Shown here: in pieces, positions 1 to 64,000 of the stretch
Numbering within the stretch: position 1 is the first letter of the stretch
How the letters are laid out: every line of letters begins with the position of its first letter
Source of the DNA: Desulfovibrio sp. A2
Lineage (GTDB): Bacteria; Desulfobacterota; Desulfovibrionia; Desulfovibrionales; Desulfovibrionaceae
Direction of reading: 5' to 3'
NCBI RefSeq assembly: GCF_000226255.1
Contig: NZ_AGFG01000061.1
Location: 194,046 to 258,045 of the forward strand
DNA: 64,000 nt
Made by a program: the position numbers and the translations under genes
Notes under the pieces: model-generated
Told to the model about the DNA's origin: nothing
Seen by the model: only the letters and a program-made list of their open reading frames with translations
Databases searched by the model: none

Positions 1-1192
1 AATTGCGCTGCGCTGGCGGAACCGCTTCCTGGGCATCGACGGGCTTGGCGACGCCGTTGGCCAGCGCCTCGCGGGTCAGGCTGGGGGGGCCGATCCGCCC
101 ATCGGACAGCACGGGCACATCGAAGGCGATGTACCCGATGACCAGGGGCCGCTCGAAGGTTTCGCGCAGGGCCACGCTGCGCGATGTCGCCAACTGGAAC
201 GCCACCGCGCCGCGCGGCATTGCGGCGGTCTTGGCCAGGGTGGCGTTGACCTTGTCCGTCAGGGTGGTGAGTTGCCCGTCCCCGGTGCTGCCCGCAGTTT
301 GGGGAGCCGCACCGGCATCAACATCCTGTGCCTTTCCTGCCGCCAGCGCGCCGCCGAAGCTGCCATCGCTCTGGATGCCCACATCCACGGCGCCGGTCAG
401 GTAGACCCGGTTCACCACGCGCAAATAGATGGGAGTGGGGAAATGGGCCTGCACGAGGTAGCGGAGGCTCGCCTGCACGTCACGACGGTTCGCCCAGTTG
501 CGCAGGATGTCGTCCATGGATTGCAGTTGCAGGCCGTAGGTGAAGGCGTCCTTGATGATGACCTGGCCGCTGGCCTTGCTGCCCGCGAGAAGGCCGAGCG
601 CCATCGGCAGCCCGCTGATGGGCACGGCAAGGTCCAACTTGCCGCCCGCATCCACCGAAAAACTGTAAGCGGGAAAGAAGGCCAACGGCAGGGTGGCGTT
701 GGCGAACCCTTCGGTCAGCGCATCGGCCCGCGCGGATAGCGTGTCGGGCGGCATTGCGCCGCTGCCGCCGGAATCTGCGGGTTGCGTCGTGTTGGAGGCA
801 GGCTTGCCGATGGACATGGCTTCCGCGCTGTCCCTGCGGGGCACGGGGTGGGGCACCCTGGCAAAGGGATGGGCGAGGAATGTGGGCACGTACCCCATGG
901 AGTAGTGCAGGCGGATGAGGTAAGGATCAAGGCGCTGGTACGACTGATCCAACGGCAGGTAGCCCTTGGCTTTGTACTCCTTGGCCTGTTCGGGCAGGGG
1001 TTGGGTTACCAGGAACACGTCTCCCGGTTCCAGGTCCTCGCGCGGCGGGTAGACGGGGATGACTTGGCTTGCGCGGATGGTCATGCACCAATCGCTGGCC
1101 ACCGACTCCACCTGCCTGTACCGTGCGTGGCCGCATCCTGCCGCCAGCAGGGCCAGCCCGAGCAACACCCCGTACCGTAGTCTGTGCCGCAT
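1..1192 (-). CDS. Putative lipoprotein of unknown function, C-terminus cut by window edge
   Basis: The frame opens at an ATG after a good ribosome site (AAGGAGG, 6 bases away) and stays open to base 2, giving 397 visible residues with no stop. The N-terminus is a lipoprotein signal: a short basic start, a hydrophobic stretch, then L-A-A-G-C at residues 20-24, so the mature protein should be lipid-anchored from Cys24. The rest is soluble, with no further membrane segment and no motif I recognise. A middle part resembles all-beta outer-membrane-associated proteins (alternating hydrophobic pattern), but that is only an impression. It is divergent from the Cys-rich gene at 1375. Function unknown. 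Confidence 0.75.
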   Translation of the reverse strand, partial: MRHRLRYGVLLGLALLAAGCGHARYRQVESVASDWCMTIRASQVIPVYPPREDLEPGDVFLVTQPLPEQAKEYKAKGYLPLDQSYQRLDPYLIRLHYSMGYVPTFLAHPFARVPHPVPRRDSAEAMSIGKPASNTTQPADSGGSGAMPPDTLSARADALTEGFANATLPLAFFPAYSFSVDAGGKLDLAVPISGLPMALGLLAGSKASGQVIIKDAFTYGLQLQSMDDILRNWANRRDVQASLRYLVQAHFPTPIYLRVVNRVYLTGAVDVGIQSDGSFGGALAAGKAQDVDAGAAPQTAGSTGDGQLTTLTDKVNATLAKTAAMPRGAVAFQLATSRSVALRETFERPLVIGYIAFDVPVLSDGRIGPPSLTREALANGVAKPVDAQEAVPPAQRN

Positions 1193-1374
1193 GGAGTCCT
1201 CCTTGGTGAGAAAGGGGGACGCCGGCCTTTTCCGGCATCTATGCGCCGATTCGCATGGCGAATATCGTTTTGCAATTAGAATGTGGGCGTGGGCAAGATA
1301 TCTCCGGCCGTCTGTCGACGCACATGGTTTTTCTGTAATATTTCGCACTACATGATGGACTTCGAGGAACACCC

Positions 1375-1827
1375 ATGACCGAACCCGCCCCCCTGCACCT
1401 CGTGGCCCCCTGCGGGCTGGACTGTTCGCGCTGCGTCAACTGCGGCGAAGGCCAGGTGGCCGCACACGCAAAGGCCATCCGCGATATCCTCGGCCCCAGC
1501 TTCGGCCCGTTCGCTGAACGGCTTGCGGCCATGAACCCGGCCCTGGCCGAGTACCCGGCCTTTGCCCGCGTGCTGGATGCGCTGGCGGAGGGTACGTGCC
1601 CCGGCTGCAAGACCGAGCGCCGCACCTGCCTGCCCACCTGCAAGGTGGCTGGGTGCGCCGCCGCGCGCGGACTGGACTTTTGCGCCGACTGCGCGGACTA
1701 CCCCTGCGCCGACACCGGTCTGCCGCCCCGGCTGGAGCAGAAGTGGCGCGCCTGCAACGACCACATCCGCGCGGCGGGGCGCGACGCCTTCCTGCGCGCC
1801 CTTGCCGAAACGCCCCGCTACCTGTAG
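1375..1827 (+). CDS. Cysteine-rich DUF3795-type protein
   Basis: A 150-residue protein with about a dozen cysteines in the spacing typical of DUF3795 proteins. It starts with an A-P-C-G-L-D-C-x-x-C-x-x-C cluster at residues 11-20, then C-x-G-C (about 78-81), further single Cys, and C-A-D-C-A-D-Y-P-C near residue 104. The family is thought to bind metal (zinc or an iron-sulfur cluster); the reaction is unknown. The ATG follows GAGGAACACCC. It is a single gene between the divergent lipoprotein and cobA-hemD, with a TAATAT -10-like box at 1336-1341 upstream. The call rests on the Cys pattern only. Confidence 0.6.
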   Translation: MTEPAPLHLVAPCGLDCSRCVNCGEGQVAAHAKAIRDILGPSFGPFAERLAAMNPALAEYPAFARVLDALAEGTCPGCKTERRTCLPTCKVAGCAAARGLDFCADCADYPCADTGLPPRLEQKWRACNDHIRAAGRDAFLRALAETPRYL

Positions 1828-1861
1828 GCTGCGGCGCGCAAGAGTTTGGATTTTTTTAGGT

Positions 1862-1884
1862 GAAATAACGCAAAAGTTTATTTC
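1862..1884. promoter_or_regulatory. Inverted repeat upstream of cobA-hemD
   Basis: GAAATAA and TTATTTC form perfect 7-bp arms around a 9-base spacer, 37 bases before the cobA-hemD start. It lies in a short AT-rich stretch preceded by a T-run, so it could be an operator or a small hairpin in the leader. The bound factor is unknown. Confidence 0.4.
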
Positions 1885-1920
1885 GCGTCCGTACTCGGCG
1901 CGCCATATACCGGAGGAAGG

Positions 1921-3432
1921 ATGAAGGTCTATCTCATCGGCGCGGGGCCCGGCGACCCCGGCCTGCTCACGCTCAAGGGCAAGCGCATCCTCGAATCGGC
2001 GGACGTCATCGTTTACGACTACCTCGCCAACGACGCGTTCCTCGCCTATGCCAAGCCCGGCGCGGAAATCATCTACGTGGGCAAGAAGGGCGGCGACCAC
2101 ACCCTGTCGCAGGACGGCATCAACCGCCTGATCGTGGACAAGGCCAAGGAAGGCAAGACCGTGGCTCGCCTGAAGGGCGGCGACCCGTACATGTTCGGGC
2201 GCGGCGGCGAAGAGGCCGAAGAACTTCTGGATGCCGGGGTGCCCTTCGAGGAAGTGCCCGGCGTCACCAGCGCCGTGGCCGGTCCCGCTTACGCGGGCAT
2301 ACCGCTGACGCACCGCTCCTACTCCTCGTCCGTGTCATTCATCACCGGGCACGAAGACCCCACCAAACCCGGCTCGGTGCACAACTGGAAGGCCCTGGCC
2401 GACAGCGCGAGCACCCTGGTCTTCTTCATGGGCATGAAGAACCTGCCCGAAATCTCGCGCAAGCTCATCGAGGCGGGCATGCCTGCGGAAACCCCGGCCG
2501 CGCTGGTGCACTGGGGCACCACCGCCCGCCACCGCAGCCTTGTGGCCACCATCGCCACCCTGCCGCAAGAAGGACCCAAGCACGGCTTCACCAATCCCTC
2601 GCTCATCGTGGTGGGCGGGGTGGTCAACCTGCACGATCGGTTGAACTGGTTCGAGCAGAAGCCCCTGCTGGGTCAGGGCGTGGTGGTCACCCGCGCGCGC
2701 GAGCAGGCCAGCGGCCTGGCCGAGGCCCTGCGCGAACTGGGCGCCGACGTGGTGCAGTTTCCCACCATCGAGATCATTCCCCTTGCCGACTACGCCCCGG
2801 TGGACGCGGCCATCCGCGATCTGCCCGGCTATGACTGGGTGGTGTTCACCTCGGTCAACGGCGTGAAGCACTTCTGGAACCGCCTTGCCGCGTGCGGGCA
2901 GGATTCGCGCGCGCTGGCCGGGCGCAAGGTGGCCGCCATCGGCCCCGCCACCGCCGACGTGCTGCGGACAAAGGGCATCGAGCCGGACTTCATCCCCGAA
3001 AAGTACGTGGCTGAAGGCGTGGTGGAAGGCATGCTGGCGCGCGGCATGGGCGGCAAGCGCGTGCTGCTGCCCCGCGCCCGCGAGGCGCGCGAGGTGCTGC
3101 CCGACGAACTACGCAAGGCCGGGGCCGTGGTGGACGTGCTGCCGGTGTATGAAACCGTGCCCAGCACCGCCCGCAAGGACGACGTGCTGGCCCGCATGCA
3201 GGAAGGGCGCATCCATTGCGTGACCTTCGGCTCCTCGTCCACGGTGGACAACTTCTTCTCGCTGGTGCCCGTGGACATGGTGAAGGCCCACCCCGAGGTG
3301 AAGCTGGCCTGCATCGGTCCCGTCACCCGCAAGACGCTGGAAGGCTACGGCCTGACCTGCCACATCCAGCCCGAGGACTTCACCATCCCCGCGCTGGTGG
3401 ATGAGCTGGTCAAGCGGTTGCCTGATCTGTAG
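1921..3432 (+). CDS. cobA-hemD: Uroporphyrinogen-III C-methyltransferase / uroporphyrinogen-III synthase fusion
   Basis: A 503-residue bifunctional enzyme. Residues 1-245 are SUMT, which methylates uroporphyrinogen III twice to precorrin-2. The SAM-binding GAGPGDP is at 7-13, GGDPYMFGRGGEE at 87-99, and VPGVTSAVAGPAYAGIPLTHR at 112-132. Residues about 250-503 are uroporphyrinogen-III synthase (HemD), beginning with a VVVTRARE strand and containing VVFTSVNGV and VTFGSSS. The enzyme therefore makes and then methylates the ring, feeding siroheme for sulfite reductase and the siroheme-derived route to heme and cobalamin. This fusion is known from Desulfovibrio. The ATG follows GGAGGAAGG. It appears to be transcribed alone. 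Confidence 0.96.
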   Translation: MKVYLIGAGPGDPGLLTLKGKRILESADVIVYDYLANDAFLAYAKPGAEIIYVGKKGGDHTLSQDGINRLIVDKAKEGKTVARLKGGDPYMFGRGGEEAEELLDAGVPFEEVPGVTSAVAGPAYAGIPLTHRSYSSSVSFITGHEDPTKPGSVHNWKALADSASTLVFFMGMKNLPEISRKLIEAGMPAETPAALVHWGTTARHRSLVATIATLPQEGPKHGFTNPSLIVVGGVVNLHDRLNWFEQKPLLGQGVVVTRAREQASGLAEALRELGADVVQFPTIEIIPLADYAPVDAAIRDLPGYDWVVFTSVNGVKHFWNRLAACGQDSRALAGRKVAAIGPATADVLRTKGIEPDFIPEKYVAEGVVEGMLARGMGGKRVLLPRAREAREVLPDELRKAGAVVDVLPVYETVPSTARKDDVLARMQEGRIHCVTFGSSSTVDNFFSLVPVDMVKAHPEVKLACIGPVTRKTLEGYGLTCHIQPEDFTIPALVDELVKRLPDL

Positions 3433-3657
3433 GCGGGTTTGAATGGGGGCGGCGCGGTGCGCGCTGCCCGGCGATCGCCCTGTTCCGCCTGTTCGTTTGC
3501 CCCGCCGGTGCAGGACCATGCGCCAGTGCGACACCATTTGACAGGCGGAACGTCCCGTGTTGTGAGGAATGCGTGACCGGAGTGATCCAGTCCGCAATCC
3601 CGCCCGGCCCCGCGCCGGGCGCGGCATCCTTACGGACACACAAGGGAGGGACCCCGC

Positions 3658-4101
3658 ATGGGCATCGTACGCGCCGTCTGCATCAGCGACAGAAAGGGTG
3701 AACGCAAGCGGGTGGTGGATTCCATCACCCTGCTCGAGGATTACGGCGTGGCGGACGACGTGCACGCGGGCAGCGGCAGGCAGGTCAGCCTGCTGGCCGT
3801 GGAGAGCGTGGACGTGATGCGCCCGCGCATGCCGGAACTGGCGGCGGGCGACTTCGCGGAAAACATCCTGGTGGAAGGGCTGCCCCTGACCCTGTGCAAG
3901 GTGGGCGACCGGCTCACCGCCGGGCCGGACATCCTTCTGGAAATCACCCAGATCGGCAAGACCTGTCATTCCAAGTGCAACATCCACAAGACCGTGGGCT
4001 TCTGCATCATGCCCACGGAAGGGGTGTTCGCGCGGGTGCTGCGCGGCGGCGTGCTGCGCCCCGGCGACGCCGTGGACATGGCGAAAGAGGCGAAAGGCTA
4101 G
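3658..4101 (+). CDS. MOSC-domain protein
   Basis: A 147-residue stand-alone MOSC domain (molybdenum cofactor sulfurase C-terminal fold). It has the family's opening strand, RQVSLLAVES, GDFAENI, a GD-R/L-x-G segment, and the late Cys-bearing ITQIGKTCHSKCNI (about 100-113). In related proteins the conserved Cys is thought to handle sulfur or a pterin-bound metal; here the substrate is unknown. Stand-alone MOSC proteins of this length are common in sulfate reducers. The ATG follows AGGGAGGGACC. It precedes purN by 86 bases but has no obvious functional link to it. Confidence 0.85.
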   Translation: MGIVRAVCISDRKGERKRVVDSITLLEDYGVADDVHAGSGRQVSLLAVESVDVMRPRMPELAAGDFAENILVEGLPLTLCKVGDRLTAGPDILLEITQIGKTCHSKCNIHKTVGFCIMPTEGVFARVLRGGVLRPGDAVDMAKEAKG

Positions 4102-4187
4102 CCCCGCAAGGGGCGCGCCCCCGCCTGCCTGTCCGCTGGTCCGCTGGTCTGGGCAACCGCTCGTCCGCCCTTTCGGCAAGGAGCCTC

Positions 4188-4871
4188 ATGACGCTGCAAC
4201 TGGCCGTGCTGGCCTCCGGCAACGGGTCGAACCTGCAAGCCATCCTCGACCGCATCGCCGATGGCGCACTGGACGCGAAGGTGCGCCTTGTGCTGTGCAA
4301 CAAGCCCGATGCCCGCGCCCTTGCGCGCGCCCGCGCTGCGGGCGTGGCGCATCTGGCCCTTGCCCCGGCGGACCATCCGGACCGCGAATCCTTCGACGCC
4401 GCCATGGTGGCGGCCATCCGGGAACATGGCGCGGACACCGTGGTGCTGGCAGGGTACATGCGCCTGCTCACGCCGGGCTTTCTGGCGGCGTTTTCCGGCC
4501 GGGTGGTGAACATCCATCCGGCGCTGCTGCCCAGCTTTCCGGGGTTGCGCGGCGCGGCGGACGCCCAGGACTATGGCGTGACCCTGGCCGGGTGCACCGT
4601 GCATTTCGTGGACGAGCAGGTGGACCACGGCGCGGTCATCGTGCAGGCGGCCGTGCCGGTGCATGCGGGCGAGCCGCTGGATGATCTGAAGGCGCGGATT
4701 CACGCCATGGAGCACCGCATTTATCCGCAGGCCTTGCAGTGGCTGGCCGAGGGGCGGGTGCGGCAGGAGGGCCGGGTGGTGCGGGTGTTGCCGCGCCTTG
4801 ACGGCAAGGCCGTCGCGGGCATCCCCGACGGACCGTGGTTGGTGTGGCCGCCGCTGGAGTCGGGCTTTTAG
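4188..4871 (+). CDS. purN: Phosphoribosylglycinamide formyltransferase
   Basis: GAR transformylase (227 residues) transfers a formyl group from 10-formyl-tetrahydrofolate to GAR in purine synthesis. It begins with the strand LAVLASGNGSNLQAI (phosphate-binding, 5-19). Catalytic residues are visible as N108-I-H110 in VVNIHPALLPSFPG and D146 in VDHG, matching N106/H108/D144 of the E. coli enzyme. The start chosen is the ATG after AAGGAGCCTC; an upstream open frame overlaps the MOSC gene and lacks a ribosome site. The last 25 residues (GRVVRVLPRLDG and on) are a slightly long tail. A structured repeat follows the stop. Confidence 0.95.
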   Translation: MTLQLAVLASGNGSNLQAILDRIADGALDAKVRLVLCNKPDARALARARAAGVAHLALAPADHPDRESFDAAMVAAIREHGADTVVLAGYMRLLTPGFLAAFSGRVVNIHPALLPSFPGLRGAADAQDYGVTLAGCTVHFVDEQVDHGAVIVQAAVPVHAGEPLDDLKARIHAMEHRIYPQALQWLAEGRVRQEGRVVRVLPRLDGKAVAGIPDGPWLVWPPLESGF

Positions 4872-4885
4872 ACGTCCACACTCCG

Positions 4886-5000
4886 TCTTTTGCCCTCCGG
4901 CTGCGTCAGATTTCGTCTTTTACTCCGGTCACGTACGGCAAAAGTACGCTCCCTTCGTAAAAGACTCATCTTCCTTGCCGGAGAACGAAAATCCTGTCGT
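4886..5000 (+). repeat. Structured intergenic repeat, copy 1 (after purN)
   Basis: The element contains a 9-bp stem GTCTTTTAC (4915-4923) / GTAAAAGAC (4957-4965). The loop of that stem holds two GTAC tetramers separated by 7 bases, then GCTCCC. Outside it lie an outer CTCCGGC...GCCGGAG pair and flanking CTTTTGCCC and TTCCTTGCC. The same layout, with different stem bases (compensatory changes), is found at 60008-60125 after fabI. It looks like a mobile or structured 3'-UTR element rather than chance; there is no coding potential. Confidence 0.65.
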
Positions 5001-5079
5001 GTGACCGGCGCGTAACCGCGCGGGTTTCGTTTCTCACCATCTATTCAAGATAGTGGGCAAATCACCAGCCCTTCCCGTC

Positions 5080-5691
5080 ATGCTATACAATCTCTTCGCC
5101 CTGTTCGGCCTGTGCATGGTGGGCCGCATGAGTCCCGGCCCGGACATGATGCTGCTGGTGCGCCACGGCGCGGGCGGCCCCACGCGCGCGGCCTATGCCT
5201 GCGTTCTGGGCATCTGTCTTGGGCTTACCTTTCACGTGACCTGGGCGGTGCTGGGCACCGGCCTGTTGCAGGGCAGCCCCCGCACGTTTCAGGCGGTGCA
5301 GTTGGCCGGGGCCGGGTATCTGGCCTGGGTGGGGTGGAAGGCCTTGCGGGCGCGGGCCGACGAAGAGGGCGAGGACGCCGCGCCGCCCACCCTGCGCGAG
5401 GGCTTTCGCGACGGGCTGTTCTGCAACTTGCTGAACCCCAAGGTGACGCTGTTCATCCTCTCGGTGTTCACGCAGTTCGTGGCCCCCGGCACGCCCACGG
5501 GCGAGCGGGTGGCCTACGGCGCGGTCATCGTGCTGGAGGCGCTGGTGGGCTGGACCATCTTCGTGCGCTTTCTGGACACCGCGCCCATGCGCCGCTTCTA
5601 CGAGCGGCACGGCCTGCATCTGGTGCGGCTTACCGGCGCGCTGCTGCTGTTGCTGGCGGGGTGGAGCGTGGTGTCCTTCCTGCGCGGGTAG
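5080..5691 (+). CDS. LysE/RhtB-family amino-acid exporter
   Basis: An inner-membrane protein of about 203 residues with six hydrophobic segments. It has the family signature SPGPDMMLLVRHG near the N-terminus and NLLNPKVTLFILSVFTQF in the middle. The family exports amino acids such as lysine, homoserine or threonine; the substrate cannot be told here. The ATG at 5080 gives the usual family length. An in-frame GTG at 5053 would add nine residues, and neither start has a strong ribosome site. It is convergent with the kinase gene that ends at 5842. Confidence 0.88.
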   Translation: MLYNLFALFGLCMVGRMSPGPDMMLLVRHGAGGPTRAAYACVLGICLGLTFHVTWAVLGTGLLQGSPRTFQAVQLAGAGYLAWVGWKALRARADEEGEDAAPPTLREGFRDGLFCNLLNPKVTLFILSVFTQFVAPGTPTGERVAYGAVIVLEALVGWTIFVRFLDTAPMRRFYERHGLHLVRLTGALLLLLAGWSVVSFLRG

Positions 5692-5841
5692 GGCTGCCGC
5701 CGGATGGCCCGCCCGTCCGTGAGCCTCTCGTCCTTGGATGTCTCGCCTTTTGCCCTCTCGCTCCCGGTGCTCTCGTCGGTGGACAGGCCGCGCCGCAGGT
5801 TGCGGGGGCGCATCTGCCGGCTGCGCACCGGGCCTCGTCCG

Positions 5842-8157
5842 CTACATCTGGCAACCGGGAAATTCCGGCGGCGGGGGCGGCGCAGCGCATTCGCCGGTGG
5901 GCAGCGGCAGGCGGACGATGAAGGTGGTGCCCCGGCCCGCCTCCGACGTCACGTCGAAGGTGCCCCCGTGGTTGCGGGTGACGATGAAGTAGGACACCGA
6001 CAGGCCAAGCCCGGTGCCCACGCCCACCTCCTTGGTGGTGAAGAACGGCTCGAACACCCGCCGCCGCACCTCTTCCGGCATGCCGGTGCCGTTGTCCTGC
6101 ACTTCTAACCGTACGCAGGCCCCGTCCACCCTGGTGCGCAGCACGATGCGCGGCTCTTCGCGCGTGGCCCCGCCCTGCGCGGCGATGGCCTGCGCGGCGT
6201 TGCGCAGCAGGTTCAGCATCACCTGGGATATCTCCTGTTCCGAGCAGACCACCGGCGGCAGGTCGGGCGCATAGTCGCGCACGATGGTGATGTTGCGGAA
6301 GTCGTAGCGCTTCTTCAGGTCGTAGTCGCTGGCGGCGATGTCCACCGTGCGGTCCAGCAGGGGGTGCAGGTCCACCGTGGTGCGGCGGTCGCCGCTGGCG
6401 CGGCTGAATTCCAGCATGTTGGTGATGATGTGGGCGGCCCGGCACCCCGCCTCGCGGATGCTTTCCAGGAATTCCATGATCCGCCGTTCGGTGAGGTACG
6501 CGCGGATCACCGGCAGCGAACAGCCCAGCCGCTGCGCCGCCTCTTCGTTGGCGGGCAAGCCGTCGGCCAGCCTGCGCTGGATGTTCTGGGCCCCCTGCAG
6601 GATGGCCCCCAGCGGGTTGTTGATCTCGTGCGCCATGCCCGCCGCCAGCCCGCCCACGGAAAGCATCTTTTCCGACTGCACCAGCACTTCTTCCATGCGC
6701 ACCCGCTCGGTCACGTCGTCGATGCGCAGCACGCCGCCGTCCGTGGCGCCGTCGCCGGTCACGTTGCCGGTCACCTCGCTGTTCATGGGGTACAGGGAAA
6801 CGTCTTCGTACCGGTAGTGTCCCTCGTGCAGGGTGACCACCCGTTCGCGGTCCACCGGAATGCGGCGGGCCAGCGCGGTGGCCAGCCGGATGGCCACGTC
6901 CGCGTAGCCGGGCAGCAGTTCGGCCAGGGGCATGCCCGCGGGCGTCACGGCGTGCCCGGTGCGGCGCAGCGCCGCCGGGTTCATGCGCACCGTGCGGCAG
7001 TGCCCGTCCAGGGCGATGATGGCCGAGGGCATGGCGTCCATCATCTGCTGCACGTAGGTGCGGGTGCGGCGCAGGGCGGCCTCGCGCTGGCGCACCGTGG
7101 CGGCCATGTCGCGGAATTCGCGGTCCACCTCGGCCAGTTCCGCAAGCCGGTTGCCGTCCGGGGGCGGCAGGTCGTAGCTGCCGCCCGAAACCAGCCGGAT
7201 GGACTGGCAGAACGCCGTCAGCGGCCGGGCCAGGGTCCATTCCAGCTCGGCCAGCAGCGACACGGCGAACACCGTCAGCAACACCGTGAGCAACAGCAGG
7301 AAGATGGCCATCTCGCGGGCCACCTCGGCCAGCACGGCCGCTTGCCGCTTCAGGGTGATGATGGTCCAGCCCGGCCCGTCAACCTCGGCCGTGCAGGCGA
7401 ACCACGCTTCCCCGTCCAGCCGTATCCGGTGCACGGACCCGTCGTCGCGGCGGGGGGCGTCCCCCCTCGCGGCAAGGCCGAAGAAGGGCAGATGGCCGAT
7501 GTTTTCCTGGCGCTGCACGCGGGTCAGGTCGGGGTGGGCGATGAGGTTGCCGTAGGCGTCGGCCAGCAGCACCGCGCCATCCTCGCCGGGCAGCAGGTGC
7601 TGCACGTGGTCCTGCAACTGGTTCAGACGCAGCGCGCCCACCAGTTGGCCGCCGCCCTCAAGAGTCTCGCTGATGTACACCACCACTTCGCCGGTGTCGG
7701 GCAGGGGGGCCGGGCTGCCGAGCATGTAGCCGTGCCCGCCCGGATTCTGCCCCGCATGGTCCCGCAGGACCGGAAAGTCCACCATGACCGGCCCGTCGGG
7801 CAGCGAGAAGACCACCCGCCGCGAGGCGTCGAGCAGCATGACCCGCGCGAAGTACTGGCGCGTGGCGCGCCTGCGCCCCAGTTCCTCGGCCACGCGGGCG
7901 GGCGAGGGCGAGGCGGGCAGCGCCGACGCCAGCCGGCTCAGGGACAGGGCGGCGTTGTCCACGTGTTCTTCGATGTAGTGGGCCAGCGTGGCCGTGAGCA
8001 GGGCGCTTTGCCGCTCGAAGTCGGCCGTGCGGCCGAGAAAGGCGAAGGTCCCCGCGAAGGCCAGGACGCACAGGGCAAGCAGCGCCAGCCACACCAGCAG
8101 CCGGGTATGCAGCAGGCGGCGCAGCGTGCGTGACGTGGCGGCGGGTGCGGCGTTCAT
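5842..8157 (-). CDS. Membrane sensor histidine kinase (Cache-HAMP-PAS-HisKA-HATPase)
   Basis: A 771-residue kinase. TM1 is at about 18-40, a periplasmic Cache-like sensor at 45-280, and TM2 at 284-304. HAMP follows to about 360, PAS at 370-485, and HisKA with the phosphorylated His510 in AAGMAHEINNPLGA. The ATPase domain has the N-box LLRNAAQAI, DNGTGMP and GTGLGLSVS. Its start codon overlaps the stop of the upstream binding-protein gene by 4 bases (ATGA), so the two are translationally coupled and probably sense together. No response regulator is adjacent. Ligand and target genes are unknown. Confidence 0.92.
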   Translation of the reverse strand: MNAAPAATSRTLRRLLHTRLLVWLALLALCVLAFAGTFAFLGRTADFERQSALLTATLAHYIEEHVDNAALSLSRLASALPASPSPARVAEELGRRRATRQYFARVMLLDASRRVVFSLPDGPVMVDFPVLRDHAGQNPGGHGYMLGSPAPLPDTGEVVVYISETLEGGGQLVGALRLNQLQDHVQHLLPGEDGAVLLADAYGNLIAHPDLTRVQRQENIGHLPFFGLAARGDAPRRDDGSVHRIRLDGEAWFACTAEVDGPGWTIITLKRQAAVLAEVAREMAIFLLLLTVLLTVFAVSLLAELEWTLARPLTAFCQSIRLVSGGSYDLPPPDGNRLAELAEVDREFRDMAATVRQREAALRRTRTYVQQMMDAMPSAIIALDGHCRTVRMNPAALRRTGHAVTPAGMPLAELLPGYADVAIRLATALARRIPVDRERVVTLHEGHYRYEDVSLYPMNSEVTGNVTGDGATDGGVLRIDDVTERVRMEEVLVQSEKMLSVGGLAAGMAHEINNPLGAILQGAQNIQRRLADGLPANEEAAQRLGCSLPVIRAYLTERRIMEFLESIREAGCRAAHIITNMLEFSRASGDRRTTVDLHPLLDRTVDIAASDYDLKKRYDFRNITIVRDYAPDLPPVVCSEQEISQVMLNLLRNAAQAIAAQGGATREEPRIVLRTRVDGACVRLEVQDNGTGMPEEVRRRVFEPFFTTKEVGVGTGLGLSVSYFIVTRNHGGTFDVTSEAGRGTTFIVRLPLPTGECAAPPPPPEFPGCQM

Positions 8158-9302
8158 TGCAGGGTCGCGAACTCACCGTCGCGGATGGTCAGGATGAATG
8201 AGCGGCGGTGCACGTCGCCGTACTGGTCGAGGCTGATGGGGCCGAGCACGCCGACAAGGCCGCGCACCTCGGTCAGGGTTCGGGGCAGCATGGCCGGGTC
8301 GCCACCGGCGCGGTCCAGGGCGTCGCCCAGCACCATCACCGCCTCGTAGGCGAAGGCGGCGGCGAAATTGGGCTCCCAGCCGAAACGGGCGGCATAGGCG
8401 GCGTGAAAGTTGCGGAAGGTCTCGCCGTCAAGGTCGGCGGCGTAGGCGTGGGCGCAGACAAGGCCCTCCACGTCGCGCCCGCCCGCCAGCAGCAGTTCGC
8501 GCGTGTAGCCCCACGAGGAACTGTACAGGGCGGGAAAGAACCCGTCCCGGTGGAACGCCTGCGCGGCCATGGCCACGTCGCGCGCCGGGCACACCAGCAG
8601 CACGCCGGATGCGGCCGACTGTCGGGCATGGCGCAATGCCTCGGTGAACTCCGTGCGGTCGGACGTGACGTAGGGCAGGTCTGCGGCCACGGTGCCGCCC
8701 AGTTCGCGGAACCGGGCCGCGAAGGCATCGGCGAAGGGGGTGGAGAAGGGGGCGTTGGCGGTTTCGCGGACGATGGCCACCTCGCGCAGCCCGTGCGCGC
8801 GGGCATACGAGGCCAGGTCCTTCGCCCACGAGGTGTTGGCGGGAATGACCCGGAAGAAGCCGTCCGCCTTGCCCTCCAACTCGGGGGCGCTGGTGGTGGG
8901 TGAAATCAGCGGCACCCCGGCGGTTTCCCACAGGGGCAGGGCGGCCACGGTCTGGCCGCTGGTCATGTGCCCCACGGTCACCTGCACGTTGCGGCCAAGC
9001 AGGCGGGTGACGGCGGCGCGGGCGTCATCGCCCGAGGTGCCGTCGTGCTCCGCCACCAGTTCCAGCCGTCGTCCGGCCACGCCCCCCGCCGCGTTCAGGT
9101 GCTCCACGGCCAGTTGCGCGCCGTTGCGCCCCTGTACCCCAAGGTCGGACATCAGCCCTTCGAGCTGCCCGGCAAAGCCGATGCGCACGGTGCGCGGTTC
9201 GCGCGGCAGGGACAGCAGCGCCACGGCGGCGAGCACGGCCACGGCCGGAAGGGCGTACCGCGGGCGGCGGCCCGGTGCGTTGCCTTGGGGTGGATGCGGC
9301 AT
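8154..9302 (-). CDS. Periplasmic ligand-binding protein (branched-chain amino-acid/amide type)
   Basis: A 382-residue type-I periplasmic binding protein of the LivJ/amide class. It has an uncleaved-looking N-terminal hydrophobic segment (about 16-33), then VRIGFAGQLEG, the NGAQLAVEHLNAAGG helix typical of the family, VTVGHMTSGQTVAALPL, and PLISPTTSAPEL. No lipobox Cys is seen, so it is either secreted or held by its N-terminal helix. No ABC permease or ATPase lies nearby; instead it is coupled to a sensor kinase, which suggests a sensory rather than transport role. The start chosen (ATG after CGCGAGAGGTCAC) precedes the signal segment; longer upstream frames are GC-rich read-through. Confidence 0.85.
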   Translation of the reverse strand: MPHPPQGNAPGRRPRYALPAVAVLAAVALLSLPREPRTVRIGFAGQLEGLMSDLGVQGRNGAQLAVEHLNAAGGVAGRRLELVAEHDGTSGDDARAAVTRLLGRNVQVTVGHMTSGQTVAALPLWETAGVPLISPTTSAPELEGKADGFFRVIPANTSWAKDLASYARAHGLREVAIVRETANAPFSTPFADAFAARFRELGGTVAADLPYVTSDRTEFTEALRHARQSAASGVLLVCPARDVAMAAQAFHRDGFFPALYSSSWGYTRELLLAGGRDVEGLVCAHAYAADLDGETFRNFHAAYAARFGWEPNFAAAFAYEAVMVLGDALDRAGGDPAMLPRTLTEVRGLVGVLGPISLDQYGDVHRRSFILTIRDGEFATLQ

Positions 9303-9521
9303 GTGACCTCTCGCGGGGAGATATGCCCGAAATCTTATAGCGGGCATGCGGGAAAGTCCATCCGGGGACACTCCGTGGCGACTCCGGGGATATCCCCGGC
9401 AGAGGGCGGCGGACCCCGGCCGCGCATGGGTGGACGCGCCTGACCGGCTCTGGCACCATGAGCATGCGCGGTCCCCGCCGGGCGGCATGACGTCGCCGCC
9501 GGGCCGCGCAAGGGAGCCACC

Positions 9522-10223
9522 ATGTCCGCGCCCCATGATTCCACGGAAGCCGCCAGTGCCGGGGACGGCGCGTTCCGGCTGGAACTGTCCGCCGACGAGC
9601 GGGCCTGGCTGCTCGACCTGGCCCGTTGGGCCGTGCTGCGCCAACTGGCCGGCGATGCAGGAGAACCCGGCGCGCCTGGCGCTTCGGCCGGTCTGGCCGG
9701 ACCGGCCGGTCCGGCCGGTTCCGATGTCACGGACGCACCCGACGGGGCCGACGTTCCCGCACCGCCCCCCGGCGTGCTGCACCGTTCCCTCGGGGCGTTC
9801 GTCACCTTCAAGAAGGACGGGCACCTGCGCGGGTGCATCGGCTCCATGGTGGGCGACGGCCCGCTGTACCGTACCGTGGCCCGCATGGCCCATGCGGCGG
9901 CCTTCGAGGACCCGCGCTTTCCGCCCGTGACCGCCGCCGAGGTTCCCGCGCTGGAACTGGACATCTCGGTGCTTGGACCCATCACCCGCTGCGCGGACCC
10001 CGCCGCCGTGCGCATCGGCCGGCACGGACTGCTGGTGCGCCAGGGTTTCCGTTCCGGCGTGCTGCTGCCGCAGGTGCCCGTGGAATGGGGATGGGACCGC
10101 GAGACCTTTCTGGCCCAGACCTGCCGCAAAGCGGGCCTGCCCCCCGATGCGTGGCGGAATGCCTGGCGGGACGGCCACACCGAACTGTACTGGTTCGAGG
10201 CCGAGGTGTTCGGCGACGCATAG
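9522..10223 (+). CDS. AMMECR1-domain protein (AmmeMemoRadiSam system protein A type)
   Basis: A 233-residue AMMECR1 protein. After a helix (LSADERAWLLDLARWAV) comes a low-complexity G-x-x-G-x-x linker (residues about 49-75) not typical of the family. Then follow the conserved GAFVTFKKDGHLRGCIGSM (about 89-107), AAAFEDPRFPPV, and the C-terminal VLLPQVPVEWGWDRETFL. The LRGCIG motif is the hallmark; the biochemical role of the family is unknown. Radical-SAM and MEMO partners of the usual three-gene system are not in the window. The ATG follows AAGGGAGCC. Confidence 0.88.
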   Translation: MSAPHDSTEAASAGDGAFRLELSADERAWLLDLARWAVLRQLAGDAGEPGAPGASAGLAGPAGPAGSDVTDAPDGADVPAPPPGVLHRSLGAFVTFKKDGHLRGCIGSMVGDGPLYRTVARMAHAAAFEDPRFPPVTAAEVPALELDISVLGPITRCADPAAVRIGRHGLLVRQGFRSGVLLPQVPVEWGWDRETFLAQTCRKAGLPPDAWRNAWRDGHTELYWFEAEVFGDA

Positions 10224-10498
10224 CTCCCCGTCGCAGCCAGTCGCGGCATGACGGCCGGCGTGGCGTGCGGACGGCCCCCTTCGCCCGCCGCCCCGCGCTC
10301 CGCGAGGCCCCGTCCGCAACGCCCAGCCCTTCGGTGCGGCTTGATGCATCGTGTGCCCTCGCCGCCGCGCGTGCGCCCTTGCCGCGTTGACAGTGCCCAC
10401 ACGCGGGAGTAGGGCACACCTTCCGACACCGGCCCCCTCCCTTCGCATTTCCCCCCACCCGGCGCGGCCTTTCCGGTCCCGCCCCGCAGGAGCCCTGC

Positions 10499-11665
10499 GT
10501 GCAGCGCATCCCCGATCTGCCCACCATTCCCAACCGGCCCATGTACGTCTTTCTGCTGGTGCTCACCCTGGCCAACGCCATCGGCTACCAGGGCTGGAGC
10601 ACGCTCTACACCAACTTCGCCGTGCACGAGGCGGGCCTTACCGGCGCGCAGAACGGCCTCGTCCAGTCGCTGCGCGAGGTGCCGGGCCTGTTGTCCATCG
10701 GGGTCATCCTGCTGCTGCTCGTGCTGCGCGAGCATCGCCTGGCCGCGCTTTCGGTGGTCATGCTGGGCGTGGGGGTGCTGGTCGCCGGGTTCTTTCCGTC
10801 GTTCGGGGGCATCGTGTTCACCACCATGCTCATGTCCTTCGGGTTCCATTACTTCGAAACCACCAACCAGTCGCTGATCCTGCAATACTTCGACGTGCGC
10901 ACCGCGCCGCTGGTCATCGGGCGGCTGCGCGGGCTCAACGCCGGGGGCAACCTGGCCATCGGCGCGGTGATCTTCGTGGCCGCGGGGGTGCTGCCCTTTT
11001 CCGGGCTGTTCGCCATTTCGGGCGGGCTGGCCGTGCTGGCCGGGCTGTGGGCGCTGACGCAAGACCCCCGCGCCCAGGGCCTGCCGGTGCAGCGCCGGGG
11101 CATGGTCATGCGCAAGCGCTACTGGCTGTTCTACCTGCTCACCCTGCTGGGCGGGGCGCGGCGGCAGATATTCATCGTGTTCTCGGCCTTTCTGCTGGTG
11201 GAGCGTTTTGAATTCGGCGTGCGCGAGATGACCCTGTTCTTCATGCTCAACAACGCGGTGAACTGGTTCCTCAACCCGCTCATCGGCAGGGCCATCAACG
11301 CCGTGGGCGAACGCAGGCTGCTGGTGCTGGAATGCCTGTCGCTGGGGGGCATCTGTCTTGCCTACACCGTGGTGGAAGACCGCTGGCTGGTGGGGCTGCT
11401 GTACGTGCTGGACCAGATATTCTTCAATTTCATCGTGGCGGTGCGCACCTACTTCCAGAAGATCGCCGACCCGGCCGACATCGCCCCCAGCATGGCCGTG
11501 GGGGTCGCGGTGAACCACGTGGCGGCGGTGGTGGTGCCCGCGGTGGGCGGCATGTTGTGGATGATGGACTTCCGCATTCCGTTTTATCTGGGCGCAGCGC
11601 TGGCTGGCTGTTCGCTGGTGGCCACACTGTTCATGCGGCTGCCCGCGCGGGGCGCGTCTTGCTAA
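10499..11665 (+). CDS. Major facilitator superfamily transporter
   Basis: A 388-residue inner-membrane protein with about 11-12 hydrophobic helices and short loops, as in MFS permeases. The middle basic loop (PRAQGLPVQRRGMVMRKRYW, about 193-212) separates the two halves. Polar residues inside helices (FETTNQSLILQY, NNAVNWFLNPLIGR) suggest a substrate path, but the substrate is not predictable. The start is a GTG preceded by CAGGAGCCCTGC. It is followed by a four-gene stress and two-component operon 58 bases on; the connection is unclear. Confidence 0.85.
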   Translation: MQRIPDLPTIPNRPMYVFLLVLTLANAIGYQGWSTLYTNFAVHEAGLTGAQNGLVQSLREVPGLLSIGVILLLLVLREHRLAALSVVMLGVGVLVAGFFPSFGGIVFTTMLMSFGFHYFETTNQSLILQYFDVRTAPLVIGRLRGLNAGGNLAIGAVIFVAAGVLPFSGLFAISGGLAVLAGLWALTQDPRAQGLPVQRRGMVMRKRYWLFYLLTLLGGARRQIFIVFSAFLLVERFEFGVREMTLFFMLNNAVNWFLNPLIGRAINAVGERRLLVLECLSLGGICLAYTVVEDRWLVGLLYVLDQIFFNFIVAVRTYFQKIADPADIAPSMAVGVAVNHVAAVVVPAVGGMLWMMDFRIPFYLGAALAGCSLVATLFMRLPARGASC

Positions 11666-11723
11666 ATGGTCCGGCAGCGACTACCCTTGTGGGACGATCC
11701 GTGAACCGCAAGGAGGTTGTGTC

Positions 11724-12263
11724 ATGTCGCGCCCGTCCCCGCTCCGCTTCCCCGCATCGAGACCGCGCCCATGGGCGCGCCTGCTGCTGTCCGTTTCGCT
11801 GTTCCTGATCGCCGCCGCACTGTTTTCCCCCCTGGCGGGCTCCCCCGCTCTGGCCGCGCAGGCGGCCGACGCCGCGCCCAAGGCCGTTGCCGACAAGCCC
11901 TCGCCGGGCGTGGACCGTGCCGTGCAGGTCGCCGTGGAGCACGAGGGCACCGACAGCCTGGGGGCGCGCCTGGCCTTTCGCCTGAAGGACACCTTCAACT
12001 CCAGTTCGCTGTTCGTGCTGTCGGAAAAAGACGCGCCCAAGATCCGCGTGCTGCTTTCCACAACGCCGGAATTCCCTTCGCGTCCCTCGGTAGGGTCGGC
12101 CTATTCCGTGGTCTGGGTGTTCTCGCAGAGCGAGGGTACCTTGCGCCACTACCTGGCCCGCGAGGTCGGCGTGGTGACGGCCGAAGGCGTGGAAGACCTG
12201 GTGGCGCACATCGCGGAGCGCACCGACGGCATTTCTGTGCGCTACGGCTACTTGTTCCAGTAG
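11724..12263 (+). CDS. Exported protein of unknown function
   Basis: A 179-residue protein with a long signal sequence (basic start, hydrophobic LLLSVSLFLIAAALFSPLAG at about 20-39, cleavage likely after SPALAA). The mature part of about 130 residues (VQVAVEHEGTDSLGARLAFRLKDTF, then a FVLSEKDAPKIRVLLS strand) looks like a small alpha/beta domain. It resembles those that assess peptide or lipoprotein complexes, but I do not recognise a family. It is the first gene of an operon with a universal stress protein (7-base gap), kinase and regulator, so it may be their periplasmic partner. The ATG follows AAGGAGG. Confidence 0.7.
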   Translation: MSRPSPLRFPASRPRPWARLLLSVSLFLIAAALFSPLAGSPALAAQAADAAPKAVADKPSPGVDRAVQVAVEHEGTDSLGARLAFRLKDTFNSSSLFVLSEKDAPKIRVLLSTTPEFPSRPSVGSAYSVVWVFSQSEGTLRHYLAREVGVVTAEGVEDLVAHIAERTDGISVRYGYLFQ

Positions 12264-12270
12264 GCTCGCC

Positions 12271-13212
12271 ATGGAGCGCCACCTGCTGCTGACCATGGGT
12301 GGAGACGGCGGTGAATCGTGGAACCTGCGCTTCGTGGCCGGGTTCTTCCGCAACAAGTCGTCCCTGCGGCTGACGCTGTTCTACGTGGTGCCCGATGCGT
12401 ACAGTTCCGGGCTTGGCGAGGTGATCCTGTCCGATGCGCAGATGCGCCAGGGCATGGAGCAACTGGCACGCGCGCGCAAGTGGGCCGTGGAGCACGGCTT
12501 TGCATCCGAAAACGTGGAGACGCGCGCCGTGCCCCGCCAGTTCGGCGTGGTGCGCGACATCGTCGAGGAAGCCCACCGGGGCATGTACGACGCCGTGGTT
12601 TCGGGCCGCCGCTATCTGGGCTGGCTGGAGCAGACCTATACCACCAGCGTCTCGCGCGGGCTGCTGGGCGAGGAGATCGCCTTTCCCCTGTGGGTGTGCC
12701 ACCAGCCGGAACCGGACCTGTCCAACGTGCTGCTGTGCGTGGACGGATCGGGCGAGAACCTGCGCATGGCCGACCACGTGGGCTTCATGCTGGCCACCCC
12801 TGGCGCGGAGAACCACACCGTGACCCTGCTGCACTGCCGTGAGCCGGAAAACGGCGCGGGGCGCGGCGCGACCGGTGCGCACGGCCCTGTCGGCCCGCAC
12901 GGCCTGGCTGACGGGCCCCTGCCGGGCGAGGAGGCCATCGCCGCCGCGCGCGAGGCCGTGCTGGCCAACGGCGTGGACGAGTCGCGGGTGCGGGTGCTGA
13001 TGGTGCGCGCCAGCGACAGAACGGGCAGGACGGACAGGTCGGACAAGGCGGAAACCATCCTGCGCGTGGCCGAGCAGGACAGGTTTGCCGTGGTGGCCGT
13101 GGGGCGCCGCACAGCCCTGCCGGATACCCTGATGCGCCGCATGTTCGGTCGCAGCGTCAGCGAACGGCTGCACGACCGGGTGAACCGTTTTTCCCTTTGG
13201 GTGAGCAAGTAG
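12271..13212 (+). CDS. Universal stress protein, two tandem Usp domains
   Basis: A 313-residue protein with two UspA-type folds. Domain 1 is at about 3-150 (LLLTMGGDGGESWNLRF, then YDAVVSGRRYLGW). Domain 2 is at about 157-313 (VLLCVDGSGENLRMADHV, then FAVVAVGRRT). The second has the G-rich nucleotide-contact region near its end. Two low-complexity inserts (about 193-214 and 251-257, rich in G, R, T and D) interrupt domain 2. Usp proteins act in the cytoplasm under stress, often binding ATP. It lies 7 bases after the exported protein and 3 bases before the kinase, so it is part of one signalling operon. Confidence 0.85.
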   Translation: MERHLLLTMGGDGGESWNLRFVAGFFRNKSSLRLTLFYVVPDAYSSGLGEVILSDAQMRQGMEQLARARKWAVEHGFASENVETRAVPRQFGVVRDIVEEAHRGMYDAVVSGRRYLGWLEQTYTTSVSRGLLGEEIAFPLWVCHQPEPDLSNVLLCVDGSGENLRMADHVGFMLATPGAENHTVTLLHCREPENGAGRGATGAHGPVGPHGLADGPLPGEEAIAAAREAVLANGVDESRVRVLMVRASDRTGRTDRSDKAETILRVAEQDRFAVVAVGRRTALPDTLMRRMFGRSVSERLHDRVNRFSLWVSK

Positions 13213-13215
13213 ACC

Positions 13216-15735
13216 ATGCCCAAGCGCGCCGCCCACCGCCCCGGCACGCCGCCCCGCGCCGGGGGCTCGACCCCTTCCACCCCGGAGGCTCCGTCCGGAT
13301 CGGGCATGTCTGATTGCCCCGCGCGTGCCGCCGCAGCGCCTTCCGCATCTTCCATGCCCCCCTCGCCCCTCTCGTCCCCCTTGCCCGGAACGGGCGCGGC
13401 CGTGCCGCCCGACACGCCCTCCGCCGCCCCAGCCGAGATGTTTCCGCCGCCCCCCCCGCAAACCCCGGAGCAGGAACTGCAACGCCTGCGGGCCGAGGCG
13501 GCCGTGCTGCGCCACCGGCTGCGCAAGGCAGAGGCGCGCCTGCTGCCCCTGGACGCCGACCCCGAAACCCCGGACATGCTCCTGGACGCCGTGCCCCTGC
13601 TGGCCCTGTGCGTGGATGCGGACGGCCGGGTGCGCATGGTCAACCGGGGGTTCGAATCGCTGTTCGGCGTCTGGCGCATGCAGGCGCGCGGTCGTCGGCT
13701 GGAGCAACTCGTCACGCCCGGCGTGGCCGCCCAGCTTGCGCCCCTGCTGGCCCGCGCCTTCGCGGGCGAGCAGCGGGTGACGGGCGAACTGGCCGTCACC
13801 GGCCGCGCGGGCGAGCGGCATTTCAACGTGACCCTGGCGGGGCGGGGGATGCCGGGCAACGGCATCATGTGCCGGGTTTTGCTGGTGGGGGTGGAGATCA
13901 CCGACGCCGTCATCGCCCGCCGCGCCCTGCGCGAGGTGGGCGAAACACGCCGCGCCCTGCTGGACGCCGCGCCGGGGGCCGCCTTTCTGATGGAGACGGA
14001 CGGCACCATCGTGGCGCACAACAGCGCCGCGTCGCGCCATGCCTGGCGCGACGGGCAGGACATGACCGGTGAAAGCGTGTTCGCCCATATGCCCCCGGAA
14101 ATGGCCGCGCGCCGCCGGGCGGAGCTTGGCCAGTGCATCGCCACCGGGCACGGCGGCTCCTTCGAGGACCGGGACGGGGGACGCGTCCTGCGCCACAACT
14201 TGGTGCCCGTGCGCGACGCGGAAGGCCGCGTGGCCCAGGTCGCCGTGTACGTGCACGACGTGACCGTCCAGCGCCGGGCCGAAGAAGAGCTGCAGGCCAC
14301 CCTGGAGCGCAAGGACCGCATGGTCCACGCCCACGAGGCCGCGCTGGGCCGCCACGAGCGGCTGCTGCGCCGCATTTACGACGACGTGCCCGTGGGCCTG
14401 CTGCACACCAGCGCGGCGGGTAACGTCATCGAGGCCAACCGCGCGCTGTGCGCCATCACCGGGCTGACCTTGGGCGAGATGCGCGGCATGCACGTGCTGG
14501 ACCTGGTGTTGCCCGAATACCGCGAGGCGCTGGCCTTCGAGATGCAGCGCAACCGGGCCGAGCGCGACCGCGTGGCCCGCTTCGAGGTGCGGGTGCGCCG
14601 CTCGGACGGCCAGATCCGACTGTGCCGGGTCACCTCCACGGTGGTCTGGGGCACCGACGATCTGCCCCTGTTCGGTCTGGGCGTGGTAGAGGACCAGACG
14701 GAACTGCACCGCCTGCGGGCCGAGGCCGTGCGGGCCGGGCAGCTGGCCGCGCTGGGCGAACTGGCCGCCGGGGTGGCGCACGAGATCAACAACCCCATCA
14801 ACGGCATCATCAACTGCGCCCAGCTCATGCTGGACGACGCGGACGCCTCGGCCCAGGGGGGCATGCGCCACGAGCCGCAGCCGGAACTGGCCGGGCGCAT
14901 CCTGCGCGAGGGGCAGCGCATCGCGGGCATCGTGCGCAACCTGCTGTTCTTCGGGCGCGACCGGCGCGACACCGATGCCCGGGTGGACCTGCGCGAGGTG
15001 CTGCACGATGCCCTGGCGCTCAGCCGCGCCCACATGGAGGGCGACGGGGTGGCCATCGAACTGGATCTGCCCGACGTGCCGCTGATGGTCGTCGGCCGTC
15101 CCGGCGAGTTGCAGCAGGTGTTCATGAACCTGCTGGCCAACGCCCACCAGGCCATGAATGCGATCCCGCCCGGCGAATCCGGCAGCCCGGCCGCGCGCCC
15201 CAAGCGCCTGACCCTTACGGCCGCCCGGTCTTCCAAGGGGCCGCACAGGACGGGTGCGCGGCGGGGCGCATCGCTGGCGGATGGCGGCGACCGCTGCCGG
15301 GGCACGTGCATCACCGAGCGCCGCGGTACGCGGCGGCCCGGCGGGCGGCTTGCGGTAAGCGGACCCTGCGTATGCGTGACCGTGGCCGATACCGGCACGG
15401 GCGTCGACCCGGCGGTGCTGGACAGGGTGTTCGAGCCGTTCTTCACCACCAAGCCGGAGGGCAAGGGCACCGGGCTCGGCCTGTCCATCAGCTACGGCAT
15501 CATCAAGAGTCATGGCGGCTCGCTGGTGCTGGACAGCGACGGACGTTCGGGCGCCCGCGCCGTGGTGGTCCTGCCGGAGGCGGCGGTTGCCGTCTCGCCC
15601 GACCAGCCGGACGAGCCGGGCCAGCCGGACGCGCCGGACTCAGGGGGCACGAAGGGCGCGGAGGGCGCGGCGGAAGGATCAAGGACTCCGATTCCGGGGG
15701 GGGAGGTCGCCCATGGCGAAAATACTGCTCGTTGA
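13216..15735 (+). CDS. Soluble multi-PAS sensor histidine kinase
   Basis: An 839-residue kinase with no membrane segment. Its parts are a Pro-rich N-terminus (1-85), a short coiled coil (85-112), and three PAS-like domains (about 120-230, 243-352, 385-495). HisKA has His522 in LAAGVAHEINNPINGI, and the ATPase domain has MNLLANAHQAMNA, DTGTGVDP and GTGLGLSISYGI. An unusual basic insert of about 60 residues (652-712) sits between the N-box and the DxGxG box. The C-terminal tail is a D-Q-P-D-E-P-type low-complexity run that overlaps the next gene by 23 bases. It surely pairs with the sigma-54 regulator that follows. Confidence 0.92.
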   Translation: MPKRAAHRPGTPPRAGGSTPSTPEAPSGSGMSDCPARAAAAPSASSMPPSPLSSPLPGTGAAVPPDTPSAAPAEMFPPPPPQTPEQELQRLRAEAAVLRHRLRKAEARLLPLDADPETPDMLLDAVPLLALCVDADGRVRMVNRGFESLFGVWRMQARGRRLEQLVTPGVAAQLAPLLARAFAGEQRVTGELAVTGRAGERHFNVTLAGRGMPGNGIMCRVLLVGVEITDAVIARRALREVGETRRALLDAAPGAAFLMETDGTIVAHNSAASRHAWRDGQDMTGESVFAHMPPEMAARRRAELGQCIATGHGGSFEDRDGGRVLRHNLVPVRDAEGRVAQVAVYVHDVTVQRRAEEELQATLERKDRMVHAHEAALGRHERLLRRIYDDVPVGLLHTSAAGNVIEANRALCAITGLTLGEMRGMHVLDLVLPEYREALAFEMQRNRAERDRVARFEVRVRRSDGQIRLCRVTSTVVWGTDDLPLFGLGVVEDQTELHRLRAEAVRAGQLAALGELAAGVAHEINNPINGIINCAQLMLDDADASAQGGMRHEPQPELAGRILREGQRIAGIVRNLLFFGRDRRDTDARVDLREVLHDALALSRAHMEGDGVAIELDLPDVPLMVVGRPGELQQVFMNLLANAHQAMNAIPPGESGSPAARPKRLTLTAARSSKGPHRTGARRGASLADGGDRCRGTCITERRGTRRPGGRLAVSGPCVCVTVADTGTGVDPAVLDRVFEPFFTTKPEGKGTGLGLSISYGIIKSHGGSLVLDSDGRSGARAVVVLPEAAVAVSPDQPDEPGQPDAPDSGGTKGAEGAAEGSRTPIPGGEVAHGENTAR

Positions 15736-17707
15736 CGACGAGGAGAGCATCCGCTTCACCCTTTCGGCCTTTCTGCGGCGCGACGGCCACGTGGTGGTCA
15801 CGGCCGCGTCCCTGGACGAGGCGGCGCGCGCGCTGGAACCGGCCAACGGCGGCCCGCCGGACCTGGTGGTCACCGACATCGTGCTGCGCGGCGAGAACGG
15901 GCTGGATTTCACGCGCCTGGTGCGCGAACGCTGCCCCTTCGTGCCGGTCATCCTGCTCACGGGCCGCCCCAGCTTGGAATCGGCCGTGCGGGCCGTGTCG
16001 GAAGGCGCGGAGCAGTACCTGATCAAGCCCGTGGACAAGGAGCAGATGCTTCAGGCGGCGCGCAGCGCCTTGCGCCACAAGGCCCTGGATGACGAGCGCC
16101 GTTCCCTGGTGGCGGAACGCGAAAATTTGCGGGTGCATCTGGAGGCGGTGTTCCAGGCAGTGCCCGACGTGCTGGTGACCGTGACCCCCGACCTGCGGGT
16201 GCAGCGCATGAACCTTGCCGCGCGCGAACTGCCTGGCGGCGCGCGCGACGCGCGCCAGACCGTGGGCCGCCGTTTCGACGAGGCGTTGGGGTTGTTCGCG
16301 CCGCTGTTCCGCCCGGTGCTGGACGAGACGCTGGGCACGCGCCGGGCATCGCGGCGGCGCAGGGTTTCGGCCCAACTGGCCGACGGCCGGGAGCAGGTGT
16401 TCGAGATCGAGGCCGCTCCGCTGGCCGGCACCGGGGGCGAATTCCTGGGCGCGCTGCTGGTGGCGCGCGACGTCACCCGGCTGGCCGGGCTGGAGGAAGC
16501 CCTGGGCCAGCGGGCGGGCATGAACCAGATCATCGGGCGCAGCACGCCCATGTGCGAGCTGTTCCGCCTGCTGGACGAACTGGCCCAGACCGACACCACC
16601 GTGCTCATCACCGGCGAATCGGGCACCGGCAAGGAACTGGTGGCCGAGGCCCTGCACCGGGGCGGGCCGCGCGCGCTGGGGCCGCTGGTCAAGGTGAACT
16701 GCTCGGCGCTTTCCGAACACCTGCTGGAAAGCGAACTGTTCGGCCATGTGCGCGGGGCCTTCACCGGGGCCGTGCGCGACAGGGTGGGGCGCTTCCAACT
16801 GGCGCACGGGGGCACCATCTTCCTGGACGAGATCGGCGACGTTTCGTCCGCCGTGCAGCTCAAGCTGTTGCGGGTGTTGCAGGAACGCGAGTTCGAGCGG
16901 GTGGGCGACACGCGCACCGTGAAGGTGGACGTGCGGGTCATCGCCGCCACCAACCGGCCGCTGCTCGATCTGGTGCGTTCCGGCAGGCTGCGCGAGGACC
17001 TCTACTACCGGCTGCGGGTGGTGGAACTGCACCTGCCCGCCCTGCGCGACCGGCGGTCGGACATTCCGCTGCTGGTGGATCATTTCGTGGAGCAGTTCAA
17101 CATTCATTTTCACCGCCGCGTGGCAGGGGTGACCCCGGCGGCGCTGAACGCGCTCATGGCGCACGCCTGGCCGGGCAACGTGCGCGAACTGCGCCATGCG
17201 CTGGAGCACGGCTTCATCCTCTCGCGGGGCGACGTCATCGATGTGGACGCCCTGCCGCCCGAAGTGCGCATTGCCGCCGGGCTGGCTGTTCCCGCACCGT
17301 CCGCCCCCCGGATTATTCCCTGCGAGGATGTTCCGGCGCATCCCGGAAAGGGCGAGGTGGAGGCCCCGGCCGCGCCCCCACGCATTCCGCCCCACGGAGC
17401 AGGGCATGCGGGCATTTTTCCTGACGGCATTCCCGTGGACCTGGCCTTGGCCGGGCGTGGGTCGCCACAGGAACCTTCCGGCGGCCAGGTGGACGAGGAC
17501 GGCGGGCCCTACGGCCCCGAGGCGGCCCGCCGCCTGCGGCTGACCAGGGAACTGCTGGCGGGGGCGCTGCGCCGGGCGGGCGGCAACAAGGCGCGCGCCG
17601 CACGGTTGCTGGGCGTGTCGCGCCAGACGGTGTACCGCAAGCTGGCGGAATTCGGCATGGCCGATGCCGATGTCGATGGCGAAGATGAGGGGGGCGGCGG
17701 CGACTGA
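15713..17707 (+). CDS. Sigma-54-dependent response regulator (REC-PAS-AAA-HTH)
   Basis: A 664-residue NtrC-type activator. The receiver is at 1-120 with D9/D10, phospho-acceptor D55, T83 and K105; a PAS domain is at about 140-258. The AAA+ domain has Walker A GESGTGKE at 301-308, the sigma-54 contact loop GAFTGA at 348-353, and Walker B IFLDEI. A Pro-rich linker leads to a Fis-type helix-turn-helix near the C-terminus ([20 protein letters not shown]). The start was chosen at the ATG of [12 protein letters not shown], inside the end of the kinase gene, giving translational coupling. It should activate sigma-54 promoters, none of which I could pin down here. Confidence 0.95.
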
Positions 17708-17767
17708 TCGCCACGTTTAAACCGCTCCGGCGGGCAATACGCCCCGCCAGGGCCGCATGCGCACAAC

Positions 17768-17800
17768 GCCCCGCCCCGGAATCCGGAGCGGGGCTTTTTT
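17768..17800 (+). terminator. Rho-independent terminator after the sigma-54 regulator
   Basis: GCCCCGC / GCGGGGC arms with an inner CCGG-AAT-CCGG, directly followed by six T residues, 60 bases after the regulator stop. It closes the Usp/kinase/regulator operon. Confidence 0.9.
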
Positions 17801-17947
17801 CGCCAACGCACCATCCGCAGGGGAGGCCACCGGTGCGCCGGAATTTCATTCGTTTTTTCTGGCATGTTTATCTTGGTTTTTTATGGTTCATGATTGTGCG
17901 TAGTGGTTGTCATTGGTTTTTGAAGGTTTGTTTGCGGAACGAGAAGT

Positions 17948-18006
17948 GTCAATCCTTGTGCACGTTTTCCTCTTGTTTCGTGACTGTTATGGCTGCTAGG
18001 ATTGAC
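17948..18006 (+). promoter_or_regulatory. Leader of tupABC with TunR-like site and long inverted repeat
   Basis: CACGTTTT-N8-TTCGTG sits at 17961-17982 (full site about 17958-17985). It is the same core and spacing as the operator between the TSUP transporter and tunR. It lies inside an inverted repeat with perfect 9-bp arms, GTCAATCCT (17948-17956) and AGGATTGAC (17998-18006). TAGGAT at 17997-18002 could be a -10 box, with the TunR-like site over the -35 region, an arrangement that suits an activator. The 120 bases upstream are strikingly AT-rich for this genome. TunR binding is inferred. Confidence 0.7.
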
Positions 18007-18061
18007 GACGATTGGAGAAAAGCCGGACCCTCACCGACAAACAACAACCTCGGAGGATGCC

Positions 18062-18883
18062 ATGCGTCGTCTGCTTCTCGTGTTGTGCCTGTTCACCGTG
18101 TTGCTGCCCGCGCAGTCCATGGCAGCGGACAAGGTGCTGATGATGGCCACCACCACCAGCACCGCCGATACCGGCCTGCTCGACGACCTCGCCCCCGCCT
18201 TCCAGAAGGAGACGGGCATCGAGCTCAAGTTCACGGCCACCGGAACCGGCAAGGCGCTGGAAATGGGCCGCAGCTGCAACGTGGACGTGCTGCTGGTGCA
18301 CGACCCCGAGGCCGAGGCCAGGTTCGTGGGTGACGGCTTCGGCATCAACCGCGTCCAGCTGATGTACAACGATTTCGTCATGGTGGGTCCCAAGGCCGAT
18401 CCGGCGAGCATCAAGGGCAAGACCGTGGCCGAGGCCATGAAGGCCCTGTCCGGCGGCAAGGCCCCGTTCATCAGCCGCGGCGACAAGTCCGGCACCCATG
18501 CCCTGGAACTGCGCCTGTGGAAGGACACCGGCGTGGGCGTGCCCGAAGGCAAGGAATGGTACGTCGAAGCCGGGCAGGGCATGATGCGCACCATCGCCAT
18601 GTGCGCGGAAAAGGGCGGCTACACCCTTACCGACCGGGGCACCTGGATCAAGTACGAGGCTGGCCTGAAGGAACCCGGCCCGCTGGCCATCGTGGTGGAA
18701 AAGGACCAGAAGCTGTTCAACCAGTACAGCTCCATCACCGTGAACCCGGCCAAGTGCCCCTCGGCCAAGGCCGACCTGGCCGACGCCTTCACCAAGTGGA
18801 TGGCCAGCCCTTCCACCCAGAAGCGCATCGCCGACTTCAAGCTGATGGAAAAGCCGCTGTTCACGCCCAACGCGGGCAAGTAG
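18062..18883 (+). CDS. tupA: Tungstate ABC transporter, periplasmic binding protein
   Basis: A 273-residue secreted protein with a signal peptide at 1-21 (cleavage near SMA-A). The oxyanion motif T30-T-T-S33-T-A-D-T-G-L-L, the SRGDKSGTHALELRLW segment (with the Arg that contacts the anion in this family) and the G-K-E-W-Y motif mark TupA rather than ModA. It binds tungstate for uptake; tungsten feeds formate dehydrogenases in these organisms. The start was set at the ATG after GGAGGATGCC, because an upstream in-frame ATG would bury the signal peptide. TupB and TupC follow. Confidence 0.93.
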   Translation: MRRLLLVLCLFTVLLPAQSMAADKVLMMATTTSTADTGLLDDLAPAFQKETGIELKFTATGTGKALEMGRSCNVDVLLVHDPEAEARFVGDGFGINRVQLMYNDFVMVGPKADPASIKGKTVAEAMKALSGGKAPFISRGDKSGTHALELRLWKDTGVGVPEGKEWYVEAGQGMMRTIAMCAEKGGYTLTDRGTWIKYEAGLKEPGPLAIVVEKDQKLFNQYSSITVNPAKCPSAKADLADAFTKWMASPSTQKRIADFKLMEKPLFTPNAGK

Positions 18884-18908
18884 CGGCGCAGAACGTTCGC
18901 AATCCGGC

Positions 18909-18933
18909 GGCGGGGCGGCGATGTCGTCCCGCC
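18909..18933 (+). terminator. Hairpin between tupA and tupB
   Basis: GGCGGGGCG and CGTCCCGCC pair with one G-U around a 7-base loop, 26 bases after tupA. There is no T-run, so it more likely protects the tupA message or partly attenuates, giving more binding protein than permease. Confidence 0.45.
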
Positions 18934-19058
18934 GTCCTCGCATGGGCTTCCTGTTTGCCTGATGTTTTCGATACGCATGTTCCGCCCGACAGTTCCGCGC
19001 AGCCCGCCTGTCCGGCTGGATGGCGTTTAAAGTCCCCCCTAAGGAGACGGCCCCTTCC

Positions 19059-19754
19059 ATGGACTACCTGCTCGACGGCCTCGTCACCGCCCTGCGCCTG
19101 CTGGCCATGGGCGACGCCGAAACCTTCTCCGCCGTTTGGATAACCCTCGCGGCGTCGGGAATGTCCATCGCCGCGTGCTTGGCCATCGGCGCGCCGCTGG
19201 GATTCCTGATCGGCTACCACGACTTTCCCGGCCGCAAGGCGGTGCGCATCGCCGTGGATACGGCTCTGTGCTTCCCCACCGTGGTCATCGGCCTGCTGGT
19301 GTACCTGTTGCTGTCGCGGCAGGGGCCGATGGGCGAACTGGGGTTGCTGTTCACCATTCCCGGCATGGCCATCGGCCTGACGTTGCTGGGGGTGCCCATC
19401 GTCATGGCCATGACCGCGCTGGCCGTGGAGCAGGCCGACGCGCGCCTGCGCCTGACCCTGCTCACCCTGGGGGCCGACGGGCGGCAGATGCTTACGGCCA
19501 CGTTGTGGGAAACCCGCTACCACCTGATGCTGGCGGGGGTGGCGGCCTTCGGGCGCATCGTCTCAGAGGTGGGTATTTCCATGATGGTGGGGGGCAACAT
19601 CAAGTGGCACACCCGCACCATCACCACGGCCATCGCGCTGGAAACGGGCAAGGGCGACTATGCCCTCGGCATCGCCCTGGGGCTGGTGCTGCTGGCCATG
19701 GCCCTGCTGCTGAACCTGATGCTGGCGGCGCTGCGCAGGAGGGCCGGACGATGA
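19059..19754 (+). CDS. tupB: Tungstate ABC transporter, permease
   Basis: A 231-residue inner-membrane permease with about five or six helices. It carries the ABC coupling-loop signature (ADGRQMLTATLWETRYHLMLAGVAAFGRIVSEVG, around residue 145-175, with the E-A-A-like loop). It forms the membrane channel of the tungstate importer. The start is the ATG at MDYLLDGLV after AAGGAGACGG; a longer in-frame ATG 39 bases upstream lacks a ribosome site. Its stop overlaps the tupC start by 4 bases (ATGA). Confidence 0.92.
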   Translation: MDYLLDGLVTALRLLAMGDAETFSAVWITLAASGMSIAACLAIGAPLGFLIGYHDFPGRKAVRIAVDTALCFPTVVIGLLVYLLLSRQGPMGELGLLFTIPGMAIGLTLLGVPIVMAMTALAVEQADARLRLTLLTLGADGRQMLTATLWETRYHLMLAGVAAFGRIVSEVGISMMVGGNIKWHTRTITTAIALETGKGDYALGIALGLVLLAMALLLNLMLAALRRRAGR

Positions 19755-20479
19755 CCGGCCGCGACTCCGGCGCTTCCCCGGCGCTGCCCCTGGACTCCGC
19801 CGACGCGCCGTGCGCCCGCTGCGCCGTTCCCCTGTATTCGCTGGAAGGCGTGGTGCGTCGCCATGGCGAACGCGCCGTGCTCGAGGTGCCCCGGCTGGAC
19901 ATTGCCGCCGGGGGCATCACCGGCGTGGTGGGCCCCAACGGCGGCGGCAAGTCCACCCTGCTGCGCCTGCTGGCCCTGCTGGACGCGCCCAGCCAGGGCG
20001 TGCTGCGCTTTGCGGGCGAGGCGGTGGGACCTCTGTCCGCCGCGCGGACGGCCGAGTTGCGCCGTTCGGTCACCCTGCTGCTGCAGGAACCCTACCTGCT
20101 GCGCCGCAGCGTGTACGAAAACGTGGCCTTCGGCCTGTCCGTGCGCGGCATGCGCCATGCGCAGGACGCCGTGCGCGGGGCGCTGGAACTGGTGGCCCTG
20201 GATCCGGACGTGTTCCAGCGCCGCCGCTGGTTCGAACTTTCCGGCGGCGAGGCCCAGCGCGTGGCCCTGGCCGCACGGCTGGCCTTTTCGCCGCGCGTGC
20301 TGCTGATGGACGAACCCACGGCCAGCCTGGACGAAGACAGCGCGGCCCGCATCGCCGACGCGGCCCGCGCCGTGGCCGGGCGCGGCACCACGGTCATCGT
20401 GGTCTCGCATGACCGCGACTGGCTGGAACCTTTGGCGGGCCGCATCCTGAAGGTGCGGCGGGGGCAGGTGGAAGGATAG
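19751..20479 (+). CDS. tupC: Tungstate ABC transporter, ATPase
   Basis: A 242-residue ATPase. Walker A is GPNGGGKST at 61-69, with a Q-loop in LLLQEPYLL, the signature SGGEAQR, Walker B VLLMDEP followed by TASLDED, and the switch His in VVSHDRDW. The first 28 residues are a Cys- and Pro-bearing extension before the usual start of the fold. It drives TupB and is translationally coupled to it by the ATGA overlap. No regulatory Mop domain is fused at the C-terminus, so regulation is likely left to TunR. Confidence 0.93.
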   Translation: MTGRDSGASPALPLDSADAPCARCAVPLYSLEGVVRRHGERAVLEVPRLDIAAGGITGVVGPNGGGKSTLLRLLALLDAPSQGVLRFAGEAVGPLSAARTAELRRSVTLLLQEPYLLRRSVYENVAFGLSVRGMRHAQDAVRGALELVALDPDVFQRRRWFELSGGEAQRVALAARLAFSPRVLLMDEPTASLDEDSAARIADAARAVAGRGTTVIVVSHDRDWLEPLAGRILKVRRGQVEG

Positions 20480-20565
20480 CCCCGTCGCGGTCATGTACCC
20501 GCCTGCCGCGCTGCCCGTGCCGCTGCCGCTTCGGCGCTGTCGCGCGGCATCCATGCAATGACGCC

Positions 20566-20600
20566 AACGCCGCCCCCACCATGCGAGTGGGGGCGGCGTT
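20566..20600 (+). terminator. Strong hairpin after tupC
   Basis: Perfect 14-bp stem, AACGCCGCCCCCAC / GTGGGGGCGGCGTT, loop of 7 bases. There is no clean T-run, but its strength and position after the operon suggest a transcript end. Confidence 0.65.
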
Positions 20601-20846
20601 CGTCGTTCAGGGCTTTCGGATGCCCGATGTCCAAAAAGTGTAGATCGATTTTTTGGGGTGGGAAAGTCTGTTCGAAAAAATTTAGAGTTTGGCGTGATTT
20701 TTCTAGAGATGGCGGTTGATGCGGACTTGGCCCATTGCGCGATTTTGCCGCCCCTCGGCGGCGGCAACCGCCGGGTATAGGCTGGGGGATTGCATCGAAA
20801 GGGCTGGCGTGAGGGCGCGGGGGGCTGATGTGGACGGCAACAGGCT
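20601..20846. other. Gene-free stretch between tupC and acs
   Basis: Two convergent genes end here. It holds an AT-rich patch (20640-20720, with runs of T and A) and a weak CGGCGG/CCGCCG hairpin at about 20757-20775 that might end the acs message. No open frame with a ribosome site and no RNA gene was seen. Confidence 0.5.
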
Positions 20847-22982
20847 CTACACGTAGCCGTCTTCCAGCGTGGAAAGATCCCCGGTATCCCGCCCCAGTTC
20901 CTCGCTGCGCAGCACCCGGCGCATGATCTTGCCGCTGCGGTTGCGGGGCAGTCCCTCGCGGAAGGATATCTCGCGGATCACTGCCACCGGGCCCAGTTCG
21001 CGGCGCACGTGCTCCACAAGTTCCGTGGCCAGATCATCGGACGAGGGCATGGTGCCCAGCGGCGGGTGGTCGTCCACCAGCACCACGAAGGCCTTGGCCA
21101 CCTCGCCGCGCAGGGCGTCGGGCACGCCGATGACCGCGCATTCCGCCACCGAGGGGTGCGAGGCCAGGGCCGCTTCCATCTCCGCCGTGCCGATGCGGTG
21201 TCCGGCGATGAGCAGCACGTCGTCGGCCCGTCCCTGGATCCAGAAGTAGCCGTCCTCGTCGCGGCGAGCCACGTCGCCGGTGCAGTACCAGCCGGGAAAG
21301 CGCTCCCAGTACAGGCGGCGGTAACTTTCCTCGTCGTTGTACACCCCGCACGACATGGCGGGCCACGGGCGCTTGAGCACCAGCAGGCCGCCGCGCCCCG
21401 GGGGCACGGGCTGGCCGTGCTCGTCCACCACCTCGGCCTCTATGCCGGGCAGCGGGCGGGTGACCGAGCCCGGCTTCAACAGCGAGACGGGCAGGGGGCT
21501 GAGCATGATCATGCCCGTTTCCGTCTGCCACCAGGTGTCCAGCACCGGGCAGCGCCCGCGCCCCACGTGGCGGTGGAACCACAACCACGCCTCCGGGCTG
21601 ATGGGTTCGCCCACCGTGGCCAGCAGGCGCAGGGTGGTCAGGTCGTGCCGGGCCACGTGCTGCGCGCCGTGGCGCATCAGCATGCGCACCAGGGTGGGCG
21701 CGGTGTACAGGATGGTCACGCCCAGGCGTTCCACCATGGACCACACCCGCCCCGGCTCGGGGTACAGGGGGTGGCCTTCGTAGAGCACGGTGGTGGTGCC
21801 CGCCATGAGCGGCCCGTACACCACGTAGCTGTGCCCGGTGATCCAGCCCGGCTCCGCCGTGCACCAGAAGATGTCCGTGGGCTTCACGTCGAACACCCAG
21901 CGCATGGTGCGGTGCACACCCACCATGTAGCCGCCGTGGGCGTGCACGTGCCCCTTGGGCTTGCCCGTGGTGCCGGACGTGTACAGCAGGAACAGCGGGT
22001 CGGTGCTGTCCATGATCTCGGTGAGCGCCTCGTGGTGCTGGCCGCGCACCGCGTCGTGGTACCAGATGTCGCGCCCTTCGGTCATGGGAGTTTCCACGAG
22101 GGCGCGGTGCACCACGATCATGTGGCGCACTCCGGCGGCCAGGTCGGGCGGCAGGGCGGCCACGGCCTCGTCGGCGATGGGTTTCAGCGGGATGACCCGG
22201 CCGTTGCGGTAGAAGCCGTCAACGGTGACGACGACGGCGGGGCGGGCGTCCTCCATGCGGTCGCGCAGCGAGCGGGCGGAAAAGCCGCCAAACACCGTGG
22301 AATGCACCGCCCCTATCTTGGCGGCGGCCAGCATGGCGAATACCGTTTCCGGCAGGGGCGGCATGTAGATGATCACCCGGTCGCCCTTGCCCACGCCAAG
22401 ACCCCGCAGCGCGTTGGCCAGGCGGTTCACCTCGCGGTACAGCTGGTAGTAGGTGAAGCTGCGCGTGTCGCCCGATTCGCCTTCCCAGATCAGGGCCAGG
22501 CGGTTCTTGGTGCCGGTTTCTATGTGCCGGTCCAGCGCGTTGTGCACGATGTTGCAGCGCGCGCCGGTAAACCAGCGGTGGAAGGGGGCGTTGCTGCCGT
22601 CGTGCACCGCGTCCCAGCGGCGGAACCATTCCAGCTCTTCGGCGGCCTCCTCCCAGTAACCGTCCGGGTCGGCGGCGGCGCGGGCGCGGGCCCGGGAAAC
22701 ATCCTGCGGGTTCACCTCTGCCCCGGCCACCACCTGCGGCAGGGGGCGGAACACGCGTTCCTCGCGCAGCAGCGCATCAATGGTGCCGCCGGTAAAGGGC
22801 AGGTCACGGACGGGCGGCACGGCGACCGAGGGCGGGGTGCCGTCGTCGTGCGCGGGATGCCGCGCGTTCATGTCCGTACCGGGTGACATGGCGGGAGAAA
22901 TGTCGGGGCGGACGCCGGGGGCGGCGTCGGCCGGAGCGCCCGGCGCTGCGGGATGCTGTGCGGGATGTTTGCGGCGCGGCAT
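20847..22982 (-). CDS. acs: Acetyl-CoA synthetase (AMP-forming)
   Basis: A 711-residue acyl-adenylate enzyme converting acetate, ATP and CoA to acetyl-CoA. The AMP-binding P-loop reads YTSGTTGKPKG, followed by WCTAEPGWITGHSYVVYGPL, DTWWQTETG and WYCTGDVARRDEDGYFWIQGR. The C-terminal RNRSGKIMRR holds the lysine that is commonly acetylated to switch the enzyme off. The N-terminus is about 60 residues longer than usual (His/Pro/Ala-rich) if the ATG just 2 bases after the regulator stop is used. An ATG at 22871 would give a normal length but has no clear ribosome site. It is likely co-transcribed with the LytTR gene. Confidence 0.94.
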   Translation of the reverse strand: MPRRKHPAQHPAAPGAPADAAPGVRPDISPAMSPGTDMNARHPAHDDGTPPSVAVPPVRDLPFTGGTIDALLREERVFRPLPQVVAGAEVNPQDVSRARARAAADPDGYWEEAAEELEWFRRWDAVHDGSNAPFHRWFTGARCNIVHNALDRHIETGTKNRLALIWEGESGDTRSFTYYQLYREVNRLANALRGLGVGKGDRVIIYMPPLPETVFAMLAAAKIGAVHSTVFGGFSARSLRDRMEDARPAVVVTVDGFYRNGRVIPLKPIADEAVAALPPDLAAGVRHMIVVHRALVETPMTEGRDIWYHDAVRGQHHEALTEIMDSTDPLFLLYTSGTTGKPKGHVHAHGGYMVGVHRTMRWVFDVKPTDIFWCTAEPGWITGHSYVVYGPLMAGTTTVLYEGHPLYPEPGRVWSMVERLGVTILYTAPTLVRMLMRHGAQHVARHDLTTLRLLATVGEPISPEAWLWFHRHVGRGRCPVLDTWWQTETGMIMLSPLPVSLLKPGSVTRPLPGIEAEVVDEHGQPVPPGRGGLLVLKRPWPAMSCGVYNDEESYRRLYWERFPGWYCTGDVARRDEDGYFWIQGRADDVLLIAGHRIGTAEMEAALASHPSVAECAVIGVPDALRGEVAKAFVVLVDDHPPLGTMPSSDDLATELVEHVRRELGPVAVIREISFREGLPRNRSGKIMRRVLRSEELGRDTGDLSTLEDGYV

Positions 22983-22984
22983 GG

Positions 22985-24067
22985 CTAGAGCCCCAGTATC
23001 TCTTTCAGTTCGCCCAGCCGCCTGCGGCTGATGGGCAGTTCGATGCGGGTGCGGCCCATGGTGCGCAGCATGCAGTTGCCGCCCGGCACCGAGGCTATTT
23101 CCGTCACCATATCCAGGTTCACCAGGTACTTGCGATGCACGCGAAAGAAGCGGTGCGGCCGCAGCCTGCCTTCCAGCACCTTCAGCCGGTACGAGGTCAG
23201 GTACTTGTCGGTGGCGGTGTGCACGTAGCTGTAGTCCTCGTAGGCCTCCACGAAGACGATCTCGTTGTATGGCACGAGGATGGTGGTGCCGTCCTGGGTG
23301 ATGGCCAGTTTGCCGATCTCCACCGGGCGGAAGCGGCTGGTGTAGTCCCACGCGGTGCCCAGGGCGGACAGGAAGCTGTCCTGCTCCTCGTCGCCCAGGG
23401 CCAGTTGCAGGGTCTGCACGGGCGGGCCGTCGTCGCCTGCATCGCGCGGGTCGTCGCGCCACTCCTCGTGCCAGCTCGCAAGGGGCTCGATGTCGCCAGA
23501 GGCGATGGCCGCCTGCACGGCGGATGGCGCGCGGGAGTGCGCCAGCGGCGCGGCCGGTTCCGGGCGCGGGCTGTCCGATCCGCCCGACTGGTCAGTCTGT
23601 AGGGGTTGCCCTTCGCGCATCGGCTGGCCGGAGGCCCCGGCGGGCTGGTGCGGTTCGCGCCAGCGGGCCGCCGGTTCCGGGGCCAGCCGGAAGTGGGCGC
23701 GGAACTGGTCCAGTCGGCCCACGGTGCGCTGGAAGCGTTCTTCGGGACAGGGAAAGATGAGGTAGTCGGTGGCGTCCAGGTCGAAGGCGTCGAAGGCCAG
23801 CCGCTCGTCCTCGGCGATGAACACCAGCGCGGGGCGGTCGCGGCGGCCCAGCAGGCGGCGGGCCAGTTCCAGCCCGGAGGTCTCGCCGCCAAGGTCCACG
23901 CCGGTGATGAAGACCCCGTAGGGCAGGGCGTCGAGCAGGGCCCACGCCTCGTCGCCGTCCACGGCCTCGCCCAGCACGCGCAGGAAGGGCACGGGCGCCA
24001 GCAGTCGGCGCAGGCGCTGGCGCACTTCCGGGTCGGGGTGGGCGAGAAGGGTGTTCAGGCGCGTCAT
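22985..24067 (-). CDS. LytTR-type transcriptional regulator with degenerate receiver
   Basis: A 360-residue protein. Residues 1-120 have the pattern of a receiver domain (LNTLLAHPDPEVRQRLRRLL, then GLELARRLLGRRDRPALVFIAE). However, the strand that should end in the phosphorylated Asp reads GVFITGVDLGG, so phosphorylation is doubtful. A Pro/Gln-rich linker (about 130-215) follows. The C-terminal LytTR DNA-binding domain is at 255-360 (VPYNEIVFVEAYEDYSYVHT, then FFRVHRKYLVNLDMVTEI). Placed 2 bases upstream of acs, it may regulate acetate metabolism or its own operon. The start was set at MTRLNTLLA. Confidence 0.88.
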   Translation of the reverse strand: MTRLNTLLAHPDPEVRQRLRRLLAPVPFLRVLGEAVDGDEAWALLDALPYGVFITGVDLGGETSGLELARRLLGRRDRPALVFIAEDERLAFDAFDLDATDYLIFPCPEERFQRTVGRLDQFRAHFRLAPEPAARWREPHQPAGASGQPMREGQPLQTDQSGGSDSPRPEPAAPLAHSRAPSAVQAAIASGDIEPLASWHEEWRDDPRDAGDDGPPVQTLQLALGDEEQDSFLSALGTAWDYTSRFRPVEIGKLAITQDGTTILVPYNEIVFVEAYEDYSYVHTATDKYLTSYRLKVLEGRLRPHRFFRVHRKYLVNLDMVTEIASVPGGNCMLRTMGRTRIELPISRRRLGELKEILGL

Positions 24068-24343
24068 ATGTGACCGTCGTGACCGTGGGGGGTGGACCGT
24101 GGGCGCACGGGGCGCTGGGGTTGCGGTGGCCCGGTGGACCGGGACCGGAACGTGCGGCGTACGGCCCGGCGGAACCCGTCGGCATTGGCCGCGCCCGTGC
24201 GCCCGGAACAATGTCATTCACCCTGCACTGTACATGCGCCATGGGAATCTGAAAAGGGGCGGCAGGTTGCATGCTGCAAGATTGTGCGAACAACCATGCC
24301 CCGGACGCGACGTGCGCCTCTTGCGGGGTAGCCGCAAACGGAA
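24068..24343. other. Upstream region of the LytTR-acs operon
   Basis: Between the LytTR gene start and the hairpin below the receptor gene. It contains a short AT-richer patch around 24210-24300 that may hold the promoter of the minus-strand operon, but no confident -35/-10 pair or sigma-54 box could be set. No gene was seen. Confidence 0.4.
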
Positions 24344-24374
24344 GCGGGGGCCCCGTGTCGCACGGGGCCCCCGC
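24344..24374 (-). terminator. Strong hairpin downstream of the chemotaxis receptor gene
   Basis: Perfect 14-bp stem (GCGGGGGCCCCGTG / CACGGGGCCCCCGC) with a 3-base loop, 131 bases after the receptor stop on the minus strand. It is followed by TTCCGTTT in that direction. Confidence 0.7.
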
Positions 24375-24505
24375 AGGGGGCGGGCATGGGGCGCACGGAC
24401 CGCGCGCACGGAGCGGGGGCTCCGCACCCGGTGGGGTGGACCGTTGACGCACGGTCCGCCATGCCCGTCGGCAGTGTCGGACTCTTCGCGGAGCCGGTGT
24501 TGTCG

Positions 24506-26530
24506 TCAATCCTGCATGGCCGCCACGATGGCCGCCAGGTCCGCGCTCATGCGGCGCACGTCGTCCATGGCGGACCCGATGGCGCGCAGGGCGGCCCCGG
24601 TTTCGTCAGCCGCGCCACGAATTTCGGTGGTGGACCGGGCTATCTGCTCGCTGGCGGCGGACTGCTGCTCGCTGGCCGTGGCGATGGCGCGCACGCGGTC
24701 GGCCGTGTCGGTGGCGATGTGGTGGATGGCCGCCAGTGCCTCGCCCGCGCCAGAGGCCAGTTGCGTGGCCCGGCCCACGATGGCCGTGGTTTCCTCTGTG
24801 GCCTGCAGGCTACGGCCGGAACTTTCCCGGATGGCGCGCACGAATTCCTCCACCTCGCGGGTGGCGGTCATGGTCTTTTCCGCCAGCTTGCGCACTTCGT
24901 CGGCCACCACCGCAAAACCGCGCCCGGCATCGCCCGCGCGGGCCGCCTCGATGGCGGCGTTGAGCGCCAGCAGGTTTGTCTGGTCGGCGATGTCGCTGAT
25001 GACCCCGGCAATGCGCCCGATACCCTCGGCCTTGCCCGCCAGGTCGCCCATCTCGGCCCGCAGGTTGCGGGCCGTCTCGTCCACCTCGGCGATGGCGGCC
25101 ACGGCGCGTTGCACCACCTCGCGCCCTTCGGCAGCGCGGCGCAGGGCCTCGTCGGCGGAACCGGCGGCATCGGTGGCTCCGCGCGCCACCTCGGCCACGG
25201 TGGCGTTCATCTCTTCCACGGCAACGGAAACCTCGGCGGTGCGGGCCTGCTGCATGTCCGACCGGCGCAGCGATTCGCGCACCCTCTCGTCCACCCGTTG
25301 TGCGGCGTCCACCACGTCGCCGCCCACCCGGCCCGCATTGTCGGCCGCCTCGGCCAGGGCCTCGTTGCGCGCCATGACCATGCGCTGCTGGCGGCGCAGT
25401 TCCGAAACATCCACCAGGCAGGCCATGACCCCCAAGGGGTTGCCGTCCATGTCGTGCACGGGACAGGCGGTCATGTCCGCGCCGCGTTCGCCCTCGTCGT
25501 CCAGGGGCAGGTCGGCCCGGCGCAGCCGGTTGCGGCGCAGGGCGTCTTCACAGATGGCGGCCGCGTGGGGGGTGGGCAAGGCGCGTGCGCCGGGCTGGCC
25601 CGCCAGCGCGGCTCCGGAATTACCCCGGCCGGACAGCGCGGCCAGGGCGTCGTTGGCCCATTGCACCGTGCCGTCGGTGTTCAGGATGGCGCAGGGCACC
25701 GGCAGGCTGTGCAGCACCCCCTGGGCAAAGCCGATGCGCTGGCGAATCTGGCGGACCATGGCGCGCATGGCCCCCACCAGTGTGGCCACCTCGCCGGTGA
25801 AGGCGTCCGCCTCGGCATCGGACAGGTCGTCATACCGGCCGCCTTCCACGGCGCGGGCAAAGTCCGTGGCCCGGTCCAGCGGGCGCACGATGGCCCGCAC
25901 GATGCACCAGCCAAGCAGCAGCAGCGCGGCCACCACCCCGCCGGACAGCAGCAGCACCCGCGTGCGCCCGGTGGACAGGTCGTGCTCGAAGCGGGACAGG
26001 CTTTCGGTGTACGAGGCGTCGGCGTCGGCCACCAATGCGTCGAAATGCTTGCGCGAGGCTTCGGCCAGCGGGGTGGCCGAGGCGTGATACTGCGGGTAGC
26101 GCAGGTGCCTGTCCGCAGGGGGCAGGGAGGCAAGGGCTCGCACGAAGGCCATGCCGTCCTCCACGAACTGCATGGTGGAATCCTCGGCCTGCGCCACCTT
26201 GCGGCGGGTTTCCTCGCTGACGGCGGCGCGGTTCAGGGCGCGGAACCCATCGCGGATGGAGGCCGTGGTGCGCTCCAGCGCGGCCAGGTCCTTTTCCAGG
26301 TTGCTGCCCAGCATGATGTTGCGGGTAAGGCGGCTGACGTAGTTCAGGTCTTTGCCTATGGACAGCGTGGCGATCTTGCCCGCCAGACTGTGCTGGGTCA
26401 CGTGGGCGAAGTCCGCCCGGATGGCGTTCATGGCGTGCAGGGCGATGCCGGCCACCAGACCGGCGGCCACGATGCCGCAGGCGGCAAGCAGCAGAATGCG
26501 GGCGCGGACGCTGGACAATCTATGCAACAT
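24506..26530 (-). CDS. Methyl-accepting chemotaxis protein with PAS domain
   Basis: A 674-residue receptor. TM1 is at about 10-33, and a helical periplasmic domain (four-helix-bundle type) runs to about 190. TM2 ([20 protein letters not shown]) is followed by HAMP, then a PAS domain ([21 protein letters not shown], then [12 protein letters not shown]). The long cytoplasmic signalling rod has the conserved hairpin tip [20 protein letters not shown] and [18 protein letters not shown]. It should modulate CheA; the ligand is unknown. No che genes are nearby. The start is the ATG after AAGGAGCC; an upstream extension would precede TM1 with Cys-rich sequence and was rejected. Confidence 0.95.
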
Positions 26531-26854
26531 CTGATGGCTCCTTGGGAAAAGCGCGGTTGAAGTGCGCTCACAGGCAAGGAGCGTGCCATGCAGTGGGGGG
26601 CAATCACGGCAGAGTGTTGCGACAGGTGCCGGGCTGATCACCCCCCGTTGGTTATCCGCAAAACTGCCATCTCGAGGTTGCAGGTGTTGCCTCGGGTTTG
26701 CAGTGGGCGCGTGCAGATATCGGTGTGGATATACTTCCTGTCGGGAGCGAATGGACCATGCCGTTCGTCAGGGGCCGGGCCAAAGACAGGAAGAGGGACC
26801 GGACTAAAGGCGGGAAGACGGGGCGGGCGCGCGGTGCGGCATCTCTCCGCAAGA
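26531..26854. other. Gene-free stretch between receptor start and transporter end
   Basis: Upstream of the minus-strand receptor gene. It has a moderately AT-rich zone (26640-26760) that could hold its promoter, and near-repeats GAGGTTGCAG and CGGGTTTGCAG. No RNA gene or convincing open frame was seen. Confidence 0.4.
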
Positions 26855-26856
26855 AA

Positions 26857-26895
26857 GCCCCCGCGTCGCTTCCGGGGAAGGACGGCGGGGGCCTT
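26857..26895 (-). terminator. Terminator after the amino-acid ABC operon
   Basis: GCCCCCGC (26857-26864) pairs with GCGGGGGC (26885-26892), with a 20-base loop that can fold further. On the minus strand it is followed by TTTCTT, 36 bases after the permease stop. Confidence 0.7.
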
Positions 26896-26927
26896 GTCGT
26901 CGTGGCGATGGCGGTGCGCCGGGCGCG

Positions 26928-28718
26928 CTACATGCGCAGACTGACCTTTTCCGGCGACAGCCTGCGTTCCAGCCGCGCGGCGAACACCGACATGGAGTAG
27001 CAGCAGATGAAGTAGAAGAAGGCCACCGTGCCGTAGATTTCCATGGGGTGGATCATCAGGCGGTTGTTGATGCCCTGGGCCACGAAGGTCAGTTCCAGCA
27101 CGCCCAGCACGAAGGCCAGCGAGGTATCCTTGAAGATGGCGATGAACTGGCCCACGATGGCGGGTATCATCTGCTTCAGCGCCTGCGGCAGCACGATCCT
27201 GCGCATGGCCTGCAGGTAGGTGAGGCCGGTGGAATAGGCGGCCTCCACCTGCCCGGCCGGGACGTTCTGGATGCCGGTGCGCACGATTTCGGCGATGTAG
27301 GCCCCGGTAAAGGCCGTCAGCGCCCAGGTGGCCGACCAGAACACGTTCAGCGTGGTGCCGAACATGACCGGGATGAAGAAGTATACCCAGAAGATGACGA
27401 TGATCAGCGGGTTGCCGCGAATCAACTCGATGTACAGCAGGCAGGGGATGCGGAACACCCTGTTGGAGCACGAGCGCCCCACGCCCACGGCAAGGCCGAT
27501 GAAGAAGCTGACCGAAATGGCGATGACCGCCATGAGCAGCGAATAGGAAAGGCCGCCAAGGCCCAGGAACATCTCGTCCGGCCGCCCGTTGGGAAAGTGC
27601 CAGATGAGCAGGGCGCGCAGGTTGTCGAACACCACCTGCCACTTGAAGCCCAGCAGCCCCTTGCCCACCGAGTAGAACAGCCCGGCCAGCACGGCCAGGA
27701 ACAGCCCCTTGCCCGCCAGGATGGCGGCGCGGGCGGCGTGCCCGCCCAACTGGTGCAGCATGGCGGCCAGCGGGGTGTAGGTGGTCTGGGCGGCGGCGCG
27801 GCGGCGGGCCCGCAGGGCGCGCGTGACCGGGCGCACGAACATGCGGCGGATGAGCCCGAACGGGGCCAGCAGCGCGCCCACCACCAGCACCGGCACGGAG
27901 CGGGCGGGCGTGGTGTCCAGCCGCATGCGGCCGTTCACCCCGTTGAGGATGAACGAGATAATCAGCGACAGCGAAAGGTACAGCACCGTGGCGGCGCTGG
28001 TGGCCTCGAAGCCCTTGAAGGTCAGCGATTCCACCTGCTGGGCCTGCCAGGTAAGTTCCGCCACGCCCACCACCATGGCCAGCGACGAGTTCTTCATGTT
28101 GTTCAGGAACTCGCTGCCCAGCGGCGGAATGATGGCCCGGAACGCCAGCGGCAGGATGATGGTGCGCAGCACCTGGAAATAGGAGAGGCCCGAGGAGTAG
28201 GCCGCTTCCAGCAGCCCCTTGGGGATGGACTGCAGCCCGGCGCGGATGACCTCTGCCATGAACGAGGCGGTGTAGATGGACAGCCCCATGGTGGCGCACC
28301 AGAACTCGAACTGGCCGGAAAACAGCACGTCGCGCACGTTTTCTGGCAGGATGGCCGGAAAGGCGAAATACCAGAAGAACAGTTGGATGAGCAGCGGCGT
28401 GTTGCGGAAGAATTCGATGATGCTGGTGGCCGTGGCCCGCAGCGGGCGGAACAGCGACAGCCGCGCGAGGCCCAGCACGGTGCCCAGAAACAGCGCCAGC
28501 ACGGAACTTATCAGCGAGATGCGCACCGTATTGGCGAGGCCCTTCAGGATTTCCGCGCCCATGACCACGCCGTAGGTCTCGTTGCGCGTGAAGAGCATGC
28601 TCCACTTGAATTCGTAGCCGAAGTCGAAGACCCAGCCGCAGTAGTAGATGGCGAACGCCGCCAGCGAGATGAGAATGGCGTTCTGGACCCAGGTCTTTTC
28701 CAGCCAGTATCGGATCAT
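26928..28718 (-). CDS. Polar amino-acid ABC transporter, two permease domains in one chain
   Basis: A 596-residue membrane protein made of two HisM/GlnP-type permease modules. Module 1 (about 60-265) has LKGLANTVRISLISS, IEFFRNTPLLIQLFFWYF and the coupling loop LEAAYSSGLSYFQVLRTIILPLAFRAI. Module 2 (about 365-585) has IELIRGNPLIIVIFWVYFF and VEAAYSTGLTYLQAMRRIVLPQALKQMIPA. Normally these are separate genes of a heterodimer (as in GltJ/GltK); here both are fused through a basic linker. The start is the ATG of MIRYWLEKTW. An in-frame upstream extension (to 28895) crosses a hairpin and was rejected. With the binding protein and ATPase upstream it forms a complete importer, probably for glutamate/aspartate-like substrates. 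Confidence 0.92.
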   Translation of the reverse strand: MIRYWLEKTWVQNAILISLAAFAIYYCGWVFDFGYEFKWSMLFTRNETYGVVMGAEILKGLANTVRISLISSVLALFLGTVLGLARLSLFRPLRATATSIIEFFRNTPLLIQLFFWYFAFPAILPENVRDVLFSGQFEFWCATMGLSIYTASFMAEVIRAGLQSIPKGLLEAAYSSGLSYFQVLRTIILPLAFRAIIPPLGSEFLNNMKNSSLAMVVGVAELTWQAQQVESLTFKGFEATSAATVLYLSLSLIISFILNGVNGRMRLDTTPARSVPVLVVGALLAPFGLIRRMFVRPVTRALRARRRAAAQTTYTPLAAMLHQLGGHAARAAILAGKGLFLAVLAGLFYSVGKGLLGFKWQVVFDNLRALLIWHFPNGRPDEMFLGLGGLSYSLLMAVIAISVSFFIGLAVGVGRSCSNRVFRIPCLLYIELIRGNPLIIVIFWVYFFIPVMFGTTLNVFWSATWALTAFTGAYIAEIVRTGIQNVPAGQVEAAYSTGLTYLQAMRRIVLPQALKQMIPAIVGQFIAIFKDTSLAFVLGVLELTFVAQGINNRLMIHPMEIYGTVAFFYFICCYSMSVFAARLERRLSPEKVSLRM

Positions 28719-28855
28719 GTGCCGTTCCGGAGAGGGGCGCGCCAAGCCATGCCCCGGCGGGGCAGGCGGCGGCGCGTGCGTGGTCGTATGCGGTGCGGGC
28801 GTGCGGCCGCAGGGTTGCCGCCCGTCCGCGCGCTGGTGCGCGGGTCTGTAACAAT

Positions 28856-28884
28856 GCGCAAGCCCGGACGGGCCGGGCTTGCGC
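28856..28884 (-). terminator. Hairpin between binding-protein and permease genes
   Basis: A perfect 12-bp stem (GCGCAAGCCCGG / CCGGGCTTGCGC) with a 5-base loop, 25 bases after the binding-protein stop. Such hairpins usually stabilise the upstream message or partly terminate, raising binding-protein yield. Confidence 0.6.
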
Positions 28885-28908
28885 GCAATGTTCAACTATG
28901 GTTGGCCG

Positions 28909-29736
28909 TTAGGGCCATATTTCGATCTGGCCGGCCAGCGGCATTTCAAACGGGGTGCCCGGGCCGTACCACTTGTTGTAGATCTTCTTGTAGGTGCCGT
29001 CCTTCCACATGTCCTGGATGGCGGCGTTCACGGCGTCACGCAGGGCGGAATCGTCCTGGGGCATGGCCATGCCGTAGGGTTCGTCGGACAGGAAGTCGCC
29101 CACCAGTTCGAACTGGCCGGGGGTCTTGGCGGCGTAGCCGACCAGGATGGAGGCGTCGGTGGACCAGCCGGCCACGCGGCCGTTCTGCAGCGCCTGGAAG
29201 CATTCGGATTCCTTCTGGAAGGAGATCACGTTGGCTTCGGCGTTGGGGTCGCCAGCTTCCTTCAGGGCGCGGCGCACGTTCACTTCGGAAGTGGTGCCCT
29301 GCATGGTGGCGATCTTCTTGCCCACCATGTCCTTGACGGACTTGAACTGGCCCTTCTTGGCCAGGATCTTCTGGCCGTCGAAGAAGTAGGTCAGCGAGAA
29401 ATCGACGGACTTGTCGCGCTCGCGGGTGTGGGTCATGTTGGAGACGGAAAGGTCGATCTGGCCCGACTGCACCAGGGCGATGCGGGTCTTGTTGTTCACC
29501 TGGACGCGTTCGATCTCGACGCCCATGCGCTTGGCCACTTCGGTGGCCATGTCGTAGTCGAAGCCGCCCCATTCGCCCTTTTCATTGTAGAAGGCGCCGG
29601 GAATGGAGTCGGTCATGATGCCGACGCGGATCTTCTTATCCTTCTGGATGCGGTCGAAGACCGGGCCGGCCACGGCCACGGAGGCCATGAGCGCGGTGAG
29701 GGCCGTAGCCAGTGCAAGCAGTTTGACCAAGCGCAT
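28909..29736 (-). CDS. Polar amino-acid ABC transporter, periplasmic binding protein
   Basis: A 275-residue SBP family-3 protein. The signal peptide is at 1-22 (MRLVKLLALATALTALMASV, cut near VAG). The mature part begins with KIRVGIMTDSIPGAFYNEKGEWGGFDYDMATEVAKRMG, the family opening. Then follow RIALVQSGQIDLSVSNMTHTRERDKSVDFSLTYF, MQGTTSEVNVRRAL, and a C-terminal KKIYNKWYG. The RxxxxxxDFS signature suits glutamate/aspartate-type binding. The start follows GGGAGAAGGAT. It is gene 2 of the ATPase/SBP/permease operon. Confidence 0.93.
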   Translation of the reverse strand: MRLVKLLALATALTALMASVAVAGPVFDRIQKDKKIRVGIMTDSIPGAFYNEKGEWGGFDYDMATEVAKRMGVEIERVQVNNKTRIALVQSGQIDLSVSNMTHTRERDKSVDFSLTYFFDGQKILAKKGQFKSVKDMVGKKIATMQGTTSEVNVRRALKEAGDPNAEANVISFQKESECFQALQNGRVAGWSTDASILVGYAAKTPGQFELVGDFLSDEPYGMAMPQDDSALRDAVNAAIQDMWKDGTYKKIYNKWYGPGTPFEMPLAGQIEIWP

Positions 29737-29886
29737 ATCCTTCTCCCTGTTTTGGGTTGCCCACGGCCCCCGCACATGCGGGCAGGCCCCTTGCGGGGTG
29801 CGGTCCCCTCGGCAAAAGGGACGTCGGGCCGACAGCTGCAAGAAAGGCGACAGTCAAGGCGTGTGCCCCGCAAGCGGGGCGAATGG

Positions 29887-30765
<879 letters not shown>

Positions 30766-31066
30766 TAATGTTTCAATTCGCGGCGTTGCGTCACGGTCCA
30801 ACGTCGTTGCCGGGTCGGATATCACCCTTTATGGCGGGTGCTTGGCGCAACCCGTGGGGCGCTGATGCCACGCGGATGAGGGCGGATTTGCGAAATTGTC
30901 AGCCCGTGGCAGGTGTGACGCTGCCGTTTTCGCATCCACCGCATCACTGCTGGCCGACATGCGGGCAGACCGCCCGACGGGGCGGACAGCGCGAACGGGG
31001 CGGAAGGCCGAACGCGGCGGATCGTCGAACGGGGTGGACGCCGGGCTGGCCCGCGCGGCACTCTGG
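30766..31066. other. Intergenic low-complexity region upstream of the ABC operon
   Basis: It contains degenerate short repeats of the type GGGGCGGA/CGAACGGGG (30965-31040), resembling low-complexity inserts found inside several coding regions of this window. It probably also holds the minus-strand promoter of the ATPase gene. No gene was seen. Confidence 0.4.
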
Positions 31067-32455
31067 TCAGCTCAGTGGCGGCGCGTCGCACGGCAGCAGG
31101 AAGTAGAAGGCGTTGCCTCCTTCTTGCGCCTCGTAGCCCACGCGGCCTCCGTGCAGGTCCACGATTTCGCGCACGAAGTGCAGGCCGTGCCCGGTGCCGT
31201 ATTCGCCATGGGTGTTGGAACCCCGAAAGTCCGGCTCGAACAGGTGCGGGGCGTCCTCTGCCGAAACGCCCGGCCCGGTGGTGAACACCTCCACCCGCGC
31301 CCCGTGGCGGCCCGTGCCGAAGGCATCGGGCACGCGGCAGATGCGGCAGTGCACGGCCATGCGCCGGGAGCCCGGCGTGGGGCGGGTGTACTTCACCGCG
31401 TTGGACAGCAGGTTGGCCAGCACCTGGCTGATCAGCCCCACGTCGGCGGAAACGCGCACGTGTTCGCATTCCGGGCGCATGTCCATGCGCACGTCGATGC
31501 CCTTTTCCTCCAGCCGCGAGCGAAAGCGTTCAAGCTGCGGCACCACGACGCGCTGGGCGATGTCGATTTCCGACTTCTGCAGCACGTAGTGGCCCTGCTC
31601 GAAGTGGCTCTGGCGCAGCAGCGTTTCCAGAAACAGGCTGGATTGCAGGAAGTGGCGGTAAATTTCGCGGTACTGTTCGTCCAGCCGCTCGTGCAGGTAG
31701 CCCAACTGGCGGATGGCCTCGGCCTCCGGCCCGCTGGGCATGCGGCCTCCGGTGGCCAGGGTTTCGCGCAACTCGCCCATAGCCTGTATCTTGCCCTCCA
31801 ACTGCCGGAACAGCAGCTTGAAGTACATGTTGGGCACGATGACGTTGTGGCCGATGTCGTGCACCAGGCTGCGGATGAACCGGATGTGCTCGCGGTTCTT
31901 CATCTGCAGCAGGCGGTTATGCAACTGGAAGCCCACGCGGTTGGCGTATTTCTCGTAGTAGAAGCGGTCGTGGTCGGTGAGCGGGGCGGCGGGGTGCAGC
32001 ACCATCATGCCCAGCACGTCGCCCACGGGGATGAAGGGCAGGCTTTCGCGGTCGGCATGGCGGCCGCGCACGGGTATGCGGTACTGCCCGTCCTGCGTGT
32101 GCGGCCCCTCGGCCAGGTGGTCGCGCTGGGGCGGGCTGGCCGCGAAGGGCGGCATGTCCGGGTTGCGCCGCACCAGGTTGCCCGAGGCGTCCAGTACGTA
32201 GAGTTCGGCCTGCATGTCGAACAGGATGCGCGGCACCAGCACGGACAGGGCGTAGAGGTCTGGCAGGGCGTCGAATTCCTGGGCCAGGTCGAAGAACACG
32301 TTGAAGGCGCAGATCTGACGCGCGCTGAAATTGTAGCTGGCGTAATCCTCTAGCTTGGCGTGGATGCGCGCGGCGACATGGTCCGCGCCCAGCGCCGTCG
32401 GCGGTGCGGGGGGAGAACTGTTGGACGGCGGTGCGGGGGGCTGCTCGGACGTCAT
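31067..32455 (-). CDS. Soluble sensor histidine kinase with GAF-like input domain
   Basis: A 462-residue cytoplasmic kinase. After a Pro-rich start, residues 30-180 look like a GAF-type sensor (LYALSVLVPRILFDMQAELYVLDASGNL, then IPVGDVLGMMVLHP). The dimerisation/His region has His199 in RSLVHDIGHNVIVPN, an uncommon H-box lacking the usual E-x-x-x-P. The ATPase domain has VLANLLSNAVKYTRP, a VFTTGPGVSAEDAPHLFEPDF region and HGEYGTGHGLHFVREIVDLHGG. The start was set at the ATG after AGAAGGTTGTC. No regulator is adjacent, so it is an orphan kinase. Confidence 0.85.
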   Translation of the reverse strand: MTSEQPPAPPSNSSPPAPPTALGADHVAARIHAKLEDYASYNFSARQICAFNVFFDLAQEFDALPDLYALSVLVPRILFDMQAELYVLDASGNLVRRNPDMPPFAASPPQRDHLAEGPHTQDGQYRIPVRGRHADRESLPFIPVGDVLGMMVLHPAAPLTDHDRFYYEKYANRVGFQLHNRLLQMKNREHIRFIRSLVHDIGHNVIVPNMYFKLLFRQLEGKIQAMGELRETLATGGRMPSGPEAEAIRQLGYLHERLDEQYREIYRHFLQSSLFLETLLRQSHFEQGHYVLQKSEIDIAQRVVVPQLERFRSRLEEKGIDVRMDMRPECEHVRVSADVGLISQVLANLLSNAVKYTRPTPGSRRMAVHCRICRVPDAFGTGRHGARVEVFTTGPGVSAEDAPHLFEPDFRGSNTHGEYGTGHGLHFVREIVDLHGGRVGYEAQEGGNAFYFLLPCDAPPLS

Positions 32456-32891
32456 GACAACCTTCTGGGCCACCCGGCGGCCTGCGGCGTTCGGGGGTGC
32501 CGTGCGGGGCGTCCCTGCGTGGGGCGACCCGGTTGTGGCGTCCGCTCGTGACAGATGACAGGGGACGGTCCATGCCGAGCGTTGGCCGGTGGGGGGCGGG
32601 GCATCCGATGGTTGCTGGTCCGATGCCATCATGCACCATTTCGTGCTCCGCGCCAAGGGTTTGCCCGGTGATCTCGCGTTGTTTCGGCTGGCGCGGGCGG
32701 GGGGGAGGCAGACGCCGCGACGGCGCGCCGCGGCGCATCGCGCAAGTCTCATTGACGCGGGGGACGCACCATGCCATCACCCCGTGAAGAAACAGGATAG
32801 CGCGGCCGCATGCACCAATTGCCGGGCACGGCCGGGCGGCGGCGTCCGGAAGACAGGCGGGCAGGGCAGACCCGCGCGGAAAGGGGGATGC

Positions 32892-33773
32892 ATGGTGCCG
32901 CAGGTGTTGGGGGTGTACGTCTCGATGCGCACCGAGCGCACGGGCATGGGCGCCACGAGCAGGGACGTGGCGCAGAAGATTTACTGGCTGGCCGCCCACT
33001 GCGCCGAAGGCGCGCCTGACGGGGGGAGCGCGCCAGGTGCGCCAGGTGTGGAGGTCGCGAGCGGCGGACGCTACGTGCTGCAACCGCTGACCGACGTCCA
33101 TCTGCCGTCGGGACTGGTGAAGGACCTGCCCGAGGCCGATTTCATCGAGCATTTCCTGCCGGACGCGGAGTGCTACGACAAGTTCATCCGCCCGGCGGCC
33201 GAGGCGCTGGCCGCCTACATCGACGAACTGCCGCCGGACGCGCCTTTTTCGGTGGAGCAGTTCAGCCCGCTGGCGTTGCCGTTCGACCAGTTGCGCGTGC
33301 TGGACGGGCTGCTGGCCGTGCTGCGGGGCAGGCCCGGCCTTGTGCCGCGCGCGCAGGACGTGCCCGACCTGCGCGCCATGCTGGACGGCATGTCCCGCCT
33401 GCGCATGGTGCCCGACTTCCAGAGCCGCGTGGCCGGGGTGGCCATCAACCTGCGCAAGCGCGGCGACTACGCGGCGGCGGAATACTACTACGAACGCGCC
33501 CTGGCCGTGAGCGGGCAGGAAGACCGCATCCTGTTCAACCTGGCGCGGGTGTACTACGAGACGGGGCGGGCCGAGCAGGCCGTCGACTCACTGCGGCGGG
33601 CGCTGGCGGTCAATCCCGGGCTGGAGGTGGCCGAGAAGTTCCTGCGCTTCGTCCTGACGGGGACGCGCTTAGGGGGGACGGAAGGCGCGGCCGCGCAGGC
33701 GGCCGGAACGCCGGATGCCGACGCCGCCGAAGCCCCCGACGCCCCCGACAGAGGCACGGGCGAGTCGGCCTGA
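32892..33773 (+). CDS. TPR-repeat protein
   Basis: A 293-residue cytoplasmic protein. The N-terminal 150 residues are of unknown type. TPR motifs occupy about 170-260 (FQSRVAGVAINLRKRGDYAAAEYYYERALAV, EDRILFNLARVYYETGRAEQAVDSLRRALAVNPG), and an acidic Ala/Pro/Asp-rich tail ends the protein. A low-complexity GAPDGGSAPGAPGVE patch lies near residue 40. TPRs mediate protein contacts; the partner is unknown. The ATG follows AAGGGGGATGC. It is followed 157 bases on by a PilZ protein. Confidence 0.8.
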   Translation: MVPQVLGVYVSMRTERTGMGATSRDVAQKIYWLAAHCAEGAPDGGSAPGAPGVEVASGGRYVLQPLTDVHLPSGLVKDLPEADFIEHFLPDAECYDKFIRPAAEALAAYIDELPPDAPFSVEQFSPLALPFDQLRVLDGLLAVLRGRPGLVPRAQDVPDLRAMLDGMSRLRMVPDFQSRVAGVAINLRKRGDYAAAEYYYERALAVSGQEDRILFNLARVYYETGRAEQAVDSLRRALAVNPGLEVAEKFLRFVLTGTRLGGTEGAAAQAAGTPDADAAEAPDAPDRGTGESA

Positions 33774-33930
33774 CGGACAGGCTGCCTGACGCACGGGCGC
33801 GCCGGGTATCGGGCGGCGCTCGGTTTTCGCGGCAATGCGCCGCACCCCCGGCGTCCATCCGGGCATCGGACACCGCACACCTCATCCCGGCGGCATGGCC
33901 CGGCGGCACACCATCCGGCAAGGAGCCCCC

Positions 33931-34263
33931 ATGAGCGACGAGCGCCGTACCTACCCGCGACTGCAACTGGACTGCCCGTGTTTCGTCACGCTGCGCCGCG
34001 ACCAGGGCGACATGCCGTGCATGCTCGGCAACATCAGCGCGGGCGGGGTGATGCTGCAACTGCCCCCCCACTGCGAAGCCGAAGGGTTGCCCTTCGGCGA
34101 GGTGGTGAGCCTGGTGGAAATGCCGCGCGCGCTGGCGGGCGCGCTGGAAGGCGTGCAGGGCCGCGTGGCCTGGTGCAGCGGCCTGCAGGCGGGCATCTGC
34201 TTCGACGACGTGCTGCCCATCAGCGTGGACGACATCATGGACATGCTGGACGACGTCTGCTGA
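33931..34263 (+). CDS. PilZ-domain c-di-GMP receptor
   Basis: A 110-residue single PilZ domain. The c-di-GMP motifs are both intact: R6-x-x-x-R10 in ERRTYPRLQL, and N-x-S-x-x-G in LGNISAGGVML. Later strands (GRVAWCSGLQAGICFDD) complete the barrel. It should bind cyclic di-GMP and change the activity of a partner in motility or adhesion; none is adjacent apart from the TPR gene. The ATG follows AAGGAGCCCCC; a longer frame upstream has no ribosome site. Confidence 0.9.
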   Translation: MSDERRTYPRLQLDCPCFVTLRRDQGDMPCMLGNISAGGVMLQLPPHCEAEGLPFGEVVSLVEMPRALAGALEGVQGRVAWCSGLQAGICFDDVLPISVDDIMDMLDDVC

Positions 34264-34370
34264 ACCTGCCGGGCGCACCACCGTGCCCGCTGCCGCGTCC
34301 TGTCGCCGTACCTCTTCGGCCAGGCAGGGCGCGTTGTCCTTCCCCCCGTTTTCCCAGCCATGAATGCGCG

Positions 34371-34400
34371 CGGCCGGGCGGTTGTTCCGCCCGGCCGTTC
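34371..34400. terminator. Hairpin between convergent pilZ and rhodanese-YceI genes
   Basis: Perfect 11-bp stem (CGGCCGGGCGG / CCGCCCGGCCG) with loop TTGTT, lying between two gene ends; it can serve both strands. Confidence 0.7.
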
Positions 34401-34435
34401 GTGTCTCGTGGTGCGGTCAGGCCGCTGCCGCCCCG

Positions 34436-35389
34436 TCATCCGCCGGTGGCCGGGGCGTACACCAGCCGGAAATCCAGGGAGATGGCGTCGTCCACCCGGT
34501 GGTAGCCCAGATGCCGGAAAAACCGGGCCGAGCCGTACAGCACGCCCCAGCGGGTGCGGTCCAGGTCCATGTGCCCGGCCAGCGCCAGGCCGCCGGGGCC
34601 GTCCGCATCGCCGATGCGCCGCACCGCCACGTTCAGGCCCAGCTTTCTGCGCACGCCGCGCAGGGAGAAGAGCCCCGTCAGGTGGTAGTTGGGGGTGGTG
34701 GCCGTGGCCCCCGGCAGGGGCGTGAGGACCATGCCCTCCAGCGCGGCCTCCGGAAACAGGGAGACGAAGAAGAAGTCGTCCGAGGCCAGATGGGCTTCCA
34801 GCACGGGGCGCAGCGCGTCGTCGGACAGGTCTTCGTCCCTGATGGTGCGCATGTCGATGCGCAGGCCGCCCTGCGCGCGGCCATCCGAGAAGTTCAGCGC
34901 GCCTGCCGCGCAGTTCACGACGCCGGTGTGCGCGCCGTTGTCGTTGCGGCCGGTCCAGCGGATGCGCGAGGCCGCCGTGTCCAGCACGTACCGGCCGTCG
35001 GGCATGAGCACGGGCGGGTGCGCGTCCGGCCGGACATGGGGCGCGCTGCCTTCCAGCGGCAGCCCGGCGATGCACCACGCCTCCAGCCCGCCCGCGAACC
35101 AGCGCACGTCGGCGTGCCCCAGCCTCAGCAGCTTTTCCGCCGCCATGCGCCCGTCCAGCGAACCCGCGCCCGCGCCGTAGACCAGCACCGGCACTGAGCG
35201 GTCCGGGGCCAGCGCGGCCACCGCGTCGCAGAACACCACCTCGTGCACGCAGGCCTGTACCGCGCCGGGAATGTGCCGCTGTTCGAAATGTTCGGGCACC
35301 ATCACGTCCAGCACAATGCCCTTGCGCCCCTGCACGAAGGCCTGCGCCGCCGCGAGGCCGACCCTGCGAACCTTGTGAAGCGTGGTCAT
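34436..35389 (-). CDS. Rhodanese-like / YceI-like fusion protein
   Basis: A 317-residue protein with two folds. Residues about 8-125 resemble a rhodanese domain (GIVLDVMVPEHFEQRHIPGAVQA, then VPVLVYGAGAGSLDGRMAAEKLLRLG, then WFAGGLEAW). The active-site loop that should carry Cys has Gly instead (VLVYGAG), so sulfur transfer is unlikely. Residues about 130-317 are a YceI/lipocalin-like barrel (GRYVLDTAASRIRWTGRN, then FFFVSLFPEAALEG, then HLTGLFSLRGVRRKLGLNV), a fold that binds isoprenoids or lipids. There is no signal peptide, so it is cytoplasmic. It lies 49 bases upstream of the pirin gene and may be co-transcribed. The role is unknown. Confidence 0.8.
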   Translation of the reverse strand: MTTLHKVRRVGLAAAQAFVQGRKGIVLDVMVPEHFEQRHIPGAVQACVHEVVFCDAVAALAPDRSVPVLVYGAGAGSLDGRMAAEKLLRLGHADVRWFAGGLEAWCIAGLPLEGSAPHVRPDAHPPVLMPDGRYVLDTAASRIRWTGRNDNGAHTGVVNCAAGALNFSDGRAQGGLRIDMRTIRDEDLSDDALRPVLEAHLASDDFFFVSLFPEAALEGMVLTPLPGATATTPNYHLTGLFSLRGVRRKLGLNVAVRRIGDADGPGGLALAGHMDLDRTRWGVLYGSARFFRHLGYHRVDDAISLDFRLVYAPATGG

Positions 35390-35438
35390 GCCGCCTCCTT
35401 GCGTGTGCCCTTCGGCGCGATGGACCCGCCGTGATTCC

Positions 35439-36362
35439 CTACCTGCCCAGCCCGGCGGGAACGGGATGGCGGATGAACGTGCCCGCGCGCACCTCGCGGA
35501 ACGCGGTTTCCAGTTCCTCGTCGGTGTTCATGACGATGGGGCCGCGCCAGGCCACGGGCTCGCCCAGCGGGCGGCCGGTGAACAGCAGCAGGCGCAGGCC
35601 GTCAGCGCCCGCGCGGAAGGCCACGGTGTCTTCGGCCGCCGTGCCCGCGCCGTCCGGCCGCCGGAACAGCGCCAGGGTGCGGTTGGCCACGGCGGTTTCG
35701 CCGGCGCTGCCCCCAGCCGTCCCGATAATCGTTCCCGTTCCGTCGATGACGTAGGCGATGGCGGTATGCCCGTGCGGCACGGGGTGCTCGTGCGTCACCC
35801 CCGCCGGGATGGTCAGGTCCAGGTAGCCGGGGTCGGTGACGATGTCCGCCGCAGGTCCTGTGACCGGGCCTGCCGCGCCGTGCGCCGTCCCGGCGATGAC
35901 ACTGGCCGTCACCCCTTGCGGCAGGTGCGCCACGGGGATTTCCGCCGCCGTGATGCTGCGGTAGCGCGGCTCCATCATCTTGTGGCTGGCGGGCAGGTTG
36001 GCCCACAACTGGAAGCCGTGCATGGAGCCGTGCGCGTCGCCCTTGGGCATTTCCTGGTGGATGATGCCGCTGCCCGCCGTCATCCACTGCACGTCGCCGG
36101 AGGAGATGACCCCCTTGTTGCCCATGCTGTCGCCGTGCTCCACGTCGCCGCGCAGGATGTAGGTGATGGTTTCGATGCCCCGGTGCGGGTGCCACGGAAA
36201 GCCCTTGATGAAGTCTTCCGGCCGGTCGGAGCGAAAATCGTCCAGCAGCAGGAACGGGTCGAACATGGGGGCCTCGTAGTAGCCGAACATGCGGCGCAGC
36301 CGCACGCCCGCGCCTTCGGTTACCGGTTCCCCGTGCAGGACGAGTTCGACGTCTCTCGGCAT
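35439..36362 (-). CDS. Pirin-family protein
   Basis: A 307-residue bicupin of the pirin family. Metal ligands of the first cupin are all visible: H58 and H60 in FPWHPHRGIETITYIL, and H102 and E104 in GSGIIHQEMP, matching the four ligands of known pirins. The C-terminal cupin (TGRPLGEPVAWRGPIVMNTDEEL) is typical. Bacterial pirins are metal-binding, some with quercetinase activity or binding to metabolic enzymes; the substrate here is unknown. The ATG follows GGGAGGCACGCC; a longer upstream frame is read-through. Confidence 0.92.
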   Translation of the reverse strand: MPRDVELVLHGEPVTEGAGVRLRRMFGYYEAPMFDPFLLLDDFRSDRPEDFIKGFPWHPHRGIETITYILRGDVEHGDSMGNKGVISSGDVQWMTAGSGIIHQEMPKGDAHGSMHGFQLWANLPASHKMMEPRYRSITAAEIPVAHLPQGVTASVIAGTAHGAAGPVTGPAADIVTDPGYLDLTIPAGVTHEHPVPHGHTAIAYVIDGTGTIIGTAGGSAGETAVANRTLALFRRPDGAGTAAEDTVAFRAGADGLRLLLFTGRPLGEPVAWRGPIVMNTDEELETAFREVRAGTFIRHPVPAGLGR

Positions 36363-36634
36363 GGCGTGCCTCCCTTCTTGCGGTATTGGCGGGTGTGTCG
36401 CGGGCCGGGCCGCCGCCAGACGGCGGCGCGCGCCACGGACCCTGCGCCACCTTGGCACACCGGGCACGCCGGGGCAAGGCGAAGGGTGGAATACTGGCGA
36501 ATGGTGGAAACGGACGGCTTGCGCGGGGAGCGTGAGAAGCGACGGGAGGAACTGGGCGATCAGCCGTGAGAACGGCGGGTGAGAGCAGCACGGCGGGAGG
36601 CGGGACGGGCCGGGCAAGCGCCCCGGCCATTCCG

Positions 36635-36958
36635 CTAATGGCCGGAATACGCCAGCACGTGGTTCAGCCCCGCGCTGGACTTCTTCACCTGCGTACCCGT
36701 GATGAGGTAGCGGGTCAGCCGCCAGGCATCCATGTCGATGTGGTCGATGCGGCCCTGACAATCTGGGGTAAGGTGCGGGGCGATGGCGTCGGCCAGTTCC
36801 TGCGCGTCGCAGTACGGGCCTTCGTAGGCGATGCGCAAAAGGTCGCCCTCCAGTTCCACCCACTCCTCGCCGATGGCCCCGGCCGCCGCCCGCAGCATGT
36901 CCTGCCCGGCGGGCCACACCGAGCCGTAGACCTTTTCCTGAATCATGTCGCGGGCCAT
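36635..36958 (-). CDS. Small conserved-looking protein of unknown function
   Basis: A 107-residue soluble protein (MARDMIQEKVYGSVWPAG, ending GLNHVLAYSGH). The ATG chosen has AAAGGAAA seven bases upstream; an in-frame ATG 21 bases earlier has none. The ORF keeps the codon style of its neighbours (GC-rich third positions). No motif is recognised. It follows the aminopeptidase gene on the same strand, with a repeat-bearing gap of about 270 bases, so it is probably a separate unit. Confidence 0.65.
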   Translation of the reverse strand: MARDMIQEKVYGSVWPAGQDMLRAAAGAIGEEWVELEGDLLRIAYEGPYCDAQELADAIAPHLTPDCQGRIDHIDMDAWRLTRYLITGTQVKKSSAGLNHVLAYSGH

Positions 36959-37030
36959 GCGGGTTTCCTTTGCGTGCATCCGGTACTTGCCGACAGGCGG
37001 TTTTGCGTGCCTGGCGAGCCGGACGTACGT

Positions 37031-37200
37031 GTTTTTTTACGCCTCCGGCGGGCAGGGGGTGCCCCCCCCCTGCACCCCCATCGGGAGTATGTCAGAAATC
37101 CAATCGCGCCGTTATTATTGCGTTTGTTCTTTGTGAATTCGCCAGAGATGGTCCCGGAATGGGGTGCAGGGGACAACGTCCCCTGCCCGCCGGAGGCGTA
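37031..37200. repeat. Inverted pair of GC-rich intergenic repeats
   Basis: The unit TACGCCTCCGGCGGGCAGGGG...CCCCTGCACCCC occurs forward at about 37038-37079 and inverted at 37161-37200, enclosing 81 bases. Each copy is itself a hairpin (GCAGGGG / CCCCTGC). A further copy lies at 51638-51688. It follows the aminopeptidase stop on the minus strand. The pair could fold as one long cruciform. Confidence 0.75.
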
Positions 37201-37226
37201 TGGAAAAGAACGCGCCCAAGAACGGC

Positions 37227-38426
37227 CTACAACCGGAACTCCCCGTCCTCGTAGACCACGATGCGTTTTCCCCCCGACGTGGCGGCGGTGACCTTGCGCG
37301 GGGTGGTGGCCACCAGGTCCCAGTGCAGGCTGGAACTGTTGAACCCCAGGTCGCGCCGGGCATCGGACGTGAGTTCGTCGGACGGGCCGGAAAAGGTGTT
37401 GGCGTACGACTGGCCCAGTGCCACGTGCATGGAGCCGTGCGGGCCGCCGTGGTTCTCGTCGTACAGGGTGTTGGCCATGAACCGGGTGATGCGCGAGAAG
37501 CGCCGGTCCACCAGGGCGAATTCGCCCAGCATGGCCGCGCCGGGGTCGCTGTTCAGCTGCCCGGTGGCAAAGCCTTCGCCCTGTTCGGCGTCCAGCCGCA
37601 CCACCCGGCCCTGCCGGAATTCCAGGCGCACCCCCCGCACGATGTTGCCGGAGCGGAACGACGGCAGGTCGGCGGTGTACACCCCTTCCACGCTGCGCCA
37701 GTCGGGCGAGACGTACAGCTCGAAGCTGGGAATGTTGCGGCCGGTCACCCCGGCCCAGCGGCGCTGGCGGCCCACGCGCAGGCGCAGGTCGGTGCCTTCG
37801 GCCTCCACGTGCAGGTCGGCGTCGCCCAGTTCGTCCAGCTTCGCGCGGATTTCCTCGGCCTGCCGGGCCACGCGGGCCCAGGTGGCGGCGGGGTCGGCCT
37901 CGCCCAGCAGGCAGGCGCGGCGCACCTCGTCGGCGTAGTCGGCCAGCGAAAGCCCGGCCTGCCCGGCCAACGCCGCCGTGGGCCAGATGCACAGGGTCCA
38001 GCCGTAGGCCCCCATGTCCTCGCGCAGGTGGGCGATGTCCTGCAACGGACGGCGGGCGGCCTGGGCCATGGCGATGCGCTCCGGCTCTATGGAGGCGAGA
38101 TGGGTGAGCGATTCCGGCGCGATGATGGTGATGCACCCGCCAAGGTGGCTGTACAGGTCGCGCTCGCCGGGGACGAGGGTGGTCAGGCGCTTGTTGTTGG
38201 CCTTGGCGTAGAAGTCGTGCTCCATGCGCGGGGTGGGCTGCATGCGCGGCACGGGAATCATGCCCATGTCGTGCAGCCTGCCGCACAGTTCTTCGGCCAG
38301 GGGCAGGCCCGGAAGGTCGAAGCGCACCAGCACGAAATCGCTCTTGCGCAGGGGGGCGCGGCGGCCGCGCGCAAGGCCCCACAGCATGACGTCGGCGTAT
38401 TTACCAAGGGTTTCGGCATCGTACAT
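37227..38426 (-). CDS. M29-family aminopeptidase
   Basis: A 399-residue enzyme of the thermophilic-type metallo-aminopeptidase family (M29). Visible family features are the N-terminal KSDFVLVRFDLPGLPLAEEL, GDADLHVEAEGTDLRLRVG, GRNIPSFELYVSPDWRSVEG, the Glu-bearing LDAEQGEGF, and LGEFALVDRRFSRITRFMANTLYDENHGGPHGSMHVALGQSY with the metal-binding His residues. It ends with NSSSLHWDLVATTPRKVTA. It removes N-terminal residues from peptides in the cytoplasm using two metal ions. Length and spacing are normal. It is a single gene. Confidence 0.92.
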   Translation of the reverse strand: MYDAETLGKYADVMLWGLARGRRAPLRKSDFVLVRFDLPGLPLAEELCGRLHDMGMIPVPRMQPTPRMEHDFYAKANNKRLTTLVPGERDLYSHLGGCITIIAPESLTHLASIEPERIAMAQAARRPLQDIAHLREDMGAYGWTLCIWPTAALAGQAGLSLADYADEVRRACLLGEADPAATWARVARQAEEIRAKLDELGDADLHVEAEGTDLRLRVGRQRRWAGVTGRNIPSFELYVSPDWRSVEGVYTADLPSFRSGNIVRGVRLEFRQGRVVRLDAEQGEGFATGQLNSDPGAAMLGEFALVDRRFSRITRFMANTLYDENHGGPHGSMHVALGQSYANTFSGPSDELTSDARRDLGFNSSSLHWDLVATTPRKVTAATSGGKRIVVYEDGEFRL

Positions 38427-38499
38427 GGCGTGCTCCTGTGGGGCGAACCGCGTGGAGATATCGTTGTCGCGGCGAAGTTATCATTGCCGGGTCGGCGAA

Positions 38500-38708
38500 G
38501 CATGCTACCGTGGTCGCGTGGTGCCCCGGAAACCCGTTTACGGTTTCCACGCCGCGCCCGGTCCGCACCCCCCTGTGTTGGACCCGGCGATACGTACGGC
38601 AGCAAACGTATCGCGAAGGGACGCGGCAACGGGCAACCCGGCCACTCATCCTCCCCCTTGCAGCGTCGGCCGCGTTCCAGCCCCTCGGAGCGCGGCCGAC
38701 CTCTTTTG
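38500..38708 (+). ncRNA. Candidate structured intergenic RNA ending in a terminator
   Basis: Three hairpins in a row on the plus strand. They are GGAAACC/GGTTTCC around 38530-38550, a perfect 9-bp GCGATACGT/ACGTATCGC (38587-38595 with 38606-38614), and GTCGGCCGCG/CGCGGCCGAC (38665-38674 with 38691-38700). The last is followed by CTCTTTT, a terminator shape. No open frame here has a ribosome site, and the two neighbouring genes run on the other strand, so nothing else explains the terminator. No promoter could be assigned confidently, and no known RNA family is recognised. Confidence 0.4.
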
Positions 38709-38737
38709 CGCGGCCGCGAATGGCGGGCCGGACGGGG

Positions 38738-40357
38738 TCAGGGCAGCGCGCGCGGGGCCGGGCTGTCGTCCGGCAGTTCGTACAGGCTGGCTTTCCGTCC
38801 GGGGTCGTCCTCCGGCTGCCGTCCGGGGCCGGACGCCGTCCCCGCGTCACTGGCCGTGTCCTTGGCCGCGTCGCCGCCGTCCCGTGCCGGAGTCTGCATG
38901 GTAGCAGGTTTTTCGCCGGGCGGAACGTGTTCGTTGTACGTGGGGGATTGCAGCGGGTCGTCGTTCCCGGCAACGCCTGCGGTGCCTTGCGCGGGTGCGT
39001 TGCCGTTGGGGGCAGGGGCGGCATTGTCCGTTGCGGCGGGCAAGGCGGCCTTTTCAGGCGGGGACAGGGGCGCGGCGGTCCCGTTGCCGCCAGCGGAGGG
39101 GCGGCACTGCCCGCGTCCGCGCGCAAGGCGCAATCCCTCGCAGTCGCCCAGGGCGCAGGCCCGGTAGAAATCGTCGCACATGGGGCCGGGCTCGCCACGC
39201 ACCTGCCACGCCGCGCCGCGCACCCGCCAGTGGGCGGCCACGTCGGGGCGCAGGCGGATGGCGGCGGAGGCGTCCTCCACGGCCAGCGCGGGCATTTGCA
39301 AGCGCAGGTGGCACACGGCCCGGGCGTGCAGGGCGCGCGCGAAGCCGGGGGACAGCTTCAGGGCGCGATCCTGTGCCTCCATGGCGTCCTGCGGCCGGTC
39401 GAGCAGCAGCAACGCCTCGCCCAGCGCGTTCCACAGCAGCGGGTTGCGCGCGTCCAGCGCCACGGCGCGGCGCATGTGGCGCAGCATGGCCTCCGGCGGC
39501 GCGCCCCATCCGCCCCATCCGCTCCCGATGCCATTTTCGGCGGCGGTGTGCTGCGGAGGGGTATCCCCTTTGTCCGCCGTATCGCCGCCAGCCGGGAGGC
39601 CGGACAGGCAGGCGCGGTACAACTCCAGTGCCTCCAGCGAGCGGGCCAGCGCGCCCAGCCGCTGGGCGAAGGGGCTTTCGTCCTCGCCGCCGTGGCGGGC
39701 CACGTGGCGGGCGGTGGCCTGGGCCGCGTCGAGCGCCTCTTCGGTCAGGGCCGCTTCTCGCCGCAGCACGTCCTCGTGCAGTTCCAGCAGGGCTTCGTCG
39801 CGCAGCACGGCGCGGACGCGCTCCGCTCCGGCGGGCGACGGGTGGGGGATTTCGGCGGGCGGCGTGACGTTTGAAATTTCGGGTGAACTCTCGGAGGAAA
39901 GCCCGGGCGAAGGCGCGGGGGCGGGCGCATCCGGCAACGCATCCGGCAACGCGGCCTGCACGGTCACGGCCACGCGCACCTCGGGCGGGTAGCCGTGCAC
40001 GCGGGTGTCCGTCACCCGGGTGATCAGCACGGCGGAGGCCACGGCCAGGCGGCGCTGCGGATCGTGCGCGGCCAGGGTGGCGAAGGACGCGGCGGCGGAA
40101 GCTTCCAACAGGGGGGCCACCCCTTCGCGCAGCGCGGCAAGGCGCGCGGCGGCGCGGGCGATGACGATGGCGGATTCCTTGCGCAGGCCGCCGCCGAAGG
40201 GCGCCGTGACGGTGCTGGCGGCGTGCGCGGTGGCGGCCGTCGCCAGCAGAAGGGCGATGCCGCAGAGCAGCGCGGGCAATCCCGCGCGCAGGCGGGCGGA
40301 AGGGGGCGTCGCCGGGCCGGATGCGCGGCCCGGCAACGCCCGTCCTGAATCATGCAT
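38738..40357 (-). CDS. Exported TPR-containing protein
   Basis: A 539-residue protein with a signal sequence (about 20-46, hydrophobic GLPALLCGIALLLATAATAHA, cut after AHA). A helical region (RKESAIVIARAAARLAALREGV), a Pro/Ser-rich linker (about 140-175) and a coiled-coil helix follow. TPR repeats occupy about 285-400 (LLWNALGEALLLLDRPQDAMEAQDRALKLSPG, ALHARAVCHLRLQMPALAVEDASAAIRLRPD). The tail is long, disordered and Pro/Ala/Asp-rich. It probably acts in the periplasm as a scaffold. Its ATG directly abuts the stop of the upstream lipoprotein gene, so they form a pair. Confidence 0.8.
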   Translation of the reverse strand: MHDSGRALPGRASGPATPPSARLRAGLPALLCGIALLLATAATAHAASTVTAPFGGGLRKESAIVIARAAARLAALREGVAPLLEASAAASFATLAAHDPQRRLAVASAVLITRVTDTRVHGYPPEVRVAVTVQAALPDALPDAPAPAPSPGLSSESSPEISNVTPPAEIPHPSPAGAERVRAVLRDEALLELHEDVLRREAALTEEALDAAQATARHVARHGGEDESPFAQRLGALARSLEALELYRACLSGLPAGGDTADKGDTPPQHTAAENGIGSGWGGWGAPPEAMLRHMRRAVALDARNPLLWNALGEALLLLDRPQDAMEAQDRALKLSPGFARALHARAVCHLRLQMPALAVEDASAAIRLRPDVAAHWRVRGAAWQVRGEPGPMCDDFYRACALGDCEGLRLARGRGQCRPSAGGNGTAAPLSPPEKAALPAATDNAAPAPNGNAPAQGTAGVAGNDDPLQSPTYNEHVPPGEKPATMQTPARDGGDAAKDTASDAGTASGPGRQPEDDPGRKASLYELPDDSPAPRALP

Positions 40358-40948
40358 CTATTTCTTCACGGTGGCCTGTACCTTGCGGGCCGCGGGTTGC
40401 AGCACGTCGCGCAGGGTTTCGGCCAGCAGCTTTTCGGCCACGTCGGAGGCGGGAATGACCTGCTTGGACTGCCCGCCGGACAGGTGCTCGGTGTACAGCA
40501 CCTTGGTGTAGTCCGAAACGGTGACGGCCAGCTTCATGGAGGTGCTGAACTCGGTGGTCTTCAGTTCCTTCAGCCACACCTCGTTGACCACGCCGGTGAC
40601 GATGTAGTCGGGGCCGCCCGCGCGGGCCTGTTCCTGGGTCAGGGCAAAGGACACCTGCAGCCCCTGGCGGGCCAGTTCGTCGGCCAGCGAGCGGCTGATC
40701 CAGTCGGACACGGTGGACGAGGCCACGAACGAGGTGCCGTCCTTGCGTTCGCCCACCTGCACCACCGGGCGCTTGTCCTCGAACATGACCACGGTCACGC
40801 GGGGGGCGGAAGGATCGGGCAGCACGGAAGCGTCGGGCGGCGAGTAGAGCAGGCGGACGGAATTGCCGGGGGCGCAGGCCGAAAGGGCCAGCGCGGCAAG
40901 AACCAGCAGCAGCGCGGTGAGCGTGCGCGAAACGTTGTGATGCAGCAT
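40358..40948 (-). CDS. YajG-like lipoprotein
   Basis: A 196-residue lipoprotein with a signal with lipobox L-S-A-C (Cys25). The mature domain resembles the YajG/uncharacterised-lipoprotein fold: VTVVMFEDKRPVVQVGERKDG, SSTVSDWISRSLADELARQGLQVS, DYIVTGVVNEVWLKELKTTEFSTSMKLAVTVSD. Proteins of this fold help other envelope proteins; the function here is unknown. The ATG follows ACAGGAGGAAC. It is translated immediately before the TPR protein, so the two probably act together at the envelope. Confidence 0.75.
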   Translation of the reverse strand: MLHHNVSRTLTALLLVLAALALSACAPGNSVRLLYSPPDASVLPDPSAPRVTVVMFEDKRPVVQVGERKDGTSFVASSTVSDWISRSLADELARQGLQVSFALTQEQARAGGPDYIVTGVVNEVWLKELKTTEFSTSMKLAVTVSDYTKVLYTEHLSGGQSKQVIPASDVAEKLLAETLRDVLQPAARKVQATVKK

Positions 40949-41012
40949 TGTTCCTCCTGTGCGCGATGCGCGGTGCGCGGCGCATGAATGTTCGCCGCCG
41001 GGGCGGCGGATG

Positions 41013-41483
41013 TTACAGCGGGGCCAGCGGCAGGTAGAGGCGGGTGAGCAGGTCGTCCTCGGGCGTGGCGCCCGGATCGTTGAGATAGATCTCCATGCGC
41101 GGCGCGGGCAGCGGGGTGCGCCCGCTGTCGGGCAGCCATTCCCAGTACAGCGCCGACCACGACCACGGCAGGGTGGCGTAAGGCCCCTTGTGCTCCACCA
41201 CGGCATATTCCCGCGACCGGATGACCCGCACGATGACGTAGTCGTCCGGCTCGAAGCCGTCCGGCACCGTGACCATGGCGTCGTAGCGGATGCGCTCCGG
41301 CGGGGTGGTTTCCGGATCGTCGTGGCACAGGCCGAGGAACATGGTGGAGGCGGACGCCACCTGCCGCCGCGCGATCCACGGCGAAAGCAGCTTCCACGCC
41401 TGCGGCCCCGATTCGGCATAGGGGCCGTGCACGCGGATGCCGGCCACGCGAAGTTCCGGCAGGCGTTCGATGCGCACTTCCAT
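41013..41483 (-). CDS. GyrI-like effector-binding domain protein
   Basis: A 156-residue stand-alone small-molecule-binding domain of the GyrI/AraC-effector class. Signs are an opening VRIERLPELRVAGIRVHGPY, a central RIRYDAMVTVPDGFEPDDYVIVRVI, and YAVVEHKGPYATLPWSWSALYWEWLPDSG followed by PRMEIYLNDP with the conserved Glu. Such domains bind cationic or hydrophobic compounds, or inhibit gyrase. No DNA-binding domain is attached. The start is the ATG at MEVRIERL, where the fold begins; an upstream frame without a ribosome site was rejected. Confidence 0.82.
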   Translation of the reverse strand: MEVRIERLPELRVAGIRVHGPYAESGPQAWKLLSPWIARRQVASASTMFLGLCHDDPETTPPERIRYDAMVTVPDGFEPDDYVIVRVIRSREYAVVEHKGPYATLPWSWSALYWEWLPDSGRTPLPAPRMEIYLNDPGATPEDDLLTRLYLPLAPL

Positions 41484-41691
41484 GGGGGTTGCGTCTCCCT
41501 GGTTCCCGTCTCTCTGTGGGGCCTCTATAGCGCAAGCGGGGCCGAAATCAAAGGGTTGCGCGGCGCGTTTTCCCGTCATGCCGCCGCGTTCCGGCGCCGG
41601 GGGTGGGCAGCGGACACGCCGAAGGCATGCCCGAAACGGGGGCGTTTGCGTGACGAATCAAGCAACGACGCGCCTTCGTGGGCAGAAACGG
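41484..41691. other. Divergent gap between the effector-binding gene and HU
   Basis: It holds the start region of the minus-strand effector-binding gene and leads into the HU promoter. Apart from short GC-rich inverted repeats around 41555-41620 nothing definite is seen. Confidence 0.35.
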
Positions 41692-41719
41692 TTGACAAGG
41701 GGGCCAACCTCTGTAAAAG
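41692..41719 (+). promoter_or_regulatory. Sigma-70-type promoter of the HU gene
   Basis: A perfect -35 TTGACA (41692-41697) is followed after 16 bases by TAAAAG, about 80 bases before the HU start. Expected for a highly expressed nucleoid protein. The -10 match is moderate. Confidence 0.6.
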
Positions 41720-41798
41720 CTGCGCCCTTGCACCACGTGCATGCAATACCGCGCCGCCGGAGCGCGCGCGGACCGAAACCCCCCATATGGAGATACCG

Positions 41799-42074
41799 AT
41801 GACCAAAGCTGAACTGGTTGAAAAGATCCGCGCCAAGGCCGGTCTTGCCTCCAAGGTCCAGGCCGAAGGCGCGCTTGACGCCACCATCGCCGTGCTTGCC
41901 GACGCCCTGGCCGCCGGCGAATCCGTGACCTTCACCGGCTTCGGCAGCTTCAAGGTGACCGAACGTGCCGCGCGCAAGGGCCGCAACCCCCGCACCGGCG
42001 AAGAAATCACCATTCCTTCCGGCAAGGTGGTGAAGTTCACCCCCGGCAAGCTGCTGAAGGATTCCGTGAAGTAG
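41799..42074 (+). CDS. hup: HU-family DNA-binding protein
   Basis: A 91-residue histone-like protein. The dimer helices (MTKAELVEKIRAKAG, ALDATIAVLADAL) come first. Then come GESVTFTGFGSFKVTERAARKGRNPRTGEEITIPSG, the signature with the DNA-binding arm and its RNPRTGE tip, and KVVKFTPGKLLKDSV. It bends and compacts DNA. GGAG six bases before the ATG sets the start; another ATG 12 bases upstream (MEIP) overlaps that ribosome site and is less likely. Flanked by a strong promoter and a strong terminator, so transcribed alone. Confidence 0.96.
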   Translation: MTKAELVEKIRAKAGLASKVQAEGALDATIAVLADALAAGESVTFTGFGSFKVTERAARKGRNPRTGEEITIPSGKVVKFTPGKLLKDSVK

Positions 42075-42099
42075 GCAGCCCACGGGCCGCAGATTTCCG

Positions 42100-42142
42100 C
42101 GCCCCGCGTCTCCGGCAAGGAGACGCGGGGCGTTTCGCGTTT
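42100..42142 (+). terminator. Terminator of the HU gene
   Basis: Perfect 14-bp stem (CGCCCCGCGTCTCC / GGAGACGCGGGGCG), loop GGCAA, then TTTCGCGTTT. Confidence 0.9.
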
Positions 42143-42223
42143 CTGGGGGACGAAAAGCGGGGGGCGCTGGCCGGGGATGCCGGGGCTGGCGGCGTGCACT
42201 GCGCGGGCAGCGTGCCCGGCGCG

Positions 42224-42604
42224 TCACTTTCCGGAATCGCCGCCGGGGGGCGGCGGCAGCGCGTCGCGCAGGGCGCAGGCCTTGCGGTGGGGTGTCCAGT
42301 TGTACCAGTCGCGCAGGGGGGCGGGCAGGCGCGGGTCGCGGGCCTGGGCCACGGCGCAGGCGAACACGTCGAGCACGCACGGGTCGTGACGTTGCCCGGT
42401 GCGCGCGCACAGCCGGTCGTACAGTTCCTGCGGGTCCGACGCCGCGAGGTCGGCCAGGGTGCGCACGCCCAGCAGATCAAGGTCGCGCCGGGTTGCCGGT
42501 CCCACCGAACGCAACCCGGCCAGGGGGTGCGCGGGGCGTGGGGCGGGCCGGTCACCGGCCTTGCCGTTTTTTTTCGGCCTGATGGTTTCGCGGGCGTCCT
42601 TCAC
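42224..42604 (-). CDS. Helix-hairpin-helix (pathogenicity-locus Cdd1-like) protein
   Basis: A 126-residue protein whose core is a helix-hairpin-helix: HPLAGLRSVGPATRRDLDLLGVRTLADLAASDPQELYDRLCARTGQRHDPCVLDVFACAVAQA. This resembles the Cdd1 family (with its RHDxCVLDVFRxAV ending), found beside helicases or alone; it is thought to bind DNA without sequence specificity. The likely start is a GTG with GGGAGAAATC upstream; a long in-frame extension covers the glycerate kinase gene and is not real. It is probably co-transcribed after glycerate kinase (32-base gap). Confidence 0.78.
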   Translation of the reverse strand: MKDARETIRPKKNGKAGDRPAPRPAHPLAGLRSVGPATRRDLDLLGVRTLADLAASDPQELYDRLCARTGQRHDPCVLDVFACAVAQARDPRLPAPLRDWYNWTPHRKACALRDALPPPPGGDSGK

Positions 42605-42636
42605 GATTTCTCCCTTTCTTCTCCGGCCGGGCGGCC

Positions 42637-43995
42637 TTACGCGGCGGGCTTGCCCTTGGGCGCATCCACCAGCAGCACGGCCAGGTCCATGACGTTGGTC
42701 AGGGTGGGGCCGGTGCGCAGGATGTGCCCGGTGCGGTCCAGGAAGTGGTAGGCGTCGTTGTCGGCAAGGTGGCCGTGGGCGTCCACGCCGCACTCGCGGG
42801 CCACGCACAGGGTGCTGCCGGATGCGTAGCCCCCGGCGGCGTCGGTCGGCCCATCGGTGCCGTCGGTGCCCGCGCAGAGCATGGCGATGTGCTCGCAGTC
42901 GGCCAGTTCGTCCATGTGGATGGCGGCGGCCAGGGCCATTTCCTGGTTGCGTCCGCCAAGCCCGCCGCCGCTGATGGTGACGGTGGTTTCGCCGCCCGCC
43001 AGCAGGCAGAACGGGCCTTCGGGGTGGGGCAGCCCAACGGCTGCGCGGGTGGCTTCCTCCACCAGTTCGCGGGCGCGCACGCGGGCCTCGCCGGTCATGG
43101 TGTCGGTGAGGATGCGCGGCCGGTAGCCGCGCGCGGCGGCCGCTTCCGCCGCCGCCTCCAGGGCCAGCCGATTGCTGGCCACGATGCAGTTCTGCACCGC
43201 GCCGAACACCGGGTCGCCGGGCTTGGGCGTTTCCGCCGCAAGGCCGCGCAGGCCCGCCGTTAGCCGTTCCACCACCGGCTCGGGCAGCCTGTGGAGGATG
43301 CCGAACCTGTCGGCGATGGATGTGCAGTCGGCATAGGTGGATGCATCGGGCGAGGTGGGGCCGGAGGCGATGACGTCCAGATCGTCGCCCACCACGTCGG
43401 AGATGATCAGCGACACCACCTGCGCCGGGGCCGCCGCGCGGGCCAGGTTGCCGCCGCCGAAGGCGGACAGGTGTTTGCGCAGGGCGTTGATCTCGTGGAT
43501 GGTGGCCCCGCATTCCAGCAGCAGGGTGGTGGCGGCGCGCATGTCGTCCAGGGTGATGCCCGGCTGCAACGCCGGGGTGAGCGCGCTGGCCCCGCCGGTA
43601 AGGGCGCACAGCACGAGGTCGCGCGGGCCCGCCGCGCGCACCAGGTCCAGTATCTCGTTGGCGGCGCGTTCCCCGGCGGCGTCGGGCACGGGGTGGGCGG
43701 CCTCGCGCAGGGCGATGCGCTTCAGGGGGGCGGTATGCCCGTACTTCACCACCACCACGCCGTCGTGCACCCGGTCGCCCAAGATGTCTTCCAGCGCGGC
43801 GGCCATGGGGGCCGCGCCCTTGCCCGCGCCCACCACGTACACCCGGTCGTGGGCGGAAAGGTCGTAGGCGCGCCCCGCGATGTGCAGGATGTCGCCCTCG
43901 CGGCGCACGTGGCGGTGCACGGCGCGGTCGGGGGCCACGGCGTCGAGGGCGCGGGACAGGATATGGTCGAGGACGGCGCGTTGTTCGGGGGTCAT
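42637..43995 (-). CDS. Glycerate 2-kinase (MOFRL family)
   Basis: A 452-residue class-II glycerate kinase. The N-terminal domain has VYVVGAGKGAAPMAAALEDILG, HPVPDAAGERAANEIL, LCALTGGASALTPAL, INALRKHLSAFGGGNLA and IISDVVGDDLDVIASGPTSPD. The C-terminal MOFRL domain has FCLLAGGETTVTISGGGLGGRNQEMALAAAI and CAGTDGTDGPTDAAGGY. It phosphorylates glycerate to 2-phosphoglycerate for entry into lower glycolysis. Motifs and length are complete. The gene symbol is not certain (gck/garK naming varies). Followed by the helix-hairpin-helix gene. Confidence 0.94.
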   Translation of the reverse strand: MTPEQRAVLDHILSRALDAVAPDRAVHRHVRREGDILHIAGRAYDLSAHDRVYVVGAGKGAAPMAAALEDILGDRVHDGVVVVKYGHTAPLKRIALREAAHPVPDAAGERAANEILDLVRAAGPRDLVLCALTGGASALTPALQPGITLDDMRAATTLLLECGATIHEINALRKHLSAFGGGNLARAAAPAQVVSLIISDVVGDDLDVIASGPTSPDASTYADCTSIADRFGILHRLPEPVVERLTAGLRGLAAETPKPGDPVFGAVQNCIVASNRLALEAAAEAAAARGYRPRILTDTMTGEARVRARELVEEATRAAVGLPHPEGPFCLLAGGETTVTISGGGLGGRNQEMALAAAIHMDELADCEHIAMLCAGTDGTDGPTDAAGGYASGSTLCVARECGVDAHGHLADNDAYHFLDRTGHILRTGPTLTNVMDLAVLLVDAPKGKPAA

Positions 43996-44214
43996 GCGGC
44001 GATCTCCTTGGCGTCGTTAGGGGGCGTCGTTGCGGGGAACGTGGTGGGGAGTGGGGCGGCGGCGGGGGCTGCCTTCCGGCCCGCGTGGCGATCCTGCACG
44101 AAGAAGGCGGGGCGGGGGCGCTGCCGCGTGCCGCATGGTAGGTGCCCCGTGCGCCACCGGTCAAGAGGCGCGACGGCGGGTAAGGCGGATGGCCGACCAT
44201 GCCGCCCCGGCCCG
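43996..44214. other. Upstream region of glycerate kinase
   Basis: GC-rich divergent gap with G-tracts (44040-44070). No gene, RNA or convincing minus-strand promoter was seen; the plus-strand BON gene promoter follows at 44215. Confidence 0.35.
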
Positions 44215-44243
44215 GTGACAGCGCGCCCGGCGCGTGCTATATT
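44215..44243 (+). promoter_or_regulatory. Sigma-70-type promoter of the BON lipoprotein gene
   Basis: GTGACA (-35) and TATATT (-10) separated by exactly 17 bases, about 96 bases before the ATG. This is one of the best consensus matches in the window. Confidence 0.7.
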
Positions 44244-44338
44244 TCATCATGAATCCCCGCGCCCGCGCCGCCCCCCTGGCAGTGGGACGGCGCGGGACGC
44301 GGGGCAACCAACCGAAGAACACAATGCAGGAGACTGCC

Positions 44339-44893
44339 ATGAAACGCCGCATCCTTACCGCCGTCATGCCGGCGCTGCTGCTGGCTGCCTCGGTGCTCGC
44401 GCTTTCCGCCCTTGGCGGCTGCGCCGCCTATTCCGTGCCGCGCGACGAGCGCACCGTGGGCACCATCGTGGACGACAGCACCATCCGCACCACCATCAAG
44501 AGCGACCTCTTGCAGCGCGATGCCTCGGACGGGTATGCCGTGAAGGTGTACAGCTACGACGGGCGCGTCTTTCTGGTGGGCGAGGTGCAGTCGTCGTTCC
44601 GCGACCCCGCCGTGATGATCGCGCGCAAGGTCAAGGGTGTGCGTTCGGTGACCACCCACTGGTTCGATCCGGGCACCGGGCATACCGCTGACGACCTGGC
44701 CGTGGCCACCAAGGTGCGCACCAACCTCATCGCCGAAAAGGCCCTCAGTTCCACGCAGATCGACCTTGAAGTATACGGTGGCCACGTGGTGCTGCTGGGC
44801 ATGGTGCGCGCGCAGGCCGACGTGGACCGCGCCGTGATGGTGGCGCGCAGCGTGGGCGGCGTGCGCTCGGTGAAGTCGTACCTGATTCCGTAG
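44339..44893 (+). CDS. Lipoprotein with two BON domains (OsmY/DolP type)
   Basis: A 184-residue lipoprotein with lipobox LGGC (Cys25). Two BON domains follow at about 45-110 (DDSTIRTTIKSDLLQRDASDGYAVKVYSYDGRVFLVGEV) and 118-184 (DDLAVATKVRTNLIAEKALSSTQIDLEVYGGHVVLLGMV). The motif GVRSV ends each. BON lipoproteins bind phospholipid and help keep the outer membrane intact. The start ATG follows CAGGAGACTGCC; a longer frame includes the promoter and was rejected. The rubredoxin gene follows 83 bases on. Confidence 0.92.
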   Translation: MKRRILTAVMPALLLAASVLALSALGGCAAYSVPRDERTVGTIVDDSTIRTTIKSDLLQRDASDGYAVKVYSYDGRVFLVGEVQSSFRDPAVMIARKVKGVRSVTTHWFDPGTGHTADDLAVATKVRTNLIAEKALSSTQIDLEVYGGHVVLLGMVRAQADVDRAVMVARSVGGVRSVKSYLIP

Positions 44894-44976
44894 CGATTTC
44901 GCCGCGCCCCCGCATGCGTGCGCGGGCCGCGCGCGGATGACCGAAACAGCGCCCGACATGGCGCAAGGAGACACCG

Positions 44977-45135
44977 ATGCAGAAGTACAAGTGCCCCTGC
45001 GGCTATGTGTACGACCCCTCCGAGGGCGACCCCGAGCACGGCGTGGGCCCCGACACCCCCTTCGCGGACCTGCCCGAGGACTGGGTGTGCCCGTGGTGCG
45101 ACGCGGAGAAGGAATACTTCGAACCCGTGCAGTAG
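44977..45135 (+). CDS. Rubredoxin-like protein with CxC first iron-binding pair
   Basis: A 52-residue electron carrier. The fold is rubredoxin: [40 protein letters not shown]. The second iron-binding pair is the usual C-P-W-C. The first reads K-C-P-C-G-Y, one residue short of the normal C-x-x-C, so the iron site geometry may differ. Such short-loop variants occur as rubredoxin-like (Rdl) proteins in Desulfovibrio; I state that from memory. The ATG follows AAGGAGACACC. It is followed by a strong terminator. Possible partners are rubrerythrin or other oxygen-defence proteins, not in this window. Confidence 0.9.
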
Positions 45136-45167
45136 TCGCGCGGACCGTTTCCGCAACGCAGAATGAC

Positions 45168-45203
45168 AACGCCTCCGTCGCATGATGCTGCGACGGGGGC
45201 GTT
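45168..45203. terminator. Bidirectional terminator between rubredoxin and chrA
   Basis: AACGCCTCCGTCGCA pairs with TGCGACGGGGGCGTT (one mismatch) around a 6-base loop, between two convergent genes. Confidence 0.75.
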
Positions 45204-45257
45204 CGTCGTTTCGGGCCGGGAAAGTGGGAGGAAGGGGGCGGCGTCCGGTCCGTCCGC

Positions 45258-46682
45258 CTACAGAATCAGGCGGATCATCGCGCCCAGCCCGGCGCAGGCC
45301 GCCAACACGGGCAGCATGGGGGCCTTGAAGCGCAGCAGGGCCACGCCCGCGCCCACGGCCAGCAGGGCGGCCACCGGATCCAGGCTTGCCGGGGCGGGCA
45401 GGGGCAGGCGCAGCCCGATGGGACCATCCCATGCGCTGACGGTGCCGAACAGCACGTGCAGTCCGAACCACACCGAAAGGTTGGCGATGACCCCGGCCAC
45501 GGCGGCGGTGACGCCCGCCAGCGCGGCGGCAAGGGCAGGTCTGCCGCGCACCGCCTCGATGTACGGCGCGCCCAGGAATATCCACAGAAAACACGGGGTG
45601 AAGGTGACCCACACCGTCAGCGTGGCCCCCAGCAGCCCGGCCAGGGCCGGGTGCAGCGCGCCGGGGCTGTTCCACGCGGCAAGGTAGCCCACGAACTGCA
45701 ACACCAGTATCAGCGGGCCGGGCGTGGTTTCCGCCAGGGCCAGGCCGCCCAGCATGTCGGCTGCGGTGAGCCAGCCGTGCGCCTCCACGGCCTGCTGGGC
45801 CACGTAGGCCAGCACCGCGTAGGCCCCGCCGAAGGTGACCACAGCCATCTTGCTGAAGAACACGCCCATCCTGGCGTAAACGTTGTCCCATCCCTGCAGC
45901 AGGCCCAGGGCAAGCACCGGACCCAGCCACAGCGGCAGCCATACGGCCAGCACCCCCAGGGCGCGGGCAGTGGAGGGCCGGGCGTGTTCGGGCATGTCGC
46001 GGATGGCCGCAGGGGGGGCGCTTGCGGAGTCCGCCCCCTTTCCCGCCGGAGCGTGCGAGGGCCCGCCGCCGTTGCCGCCGCCCGCTGCCGGTGCGTACCG
46101 CGCGCGCAGCCAGCCCAGCAGCCCAGCGCCAAAGACCACCGCCGGAAAGGGCACCCCGAAGGCGAACAGCGCCGCGAACGCCCCGCCCGCCAGCGCCAGC
46201 GAGAACCCGTCGCGCAGCGACCTGCGGCCCACGCGCAGCAGCGCTTCCAGCACCACGGCCAGCACGGCGGGCTTCAGCCCCCAGAACAGCGCATCGATGG
46301 CGGGAATCTGCCGGTATGCCGCATAGATGAACGACAGCGCCATCACCACGCAGAAGCCGGGCAGCACGAACAGCGTGCCCGCCGCGATGCCCCCGGCGGT
46401 GCGGTGCAGCAGCCAGCCCACGTAGGTGGCAAGCTGCTGCGCCTCCGGCCCCGGCAGCAGGGTGCAGTAGTTCAGGGCGTGCAGGAAGCGCGCGTCGTCC
46501 ACCCAGCGCTTTTCGTCCACCACGATGCGGTGCATCAGGGCGATCTGCCCGGCGGGACCGCCGAAGCCCAGGCAACCCACGCGCAGCCAGGTGCGTAGCG
46601 CCTCGCCGAAGCTGGGGTGAGGCGTGGACGGGACGGAGGACGTGGACGTGGCCGGGGCGGCAGGGGGCTGGGCGGCGTCCAT
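45258..46682 (-). CDS. chrA: Chromate transporter, full-length two-domain form
   Basis: A 474-residue inner-membrane exporter with two homologous CHR halves. The N half has FGEALRTWLRVGCLGFGGPAGQIALMHR, CTLLPGPEAQQLATYVGWLLH and GIAAGTLFVLPGF. The C half has FFSKMAVVTFGGAYAVLAYV, LALAETTPGPLILVLQFVGYLAAW and TFTPCFLWIFLGAPYIE. A Gly/Pro/Ala-rich loop joins them (about 200-235). It removes chromate, powered by the proton gradient. Co-transcribed after chrB (gap of 9 bases). Confidence 0.93.
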   Translation of the reverse strand: MDAAQPPAAPATSTSSVPSTPHPSFGEALRTWLRVGCLGFGGPAGQIALMHRIVVDEKRWVDDARFLHALNYCTLLPGPEAQQLATYVGWLLHRTAGGIAAGTLFVLPGFCVVMALSFIYAAYRQIPAIDALFWGLKPAVLAVVLEALLRVGRRSLRDGFSLALAGGAFAALFAFGVPFPAVVFGAGLLGWLRARYAPAAGGGNGGGPSHAPAGKGADSASAPPAAIRDMPEHARPSTARALGVLAVWLPLWLGPVLALGLLQGWDNVYARMGVFFSKMAVVTFGGAYAVLAYVAQQAVEAHGWLTAADMLGGLALAETTPGPLILVLQFVGYLAAWNSPGALHPALAGLLGATLTVWVTFTPCFLWIFLGAPYIEAVRGRPALAAALAGVTAAVAGVIANLSVWFGLHVLFGTVSAWDGPIGLRLPLPAPASLDPVAALLAVGAGVALLRFKAPMLPVLAACAGLGAMIRLIL

Positions 46683-46691
46683 GGTTGCCTC

Positions 46692-47735
46692 CTATGCGGG
46701 TCGCGCGGGCGCGCTGCGGCGGAAGTATTCCAGCAGGTCGTCCAGCACGCGGAAGCCGCGTTCCAGGCGTTCGTCGTCATCGTCGGTACGCAGGGTTATG
46801 CCCGCGATGAGCGCGCCCACTCCCGGCGATTCCGGCCGGGCGGGGTGGCGCTCGTCCAGGTCGATGTCGTGGATCACCGCGCCCACGGCGGCCAGGGCCG
46901 GGTCCGCGTCCAGCCCGAAGCGGCGCGACAGCACCTCGAAGGTGCACAGTTCGCCCTCGTGGGTGAATTCCGCCTCGGCCATGTCGAAGCGGATGCAACG
47001 CCCGGAGCCCGGCCCGCCCGGCCCGCCCCGCCCGTCCGTACGGCATTCCGGCGGGCCGAAGCGGAAGGCCGCCTCCGCATCGATGAACCTGCGCACCAGC
47101 CATGCGCTGGCGATGCGGTCTACATGCACGCCGGGCCGGGTTACCCACACGAGGCCCTTGTAGTCGTCCACGCGCAGGTACGTCTCGGTCTGCACGGGGC
47201 GGGCGGTACCGGGCGCGCCCAGGCGCAGCCAGCGTTCGGCCCCGGCCAGCAATCCTTCCACCATCTCGCGCGCGGGCGCGCCGAAAAAGTCCACGGCGGC
47301 GACGGCCTCGAACCGGGCGCGCAACTGCGCCGCCCATGCGGCCACGGCATCGCGCCGGGGGGCGTCGGCCTCGCGCGGGTCGCCCAGGGCCTCGAATTCC
47401 GGCTGCGCCTCGGCGGCAAGTTCCCGGTACTGGGCGTCGCGCGCCTCCACGAACAGCGCCTTGACCTGGGCGTCGGTCAGGCCGCCCGCCTCCACGTCAA
47501 AGCATGCGCCGCACACGAAAGCCCGGCCGCCGCCTTCCTCTATTTCGCGGGCCAGCCACAGCAGGCCGTCGCGCTGCCGCTCGCCGTCGGGCAGCACGTA
47601 CACGGCGTTCTTCAGGGCCACGGCCCCCAGCGCGGCAAGCCGGCGAGCGGCCTTGGCCCGCAGGTAGGGCGGCTTGGGGGGGATGTTGTGGATGCACAGC
47701 AGCCACGGCAGGGCGCGGGTCTGGTCGGCGGGCAT
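46692..47735 (-). CDS. chrB: Chromate resistance protein ChrB
   Basis: A 347-residue ChrB-type protein. The N-terminal part is PWLLCIHNIPPKPPYLRAKAARRLAALGAVALKNAVYVLPD. The C-terminal chromate-resistance domain has RPGVHVDRIASAWLVRRFIDAEAAFRF, FDMAEAEFTHEGELCTFEVLSRRFG and IHDIDL. A short Gly-Pro low-complexity insert (DGRGGPGGPGSG) lies near residue 235. In characterised systems ChrB acts as a chromate-sensing regulator of chrA. The ATG follows AAGGAGACTGCC. Operator-like inverted repeats lie directly upstream (47751-47846). Confidence 0.9.
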   Translation of the reverse strand: MPADQTRALPWLLCIHNIPPKPPYLRAKAARRLAALGAVALKNAVYVLPDGERQRDGLLWLAREIEEGGGRAFVCGACFDVEAGGLTDAQVKALFVEARDAQYRELAAEAQPEFEALGDPREADAPRRDAVAAWAAQLRARFEAVAAVDFFGAPAREMVEGLLAGAERWLRLGAPGTARPVQTETYLRVDDYKGLVWVTRPGVHVDRIASAWLVRRFIDAEAAFRFGPPECRTDGRGGPGGPGSGRCIRFDMAEAEFTHEGELCTFEVLSRRFGLDADPALAAVGAVIHDIDLDERHPARPESPGVGALIAGITLRTDDDDERLERGFRVLDDLLEYFRRSAPARPA

Positions 47736-47750
47736 GGCAGTCTCCTTGTG

Positions 47751-47846
47751 TGTCAACTGCCAGATAATGCTTTTTTTAAAAAGTGGCAATTGACACATTG
47801 AAGCGTGGCTCATATATGTCAACTGCGCTAGGCAATAAGGCAGTTG
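47751..47846. promoter_or_regulatory. Operator cluster between chrB and the DUF2148 gene
   Basis: TGTCAACTGCCA (47751-47762) and TGGCAATTGACA (47784-47795) are 12-bp arms with one mismatch. A second pair, CAACTGC (47820-47826) and GCAGTTG (47840-47846), lies to the right. TTGACA (47790-47795) with TATATG 17 bases on could drive the plus-strand gene. TTGCCA with TATCTG 17 bases on (minus strand) could drive chrB. Both promoters overlap the arms, as expected of a repressor site. ChrB or an unknown factor may bind. Confidence 0.6.
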
Positions 47847-47912
47847 CGCTCTTGGGGCTCGTGCGAAAAGCATCCGCTCAACATCATGGAATAAAAGGAA
47901 GTGGAGTCAGCC

Positions 47913-48470
47913 ATGAAAGACGTTTCCATTCTGGCCGCCGGTTTGATGGCCGCCGCCATGCGTACCGCCCCCAAGGCGGGCGGCAAGGACTTTCTGGAAA
48001 TCGCCGTGGTTTCCGACGAGGCGGATCTGGCCCGCATCGCCGAGGCCATGCGCGACTTCGCGCCGCGCAGCACCAACGAGGCCTACTGGCTGCGCGACGC
48101 GGACAACATCGCCCAGTGCCACGCCGTGGTGCTGGTGGGCCTGCGTTCCTCCCCCGCCGCCGGGTACGACTGCGGGGCCTGCGGCCACGAATCGTGCAAG
48201 GCCTTTCTGGCGGCGCGCGGGCAGCAGCCCGCCTTCGCCAAGGAGATGGGCTACGGCGGGCCGCACTGCGTCATGCGCATCATCGACATCGGCTGCGCGC
48301 TGTCTTCCGCCGCCAAGGCGGCCAGCCTGCTCAGCATCGACAACCGCGTGCAGCAGCGCGTGGGCGCCGCGGCGCGGGCGCTGGGCATCATCGAGGCCGA
48401 CGTGGTCATGGGCGTGCCCGTGGGCGTGTACGGCAAGTCCATCTTCCACGACCGGCCCAGCAAGAAGTAG
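47913..48470 (+). CDS. DUF2148-type ferredoxin-domain protein
   Basis: A 185-residue soluble protein of the DUF2148 family. The cysteine motif is YDCGACGHESCKAF (about 88-101), followed by GGPHCVMRIIDIGCALSSAAK, spacing consistent with iron-sulfur binding. The final domain ends VVMGVPVGVYGKSIFHDR. The function of the family is unknown, and no catalytic role is claimed. The start follows GTGGAGTCAGCC. It is divergent from chrB, sharing its operator-like gap, so it may share chromate control. An MFS transporter and an HD protein follow. Confidence 0.82.
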   Translation: MKDVSILAAGLMAAAMRTAPKAGGKDFLEIAVVSDEADLARIAEAMRDFAPRSTNEAYWLRDADNIAQCHAVVLVGLRSSPAAGYDCGACGHESCKAFLAARGQQPAFAKEMGYGGPHCVMRIIDIGCALSSAAKAASLLSIDNRVQQRVGAAARALGIIEADVVMGVPVGVYGKSIFHDRPSKK

Positions 48471-48509
48471 CGTCGGAGCGCCGCGCGCGCCCGGTGAAAG
48501 GAAACAATC

Positions 48510-49754
48510 ATGAACGCATCGGCCATGTTCCGGGCCTTGTGCTCGGTGGGCTTTCTGGCCCGGTTCTCGTACGCGCTGGCGCGCAACCCGGTGCTGCCGC
48601 TGTTCGCGGTGTTCCTGGGGGCGGGACCGGAGGCCGTGGGCCTTGCCGTGGGCATTTCCACGGTGACGGGCATCTTCTTCAAGCTGCCCGCCGGGGCGCT
48701 GTCCGACGTCATCGGGCGGCGGCGCACCATGCTGGCGGGGCTGTGCTTTTTCGCGCTGGCCCCCTTCGCCTACTTTCTGGTGAACGACTATGCGCAGCTG
48801 GTGGCCGTGCGCTTCGTGCATGGGTTCGCCACGGCGGTGTACGGCCCGGTGGTCATGGCCGTGGTGGCCGACATGGCCGGGGCGCGCAAGGGCGAGATGC
48901 TGGGGTGGTTCTCGTCCGTGGGCATCATCGGCACGCTGGCGGGCGCGCCCGTGGGGGGGCTTGCCTTGTCGCTGCTGGGGGCAGAGGCGGGCGGTTCGCC
49001 CGTGGCCTTCCGGGTGGTGTACGGGGTGGTGGCGGTGACCGGCCTTGCCGCGCTGGCGCTGGGCTGGCGGGTGCTGCGCGACGGTGGGGAGAACACCCCC
49101 CCGGCAGCGTCCGGCGGCTTCCGCGCCCGGCTCGGGCAGTTCGCCTCCGGCATCCGCGAGGTGGCGTCCGACCGGCGGGTGGTGGCCGTCTCCGTCATGG
49201 AGGGCGTGCAGAACATGAGCATGGGCGCGCTGGAGGCGTTTCTGCCGGTGTACGCCGTGACCGTGGCCGGGCTGGCCCCGTTCCAGGCCGGGCTGTTGTG
49301 GGCCGTGCAGGTGGTGACCACCCTGCTGGCCAAGCCCCTGCTGGGCCGCGCATCCGACGCGCGCGGCATGCTTGGGCGGCGCGGGCTGATCGTGGCGGGC
49401 GTGGTGGCTTGCGCCGCGCCCTTCGCTGCCGTGCCGCACCTGGCCGGTTTCTGGCCGCTGGCCGGGGCCTGCCTGGTGTTCGGCTTTGGCGAGGCGCTGG
49501 TCACTTCGTCGTCCGCCGCGCTGGTGGCCGACCTGTGCCGCGCCCGCCACTACGGTACGGCCATGGGCGTGTTCGGCACCATCTTCGACGTGGGTCACGC
49601 CTCCGGTCCGCTGCTGGGCGGCGTGCTGGTGGGCGCGCTGGGGTACGGCCCGGCGTTCGCGATCATCGCGGGGGTGCTGCTGTGTTCGGTGCCGTGGTTT
49701 CTGGCGGTGATGCGCGGCGGTGAGCCTGCCGGGGCCGCCTGCGGGCAGGAGTAG
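48510..49754 (+). CDS. Major facilitator superfamily transporter
   Basis: A 414-residue permease with 12 hydrophobic helices. Loop 2-3 carries the MFS motif GALSDVIGRRRTMLAG (about 55-70). Motif copies recur after helix 8 (ARGMLGRRGLIVAG). Helix 5 has the GIIGTLAGAPVGGLALSLLG pattern of drug/proton antiporters, so an efflux role is likely; the substrate is unknown. The ATG follows AAGGAAACAATC. It ends 4 bases before the HD gene, which is probably co-transcribed. Confidence 0.88.
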   Translation: MNASAMFRALCSVGFLARFSYALARNPVLPLFAVFLGAGPEAVGLAVGISTVTGIFFKLPAGALSDVIGRRRTMLAGLCFFALAPFAYFLVNDYAQLVAVRFVHGFATAVYGPVVMAVVADMAGARKGEMLGWFSSVGIIGTLAGAPVGGLALSLLGAEAGGSPVAFRVVYGVVAVTGLAALALGWRVLRDGGENTPPAASGGFRARLGQFASGIREVASDRRVVAVSVMEGVQNMSMGALEAFLPVYAVTVAGLAPFQAGLLWAVQVVTTLLAKPLLGRASDARGMLGRRGLIVAGVVACAAPFAAVPHLAGFWPLAGACLVFGFGEALVTSSSAALVADLCRARHYGTAMGVFGTIFDVGHASGPLLGGVLVGALGYGPAFAIIAGVLLCSVPWFLAVMRGGEPAGAACGQE

Positions 49755-49758
49755 GAAC

Positions 49759-50301
49759 ATGAACGCATGGCATGACAACGCACAGGTGGACCTGCTGCGC
49801 GAGGCAGGCATGACGGAAGCGGACATCGCCCATTCGCGCCAGGTGGCGGGCATTGCCGTGGGGCTGGGCAGCCTGGCCCGCGTGGCGGTGGACCTTTCGC
49901 TGGTGGCGCTGGGCGCGCTGTTCCACGACCTTGGCAAGGTGCGCACCGACGGCATCCTGCATGGCGTGGAAGGGGCGCGGTTGGGCAGACATCTGGGGCT
50001 GCCCGCCGCGGTGCTGGACATCATGGAAAAGCACGTGCGCGCGGGCGTGCCGCTGGAGCAGACCGGCGATTACGGTCTGCCCGCGCGTGACTTCAGCCTG
50101 ACCTCGCTGGAAGAGAAACTGGTGATCTACGCCGACAAGTTGGCGGACATGGTGGAGGAGCCGGGGCTGGTGGCGTCCGTGGGCGAGGCGCGGCTGCGTT
50201 TCGCGCGCATTCTGGACGAGCGGCCTGACCTTGCCAAGGACGAGGCCACCAAGGCGCGCTACCTGGCCTGCGCGGCGGAGGTGGAGGAACTGGTGCGGTA
50301 A
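49759..50301 (+). CDS. HD-domain phosphohydrolase
   Basis: A 180-residue HD protein. The metal motif HDLGKVRTDG occurs at about 64-73, with H38 in AHSRQVAG upstream, a further His in MEKHVRAG, and YADKLADMV holding the last Asp. Such proteins hydrolyse phosphate from nucleotides or related compounds; the substrate is not predictable. The start is the ATG after AGGAGTAGGAAC. It follows the MFS gene with a 4-base gap. Confidence 0.88.
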   Translation: MNAWHDNAQVDLLREAGMTEADIAHSRQVAGIAVGLGSLARVAVDLSLVALGALFHDLGKVRTDGILHGVEGARLGRHLGLPAAVLDIMEKHVRAGVPLEQTGDYGLPARDFSLTSLEEKLVIYADKLADMVEEPGLVASVGEARLRFARILDERPDLAKDEATKARYLACAAEVEELVR

Positions 50302-50364
50302 GCGAAGGAAAGGGGCAGGGCCGCTCGGTCCCTTTCTTTCTCCTGTTCCACGGCGTGAACGGAA

Positions 50365-50399
50365 AACGCCCCCGGCACGTGCTGCGCGCCGGGGGCGTT
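50365..50399. terminator. Terminator between HD gene and aminotransferase gene
   Basis: 12-bp stem (AACGCCCCCGGC / GCCGGGGGCGTT) between two convergent genes. Confidence 0.75.
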
Positions 50400-50470
50400 C
50401 ATGTTGTCTTGCAGCGGGTCGCGGACCGGCAAGCTACCGGTCGCCGCCTGCCGCCGCTTCGCGGGCCGGG

Positions 50471-51574
50471 CTAGTCCTGCATTACGCTTTCGATCACATC
50501 CAGCGCCGCGTCCACCAAGGCTTCCGTGGCCTGGGTGCCCATGTGGCCAAGGCGGAACACCTTGCCCGCCATGGGGCCGAAGCTGCCGGACACGATCAAC
50601 CCGCGTTCGCGCAGGCGCTGCCGCCATTCCGGCCACTCGAAGCCTTCCGGGACCAGGGCCGCCGTCACCGTGGGCGAGTTCACCGCGCCCTGCGCCGTCC
50701 ACAGTTCCACGCCCAGTTTGGCGAGGCCCGCGCGGCAGCGTTCGGCAACTTCTCGATGCCGGTCAAAGCAGCCCTGCATGCCGCCCTTTTCGTTCAGGAT
50801 GGCCAGCGCGCCCGCGTTGAGCGCGGCGGTGCCGTGCCAGTACGGGGTGTATGGGCAGCGGCCATCCTGCTGCACGGTGCGGAAGGGGGCGATGGCGTCG
50901 TAGCCCTGGTAGCCCACGGCCTCTATGATTTCCCACGCCGCCGGGCTGACGGACAGAAAGCTCATGGACGGCGGGGCGGAAAGGCACTTCTGCGAGCCGC
51001 CCAGCACCAGGTCCGCGTGCCAGGCGTCGGCCTGCACGGGCGCGCCGCCCACGCTGGCCACCGCGTCCACGTAGAACAGCGGCACGCCGCAGGCCTGCTT
51101 CAGTGCGCCAAGGCCATCCAGCGGGTTCAGCGTGCCGGACGGGGTTTCGCAGTGCACGGCGGTGAGCATTTTGGGCTTGAAGCTGCGGATGGCGTCTTCG
51201 ATGCCGGTCAGATCGTCGATGGTTTCGTCGTAGGGCAGCGAGACCTTCAGCACCTCGCAGCCGATGGACGCGGCCATGTCGCCGATGCCGTCGCCGAACA
51301 CGCCGGTGCCCACGGACAGCACCTTGTCGCCGGGCACGAGGCAGCTTTTCAGCGCGGCCCACAGGGCCAGCATGCCCTCGCCCGTCATCAGCACCACGTC
51401 GTGCTGCGTGCCCATGAGCTGCGCAAGGTTGCGGCCCGTTTCCGCGTACAGCTTCAGGTAGTCCGGCTCGATCTGGCCGGAGCCGTAGTCGCGGGTCATG
51501 GCCGCCAGCACGTCGGGGTGCAGGGTGACCGGGCCGGGCACCATGGGGATGGGGGCGTAGGGCTTGTGCGCCAT
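50471..51574 (-). CDS. Class-V aminotransferase (serine/alanine-glyoxylate type)
   Basis: A 367-residue PLP enzyme with the opening PIPMVPGPVTLHPDVLAAM and VVLMTGEGMLALWAAL, the cofactor region VLSVGTGVFGDGIGDMAA, and FYVDAVASVGGAPVQADAWHADLVLGGSQKCLSAPPSMSF, where the Lys of SQK forms the Schiff base. It ends with the RLGHMGTQATEALVDAALDVIE tail of the family. It swaps amino groups between serine or alanine and glyoxylate or a 2-oxoacid. The ATG follows CCGGAGGTCACCCCC; an in-frame upstream extension lacks a good site. Single gene. Confidence 0.92.
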   Translation of the reverse strand: MAHKPYAPIPMVPGPVTLHPDVLAAMTRDYGSGQIEPDYLKLYAETGRNLAQLMGTQHDVVLMTGEGMLALWAALKSCLVPGDKVLSVGTGVFGDGIGDMAASIGCEVLKVSLPYDETIDDLTGIEDAIRSFKPKMLTAVHCETPSGTLNPLDGLGALKQACGVPLFYVDAVASVGGAPVQADAWHADLVLGGSQKCLSAPPSMSFLSVSPAAWEIIEAVGYQGYDAIAPFRTVQQDGRCPYTPYWHGTAALNAGALAILNEKGGMQGCFDRHREVAERCRAGLAKLGVELWTAQGAVNSPTVTAALVPEGFEWPEWRQRLRERGLIVSGSFGPMAGKVFRLGHMGTQATEALVDAALDVIESVMQD

Positions 51575-51637
51575 GGGGGTGACCTCCGGTGGTTGCAGGG
51601 CGGTGGGGTTTGCGCGCGTTGGAAACAAGAGTGAGAG

Positions 51638-51787
51638 TTTTTTTTATACGCCTCCGGCGGGCAAGGGGCGGCGGCCCCTTGGAACCCCGTATTCAATGCT
51701 GTCGTAATATATTGGGAAACACAAATGGAAGTTTTGGGGGGAGGGGGTACGGGGGAGGAGCCCCTTTTTCAAAAGGGTCCCTCCCCC
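51638..51787. repeat. GC-rich intergenic repeat copy plus long hairpin
   Basis: A copy of the TACGCCTCCGGCGGGCA-RGGG repeat (51646-51688, followed by GGGGCGGCGGCCCC). After it comes an interrupted hairpin, GGGGGAGG...CCCTTTT-TC-AAAAGGG...CCTCCCCC (51751-51787). On the minus strand the latter can end the murI message. The rest of the 289-base gap between the aminotransferase and murI genes holds no gene. Confidence 0.7.
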
Positions 51788-51863
51788 GCAAGGACTCGGA
51801 TTTATCAGCAGTCTGTCCTTCGCTCTCATGCCACACCCAAGCGGCAACAGCGTGTCGCGTGGG

Positions 51864-52790
51864 CTACAGATCGACCAACTCCACCTCGTCAGGCGCGATG
51901 GCCGTGCCCAGAAACAGCCCGCCGGTGCGTGCGAAGCGGGGCACGTCGTCGGTGGTCAGAAAGCGGGCCTCGCCGCATTCGTTGCCGCCCGGCCCCGTGC
52001 GCAGGGGGCGCACCAGCCCGGCGGCCTGCAATTCCGCCTGCACGGCAAGGGCGGTGGTGGCGGCGGAATCGACGATGACCGGCTCCGGCCCGATGACGTT
52101 GCGGATGGCCCGCGCCAGCAGCGGAAAGTGGGTGCACCCCAGCACCAGGCAGTCGGGCGTTTCCGGCGTGTCGCTGCCGGACGCGGGGCGAAAGATGGGG
52201 TCCAGGTAGCGCGCGGCGATATCTTCCACGATCTTGCCGTCCACCCAGCCTTCTTCGGCCAGCGGCACGAACAGCGGGCAGGGCTGCCCGATGATCTGCG
52301 CGTCGGGCCGCAGGCTGTGGATGGCCTTGTGGTAGGCGCGGCCCCGGATGGTGGATTCCGTGGCGATGACGGCGATGTTGCCCCGGCGCGAGGCCCGGCA
52401 GGCCGCCTGCGCGCCCGGCTGCACCACGCCCACCACCGGCAGGCCGGGGTTGGCGGCGCGCAGGGCGTCCAGCGCCACGGAGGTGGCCGTGTTGCAGGCC
52501 ACCACCAGCAGCTTGATGCGCCGCTGCACCAGCTTGGACGCGGCCTGCACGGCGTAGCGGGTGATGGTTTCCGCGCTCTTGGTGCCGTAGGGCAGCCGGG
52601 CGGTGTCGCCCAAGTATAATATGTCCTCGCAGGGCATGCGGGTGCGCAGTGCCTTCAGCACGGTAAGGCCGCCCACGCCCGAATCGAACATGCCGATGGG
52701 CAGGTTGGCGATGTCGGGGGCGAATCCCCCGGCGTTGTCCTGGTCAGAGCCCGTGGCGGCGGTGCCGCACGTGGGGCCGTCTACTTGCAT
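51864..52790 (-). CDS. murI: Glutamate racemase
   Basis: A 308-residue enzyme making D-glutamate for peptidoglycan. Residues 33-52 contain the racemase opening PIGMFDSGVGGLTVLKAL, followed by ILYLGDTARLPYGTKSAETI. The catalytic cysteines are in VVACNTATS (C99) and LVLGCTHFPLL. The extra 32-residue N-terminus (MQVDGPTCG...) begins at an ATG with GAGGACCG upstream, overlapping the end of the pyridoxal-kinase gene by 10 bases. An ATG at MFDSG is unlikely because it would cut the first strand. Likely co-transcribed after the kinase. Confidence 0.93.
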   Translation of the reverse strand: MQVDGPTCGTAATGSDQDNAGGFAPDIANLPIGMFDSGVGGLTVLKALRTRMPCEDILYLGDTARLPYGTKSAETITRYAVQAASKLVQRRIKLLVVACNTATSVALDALRAANPGLPVVGVVQPGAQAACRASRRGNIAVIATESTIRGRAYHKAIHSLRPDAQIIGQPCPLFVPLAEEGWVDGKIVEDIAARYLDPIFRPASGSDTPETPDCLVLGCTHFPLLARAIRNVIGPEPVIVDSAATTALAVQAELQAAGLVRPLRTGPGGNECGEARFLTTDDVPRFARTGGLFLGTAIAPDEVELVDL

Positions 52791-53674
52791 CGGTCCTCGT
52801 CCTCCAGAAGTTCGTAGCTGCTCACGGTAACCGGGGCGCGCAGGGTGTCCAGCACCCGTTCCAGCAGGATGCCCTCGCGGCTGGGCGAATTGTGCCCGAA
52901 GGTGGCGCGGATGCCCAGCGTGACGAAGTGCACGGCGCGGTCCATGGCGATGGGCAGGCTGTCGCCCTGCAACAGGCTGCCGGTCAGCACGCTGGCAAAG
53001 GTGTCGCCCGTGCCGGGGTAGTGGGCGGGTATGTACTGGCAGTCCACCTTCCAGAACCTGTCGTGGGTGCTGTGGTAGGCCGCAACGGAGCTGACGCCCG
53101 CATGCCCAGCCACCGGCACGCTGGTTATCACCGCCACGCGCGGGCCCATGCCGGTCAGGCGGCGCAGCCAGTCCTTCAGCTCCGGCTGGCTGATGGATTC
53201 GCGGTAGGGCTCGTCCAGCAGCAGGGCGGCCTCGGTGAAATTGGGGGTGATGATGTCCGCCTTGCGCACCAGCCAGCGCATGCGCTGCACCATCTCCATG
53301 TCCATGGTGGGTTCCAGCTGGCCGTTGTCGCCCAGCACCGGGTCCACCACGGCAAGGCCGCCCTCCACCCGGCACATGTCGATGCACCGGGCCACTATGT
53401 CCACCTGCGCCGGGGAGCCCAGAAAGCCGCTGTACACCGCGTCGAACTTCAGGTTCAGGGCCTGCCAGTGGTCCAGGAACAGGCGCATCTGGTCCGTAAG
53501 ATCCAGAAAGCTGTAGCCGGTGAAGCCCGCCGTGTGGGTGGACAGCACGGCGGTGGGCATGGGGCACACCTGCGCGCCCATGGCGGACAAGACGGGGATG
53601 GCCACGGTGAGCGAGGTGCGGCCGAAGCCGGAAAGATCGTGGATGGCCGCCACGCGCGGCACGGCATTGCGCAT
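52781..53674 (-). CDS. Pyridoxal/pyridoxamine kinase (PfkB-like)
   Basis: A 297-residue ribokinase-fold enzyme with an N-terminal HDLSGFGRTSLTVAIPVLSAMG and the substrate region PTAVLSTHTAGF. DPVLGDNGQLE, IITPNFTEAALLL and the catalytic/anion-hole YPGTGDTFASVLTGSLLQG (with the Asp base in GTGDT) follow. This is the pattern of PdxK/PdxY, which phosphorylates pyridoxal for PLP. The start follows AAGGAGCCCTGC. It is the first gene before murI, a PLP-independent racemase, so the pairing is probably incidental. The symbol is left blank because PdxY and related kinases are hard to separate. Confidence 0.88.
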   Translation of the reverse strand: MRNAVPRVAAIHDLSGFGRTSLTVAIPVLSAMGAQVCPMPTAVLSTHTAGFTGYSFLDLTDQMRLFLDHWQALNLKFDAVYSGFLGSPAQVDIVARCIDMCRVEGGLAVVDPVLGDNGQLEPTMDMEMVQRMRWLVRKADIITPNFTEAALLLDEPYRESISQPELKDWLRRLTGMGPRVAVITSVPVAGHAGVSSVAAYHSTHDRFWKVDCQYIPAHYPGTGDTFASVLTGSLLQGDSLPIAMDRAVHFVTLGIRATFGHNSPSREGILLERVLDTLRAPVTVSSYELLEDEDRCK

Positions 53675-53851
53675 TGCAGGGCTCCTTGCGCGGGGTTCCG
53701 GACTGGCCGGGGCATGTCGGGCGGCGTCAGGTAATGTCGGGCGGGTGGTGGGCAGGAAGATGGACGCCCGGATGTGCATGGTGCGCCCGGCGGGCACACC
53801 ATCACCACGGAGCGGGGCAAAAGGCAAGGGGGGCTGCGTCGGCTGCAAGGA

Positions 53852-53877
53852 AAAGGGGCACCCGTCGGTACCCCTCT
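53852..53877 (-). terminator. Terminator after the TSUP transporter gene
   Basis: GGGGCACC (53856-53863) and GGTACCCC (53868-53875) pair with one mismatch; on the minus strand they are followed by TTTTCC. It lies about 32 bases after the TSUP gene stop. Confidence 0.65.
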
Positions 53878-53908
53878 TCGCCAATGACGTGATGCTGCGG
53901 CTTGCGTT

Positions 53909-54862
53909 CTACCTGAAAAACTCCACCACGTACTTCCCCGCCGTGAACAGCAGGATGCAGCACAGCATCCACTTGATCAGGTTTGCGGGCACATGCTTCT
54001 GGCAGCGCGCGCCCAGGTACATGCCCGCCATGCCGCCAATGCCCAGCAGCAGGCCCAACATCCAGTCCGGGGCCACGGACATGTGCGGGTACAGCGGCGC
54101 GATGGCCATGTAAAAGGTGACGCCCGCCACAGAGGTGACGAAGGTGCCCATAAGGGCCGCGCCCGCCACGGTGTATACCGGCAGCCCGAAGAACGAGACG
54201 AAGAACGGCGCGATTATGGCCCCGCCGCCAATGCCGTACACCCCGCCCACGATCCCCACGATGAAGCTCAGGGTAAAGATGCCCACGGTGCGGAAGCTGT
54301 AGGTTTCGCCGTAGAAGCTGTACGAGATGCGCGACAGGCAGCATTCGTTCATGCACACGGCGGGCAGATCGTCGGGGTTCTTGCCTTCCGCCGCCGCCTT
54401 TTCGCGGTGGGTGCGCACCAGCGAGCGGAACTTTTCCTCCGCCGTGGCCTTTCCGTTGCCCGCCTTCTTCTTGGTGAGGTCGCGCACCATGCGCAGGGCG
54501 ATGTAGGCCAGCACGCACGCGGCGAACAGCTTGAAGTCGCGCGCGTCCGGCAGGTACGTCACCCGCACGAAGGCCCCTATCAGCACCCCCGGCAGCGTGC
54601 CGATGATCACCACCCACGTCAGCGGCCAGACCATGCGCCCTTCGCGGATGTAGCGGTACACCCCGCTGGGAATGGCCACCACGTTGTAGAACTGGTTGGT
54701 GGCGCTGACGGAAGGGTTCACGTAGCCCAGGAAGGACATCTGGAAGGGCAGCAGCAGGAACGCGCCCGACACGCCCCCCATGGACATGAAGAATGACACC
54801 ACGAACGCCACCAGCGGCGGTATCCACGGTTCCGTGTGTATGCCTGCGACGGGGAAGTACAT
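53909..54862 (-). CDS. TSUP (TauE/SafE) family anion exporter
   Basis: A 317-residue inner-membrane protein with about eight hydrophobic helices in two halves. Half 1 has VAFVVSFFMSMGGVSGAFLLLPFQ and NPSVSATNQFYNVVAIPSG; half 2 has FIVGIVGGVYGIGGGAIIAPFFVS and PVYTVAGAALMGTFVTSVAG. A cytoplasmic loop (about 120-165, KKK-rich) separates them, with a CMNECC patch. The family moves sulfonates, sulfite or other oxyanions. Divergent from a TunR-like regulator with an operator between, it fits the TSUP class that TunR represses, and so likely exports tungstate or molybdate. The ATG follows GGAGGTCGCC. Confidence 0.88.
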   Translation of the reverse strand: MYFPVAGIHTEPWIPPLVAFVVSFFMSMGGVSGAFLLLPFQMSFLGYVNPSVSATNQFYNVVAIPSGVYRYIREGRMVWPLTWVVIIGTLPGVLIGAFVRVTYLPDARDFKLFAACVLAYIALRMVRDLTKKKAGNGKATAEEKFRSLVRTHREKAAAEGKNPDDLPAVCMNECCLSRISYSFYGETYSFRTVGIFTLSFIVGIVGGVYGIGGGAIIAPFFVSFFGLPVYTVAGAALMGTFVTSVAGVTFYMAIAPLYPHMSVAPDWMLGLLLGIGGMAGMYLGARCQKHVPANLIKWMLCCILLFTAGKYVVEFFR

Positions 54863-54944
54863 GGCGACCTCCTGATGTGAGGGGGGGGGGCCGGACGGGG
54901 CTGACTCGGCAAGGGCGTCGCCTGTTTTTTGTCTGGCCGGCTGC

Positions 54945-54972
54945 TGACACGTTTTTTATAATCTTCGTGTCA
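54945..54972. promoter_or_regulatory. TunR-like operator in the TSUP-tunR gap
   Basis: A perfect inverted repeat, TGACACG / CGTGTCA, with a 14-base spacer (28 bp in all), core CACGTTTT-N8-TTCGTG. A TATAAA -10-like box for the TSUP gene lies within the spacer on the minus strand, so binding here should block its transcription. It is about 270 bases before the tunR start. The size and twofold layout resemble recombinase (dif-like) sites, as expected for a recombinase-derived regulator. Confidence 0.75.
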
Positions 54973-55003
54973 ATGAAAAGATAGCGCATCGGAAAACCGT
55001 TGT

Positions 55004-55025
55004 CACGGATTATTTCATTTTCATG
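55004..55025. promoter_or_regulatory. Degenerate second TunR-like site near tunR
   Basis: CACG-N14-CATG with TT before CATG, one base off the operator core and with GATT instead of TTTT after CACG. It could serve autoregulation, but is weak evidence alone. Confidence 0.3.
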
Positions 55026-55240
55026 TCCGTGCGCGGCCTGAAACACGGCTTTGATTTTCGCGCGTCTGCGCCTATATGATAGGAATTCGGGCAATGGCCG
55101 GGGACAATGGCCGGGAACAAGGGCGGCTCGGCCGCGCGGATTCCGGCCCCGCCTTCCTGCATGGCGGGCCGCGAACAGGCACGCCGCCGGGCGCGCATGC
55201 CGCCCCCGGCCCCCACGCGCACGCAACCAACGGGACACCC

Positions 55241-56329
55241 ATGCGACAGGACGACAGCCTCGAACGAATCTGGGAAGCGCTGGCCGAAAACGTGTCGGAA
55301 CGCCGTCACAACCCGGCGGGCATGCTCTCCATTCCCGACGACGTGAAGTATCTGGACACGGTGGAACTGGCCCGGCTGGAAGAAGCCTTCCGCCTGTGGG
55401 CCGCCCGTCCGGCGCGGGGCGACGTGCGCCGTTCGCGCCTGCGCATGCTGCTGGTGTTCCTGCTCATCCGCCACACCGGGGCGCGCCTGGGCGAGGTGCT
55501 GGCCCTGGCCCCCGCCCGCGACATCGACGCGGCGCGCGGCGTGGCGTACCTTGGCGAACCGCCCCGCGAGGTGCAGTTGCCGCCCGATCTCGCCGCCCAG
55601 CTTTCAGACCTGCTGGACGAGGCCGTGGCGGGCGAGGGCGAACACCCCTTTGCCGTGGATCAGGCCCACGTGCGCCGCAAGTTCTACGAGCGCGCCCACG
55701 AATGCGACCTGGCCCCGGACCTGGCCAACCCCAGCGCCCTGCGCCGTTCGCGGGCCATCGAACTGTTGCGATCCGGCCTGCCGCTGCCGGTGGTGCAGCG
55801 TCTGCTGGGCCATTCCACGGCCAGCCTGACGGCGGCCTACATCGACGTTTCAAACGAGGACATGCAGCGCATGGTGGGCCACGCGCTGGACCGCGAGCAG
55901 CGCCGCCGCACCAGCGCGCGCAACGCCTTCTACGGGCGTATCGCGGCGGTGGTGCGCGGCGACGTGCAGTCGGTGGTTTCGGTGCAGACGCCGTCCGGCA
56001 TCCGGGTGGCCTCTGTCATCACCAACGACAGCCTGGACAACCTGGGCCTGCGGCCCGGCGTGTTCGCCGCGGCGGAGGTGAAGGCCCCCTGGGTGGTGCT
56101 GACCGTGGGCAGCGAGGCCCCGTCGTCCACGGCGGGCAACGTGTACCCGGCCACCATCGTCAAAGTGGTGGTGGGCGCGGCCACTGCGGAAGCCGTGGCG
56201 CGGCTGTCGGACGGCACCGAGATATGCTCGGTGCTCACGGCTGACCGGGTGCGCGCGCTGGATCTTTCCGTGGGCACCCCGGTGTGGGTGCTGATCAACG
56301 TGTTCTCGGTCATCCTGAACGTGAGCTGA
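55241..56329 (+). CDS. tunR: TunR-type tungstate-responsive regulator (recombinase fold plus two Mop domains)
   Basis: A 362-residue protein. Residues 40-210 match the catalytic half of XerC/XerD tyrosine recombinases: R82 in RHTGARLGEVLAL, SALRRS (165-170), LLGHS (H191) and Y200 in LTAAYIDVS. The first active-site His of H-x-x-R is Ser165 here, so DNA cleavage is unlikely. Residues about 228-290 and 300-362 are tandem Mop/TOBE domains, the molybdate/tungstate-sensing part of ModE. This architecture is the published TunR family. The start was set at MRQDDSLERIW; a further-upstream ATG gives a low-complexity extension. Divergent from the TSUP gene. Confidence 0.88.
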   Translation: MRQDDSLERIWEALAENVSERRHNPAGMLSIPDDVKYLDTVELARLEEAFRLWAARPARGDVRRSRLRMLLVFLLIRHTGARLGEVLALAPARDIDAARGVAYLGEPPREVQLPPDLAAQLSDLLDEAVAGEGEHPFAVDQAHVRRKFYERAHECDLAPDLANPSALRRSRAIELLRSGLPLPVVQRLLGHSTASLTAAYIDVSNEDMQRMVGHALDREQRRRTSARNAFYGRIAAVVRGDVQSVVSVQTPSGIRVASVITNDSLDNLGLRPGVFAAAEVKAPWVVLTVGSEAPSSTAGNVYPATIVKVVVGAATAEAVARLSDGTEICSVLTADRVRALDLSVGTPVWVLINVFSVILNVS

Positions 56330-56685
56330 CGGGGCGCGTTCCGGCCTGCGGCCGGGGCGTGCTGTCCGCCCCGACTGTCCGCCCCGACTGTCCGACCAGC
56401 CTGCCTGGCCGGAACCGGCCGCTGCCCCATTCCCGCCACGGCGCGTTACCCCGCGCCCGTCCGCCGCGTTTTCACCGCCCGGACCGCCGTCGTCCTTCCT
56501 TTCGCCCATGGGGCAGGACCGAGGGGCAGGGTGCCGCTCTCGACTTTTGCACGGCGCTCCGGTATGTGGCGCGGACACGCCATGCCGCCTGTGCGCGCAG
56601 GCAGGCCCCCGCCGGGCCGCCCGCCGCGCGGCATTCCGATGCACATCGTCGCACAACAGGTCGTACTCTTTTCAAGGAGGCCGCC
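56330..56685. other. Gap between tunR and hisD
   Basis: It starts with a GC-rich tandem repeat (CTGTCCGCCCCGA, two full copies and a partial third, 56370-56400) and then a CCGGAACCGGCCG stretch. It probably holds the hisD promoter in its second half. Open frames here lack ribosome sites and run into hisD. No RNA gene was seen. Confidence 0.4.
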
Positions 56686-57990
56686 ATGCCTTGCCGCACG
56701 CTCTTTCTCCGGTCGGTGGACGACTGGAAGGAACTGCAGGCCCTGCTCGCGGGACGTGACGACCCCGGCGACACCGTGGAGCCCGCCGTCCGCGAGATTC
56801 TGGATACCGTGCGCGCCGGGGGCGACGCCGCCCTCGCCGACTACACCCGCCGGTTCGACTGTCCCGACTTCGACGCCGCGCGCATCCGCGTGGGCGAAGA
56901 CGAAATCGCCGCCGCCCTCGAACAGGTGAGCCCGGACGACCGGGCCATCATCGCCGAGGCCGCCGCCAACATCCGCAGCTTTCACGAGGCGCAGAAGGAA
57001 CGGTCGTGGTTCACCACCCGGCCGGACGGTTCGGTGCTGGGCCAGATGGTCACCCCCGTGGACCGCGCCGGGCTGTACGTGCCCGGCGGGCAGGGCGGCA
57101 ACACCCCGCTCATCTCCAGCCTGCTGATGAACGCCATTCCGGCCCAGGTGGCCGGGGTGCCGGAAATCGCCGTCATCTCGCCGCCCCGCAAGGACGGCAC
57201 GCTGAACCCGTACATCCTCGCCGCCGCGCACCACCTGGGCATCACCGAGGTGCACCGCGCGGGCAGCGCCTGGGCCATCGCCGCCCTTGCCTTCGGCACC
57301 GAAACGGTGCGGCCCGTGGACGTCATCGCCGGGCCGGGCAACATCTGGGTGACCACGGCCAAGCGGCTGCTTATCGGCCGGGTGGGCATCGACATGATCG
57401 CCGGGCCCAGCGAAATCCTGATCCTTGCCGACCACACCGCCCGCGCCGACTGGGTGGCCGCCGACATGCTGTCGCAGGCCGAGCACGACCCGCTGGCGTC
57501 GTCCATCTGCATCACCGATTCGCCCGCGCTGGTGGACGCGCTGAAGCTGGAACTGGCCGCCCAGTGCGAAACGCTGCCCCGCGCCGACATCGCCCGCAAG
57601 GCGCTGGCCGAGTGGGGGGCCATCGTGGTGGTGCCCGACATGGCAACCGGCGTCGACATCACCAACAAGGTCGCGCCGGAGCACCTGGAAGTGCTGACCA
57701 AAGATCCGTGGTCGCTGCTGGGGGCCATCCGCCATGCCGGGGCCGTGTTCCTGGGGGGCTGGTCGCCGGAACCGGTGGGCGACTACTTCGCCGGGCCGAA
57801 CCACGTCTTGCCCACCATGGGAACGGCGCGCTTTTCGTCCGCCCTTTCGGTGCAGACCTTCTGCAAGCGCTCCAGCGTCATTTCGGCCACGGCCGCGTTC
57901 ACGCGCGGGCATGCCGCCTCCATCGCGCGGCTGGCCCGGCTGGAAGGGCTGGAGGCGCACGCCCGCTCGGCGGAATCGCGCAACAGGTAG
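56686..57990 (+). CDS. hisD: Histidinol dehydrogenase
   Basis: A 434-residue zinc enzyme that oxidises L-histidinol to L-histidine in two NAD steps. Motifs are LYVPGGQGGNTPLISSLLMNAIPAQVAGV, HRAGSAWAIAALAFGTETV, VDVIAGPGNIWVTTAKR, GPSEILILAD, the zinc/catalytic SQAEHDP, and NKVAPEHLEVL followed by GPNHVLPTMGTARF. All are intact at normal length. The ATG follows AAGGAGGCCGCC. Longer in-frame sequence upstream has no ribosome site. Together with purC and fabI it is a housekeeping run, each gene probably with its own start of transcription. Confidence 0.96.
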   Translation: MPCRTLFLRSVDDWKELQALLAGRDDPGDTVEPAVREILDTVRAGGDAALADYTRRFDCPDFDAARIRVGEDEIAAALEQVSPDDRAIIAEAAANIRSFHEAQKERSWFTTRPDGSVLGQMVTPVDRAGLYVPGGQGGNTPLISSLLMNAIPAQVAGVPEIAVISPPRKDGTLNPYILAAAHHLGITEVHRAGSAWAIAALAFGTETVRPVDVIAGPGNIWVTTAKRLLIGRVGIDMIAGPSEILILADHTARADWVAADMLSQAEHDPLASSICITDSPALVDALKLELAAQCETLPRADIARKALAEWGAIVVVPDMATGVDITNKVAPEHLEVLTKDPWSLLGAIRHAGAVFLGGWSPEPVGDYFAGPNHVLPTMGTARFSSALSVQTFCKRSSVISATAAFTRGHAASIARLARLEGLEAHARSAESRNR

Positions 57991-58185
57991 CGCGTCGGGG
58001 CGCGCGGCGTGGTGGGCATCTTGTCCCCGGCGTCCGTCCCGCGTTATCGTACTTGAAGGCCCGCCGGCCCCGTCCCGCGCACGCGCGGCTGGCGGGGCGG
58101 ACGGGCGTCCGGCATCGGAATGCCGTCGCAACGACATCGGCACCGCCATCGCAGCGGCACCGCAACCGAACACAAGGGAACAGAC

Positions 58186-59082
58186 ATGCAGGTCGTCACG
58201 CAAACCGACATCAAGGAATACCCGCTGCTTTCGCGGGGCAAGGTCCGCGACATCTACGAGATCGACGCGCAGACCCTGCTCATCGTCACCACCGACCGCA
58301 TGTCGGCCTTCGACGTGATCATGGGCGAGCCCATTCCCTACAAGGGCGTGATCCTGAACAGCATCACCCTGTTCTGGATGCACCGCTTCGCCGGGCTGGT
58401 GAAGAACCACCTGATCGAGCACGACGTGAACCGCTTTCCCGCGCCGCTCGCCCCCTACCGCGACATGCTGGAAGGCCGCGCCGTCATCGTGAAGAAGGCC
58501 AAGCCCCTGCCGGTGGAATGCATCGTGCGCGGGCACATCACCGGGTCCGGCTGGAAGGACTACAAGGCCACCGGCGCGGTGTGCGGCCACAAGCTGCCCG
58601 CCGGGCTGCTGGAATCCGCCAAGCTGGAGACGCCGCTGTTCACCCCCTCGACCAAGGCCGAACTGGGCGAGCACGACGAGAACATCAGCATCGAGCAGGC
58701 CGCGAAGCTGCTGGGCGACGATCTGGCCGCCAGGGTGCAGGAACTTTCCATCGCCATCTTCTCGCAGGGGCGCGAATACGCCGAAGGGCGGGGCATCATC
58801 ATCGCCGACACCAAGTTCGAGTTCGGGCTGGTGGATGGCGAGGTGATCCTGATCGACGAGGTGCTCACCCCCGACTCCTCGCGCTTCTGGCCCGCCGCAG
58901 GCTATGCGCCTGGCAAGGGCCAGCCCAGCTTCGACAAGCAGTACCTGCGCGACTGGCTGTCCACCCAGCCGTGGGACAAGACCCCGCCGCCCCCGGCCCT
59001 GCCGGAGCACGTCATTGCCGAGACGGGGAAGAAGTACCGCGAGGCGTATGAGATTTTGACCGGCCAGAAATTGGCCGTCTAG
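58186..59082 (+). CDS. purC: SAICAR synthase (phosphoribosylaminoimidazole-succinocarboxamide synthase)
   Basis: A 298-residue enzyme joining CAIR and aspartate with ATP in purine synthesis. Features are YPLLSRGKVRDIYEID (ATP lid, GKVRD), TTDRMSAFDVIMGEPIPYKG, MLEGRAVIVKKAKPLPVECIVRGHITGSGWKDY, and GIIIADTKFEFGLVDGEVILIDEVLTPDSSRFWP. The last is the signature with metal-binding Asp/Glu. The start is the ATG at MQVVTQTD, where the family begins; an upstream in-frame ATG gives a His/Arg-rich junk extension. Confidence 0.96.
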   Translation: MQVVTQTDIKEYPLLSRGKVRDIYEIDAQTLLIVTTDRMSAFDVIMGEPIPYKGVILNSITLFWMHRFAGLVKNHLIEHDVNRFPAPLAPYRDMLEGRAVIVKKAKPLPVECIVRGHITGSGWKDYKATGAVCGHKLPAGLLESAKLETPLFTPSTKAELGEHDENISIEQAAKLLGDDLAARVQELSIAIFSQGREYAEGRGIIIADTKFEFGLVDGEVILIDEVLTPDSSRFWPAAGYAPGKGQPSFDKQYLRDWLSTQPWDKTPPPPALPEHVIAETGKKYREAYEILTGQKLAV

Positions 59083-59224
59083 TTTCCGCACGATGCATCA
59101 CGGCGCGCGGAGTTCTTGAGGGCCCTTATAGGGAAGGACGCCGCGCCGCCGCAAGCCGGGGTGCCGCGCCCGCGCGCCAGCATCCCCCTTTACGTCATCT
59201 ACCCAGAACAACAGGGAGAACCGC

Positions 59225-59989
59225 ATGCTGCTCGCAGGAAAGAAGGCACTGATCTTCGGCGTCGCCAACAACAAGAGCATCGCCTACGGCATTTCGAAGG
59301 AATTCAAGAACCACGGGGCTCAACTGGCCTTCAGCTACGTGGGCGAGGCCATCCAGAAGCGCGTGGAGCCCATTTCCGAAGAACTGGGCGGCGACTTTAC
59401 CTTTTCCTGTGACGTCACCGACGACGCCCAGGTGGCCGCCGCCGCCGAAATGGTGCGCGAGAAGTGGGGCACCGTGGACGTCATCGTCCACTCCGTGGCC
59501 TTTGCCCACCGCGATGACCTGCATGGCCGCTACATCGACACCACCCGCGACGGCTTCAAGCTGGCGCTGGACGTTTCCGCCTACTCGCTGGTGGCGCTGT
59601 GCAAGGCCTTCGAGCCGCTGCTGAACCCCGGCGCATCCGTGCTGACCATGACCTACTACGGCGCGCAGAAGGTCATCACCAACTACAACGTCATGGGCGT
59701 GGCCAAGGCCGCGCTGGAAGCCTCTGTGCGCTACCTTGCCGTGGATCTGGGCGAGAAGGGCGTGCGCATCAACGCCCTGAGCGCCGGTCCCATCAAGACC
59801 CTGGCCGCCTCGGGCATCTCGGGCTTCAAGCAGATTCTGGACCACATCGAGGCACATTCGCCCCTGCGCCGCAACGTGACCACCGAAGACGTGGGCCGCT
59901 CGGCGGTGTTCCTGGCCTCGGACCTGTCGTCCGCCGTGACGGGCGAGGTGATGTTCGTGGATTCCGGCTACAACGTCATGGGCATCTAG
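59225..59989 (+). CDS. fabI: Enoyl-[acyl-carrier-protein] reductase
   Basis: A 254-residue NAD(P)H enzyme of fatty-acid elongation. The nucleotide-binding strand ALIFGVANNKSIAYGIS (9-25) is FabI-type. The catalytic Tyr-x6-Lys is in TNYNVMGVAKAAL, and the substrate loop is ALSAGPIKTLAASGI. The C-terminus is VMFVDSGYNVMGI. Reads as a complete, normal-length protein. The ATG follows AGGGAGAACCGC. A structured repeat follows the stop. Confidence 0.96.
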   Translation: MLLAGKKALIFGVANNKSIAYGISKEFKNHGAQLAFSYVGEAIQKRVEPISEELGGDFTFSCDVTDDAQVAAAAEMVREKWGTVDVIVHSVAFAHRDDLHGRYIDTTRDGFKLALDVSAYSLVALCKAFEPLLNPGASVLTMTYYGAQKVITNYNVMGVAKAALEASVRYLAVDLGEKGVRINALSAGPIKTLAASGISGFKQILDHIEAHSPLRRNVTTEDVGRSAVFLASDLSSAVTGEVMFVDSGYNVMGI

Positions 59990-60007
59990 CACGCCGTTCC
60001 CAAGCGG

Positions 60008-60125
60008 GCGCTTTTGCCCGATGGCGTCGTCAAACGGCGTTTTTGCGCGGGGCGAGTACGAAAGAGTACACTCCCCTTGCAAAAACGCCGTTTTCCTTGC
60101 CCTCGGCACAAAATCGCTCCGTTTG
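60008..60125 (+). repeat. Structured intergenic repeat, copy 2 (after fabI)
   Basis: It contains an 11-bp stem, GGCGTTTTTGC (60036-60046) / GCAAAAACGCC (60079-60089). Its loop has two GTAC tetramers 6 bases apart, then ACTCCCC, the same layout as copy 1 at 4886-5000 with different stem bases. The flanks CTTTTGCCC (60011-60019) and TTCCTTGCCCTCGGC also match. It begins 19 bases after the fabI stop. Confidence 0.65.
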
Positions 60126-60307
60126 GGGATGGCGTGCCGTTGCGCGGGCGGAGTGATTAAAAGATCAAGGAGGGGGACGCGCACGCCGCGACCACGGCGT
60201 TCTCACGCTGTTGCCGTCCGGAAGGGGCGGGCGTAGGGATGCGGAAGCACCGGAGAAGGGCGGGCGTGTCGCGCCTTTCCGGTAGCCGTATGTGAGGAGC
60301 AGTCCCC

Positions 60308-60394
60308 ATGTGGGAGATTTTGATACTGGTGGCCGTTCTGGTGGTGTGGGTGGTGGTGGCCGGGCGGTTTCTGCCCTCGGGCGGCGGGTGTTGA
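60308..60394 (+). CDS. Small membrane protein, 28 residues
   Basis: An ATG preceded by GAGGAGCAGTCCCC opens a 28-residue frame (MWEILILVAVLVVWVVVAGR, ending FLPSGGGC). It is one hydrophobic helix with a short C-terminal tail ending in Cys. Similar single-helix micropeptides are often left unannotated in this group. A ribosome site plus a clean TM helix supports it; no function is known. It lies between fabI and the tRNA. Confidence 0.5.
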   Translation: MWEILILVAVLVVWVVVAGRFLPSGGGC

Positions 60395-60628
60395 GGCCCG
60401 CCACGGGCGCGCCGGGAGCGCGCCGGGACGGAAGAGGGTGTGCGGTGCCGCGTGCGGCATGACGCGGGAAAGGAGTAGTTTGCCAGGGCTGCCTGCGGAT
60501 GGCCGGGCATACGGGCATGTCGGGTTCTGCGCGGTGCGGGGGCATGCCGTGATGTTCGTCGGTGTTCAGGCGGGATGGAGGCTGCCGGGTGGTGTGCGGC
60601 AGATTGGTCGGCATCCCGCACTTTTCGC

Positions 60629-60658
60629 TTGCCATGCTGCCCCGGCGTCTGCTAGACA
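60629..60658 (+). promoter_or_regulatory. Probable promoter of the tRNA-Ser/SRP RNA unit
   Basis: TTGCCA (60629-60634) and TAGACA (60653-60658), 18 bases apart, about 14 bases before the tRNA. The -10 is only a partial match, but position and spacing suit a tRNA promoter. It may also drive the SRP RNA. Confidence 0.5.
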
Positions 60659-60671
60659 CTGCCTCTCGCAC

Positions 60672-60763
60672 GGAGAGGTGTCCGAGCTGGTCTAAGGAGC
60701 ACGATTGGAAATCGTGTGTACGTTAACAGCGTACCGGGAGTTCGAATCTCCCCCTCTCCGCCA
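60672..60763 (+). tRNA. tRNA-Ser, anticodon GGA
   Basis: A class-II tRNA of about 92 bases with encoded CCA. The acceptor GGAGAGG pairs with CCTCTCC (60753-60759), with discriminator G and then CCA. The anticodon loop TTGGAAA sits between CACGA and TCGTG, giving anticodon GGA (codons UCC/UCU). A long variable arm (GTACG...CGTAC), typical of tRNA-Ser, and the T-loop TTCGAAT follow. The SRP RNA starts 25 bases downstream, leaving no room for its own promoter. Confidence 0.97.
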
Positions 60764-60784
60764 GTCTTTTTCAGCTTGATTGCA

Positions 60785-60877
60785 GATCGGGAGCCGGACG
60801 GCGGCAACGCCGCCAACCCCGTCAGGTCCGAAAGGAAGCAGCGGTAACGGTTGTGGCCGGGTGTCCGGCTCCCTGAA
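60785..60877 (+). ncRNA. ffs: Signal recognition particle RNA (4.5S, small bacterial type)
   Basis: The end helix GGGAGCCGGAC (60789-60799) pairs with GTCCGGCTCCC (60863-60873). The apical hallmark of Ffh-binding domain IV, GTCAGGTCCG-AAAGGAAGCAGC, is intact. It guides membrane proteins to the Sec translocon as part of SRP. Ends are approximate. It follows tRNA-Ser by 25 bases and is followed by a terminator, so both are probably one processed transcript. Confidence 0.95.
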
Positions 60878-60900
60878 GGCACAAGGAAACTTGTGCCTTC
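60875..60900 (+). terminator. Terminator of the tRNA-Ser/SRP RNA unit
   Basis: 11-bp stem GAAGGCACAAG / CTTGTGCCTTC with loop GAAA, overlapping the SRP RNA end. Confidence 0.75.
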
Positions 60901-61717
60901 ATCTGTTGTGTGCTCGTGCCCATACCGCACGGGCACATAGGCGGCACCGGATGCGCCCGCGTTGCGGACGTTTCTGGACGGGGCAGCCCGCAAGGGAAGT
61001 CTCGGCATACCACCGCCACCTCCAAACAAGACGGCCAGCGCAATCGGGAGCGCTGGCCGTCTTGTTTTGGGCGCTATGCAGGGAGACCGCTTGTTTTTGC
61101 AAAACGCGGGTCATGTTTAGGCGGATGGCTTCGTCTGAAAAAAAGCCAGTGCAATATATTGCGAAAAAGTGCTCTCCTGTGGCGCTGAACTCGATGGTGG
61201 CGCGGGGTTCTTCTAGTATTTCAAGGATATGTATTAAGGCTGTAGAAGTGTGATGAGCGAGAGTTTCAATGCCAGCTTTTGTTGTGTGTTGTTCAGTCTT
61301 GACTCTCGGGGCGTGCAAGTATTGACCTATTACGCCATAGCACTTGCTAAGTAGCTCAAGATTAGGAGTTTTTGGTTCTCCTGGAATTTTATATATTGAG
61401 AATAGGATTTTCAAGAATCCTGAAGTCTTGTAGAATCTTGGCTCAATGTCAAGGATTAGGTGTTTTAAGTCTTTTGGTTTCCATGTGCTGTCTATTTTTG
61501 TTTTATTTATGGTGTCAGGATTGAGTAGCGCGATGTATTCGTAAAGTAACCTTTCGATGCAACATCTTGTTTCAAGTGCGGAATAGTATAAGTTTTCTAA
61601 ACTGTGCATTCTGAATTTGGTGAACAGATTCATTGCGCGCTCATAGTATGCTGTGCATTCAATTGAGTAGAGCGTAGGGCTGTCACGGTTTGTGTAAGAA
61701 TTGCTCGGATATGTCAT
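60899..61717 (-). CDS. AT-rich orphan protein, probably a horizontally acquired fragment
   Basis: An open frame of 272 residues (from the ATG of MTYPSNSYTN; an earlier in-frame ATG at 61750 would add 11). It is rich in Leu, Ile, Lys, Glu, Tyr, mostly helical, with no signal or motif I recognise. Between about 61130 and 61727 the DNA is far less GC-rich than the neighbours, a sign of recent transfer. The last ~60 residues turn Arg/Trp/Cys-rich because they read through an 18-bp hairpin (61024-61067) into host-like DNA. The original 3' end was therefore probably lost. Its start overlaps the next gene's 3' region. Confidence 0.45.
   Translation of the reverse strand: MTYPSNSYTNRDSPTLYSIECTAYYERAMNLFTKFRMHSLENLYYSALETRCCIERLLYEYIALLNPDTINKTKIDSTWKPKDLKHLILDIEPRFYKTSGFLKILFSIYKIPGEPKTPNLELLSKCYGVIGQYLHAPRVKTEQHTTKAGIETLAHHTSTALIHILEILEEPRATIEFSATGEHFFAIYCTGFFSDEAIRLNMTRVLQKQAVSLHSAQNKTASAPDCAGRLVWRWRWYAETSLAGCPVQKRPQRGRIRCRLCARAVWARAHNR
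61024..61067. terminator. Perfect 18-bp hairpin beyond the SRP RNA
   Basis: AAACAAGACGGCCAGCGC / GCGCTGGCCGTCTTGTTT, loop of 8 bases, followed by TGG on the plus strand. It lies 123 bases after the SRP RNA terminator and could end a second plus-strand transcript, or mark the boundary of the AT-rich insert. Confidence 0.6.
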
Positions 61718-61727
61718 GGTGGTAGTT

Positions 61728-62066
61728 CTATGGGTTGAGATTTTTCTCAAACCTCCCCGCGCCGTGGCCCATGCGGTTCACGTTGGCGGCCTCGCGGCTG
61801 GGCAGGGTGTACATCCGCACCTTGTGGCTGCGCGGGAATTCGCGTTTCAGCAGGATTTTCAGCAGGCGGCGCACCGCGTCGGCGGTCAGGCCGGTCCACG
61901 TTTCCTCGTGGAATCCCGCCTCGAACACGTCGTAGCCGTCCGGCCCGGTGCGCACGATGGCCACGGAGCGGTTGCGCTTGTAGGTGCGCAGGTCCAGGCA
62001 GTGGCCCGTTTCCAGCCGGGGCAGCCGTTCGCACACCGTGGCGATGAGGGTGGTCTTGTCCAGCAT
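61728..62066 (-). CDS. Conserved-looking small protein of unknown function
   Basis: A 112-residue soluble protein (MLDKTTLIATVCERLPRLETG, then YDVFEAGFHEETWTGLTADAVRRLLKILLKREFPRSHKVRMYTL). It has host-like codon use, unlike the AT-rich gene whose start region it meets. No known motif. The start is the ATG that lies 8 bases beyond the ogt stop, in the same direction. Co-transcription after ogt is likely. Confidence 0.65.
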   Translation of the reverse strand: MLDKTTLIATVCERLPRLETGHCLDLRTYKRNRSVAIVRTGPDGYDVFEAGFHEETWTGLTADAVRRLLKILLKREFPRSHKVRMYTLPSREAANVNRMGHGAGRFEKNLNP

Positions 62067-62074
62067 GGGCCGCG

Positions 62075-62704
62075 TCAGTCCTTCATGGTTTCGTCGATGG
62101 CACCTTCCAGCACCAGCAGCCAGCGTTTCATGGGCAGACCGGACGCACCGAAGCCGTGCAGCCGGATGTTGCGGCCGGAGCCGCCCAGCACCCGGTGGCA
62201 GGGAATGACCAGCGGCCACGGGTTGCGCGCCATTATCTGCCCCACGCCGCGCGCCGCGCCGGGGCGGCCCGCCAGCGCGGCCAGACCGGCGTAGGTGGTG
62301 ATCTGCCCGTGCGGAACCTTGTCGCGCAAGGCGGTGAGCACGTCGCGCGTGAACGGGGTCAGCCCGTCCAGCAGCAAGGGCAGGTCGGGCCAGCGCACCG
62401 GCTTTCCGGCCACGTAGTCGGCCAGTGCGGCCTGCACGGCGCGGCCATGCGCGGTGGCCGGACCTGCGGGCAGACCGGGCCAGGCGTCCGGGCGCGGGTT
62501 GCTCCACCCGTCGCGCGCGGCGGGGGGCGATGTCAGCGCGGCCCCGTTCCAACTCATGGTGATCTCGCGCAGTCTGTTGCCGCGCCAATGCAGGATCAGC
62601 GAGAGCGGGCCAGCCACCAGGCGTTCGCGCACCTCGTCGAAGAGCGCGGTATCCGGAAAATCGAGTGCGGGGCGGCGGGGAGTGGTGGGGCGACGTTGCG
62701 GCAT
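62075..62704 (-). CDS. ogt: Methylated-DNA-protein-cysteine methyltransferase
   Basis: A 209-residue DNA-repair protein that takes O6-methyl groups from guanine onto its own Cys. The C-terminal domain has TPFTRDVLTALRDKVPHGQITTYAGLAALAGRPGAARGVGQIMARNPWPLVIPCHRVLGGSG, with the acceptor Cys in PCHRV, the Arg of GAARGVG and the helix-turn-helix. The start follows GGAGGCCGC; in-frame extension upstream is rejected. Sequence and length are standard. Confidence 0.93.
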   Translation of the reverse strand: MPQRRPTTPRRPALDFPDTALFDEVRERLVAGPLSLILHWRGNRLREITMSWNGAALTSPPAARDGWSNPRPDAWPGLPAGPATAHGRAVQAALADYVAGKPVRWPDLPLLLDGLTPFTRDVLTALRDKVPHGQITTYAGLAALAGRPGAARGVGQIMARNPWPLVIPCHRVLGGSGRNIRLHGFGASGLPMKRWLLVLEGAIDETMKD

Positions 62705-62924
62705 GCGGCCTCCGGGGGGTGCTGCGGTTGCGCGTCGGGCGCGGAATGTTCGATGCGCGGCCGGTCTGGGCAAGAGACGGTGCGGTGCGATTTGGTCGGA
62801 TGTTCCGGCGTTGCCCGGGACGACTCACCCATAGCCGGAAGCGCGGGGGCGGGAAAGGGGCGCGCGCCGCACGGGCCGGAGCGTGTCGCGGGGAATGGGG
62901 GACAGCCTGCCGCGCGCGGAACGG

Positions 62925-64000
62925 TTACTCTTTGGCGCGTACCGGCCGCAGATGCGGAAACGCCGCGCAGGCGGCCGCATATTCGGTCTCCCACGCGCGG
63001 GCCTGTTCCGTATCGCACAGGCGCGGCGCGGCCCCCGGCAGGCGGTGGGCAGGCACGCCGAACCATGCGGGTGGGCCTTGTGGGGCGGATGGCGCGCCCG
63101 GTTCGTTGGGTGCATGTTCCGCCACATCCTTGCCCTGCCATGTGCCCCGCTGGGCCAGCAGTTCGTGGATGCGCGCCGTGGTGGCCCGCTTGTCGCCCGC
63201 CCAGTCCGGGGCCAGCAGTTCATCCCCGGCCGGGTCGCCGGTCAGGCGCTGGATGACGATCTCCGGGCGCAGCCGGGGCAGGGCGCGGGAAATGAGATCC
63301 GCGTACTCCTCCCGCTCGAGGGGCGCGTAGTCCCCGGCCCGCCACTGCCGCGCCAGCGCGGTGTGTGCGCACACGTACACCCCGTGGAACTTCACCCCGT
63401 GCACGGGCAGGCGGTTCACCCAGTCCACCGTGGCCAGAAAGTCGTCCCCGGTTTCACCCGGCAGCCCGGCCATGAGGTGCGCGCATACCCGCAGCCCCCG
63501 TTGCGCCGCCGCGCGCACGGCCCGCTCGGACGTGGCCGCGTCGTGCCCCCGGTTGATGCGGGCCAGGGTGGCGTCGTGGGCCGACTGCAACCCCAGCTCC
63601 AGCCAGACTTCGGGCAGGGGGAGCGCGGCCACCAGATCCAGGCGTTCATTGCCCACACAGTCAGGACGGGTCCCCACGGCCGCGCCAACAATGCCCGGTA
63701 ATGTGGACAACGCGCCGAGAACATGGCGCAATTTGTCGAGTGGGCCATACGTGTTGGAAAATGATTGCAAATAGGCTATGAACAGACCGGCGTTGCGCGT
63801 GCGGGCGTAACGTCCCGTCCAGACCGTCCACTGTTCTTCCAGCGTCAGTCCTTCTTCGCCAAGCCCGGAACCGGAACCGTGCGGGTTGCAGAACACGCAG
63901 CCCCCGCGCGACAGCGTTCCGTCGCGGTTCGGGCAGGAGAATCCGGCGTCGAGCGGCACCTTCTGGACGCGCGCGCCGAAGCGCAACCGCAAATACGTCG
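62925..64000 (-). CDS. Radical-SAM protein of the YhcC/TIGR01212 type, N-terminus cut by window edge
   Basis: It is open to the window end: codons T-Y-L-R-L-R-F-G continue upstream of any start, as expected from family members that begin about a dozen residues earlier. The cluster motif is C-P-N-R-D-G...GGCVFC (Cys in a C-x14-C-x2-C-like arrangement). Then come LQSFSNTYGPLDKLR, VGTRPDCV, LELGLQSAHDATLARINRGH and AHLMAGLPGETGDDFL, the pattern of TIGR01212 radical-SAM proteins, whose substrate is not settled. The last ~90 residues (after VAEHAPNEPG) are a longer tail than usual. Confidence 0.92.
   Translation of the reverse strand, partial: TYLRLRFGARVQKVPLDAGFSCPNRDGTLSRGGCVFCNPHGSGSGLGEEGLTLEEQWTVWTGRYARTRNAGLFIAYLQSFSNTYGPLDKLRHVLGALSTLPGIVGAAVGTRPDCVGNERLDLVAALPLPEVWLELGLQSAHDATLARINRGHDAATSERAVRAAAQRGLRVCAHLMAGLPGETGDDFLATVDWVNRLPVHGVKFHGVYVCAHTALARQWRAGDYAPLEREEYADLISRALPRLRPEIVIQRLTGDPAGDELLAPDWAGDKRATTARIHELLAQRGTWQGKDVAEHAPNEPGAPSAPQGPPAWFGVPAHRLPGAAPRLCDTEQARAWETEYAAACAAFPHLRPVRAKE

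Follow-up and report, generated by a model that had tools for sequence, protein, structure and literature searches.

Tungstate uptake genes and a putative anion exporter gene lie far apart in the 64,000-nucleotide window (the whole stretch of DNA analysed here), and the initial annotation had recognized one sequence core, with the layout CACGTTTT-N8-TTCGTG, near both and assigned them to one regulator. This raises the question of whether the two transport systems do share an operator type, which protein would read it before tupABC, and whether its binding would turn uptake on or off. The features of the tup region are as follows.

17946..17963, + strand: GTGTCAATCCTTGTGCAC, a further conserved element that overlaps the dyad's left arm (genus alignment)
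17957..17986, + strand: TunR-type dyad before tupA, with its 22-bp core at 17961-17982 (exact core, genus conservation, alignment)
17961-17982, + strand: the tup core, CACGTTTTCCTCTTGTTTCGTG, upstream of tupA and within the initially annotated 17958-17985
17973..17978, + strand: TTGTTT, possible weak -35 within the dyad, with an 18-bp spacing to the -10 (read from the sequence)
17994..18002, + strand: TGCTAGGAT, possible extended -10; TGCTA in 8/8 genus genomes, the others reading TGCTAACAN
18062..18883, + strand: tupA, tungstate-binding protein (best NCBIfam match TupA, 325 bits, cut-off 400; PBP_like_2)
19059..19754, + strand: tupB, permease (best NCBIfam match TupB, 261 bits, cut-off 320)
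19751..20479, + strand: tupC, ATPase (ABC_tran; TupC second-best NCBIfam match, 136 bits, cut-off 400, FtsE scoring slightly higher)

A rare core before tupABC and its conservation

A search of the 4,148,832-base draft genome, with the motif read backwards as control, yielded two exact core matches, both inside the window at 17961-17982 and 54948-54969, and none in the control. All fixed positions thus agree between the two places, the separation of ~37 kb given earlier was measured as 37.0 kb, and the objection that such a motif may occur elsewhere at random was not borne out. Allowing one mismatch added a single place (C20:11985), while allowing two added 20 places versus 15 control matches at ≤2 mismatches, so by these counts the exact pair stands above background and the two-mismatch matches do not. 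A looser motif, CACS-N12-TTCRTGNC, had 50 matches in the genome versus 9 in the control, and five of the 50 are sites discussed here.

Eight Nitratidesulfovibrio genomes, including that of the window, were then compared at ≤1 mismatch (control 0). The tup core was exact in 8/8 and the core at the TSUP gene in 7/8, with one mismatch in the eighth (G038). In the genus alignment, 26 of 30 columns of the tup dyad were invariant versus 32/91 in the upstream flank and 22/43 downstream of the -10, so that, of the parts of the tup upstream region measured, the dyad is the most strongly conserved; the conserved block extends past it, with GTGYCAATCCTTRTGCAC to the left and TGCTA to the right. The dyad is an inverted repeat, CACG-N14-CGTG, and its 22-bp CAC-N16-GTG layout is identical to that of the repeats beside tunR genes. 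Among the best 80 of 322 loci, tupA relatives at 98% identity include those of N. liaohensis XJ01 and N. oxamicus NCIMB 9442, which assigns the genome to Nitratidesulfovibrio.

The one-mismatch copy, CACGTGTTCCCTAATGTTCGTG, lies at C20:11985-12006 (L028 6986-7007), 55 bp upstream of the ATG start codon of a chemoreceptor gene encoding Cache, HAMP and MCP signal domains, which would be a candidate metal-linked chemoreceptor if TunR acts there. These 22 bp are identical in 7/8 genus genomes while the upstream flank varies, and in the genus search at ≤1 mismatch the site was not found in the fragmented genome G124; five of the seven copies read TCACG-N14-CGTGA. The family-matrix score was 8.4 in the own genome and 13.7 in G100, comparable to the tup site.

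The TSUP/tunR1 locus and the TunR proteins

The second exact core is located between a transporter gene and a divergent regulator gene, where the following features were mapped.

53909..54862, - strand: TSUP/TauE family transporter, putative anion exporter (PF01925 TauE)
54944..54973, + strand: site B, TunR-type dyad, shortly past the possible -10 of TSUP
54948-54969, + strand: core of site B, the second exact core CACGTTTTTTATAATCTTCGTG, between the TauE/TSUP gene and the TunR gene
54978..55006, - strand: promoter-like GTGACA-17-TATCTT for TSUP (consensus scan, 9/12)
55000..55029, + strand: site C, a further TunR-type dyad covering the possible -35 of TSUP; core 55004-55025
55051..55080, + strand: promoter-like TTGATT-18-TATGAT for tunR1 (consensus scan, 9/12)
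55241..56329, + strand: tunR1, Xer-like tyrosine-recombinase domain and tandem TOBE/Mop domains (domain matches)

Site B starts 5 bp past the possible TSUP -10 and site C, present in 8/8 genus genomes, encloses the possible -35, which is a repressor layout as far as the predicted promoter goes. The two sites are 56 bp apart, and a spacing of 55-56 bp recurred in all four TSUP-linked loci with two scored sites, three g29 loci being among the 55-56-bp cases; four g26 loci with neither TSUP nor mod in the fetched stretch had 54 bp, and where other TunR loci had two or three sites, the spacing was between 41 and 94 bp.

The product of 55241-56329 matched Pfam Phage_integrase (42 bits, cut-off 27.1) and TOBE (79 bits, two stretches), and its positions 223-361 matched ModG/ModE chains in the PDB, the ModE chains at E ~1e-11; we take this Xer-like domain plus tandem TOBE/Mop to be the architecture of TunR. 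A second TunR (TunR2, 42% identity), also with a Phage_integrase domain, is encoded on contig 27 between modA and modBC; tunR1 is linked to a transporter through the divergent TauE gene at 53909-54862, and its paralog adjoins modA/modBC. A further gene, encoded on the modA strand, separates modA from tunR2 (L027, 6055-6900 region). Across the family, TunR searching gave a match in 138/149 genomes at E 0.001 or better, a count that includes Mop-domain-only matches.

The Phage_integrase domain is held in common with the XerC/XerD tyrosine recombinases, from which the TunR proteins differ in their catalytic residues. Among 66 TunR proteins, taken from loci of the 138 genomes with a match and not including the other seven TunR1 copies of the genus, none has His at the HxxR position and 30 keep the Tyr, while the second Arg is present in 66/66; TunR1 combines Ser at the His position with Tyr, and TunR2 Arg with Tyr. 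On these counts, an Xer-type recombination site was rejected. ModE resembles TunR1 in the sensor half with its tandem TOBE/Mop, whereas the DNA-binding half of TunR is Xer-like and not the ModE helix-turn-helix. The closest likeness in genes and sites is to the TunR regulons of sulfate reducers that Kazakov et al. (2013, J Bacteriol 195:4466) reportedly described, with TSUP-linked and mod-linked targets as two classes; protein architecture and dyads at both classes are the same, but here tupABC has a dyad as well.

TunR-type dyads across the family

A divergent TSUP gene was found beside 26 of the 66 TunR genes studied, and a CAC-N16-GTG dyad upstream of tunR in 25 of these 26 loci (L084 missed), so the core is the form that a general dyad, GTCACG-N14-CGTGAC, takes in the genus. 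The dyad matrix was built from 18 non-genus sites, 17 of them from TSUP-linked tunR loci, and its finding at those 17 is circular because the same loci built it; of the nine TSUP-linked loci not used for the matrix, the dyad was found in eight, that of the window among them.

Using this matrix without genus sites, we scored 99 tupA upstream regions from the 115 genomes with tupA matches, the rest being partial or more distant. Seventeen exceeded the 99% level of shuffled sequences (6.6; ~1 expected) and eight the 99.9% level (12.3). The 17 comprise all eight of the genus, 2/3 of g29, 3/6 of g40, 2/2 of g41, 1/7 of g30 and 1/1 of g27; TunR control of tup is therefore not general in the family, as 82/99 upstreams fail the 99% level. 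The tup site of the window itself scored 8.0, between the two levels, versus 28.7 for site B, which counts against its being a TunR operator as judged by matrix likeness; most genus tup copies scored 12.1. In g29 (three genomes) the dyad lies 65-87 bp from the ATG, after a possible -10, versus 104-118 bp in the genus.

Gene neighbourhood gives a further view of the TunR-tup linkage. Among the named tupA loci, the best 80 of 322, ten have a TunR-like gene near tupA, upstream in nine (two Desulfovibrio piger, five labelled Mailhella, an uncultured Desulfovibrionaceae and an uncultured Desulfovibrio) and ~1.6 kb downstream in Desulfovibrio sp. An276; the gap to tupA is 70 bp in L055 and 93 bp in L110. 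Phage_integrase stayed below the Pfam cut-off of 27.1 in L055 (25.9) and L299 (24.8), TOBE passing. Within 260 bp upstream of these genes, the CAC-N16-GTG dyad was found at 0/11 tup-linked loci (L296, L298, L299, L302, L305, L309, L314, L318, L323, L055 and L110), so they back the linkage by neighbourhood only and their proteins may read another motif; the D. piger upstream carries GGTCACC...CGTGACA with a much longer spacing than the 22-bp dyad. Several genomes of other genera resemble the window in having tupA and a TunR gene on one contig, ~27-58 kb apart (G026:C20, G025:C1, G143:C2, G097:C73 and G133:C5).

As to the paralog, dyads stand before modA/tunR2 and modB in 6/6 and 7/7, respectively, of the loci that hold the region; with the family matrix, several mod-linked loci yielded weak matches or none. 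The right half of the tup site shares 12/15 bases with the modA site versus 7/15 with the TSUP site, the left half 8/15 with the TSUP site versus 5/15 with the modA site, and over 30 bases 17 agree with the modA site and 15 with the TSUP site. Class-specific matrices placed the tup site 2.4 bits toward the mod type, which is inside the leave-one-out ranges of both classes, the mod-class sites being the best match per locus by the family matrix, a choice biased toward the family motif. In g40, the best TunR match adjoins modA in three genomes that carry a tup dyad (G040, G068 and G114). The proposal that one regulator serves uptake and exporter therefore divides: a rare, conserved TunR-type dyad does stand before tupABC, with the same type at TunR/TSUP pairs, but a single regulator as worded is not supported because a second TunR with its own dyads is encoded beside modA/modBC, and the tup site is as close to the modA site as to the TSUP site.

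Proposed regulation of tupABC and its meaning

TTGTTT, the possible -35, falls inside the tup dyad, whose centre is ~25 bp upstream of the -10. Of the TAGGAT promoter that the site had been said to overlie, the -35 within the dyad and TAGGAT itself at 17997-18002 are there to be read, but the seven other genus genomes have TAACA(C/A/T) at this place and TGCTA alone is common to all eight. Scanning with the sigma-70 consensus detected no such promoter at tup, at modA or at modB; it detected one promoter-like match each for TSUP and tunR1. The pattern is consistent with import promoters that depend on an activator and an export promoter under repression, but a missing consensus match carries little weight in a GC-rich genome. 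Activation of tupABC is favoured on indirect evidence, namely the dyad over a possible -35 and the lack of sigma-70-like promoters at the import genes. Our main reading, held at slightly better than even odds (a probability of about 0.52), is that 17957-17986 is an operator of the TunR family, through which tupABC would be turned on under tungstate scarcity.

Mechanistically, a TunR protein would bind the tup dyad, and the acting paralog may be TunR1 (by TSUP), TunR2 (by modABC) or both. In D. vulgaris, TunR reportedly activates modABC, less so with tungstate, with the tungstate-free form binding; by analogy, tungstate-free TunR would be the binding form here too. Seated over the weak -35 beside the extended -10, it could recruit RNA polymerase at tupABC, and at sites B and C it would keep TSUP off. 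If the metal-free form does bind, import would therefore be on and export off under starvation, and tungstate would free TunR from the DNA, closing import and opening export.

The same operator could also repress tupABC from over the -35, in the way that E. coli modABC is repressed by ModE. The dyad does cover the possible -35, and in the three g29 genomes it sits closer to the gene, past a possible -10, both of which would suit a repressor; but tungstate-free binding, as reported for D. vulgaris TunR, would then stop import during starvation, and the scan found no good sigma-70 promoter at tup that would need repressing, so that we consider repression rather unlikely. Chance, or a recombination site of an Xer-like enzyme, would be suggested by the tyrosine-recombinase fold of TunR, but is highly improbable given a core that stays exact in 8/8 genomes amid variable flanks and the catalytic residue counts given above.

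Alternatively, the conserved tup block may belong to another regulator such as TaoR, its likeness to the TunR dyad being partial or incidental. According to an excerpt of PMC10102598, DVU3193 is the regulator of tupABC in D. vulgaris Hildenborough, after Rajeev et al. 2019, and an excerpt of PMC11980592, citing the same work, gives TaoR HTH and PBP-like domains. TaoR/DVU3193, as there described, acts on tupABC in the same bacterial group and differs from TunR (Xer-like plus TOBE) in being of the HTH_17 plus PBP_like type, and a protein of this domain type is encoded in the own genome (L230 1030-2034). GTG[CTA]CA, overlapping the left arm of the dyad, occurs upstream of tupA in 34/99 genomes (null mean 11.3, maximum 24), and we infer that 17946-17963 may be a TaoR element of a composite promoter; this partial membership of the left arm in another conserved element counts against the TunR operator, as far as the alignment can tell. 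However, the likely TaoR element overlaps the dyad on the left only, conservation extends to the right arm and the 22-bp spacing, which recur at TSUP/tunR and mod loci, and the exact core is at no genome position other than the tup and TSUP/tunR sites and therefore absent from the aor-type genes of this genome. A block belonging wholly to another regulator thus appears unlikely. By eye, TTGACATAGTAAGGC was seen in two genus aor upstreams (L236 and L238) and one g10 tupA upstream (L057), making it a candidate TaoR element on sight; it was not seen in the aor upstream of the own genome (L234).

Returning to an activating TunR-family operator at 17957-17986, the overlap with the left element could make tup a composite promoter used by both TunR and TaoR. 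A wider and quite doubtful extension is that in Nitratidesulfovibrio one recombinase-derived operator code, with two TunR paralogs, governs tupABC, molybdate import by modA/modBC, TSUP, tunR and the chemoreceptor gene, with a synapse-like TunR tetramer bridging the TSUP/tunR dyads. Transport and swimming would then both be tuned to tungstate, and a tetramer across dyads 55-56 bp apart would lock the exporter promoter, such bridging being a relic of recombinase synapsis turned switch. The literature searched, with the TunR and TaoR regulon tables outside its coverage, contained no report of TunR acting at tup.

If TunR does act before tupABC, tungstate import and anion export would be governed by one operator type, whose readers descend from site-specific recombinases, and TunR and TaoR, tungstate regulators unrelated to each other, would both control tupABC from sites that overlap. 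The specificity of the TunR paralogs would be addressable on defined promoters within one genome, and the cell would match its tungsten uptake to the tungsten supply.
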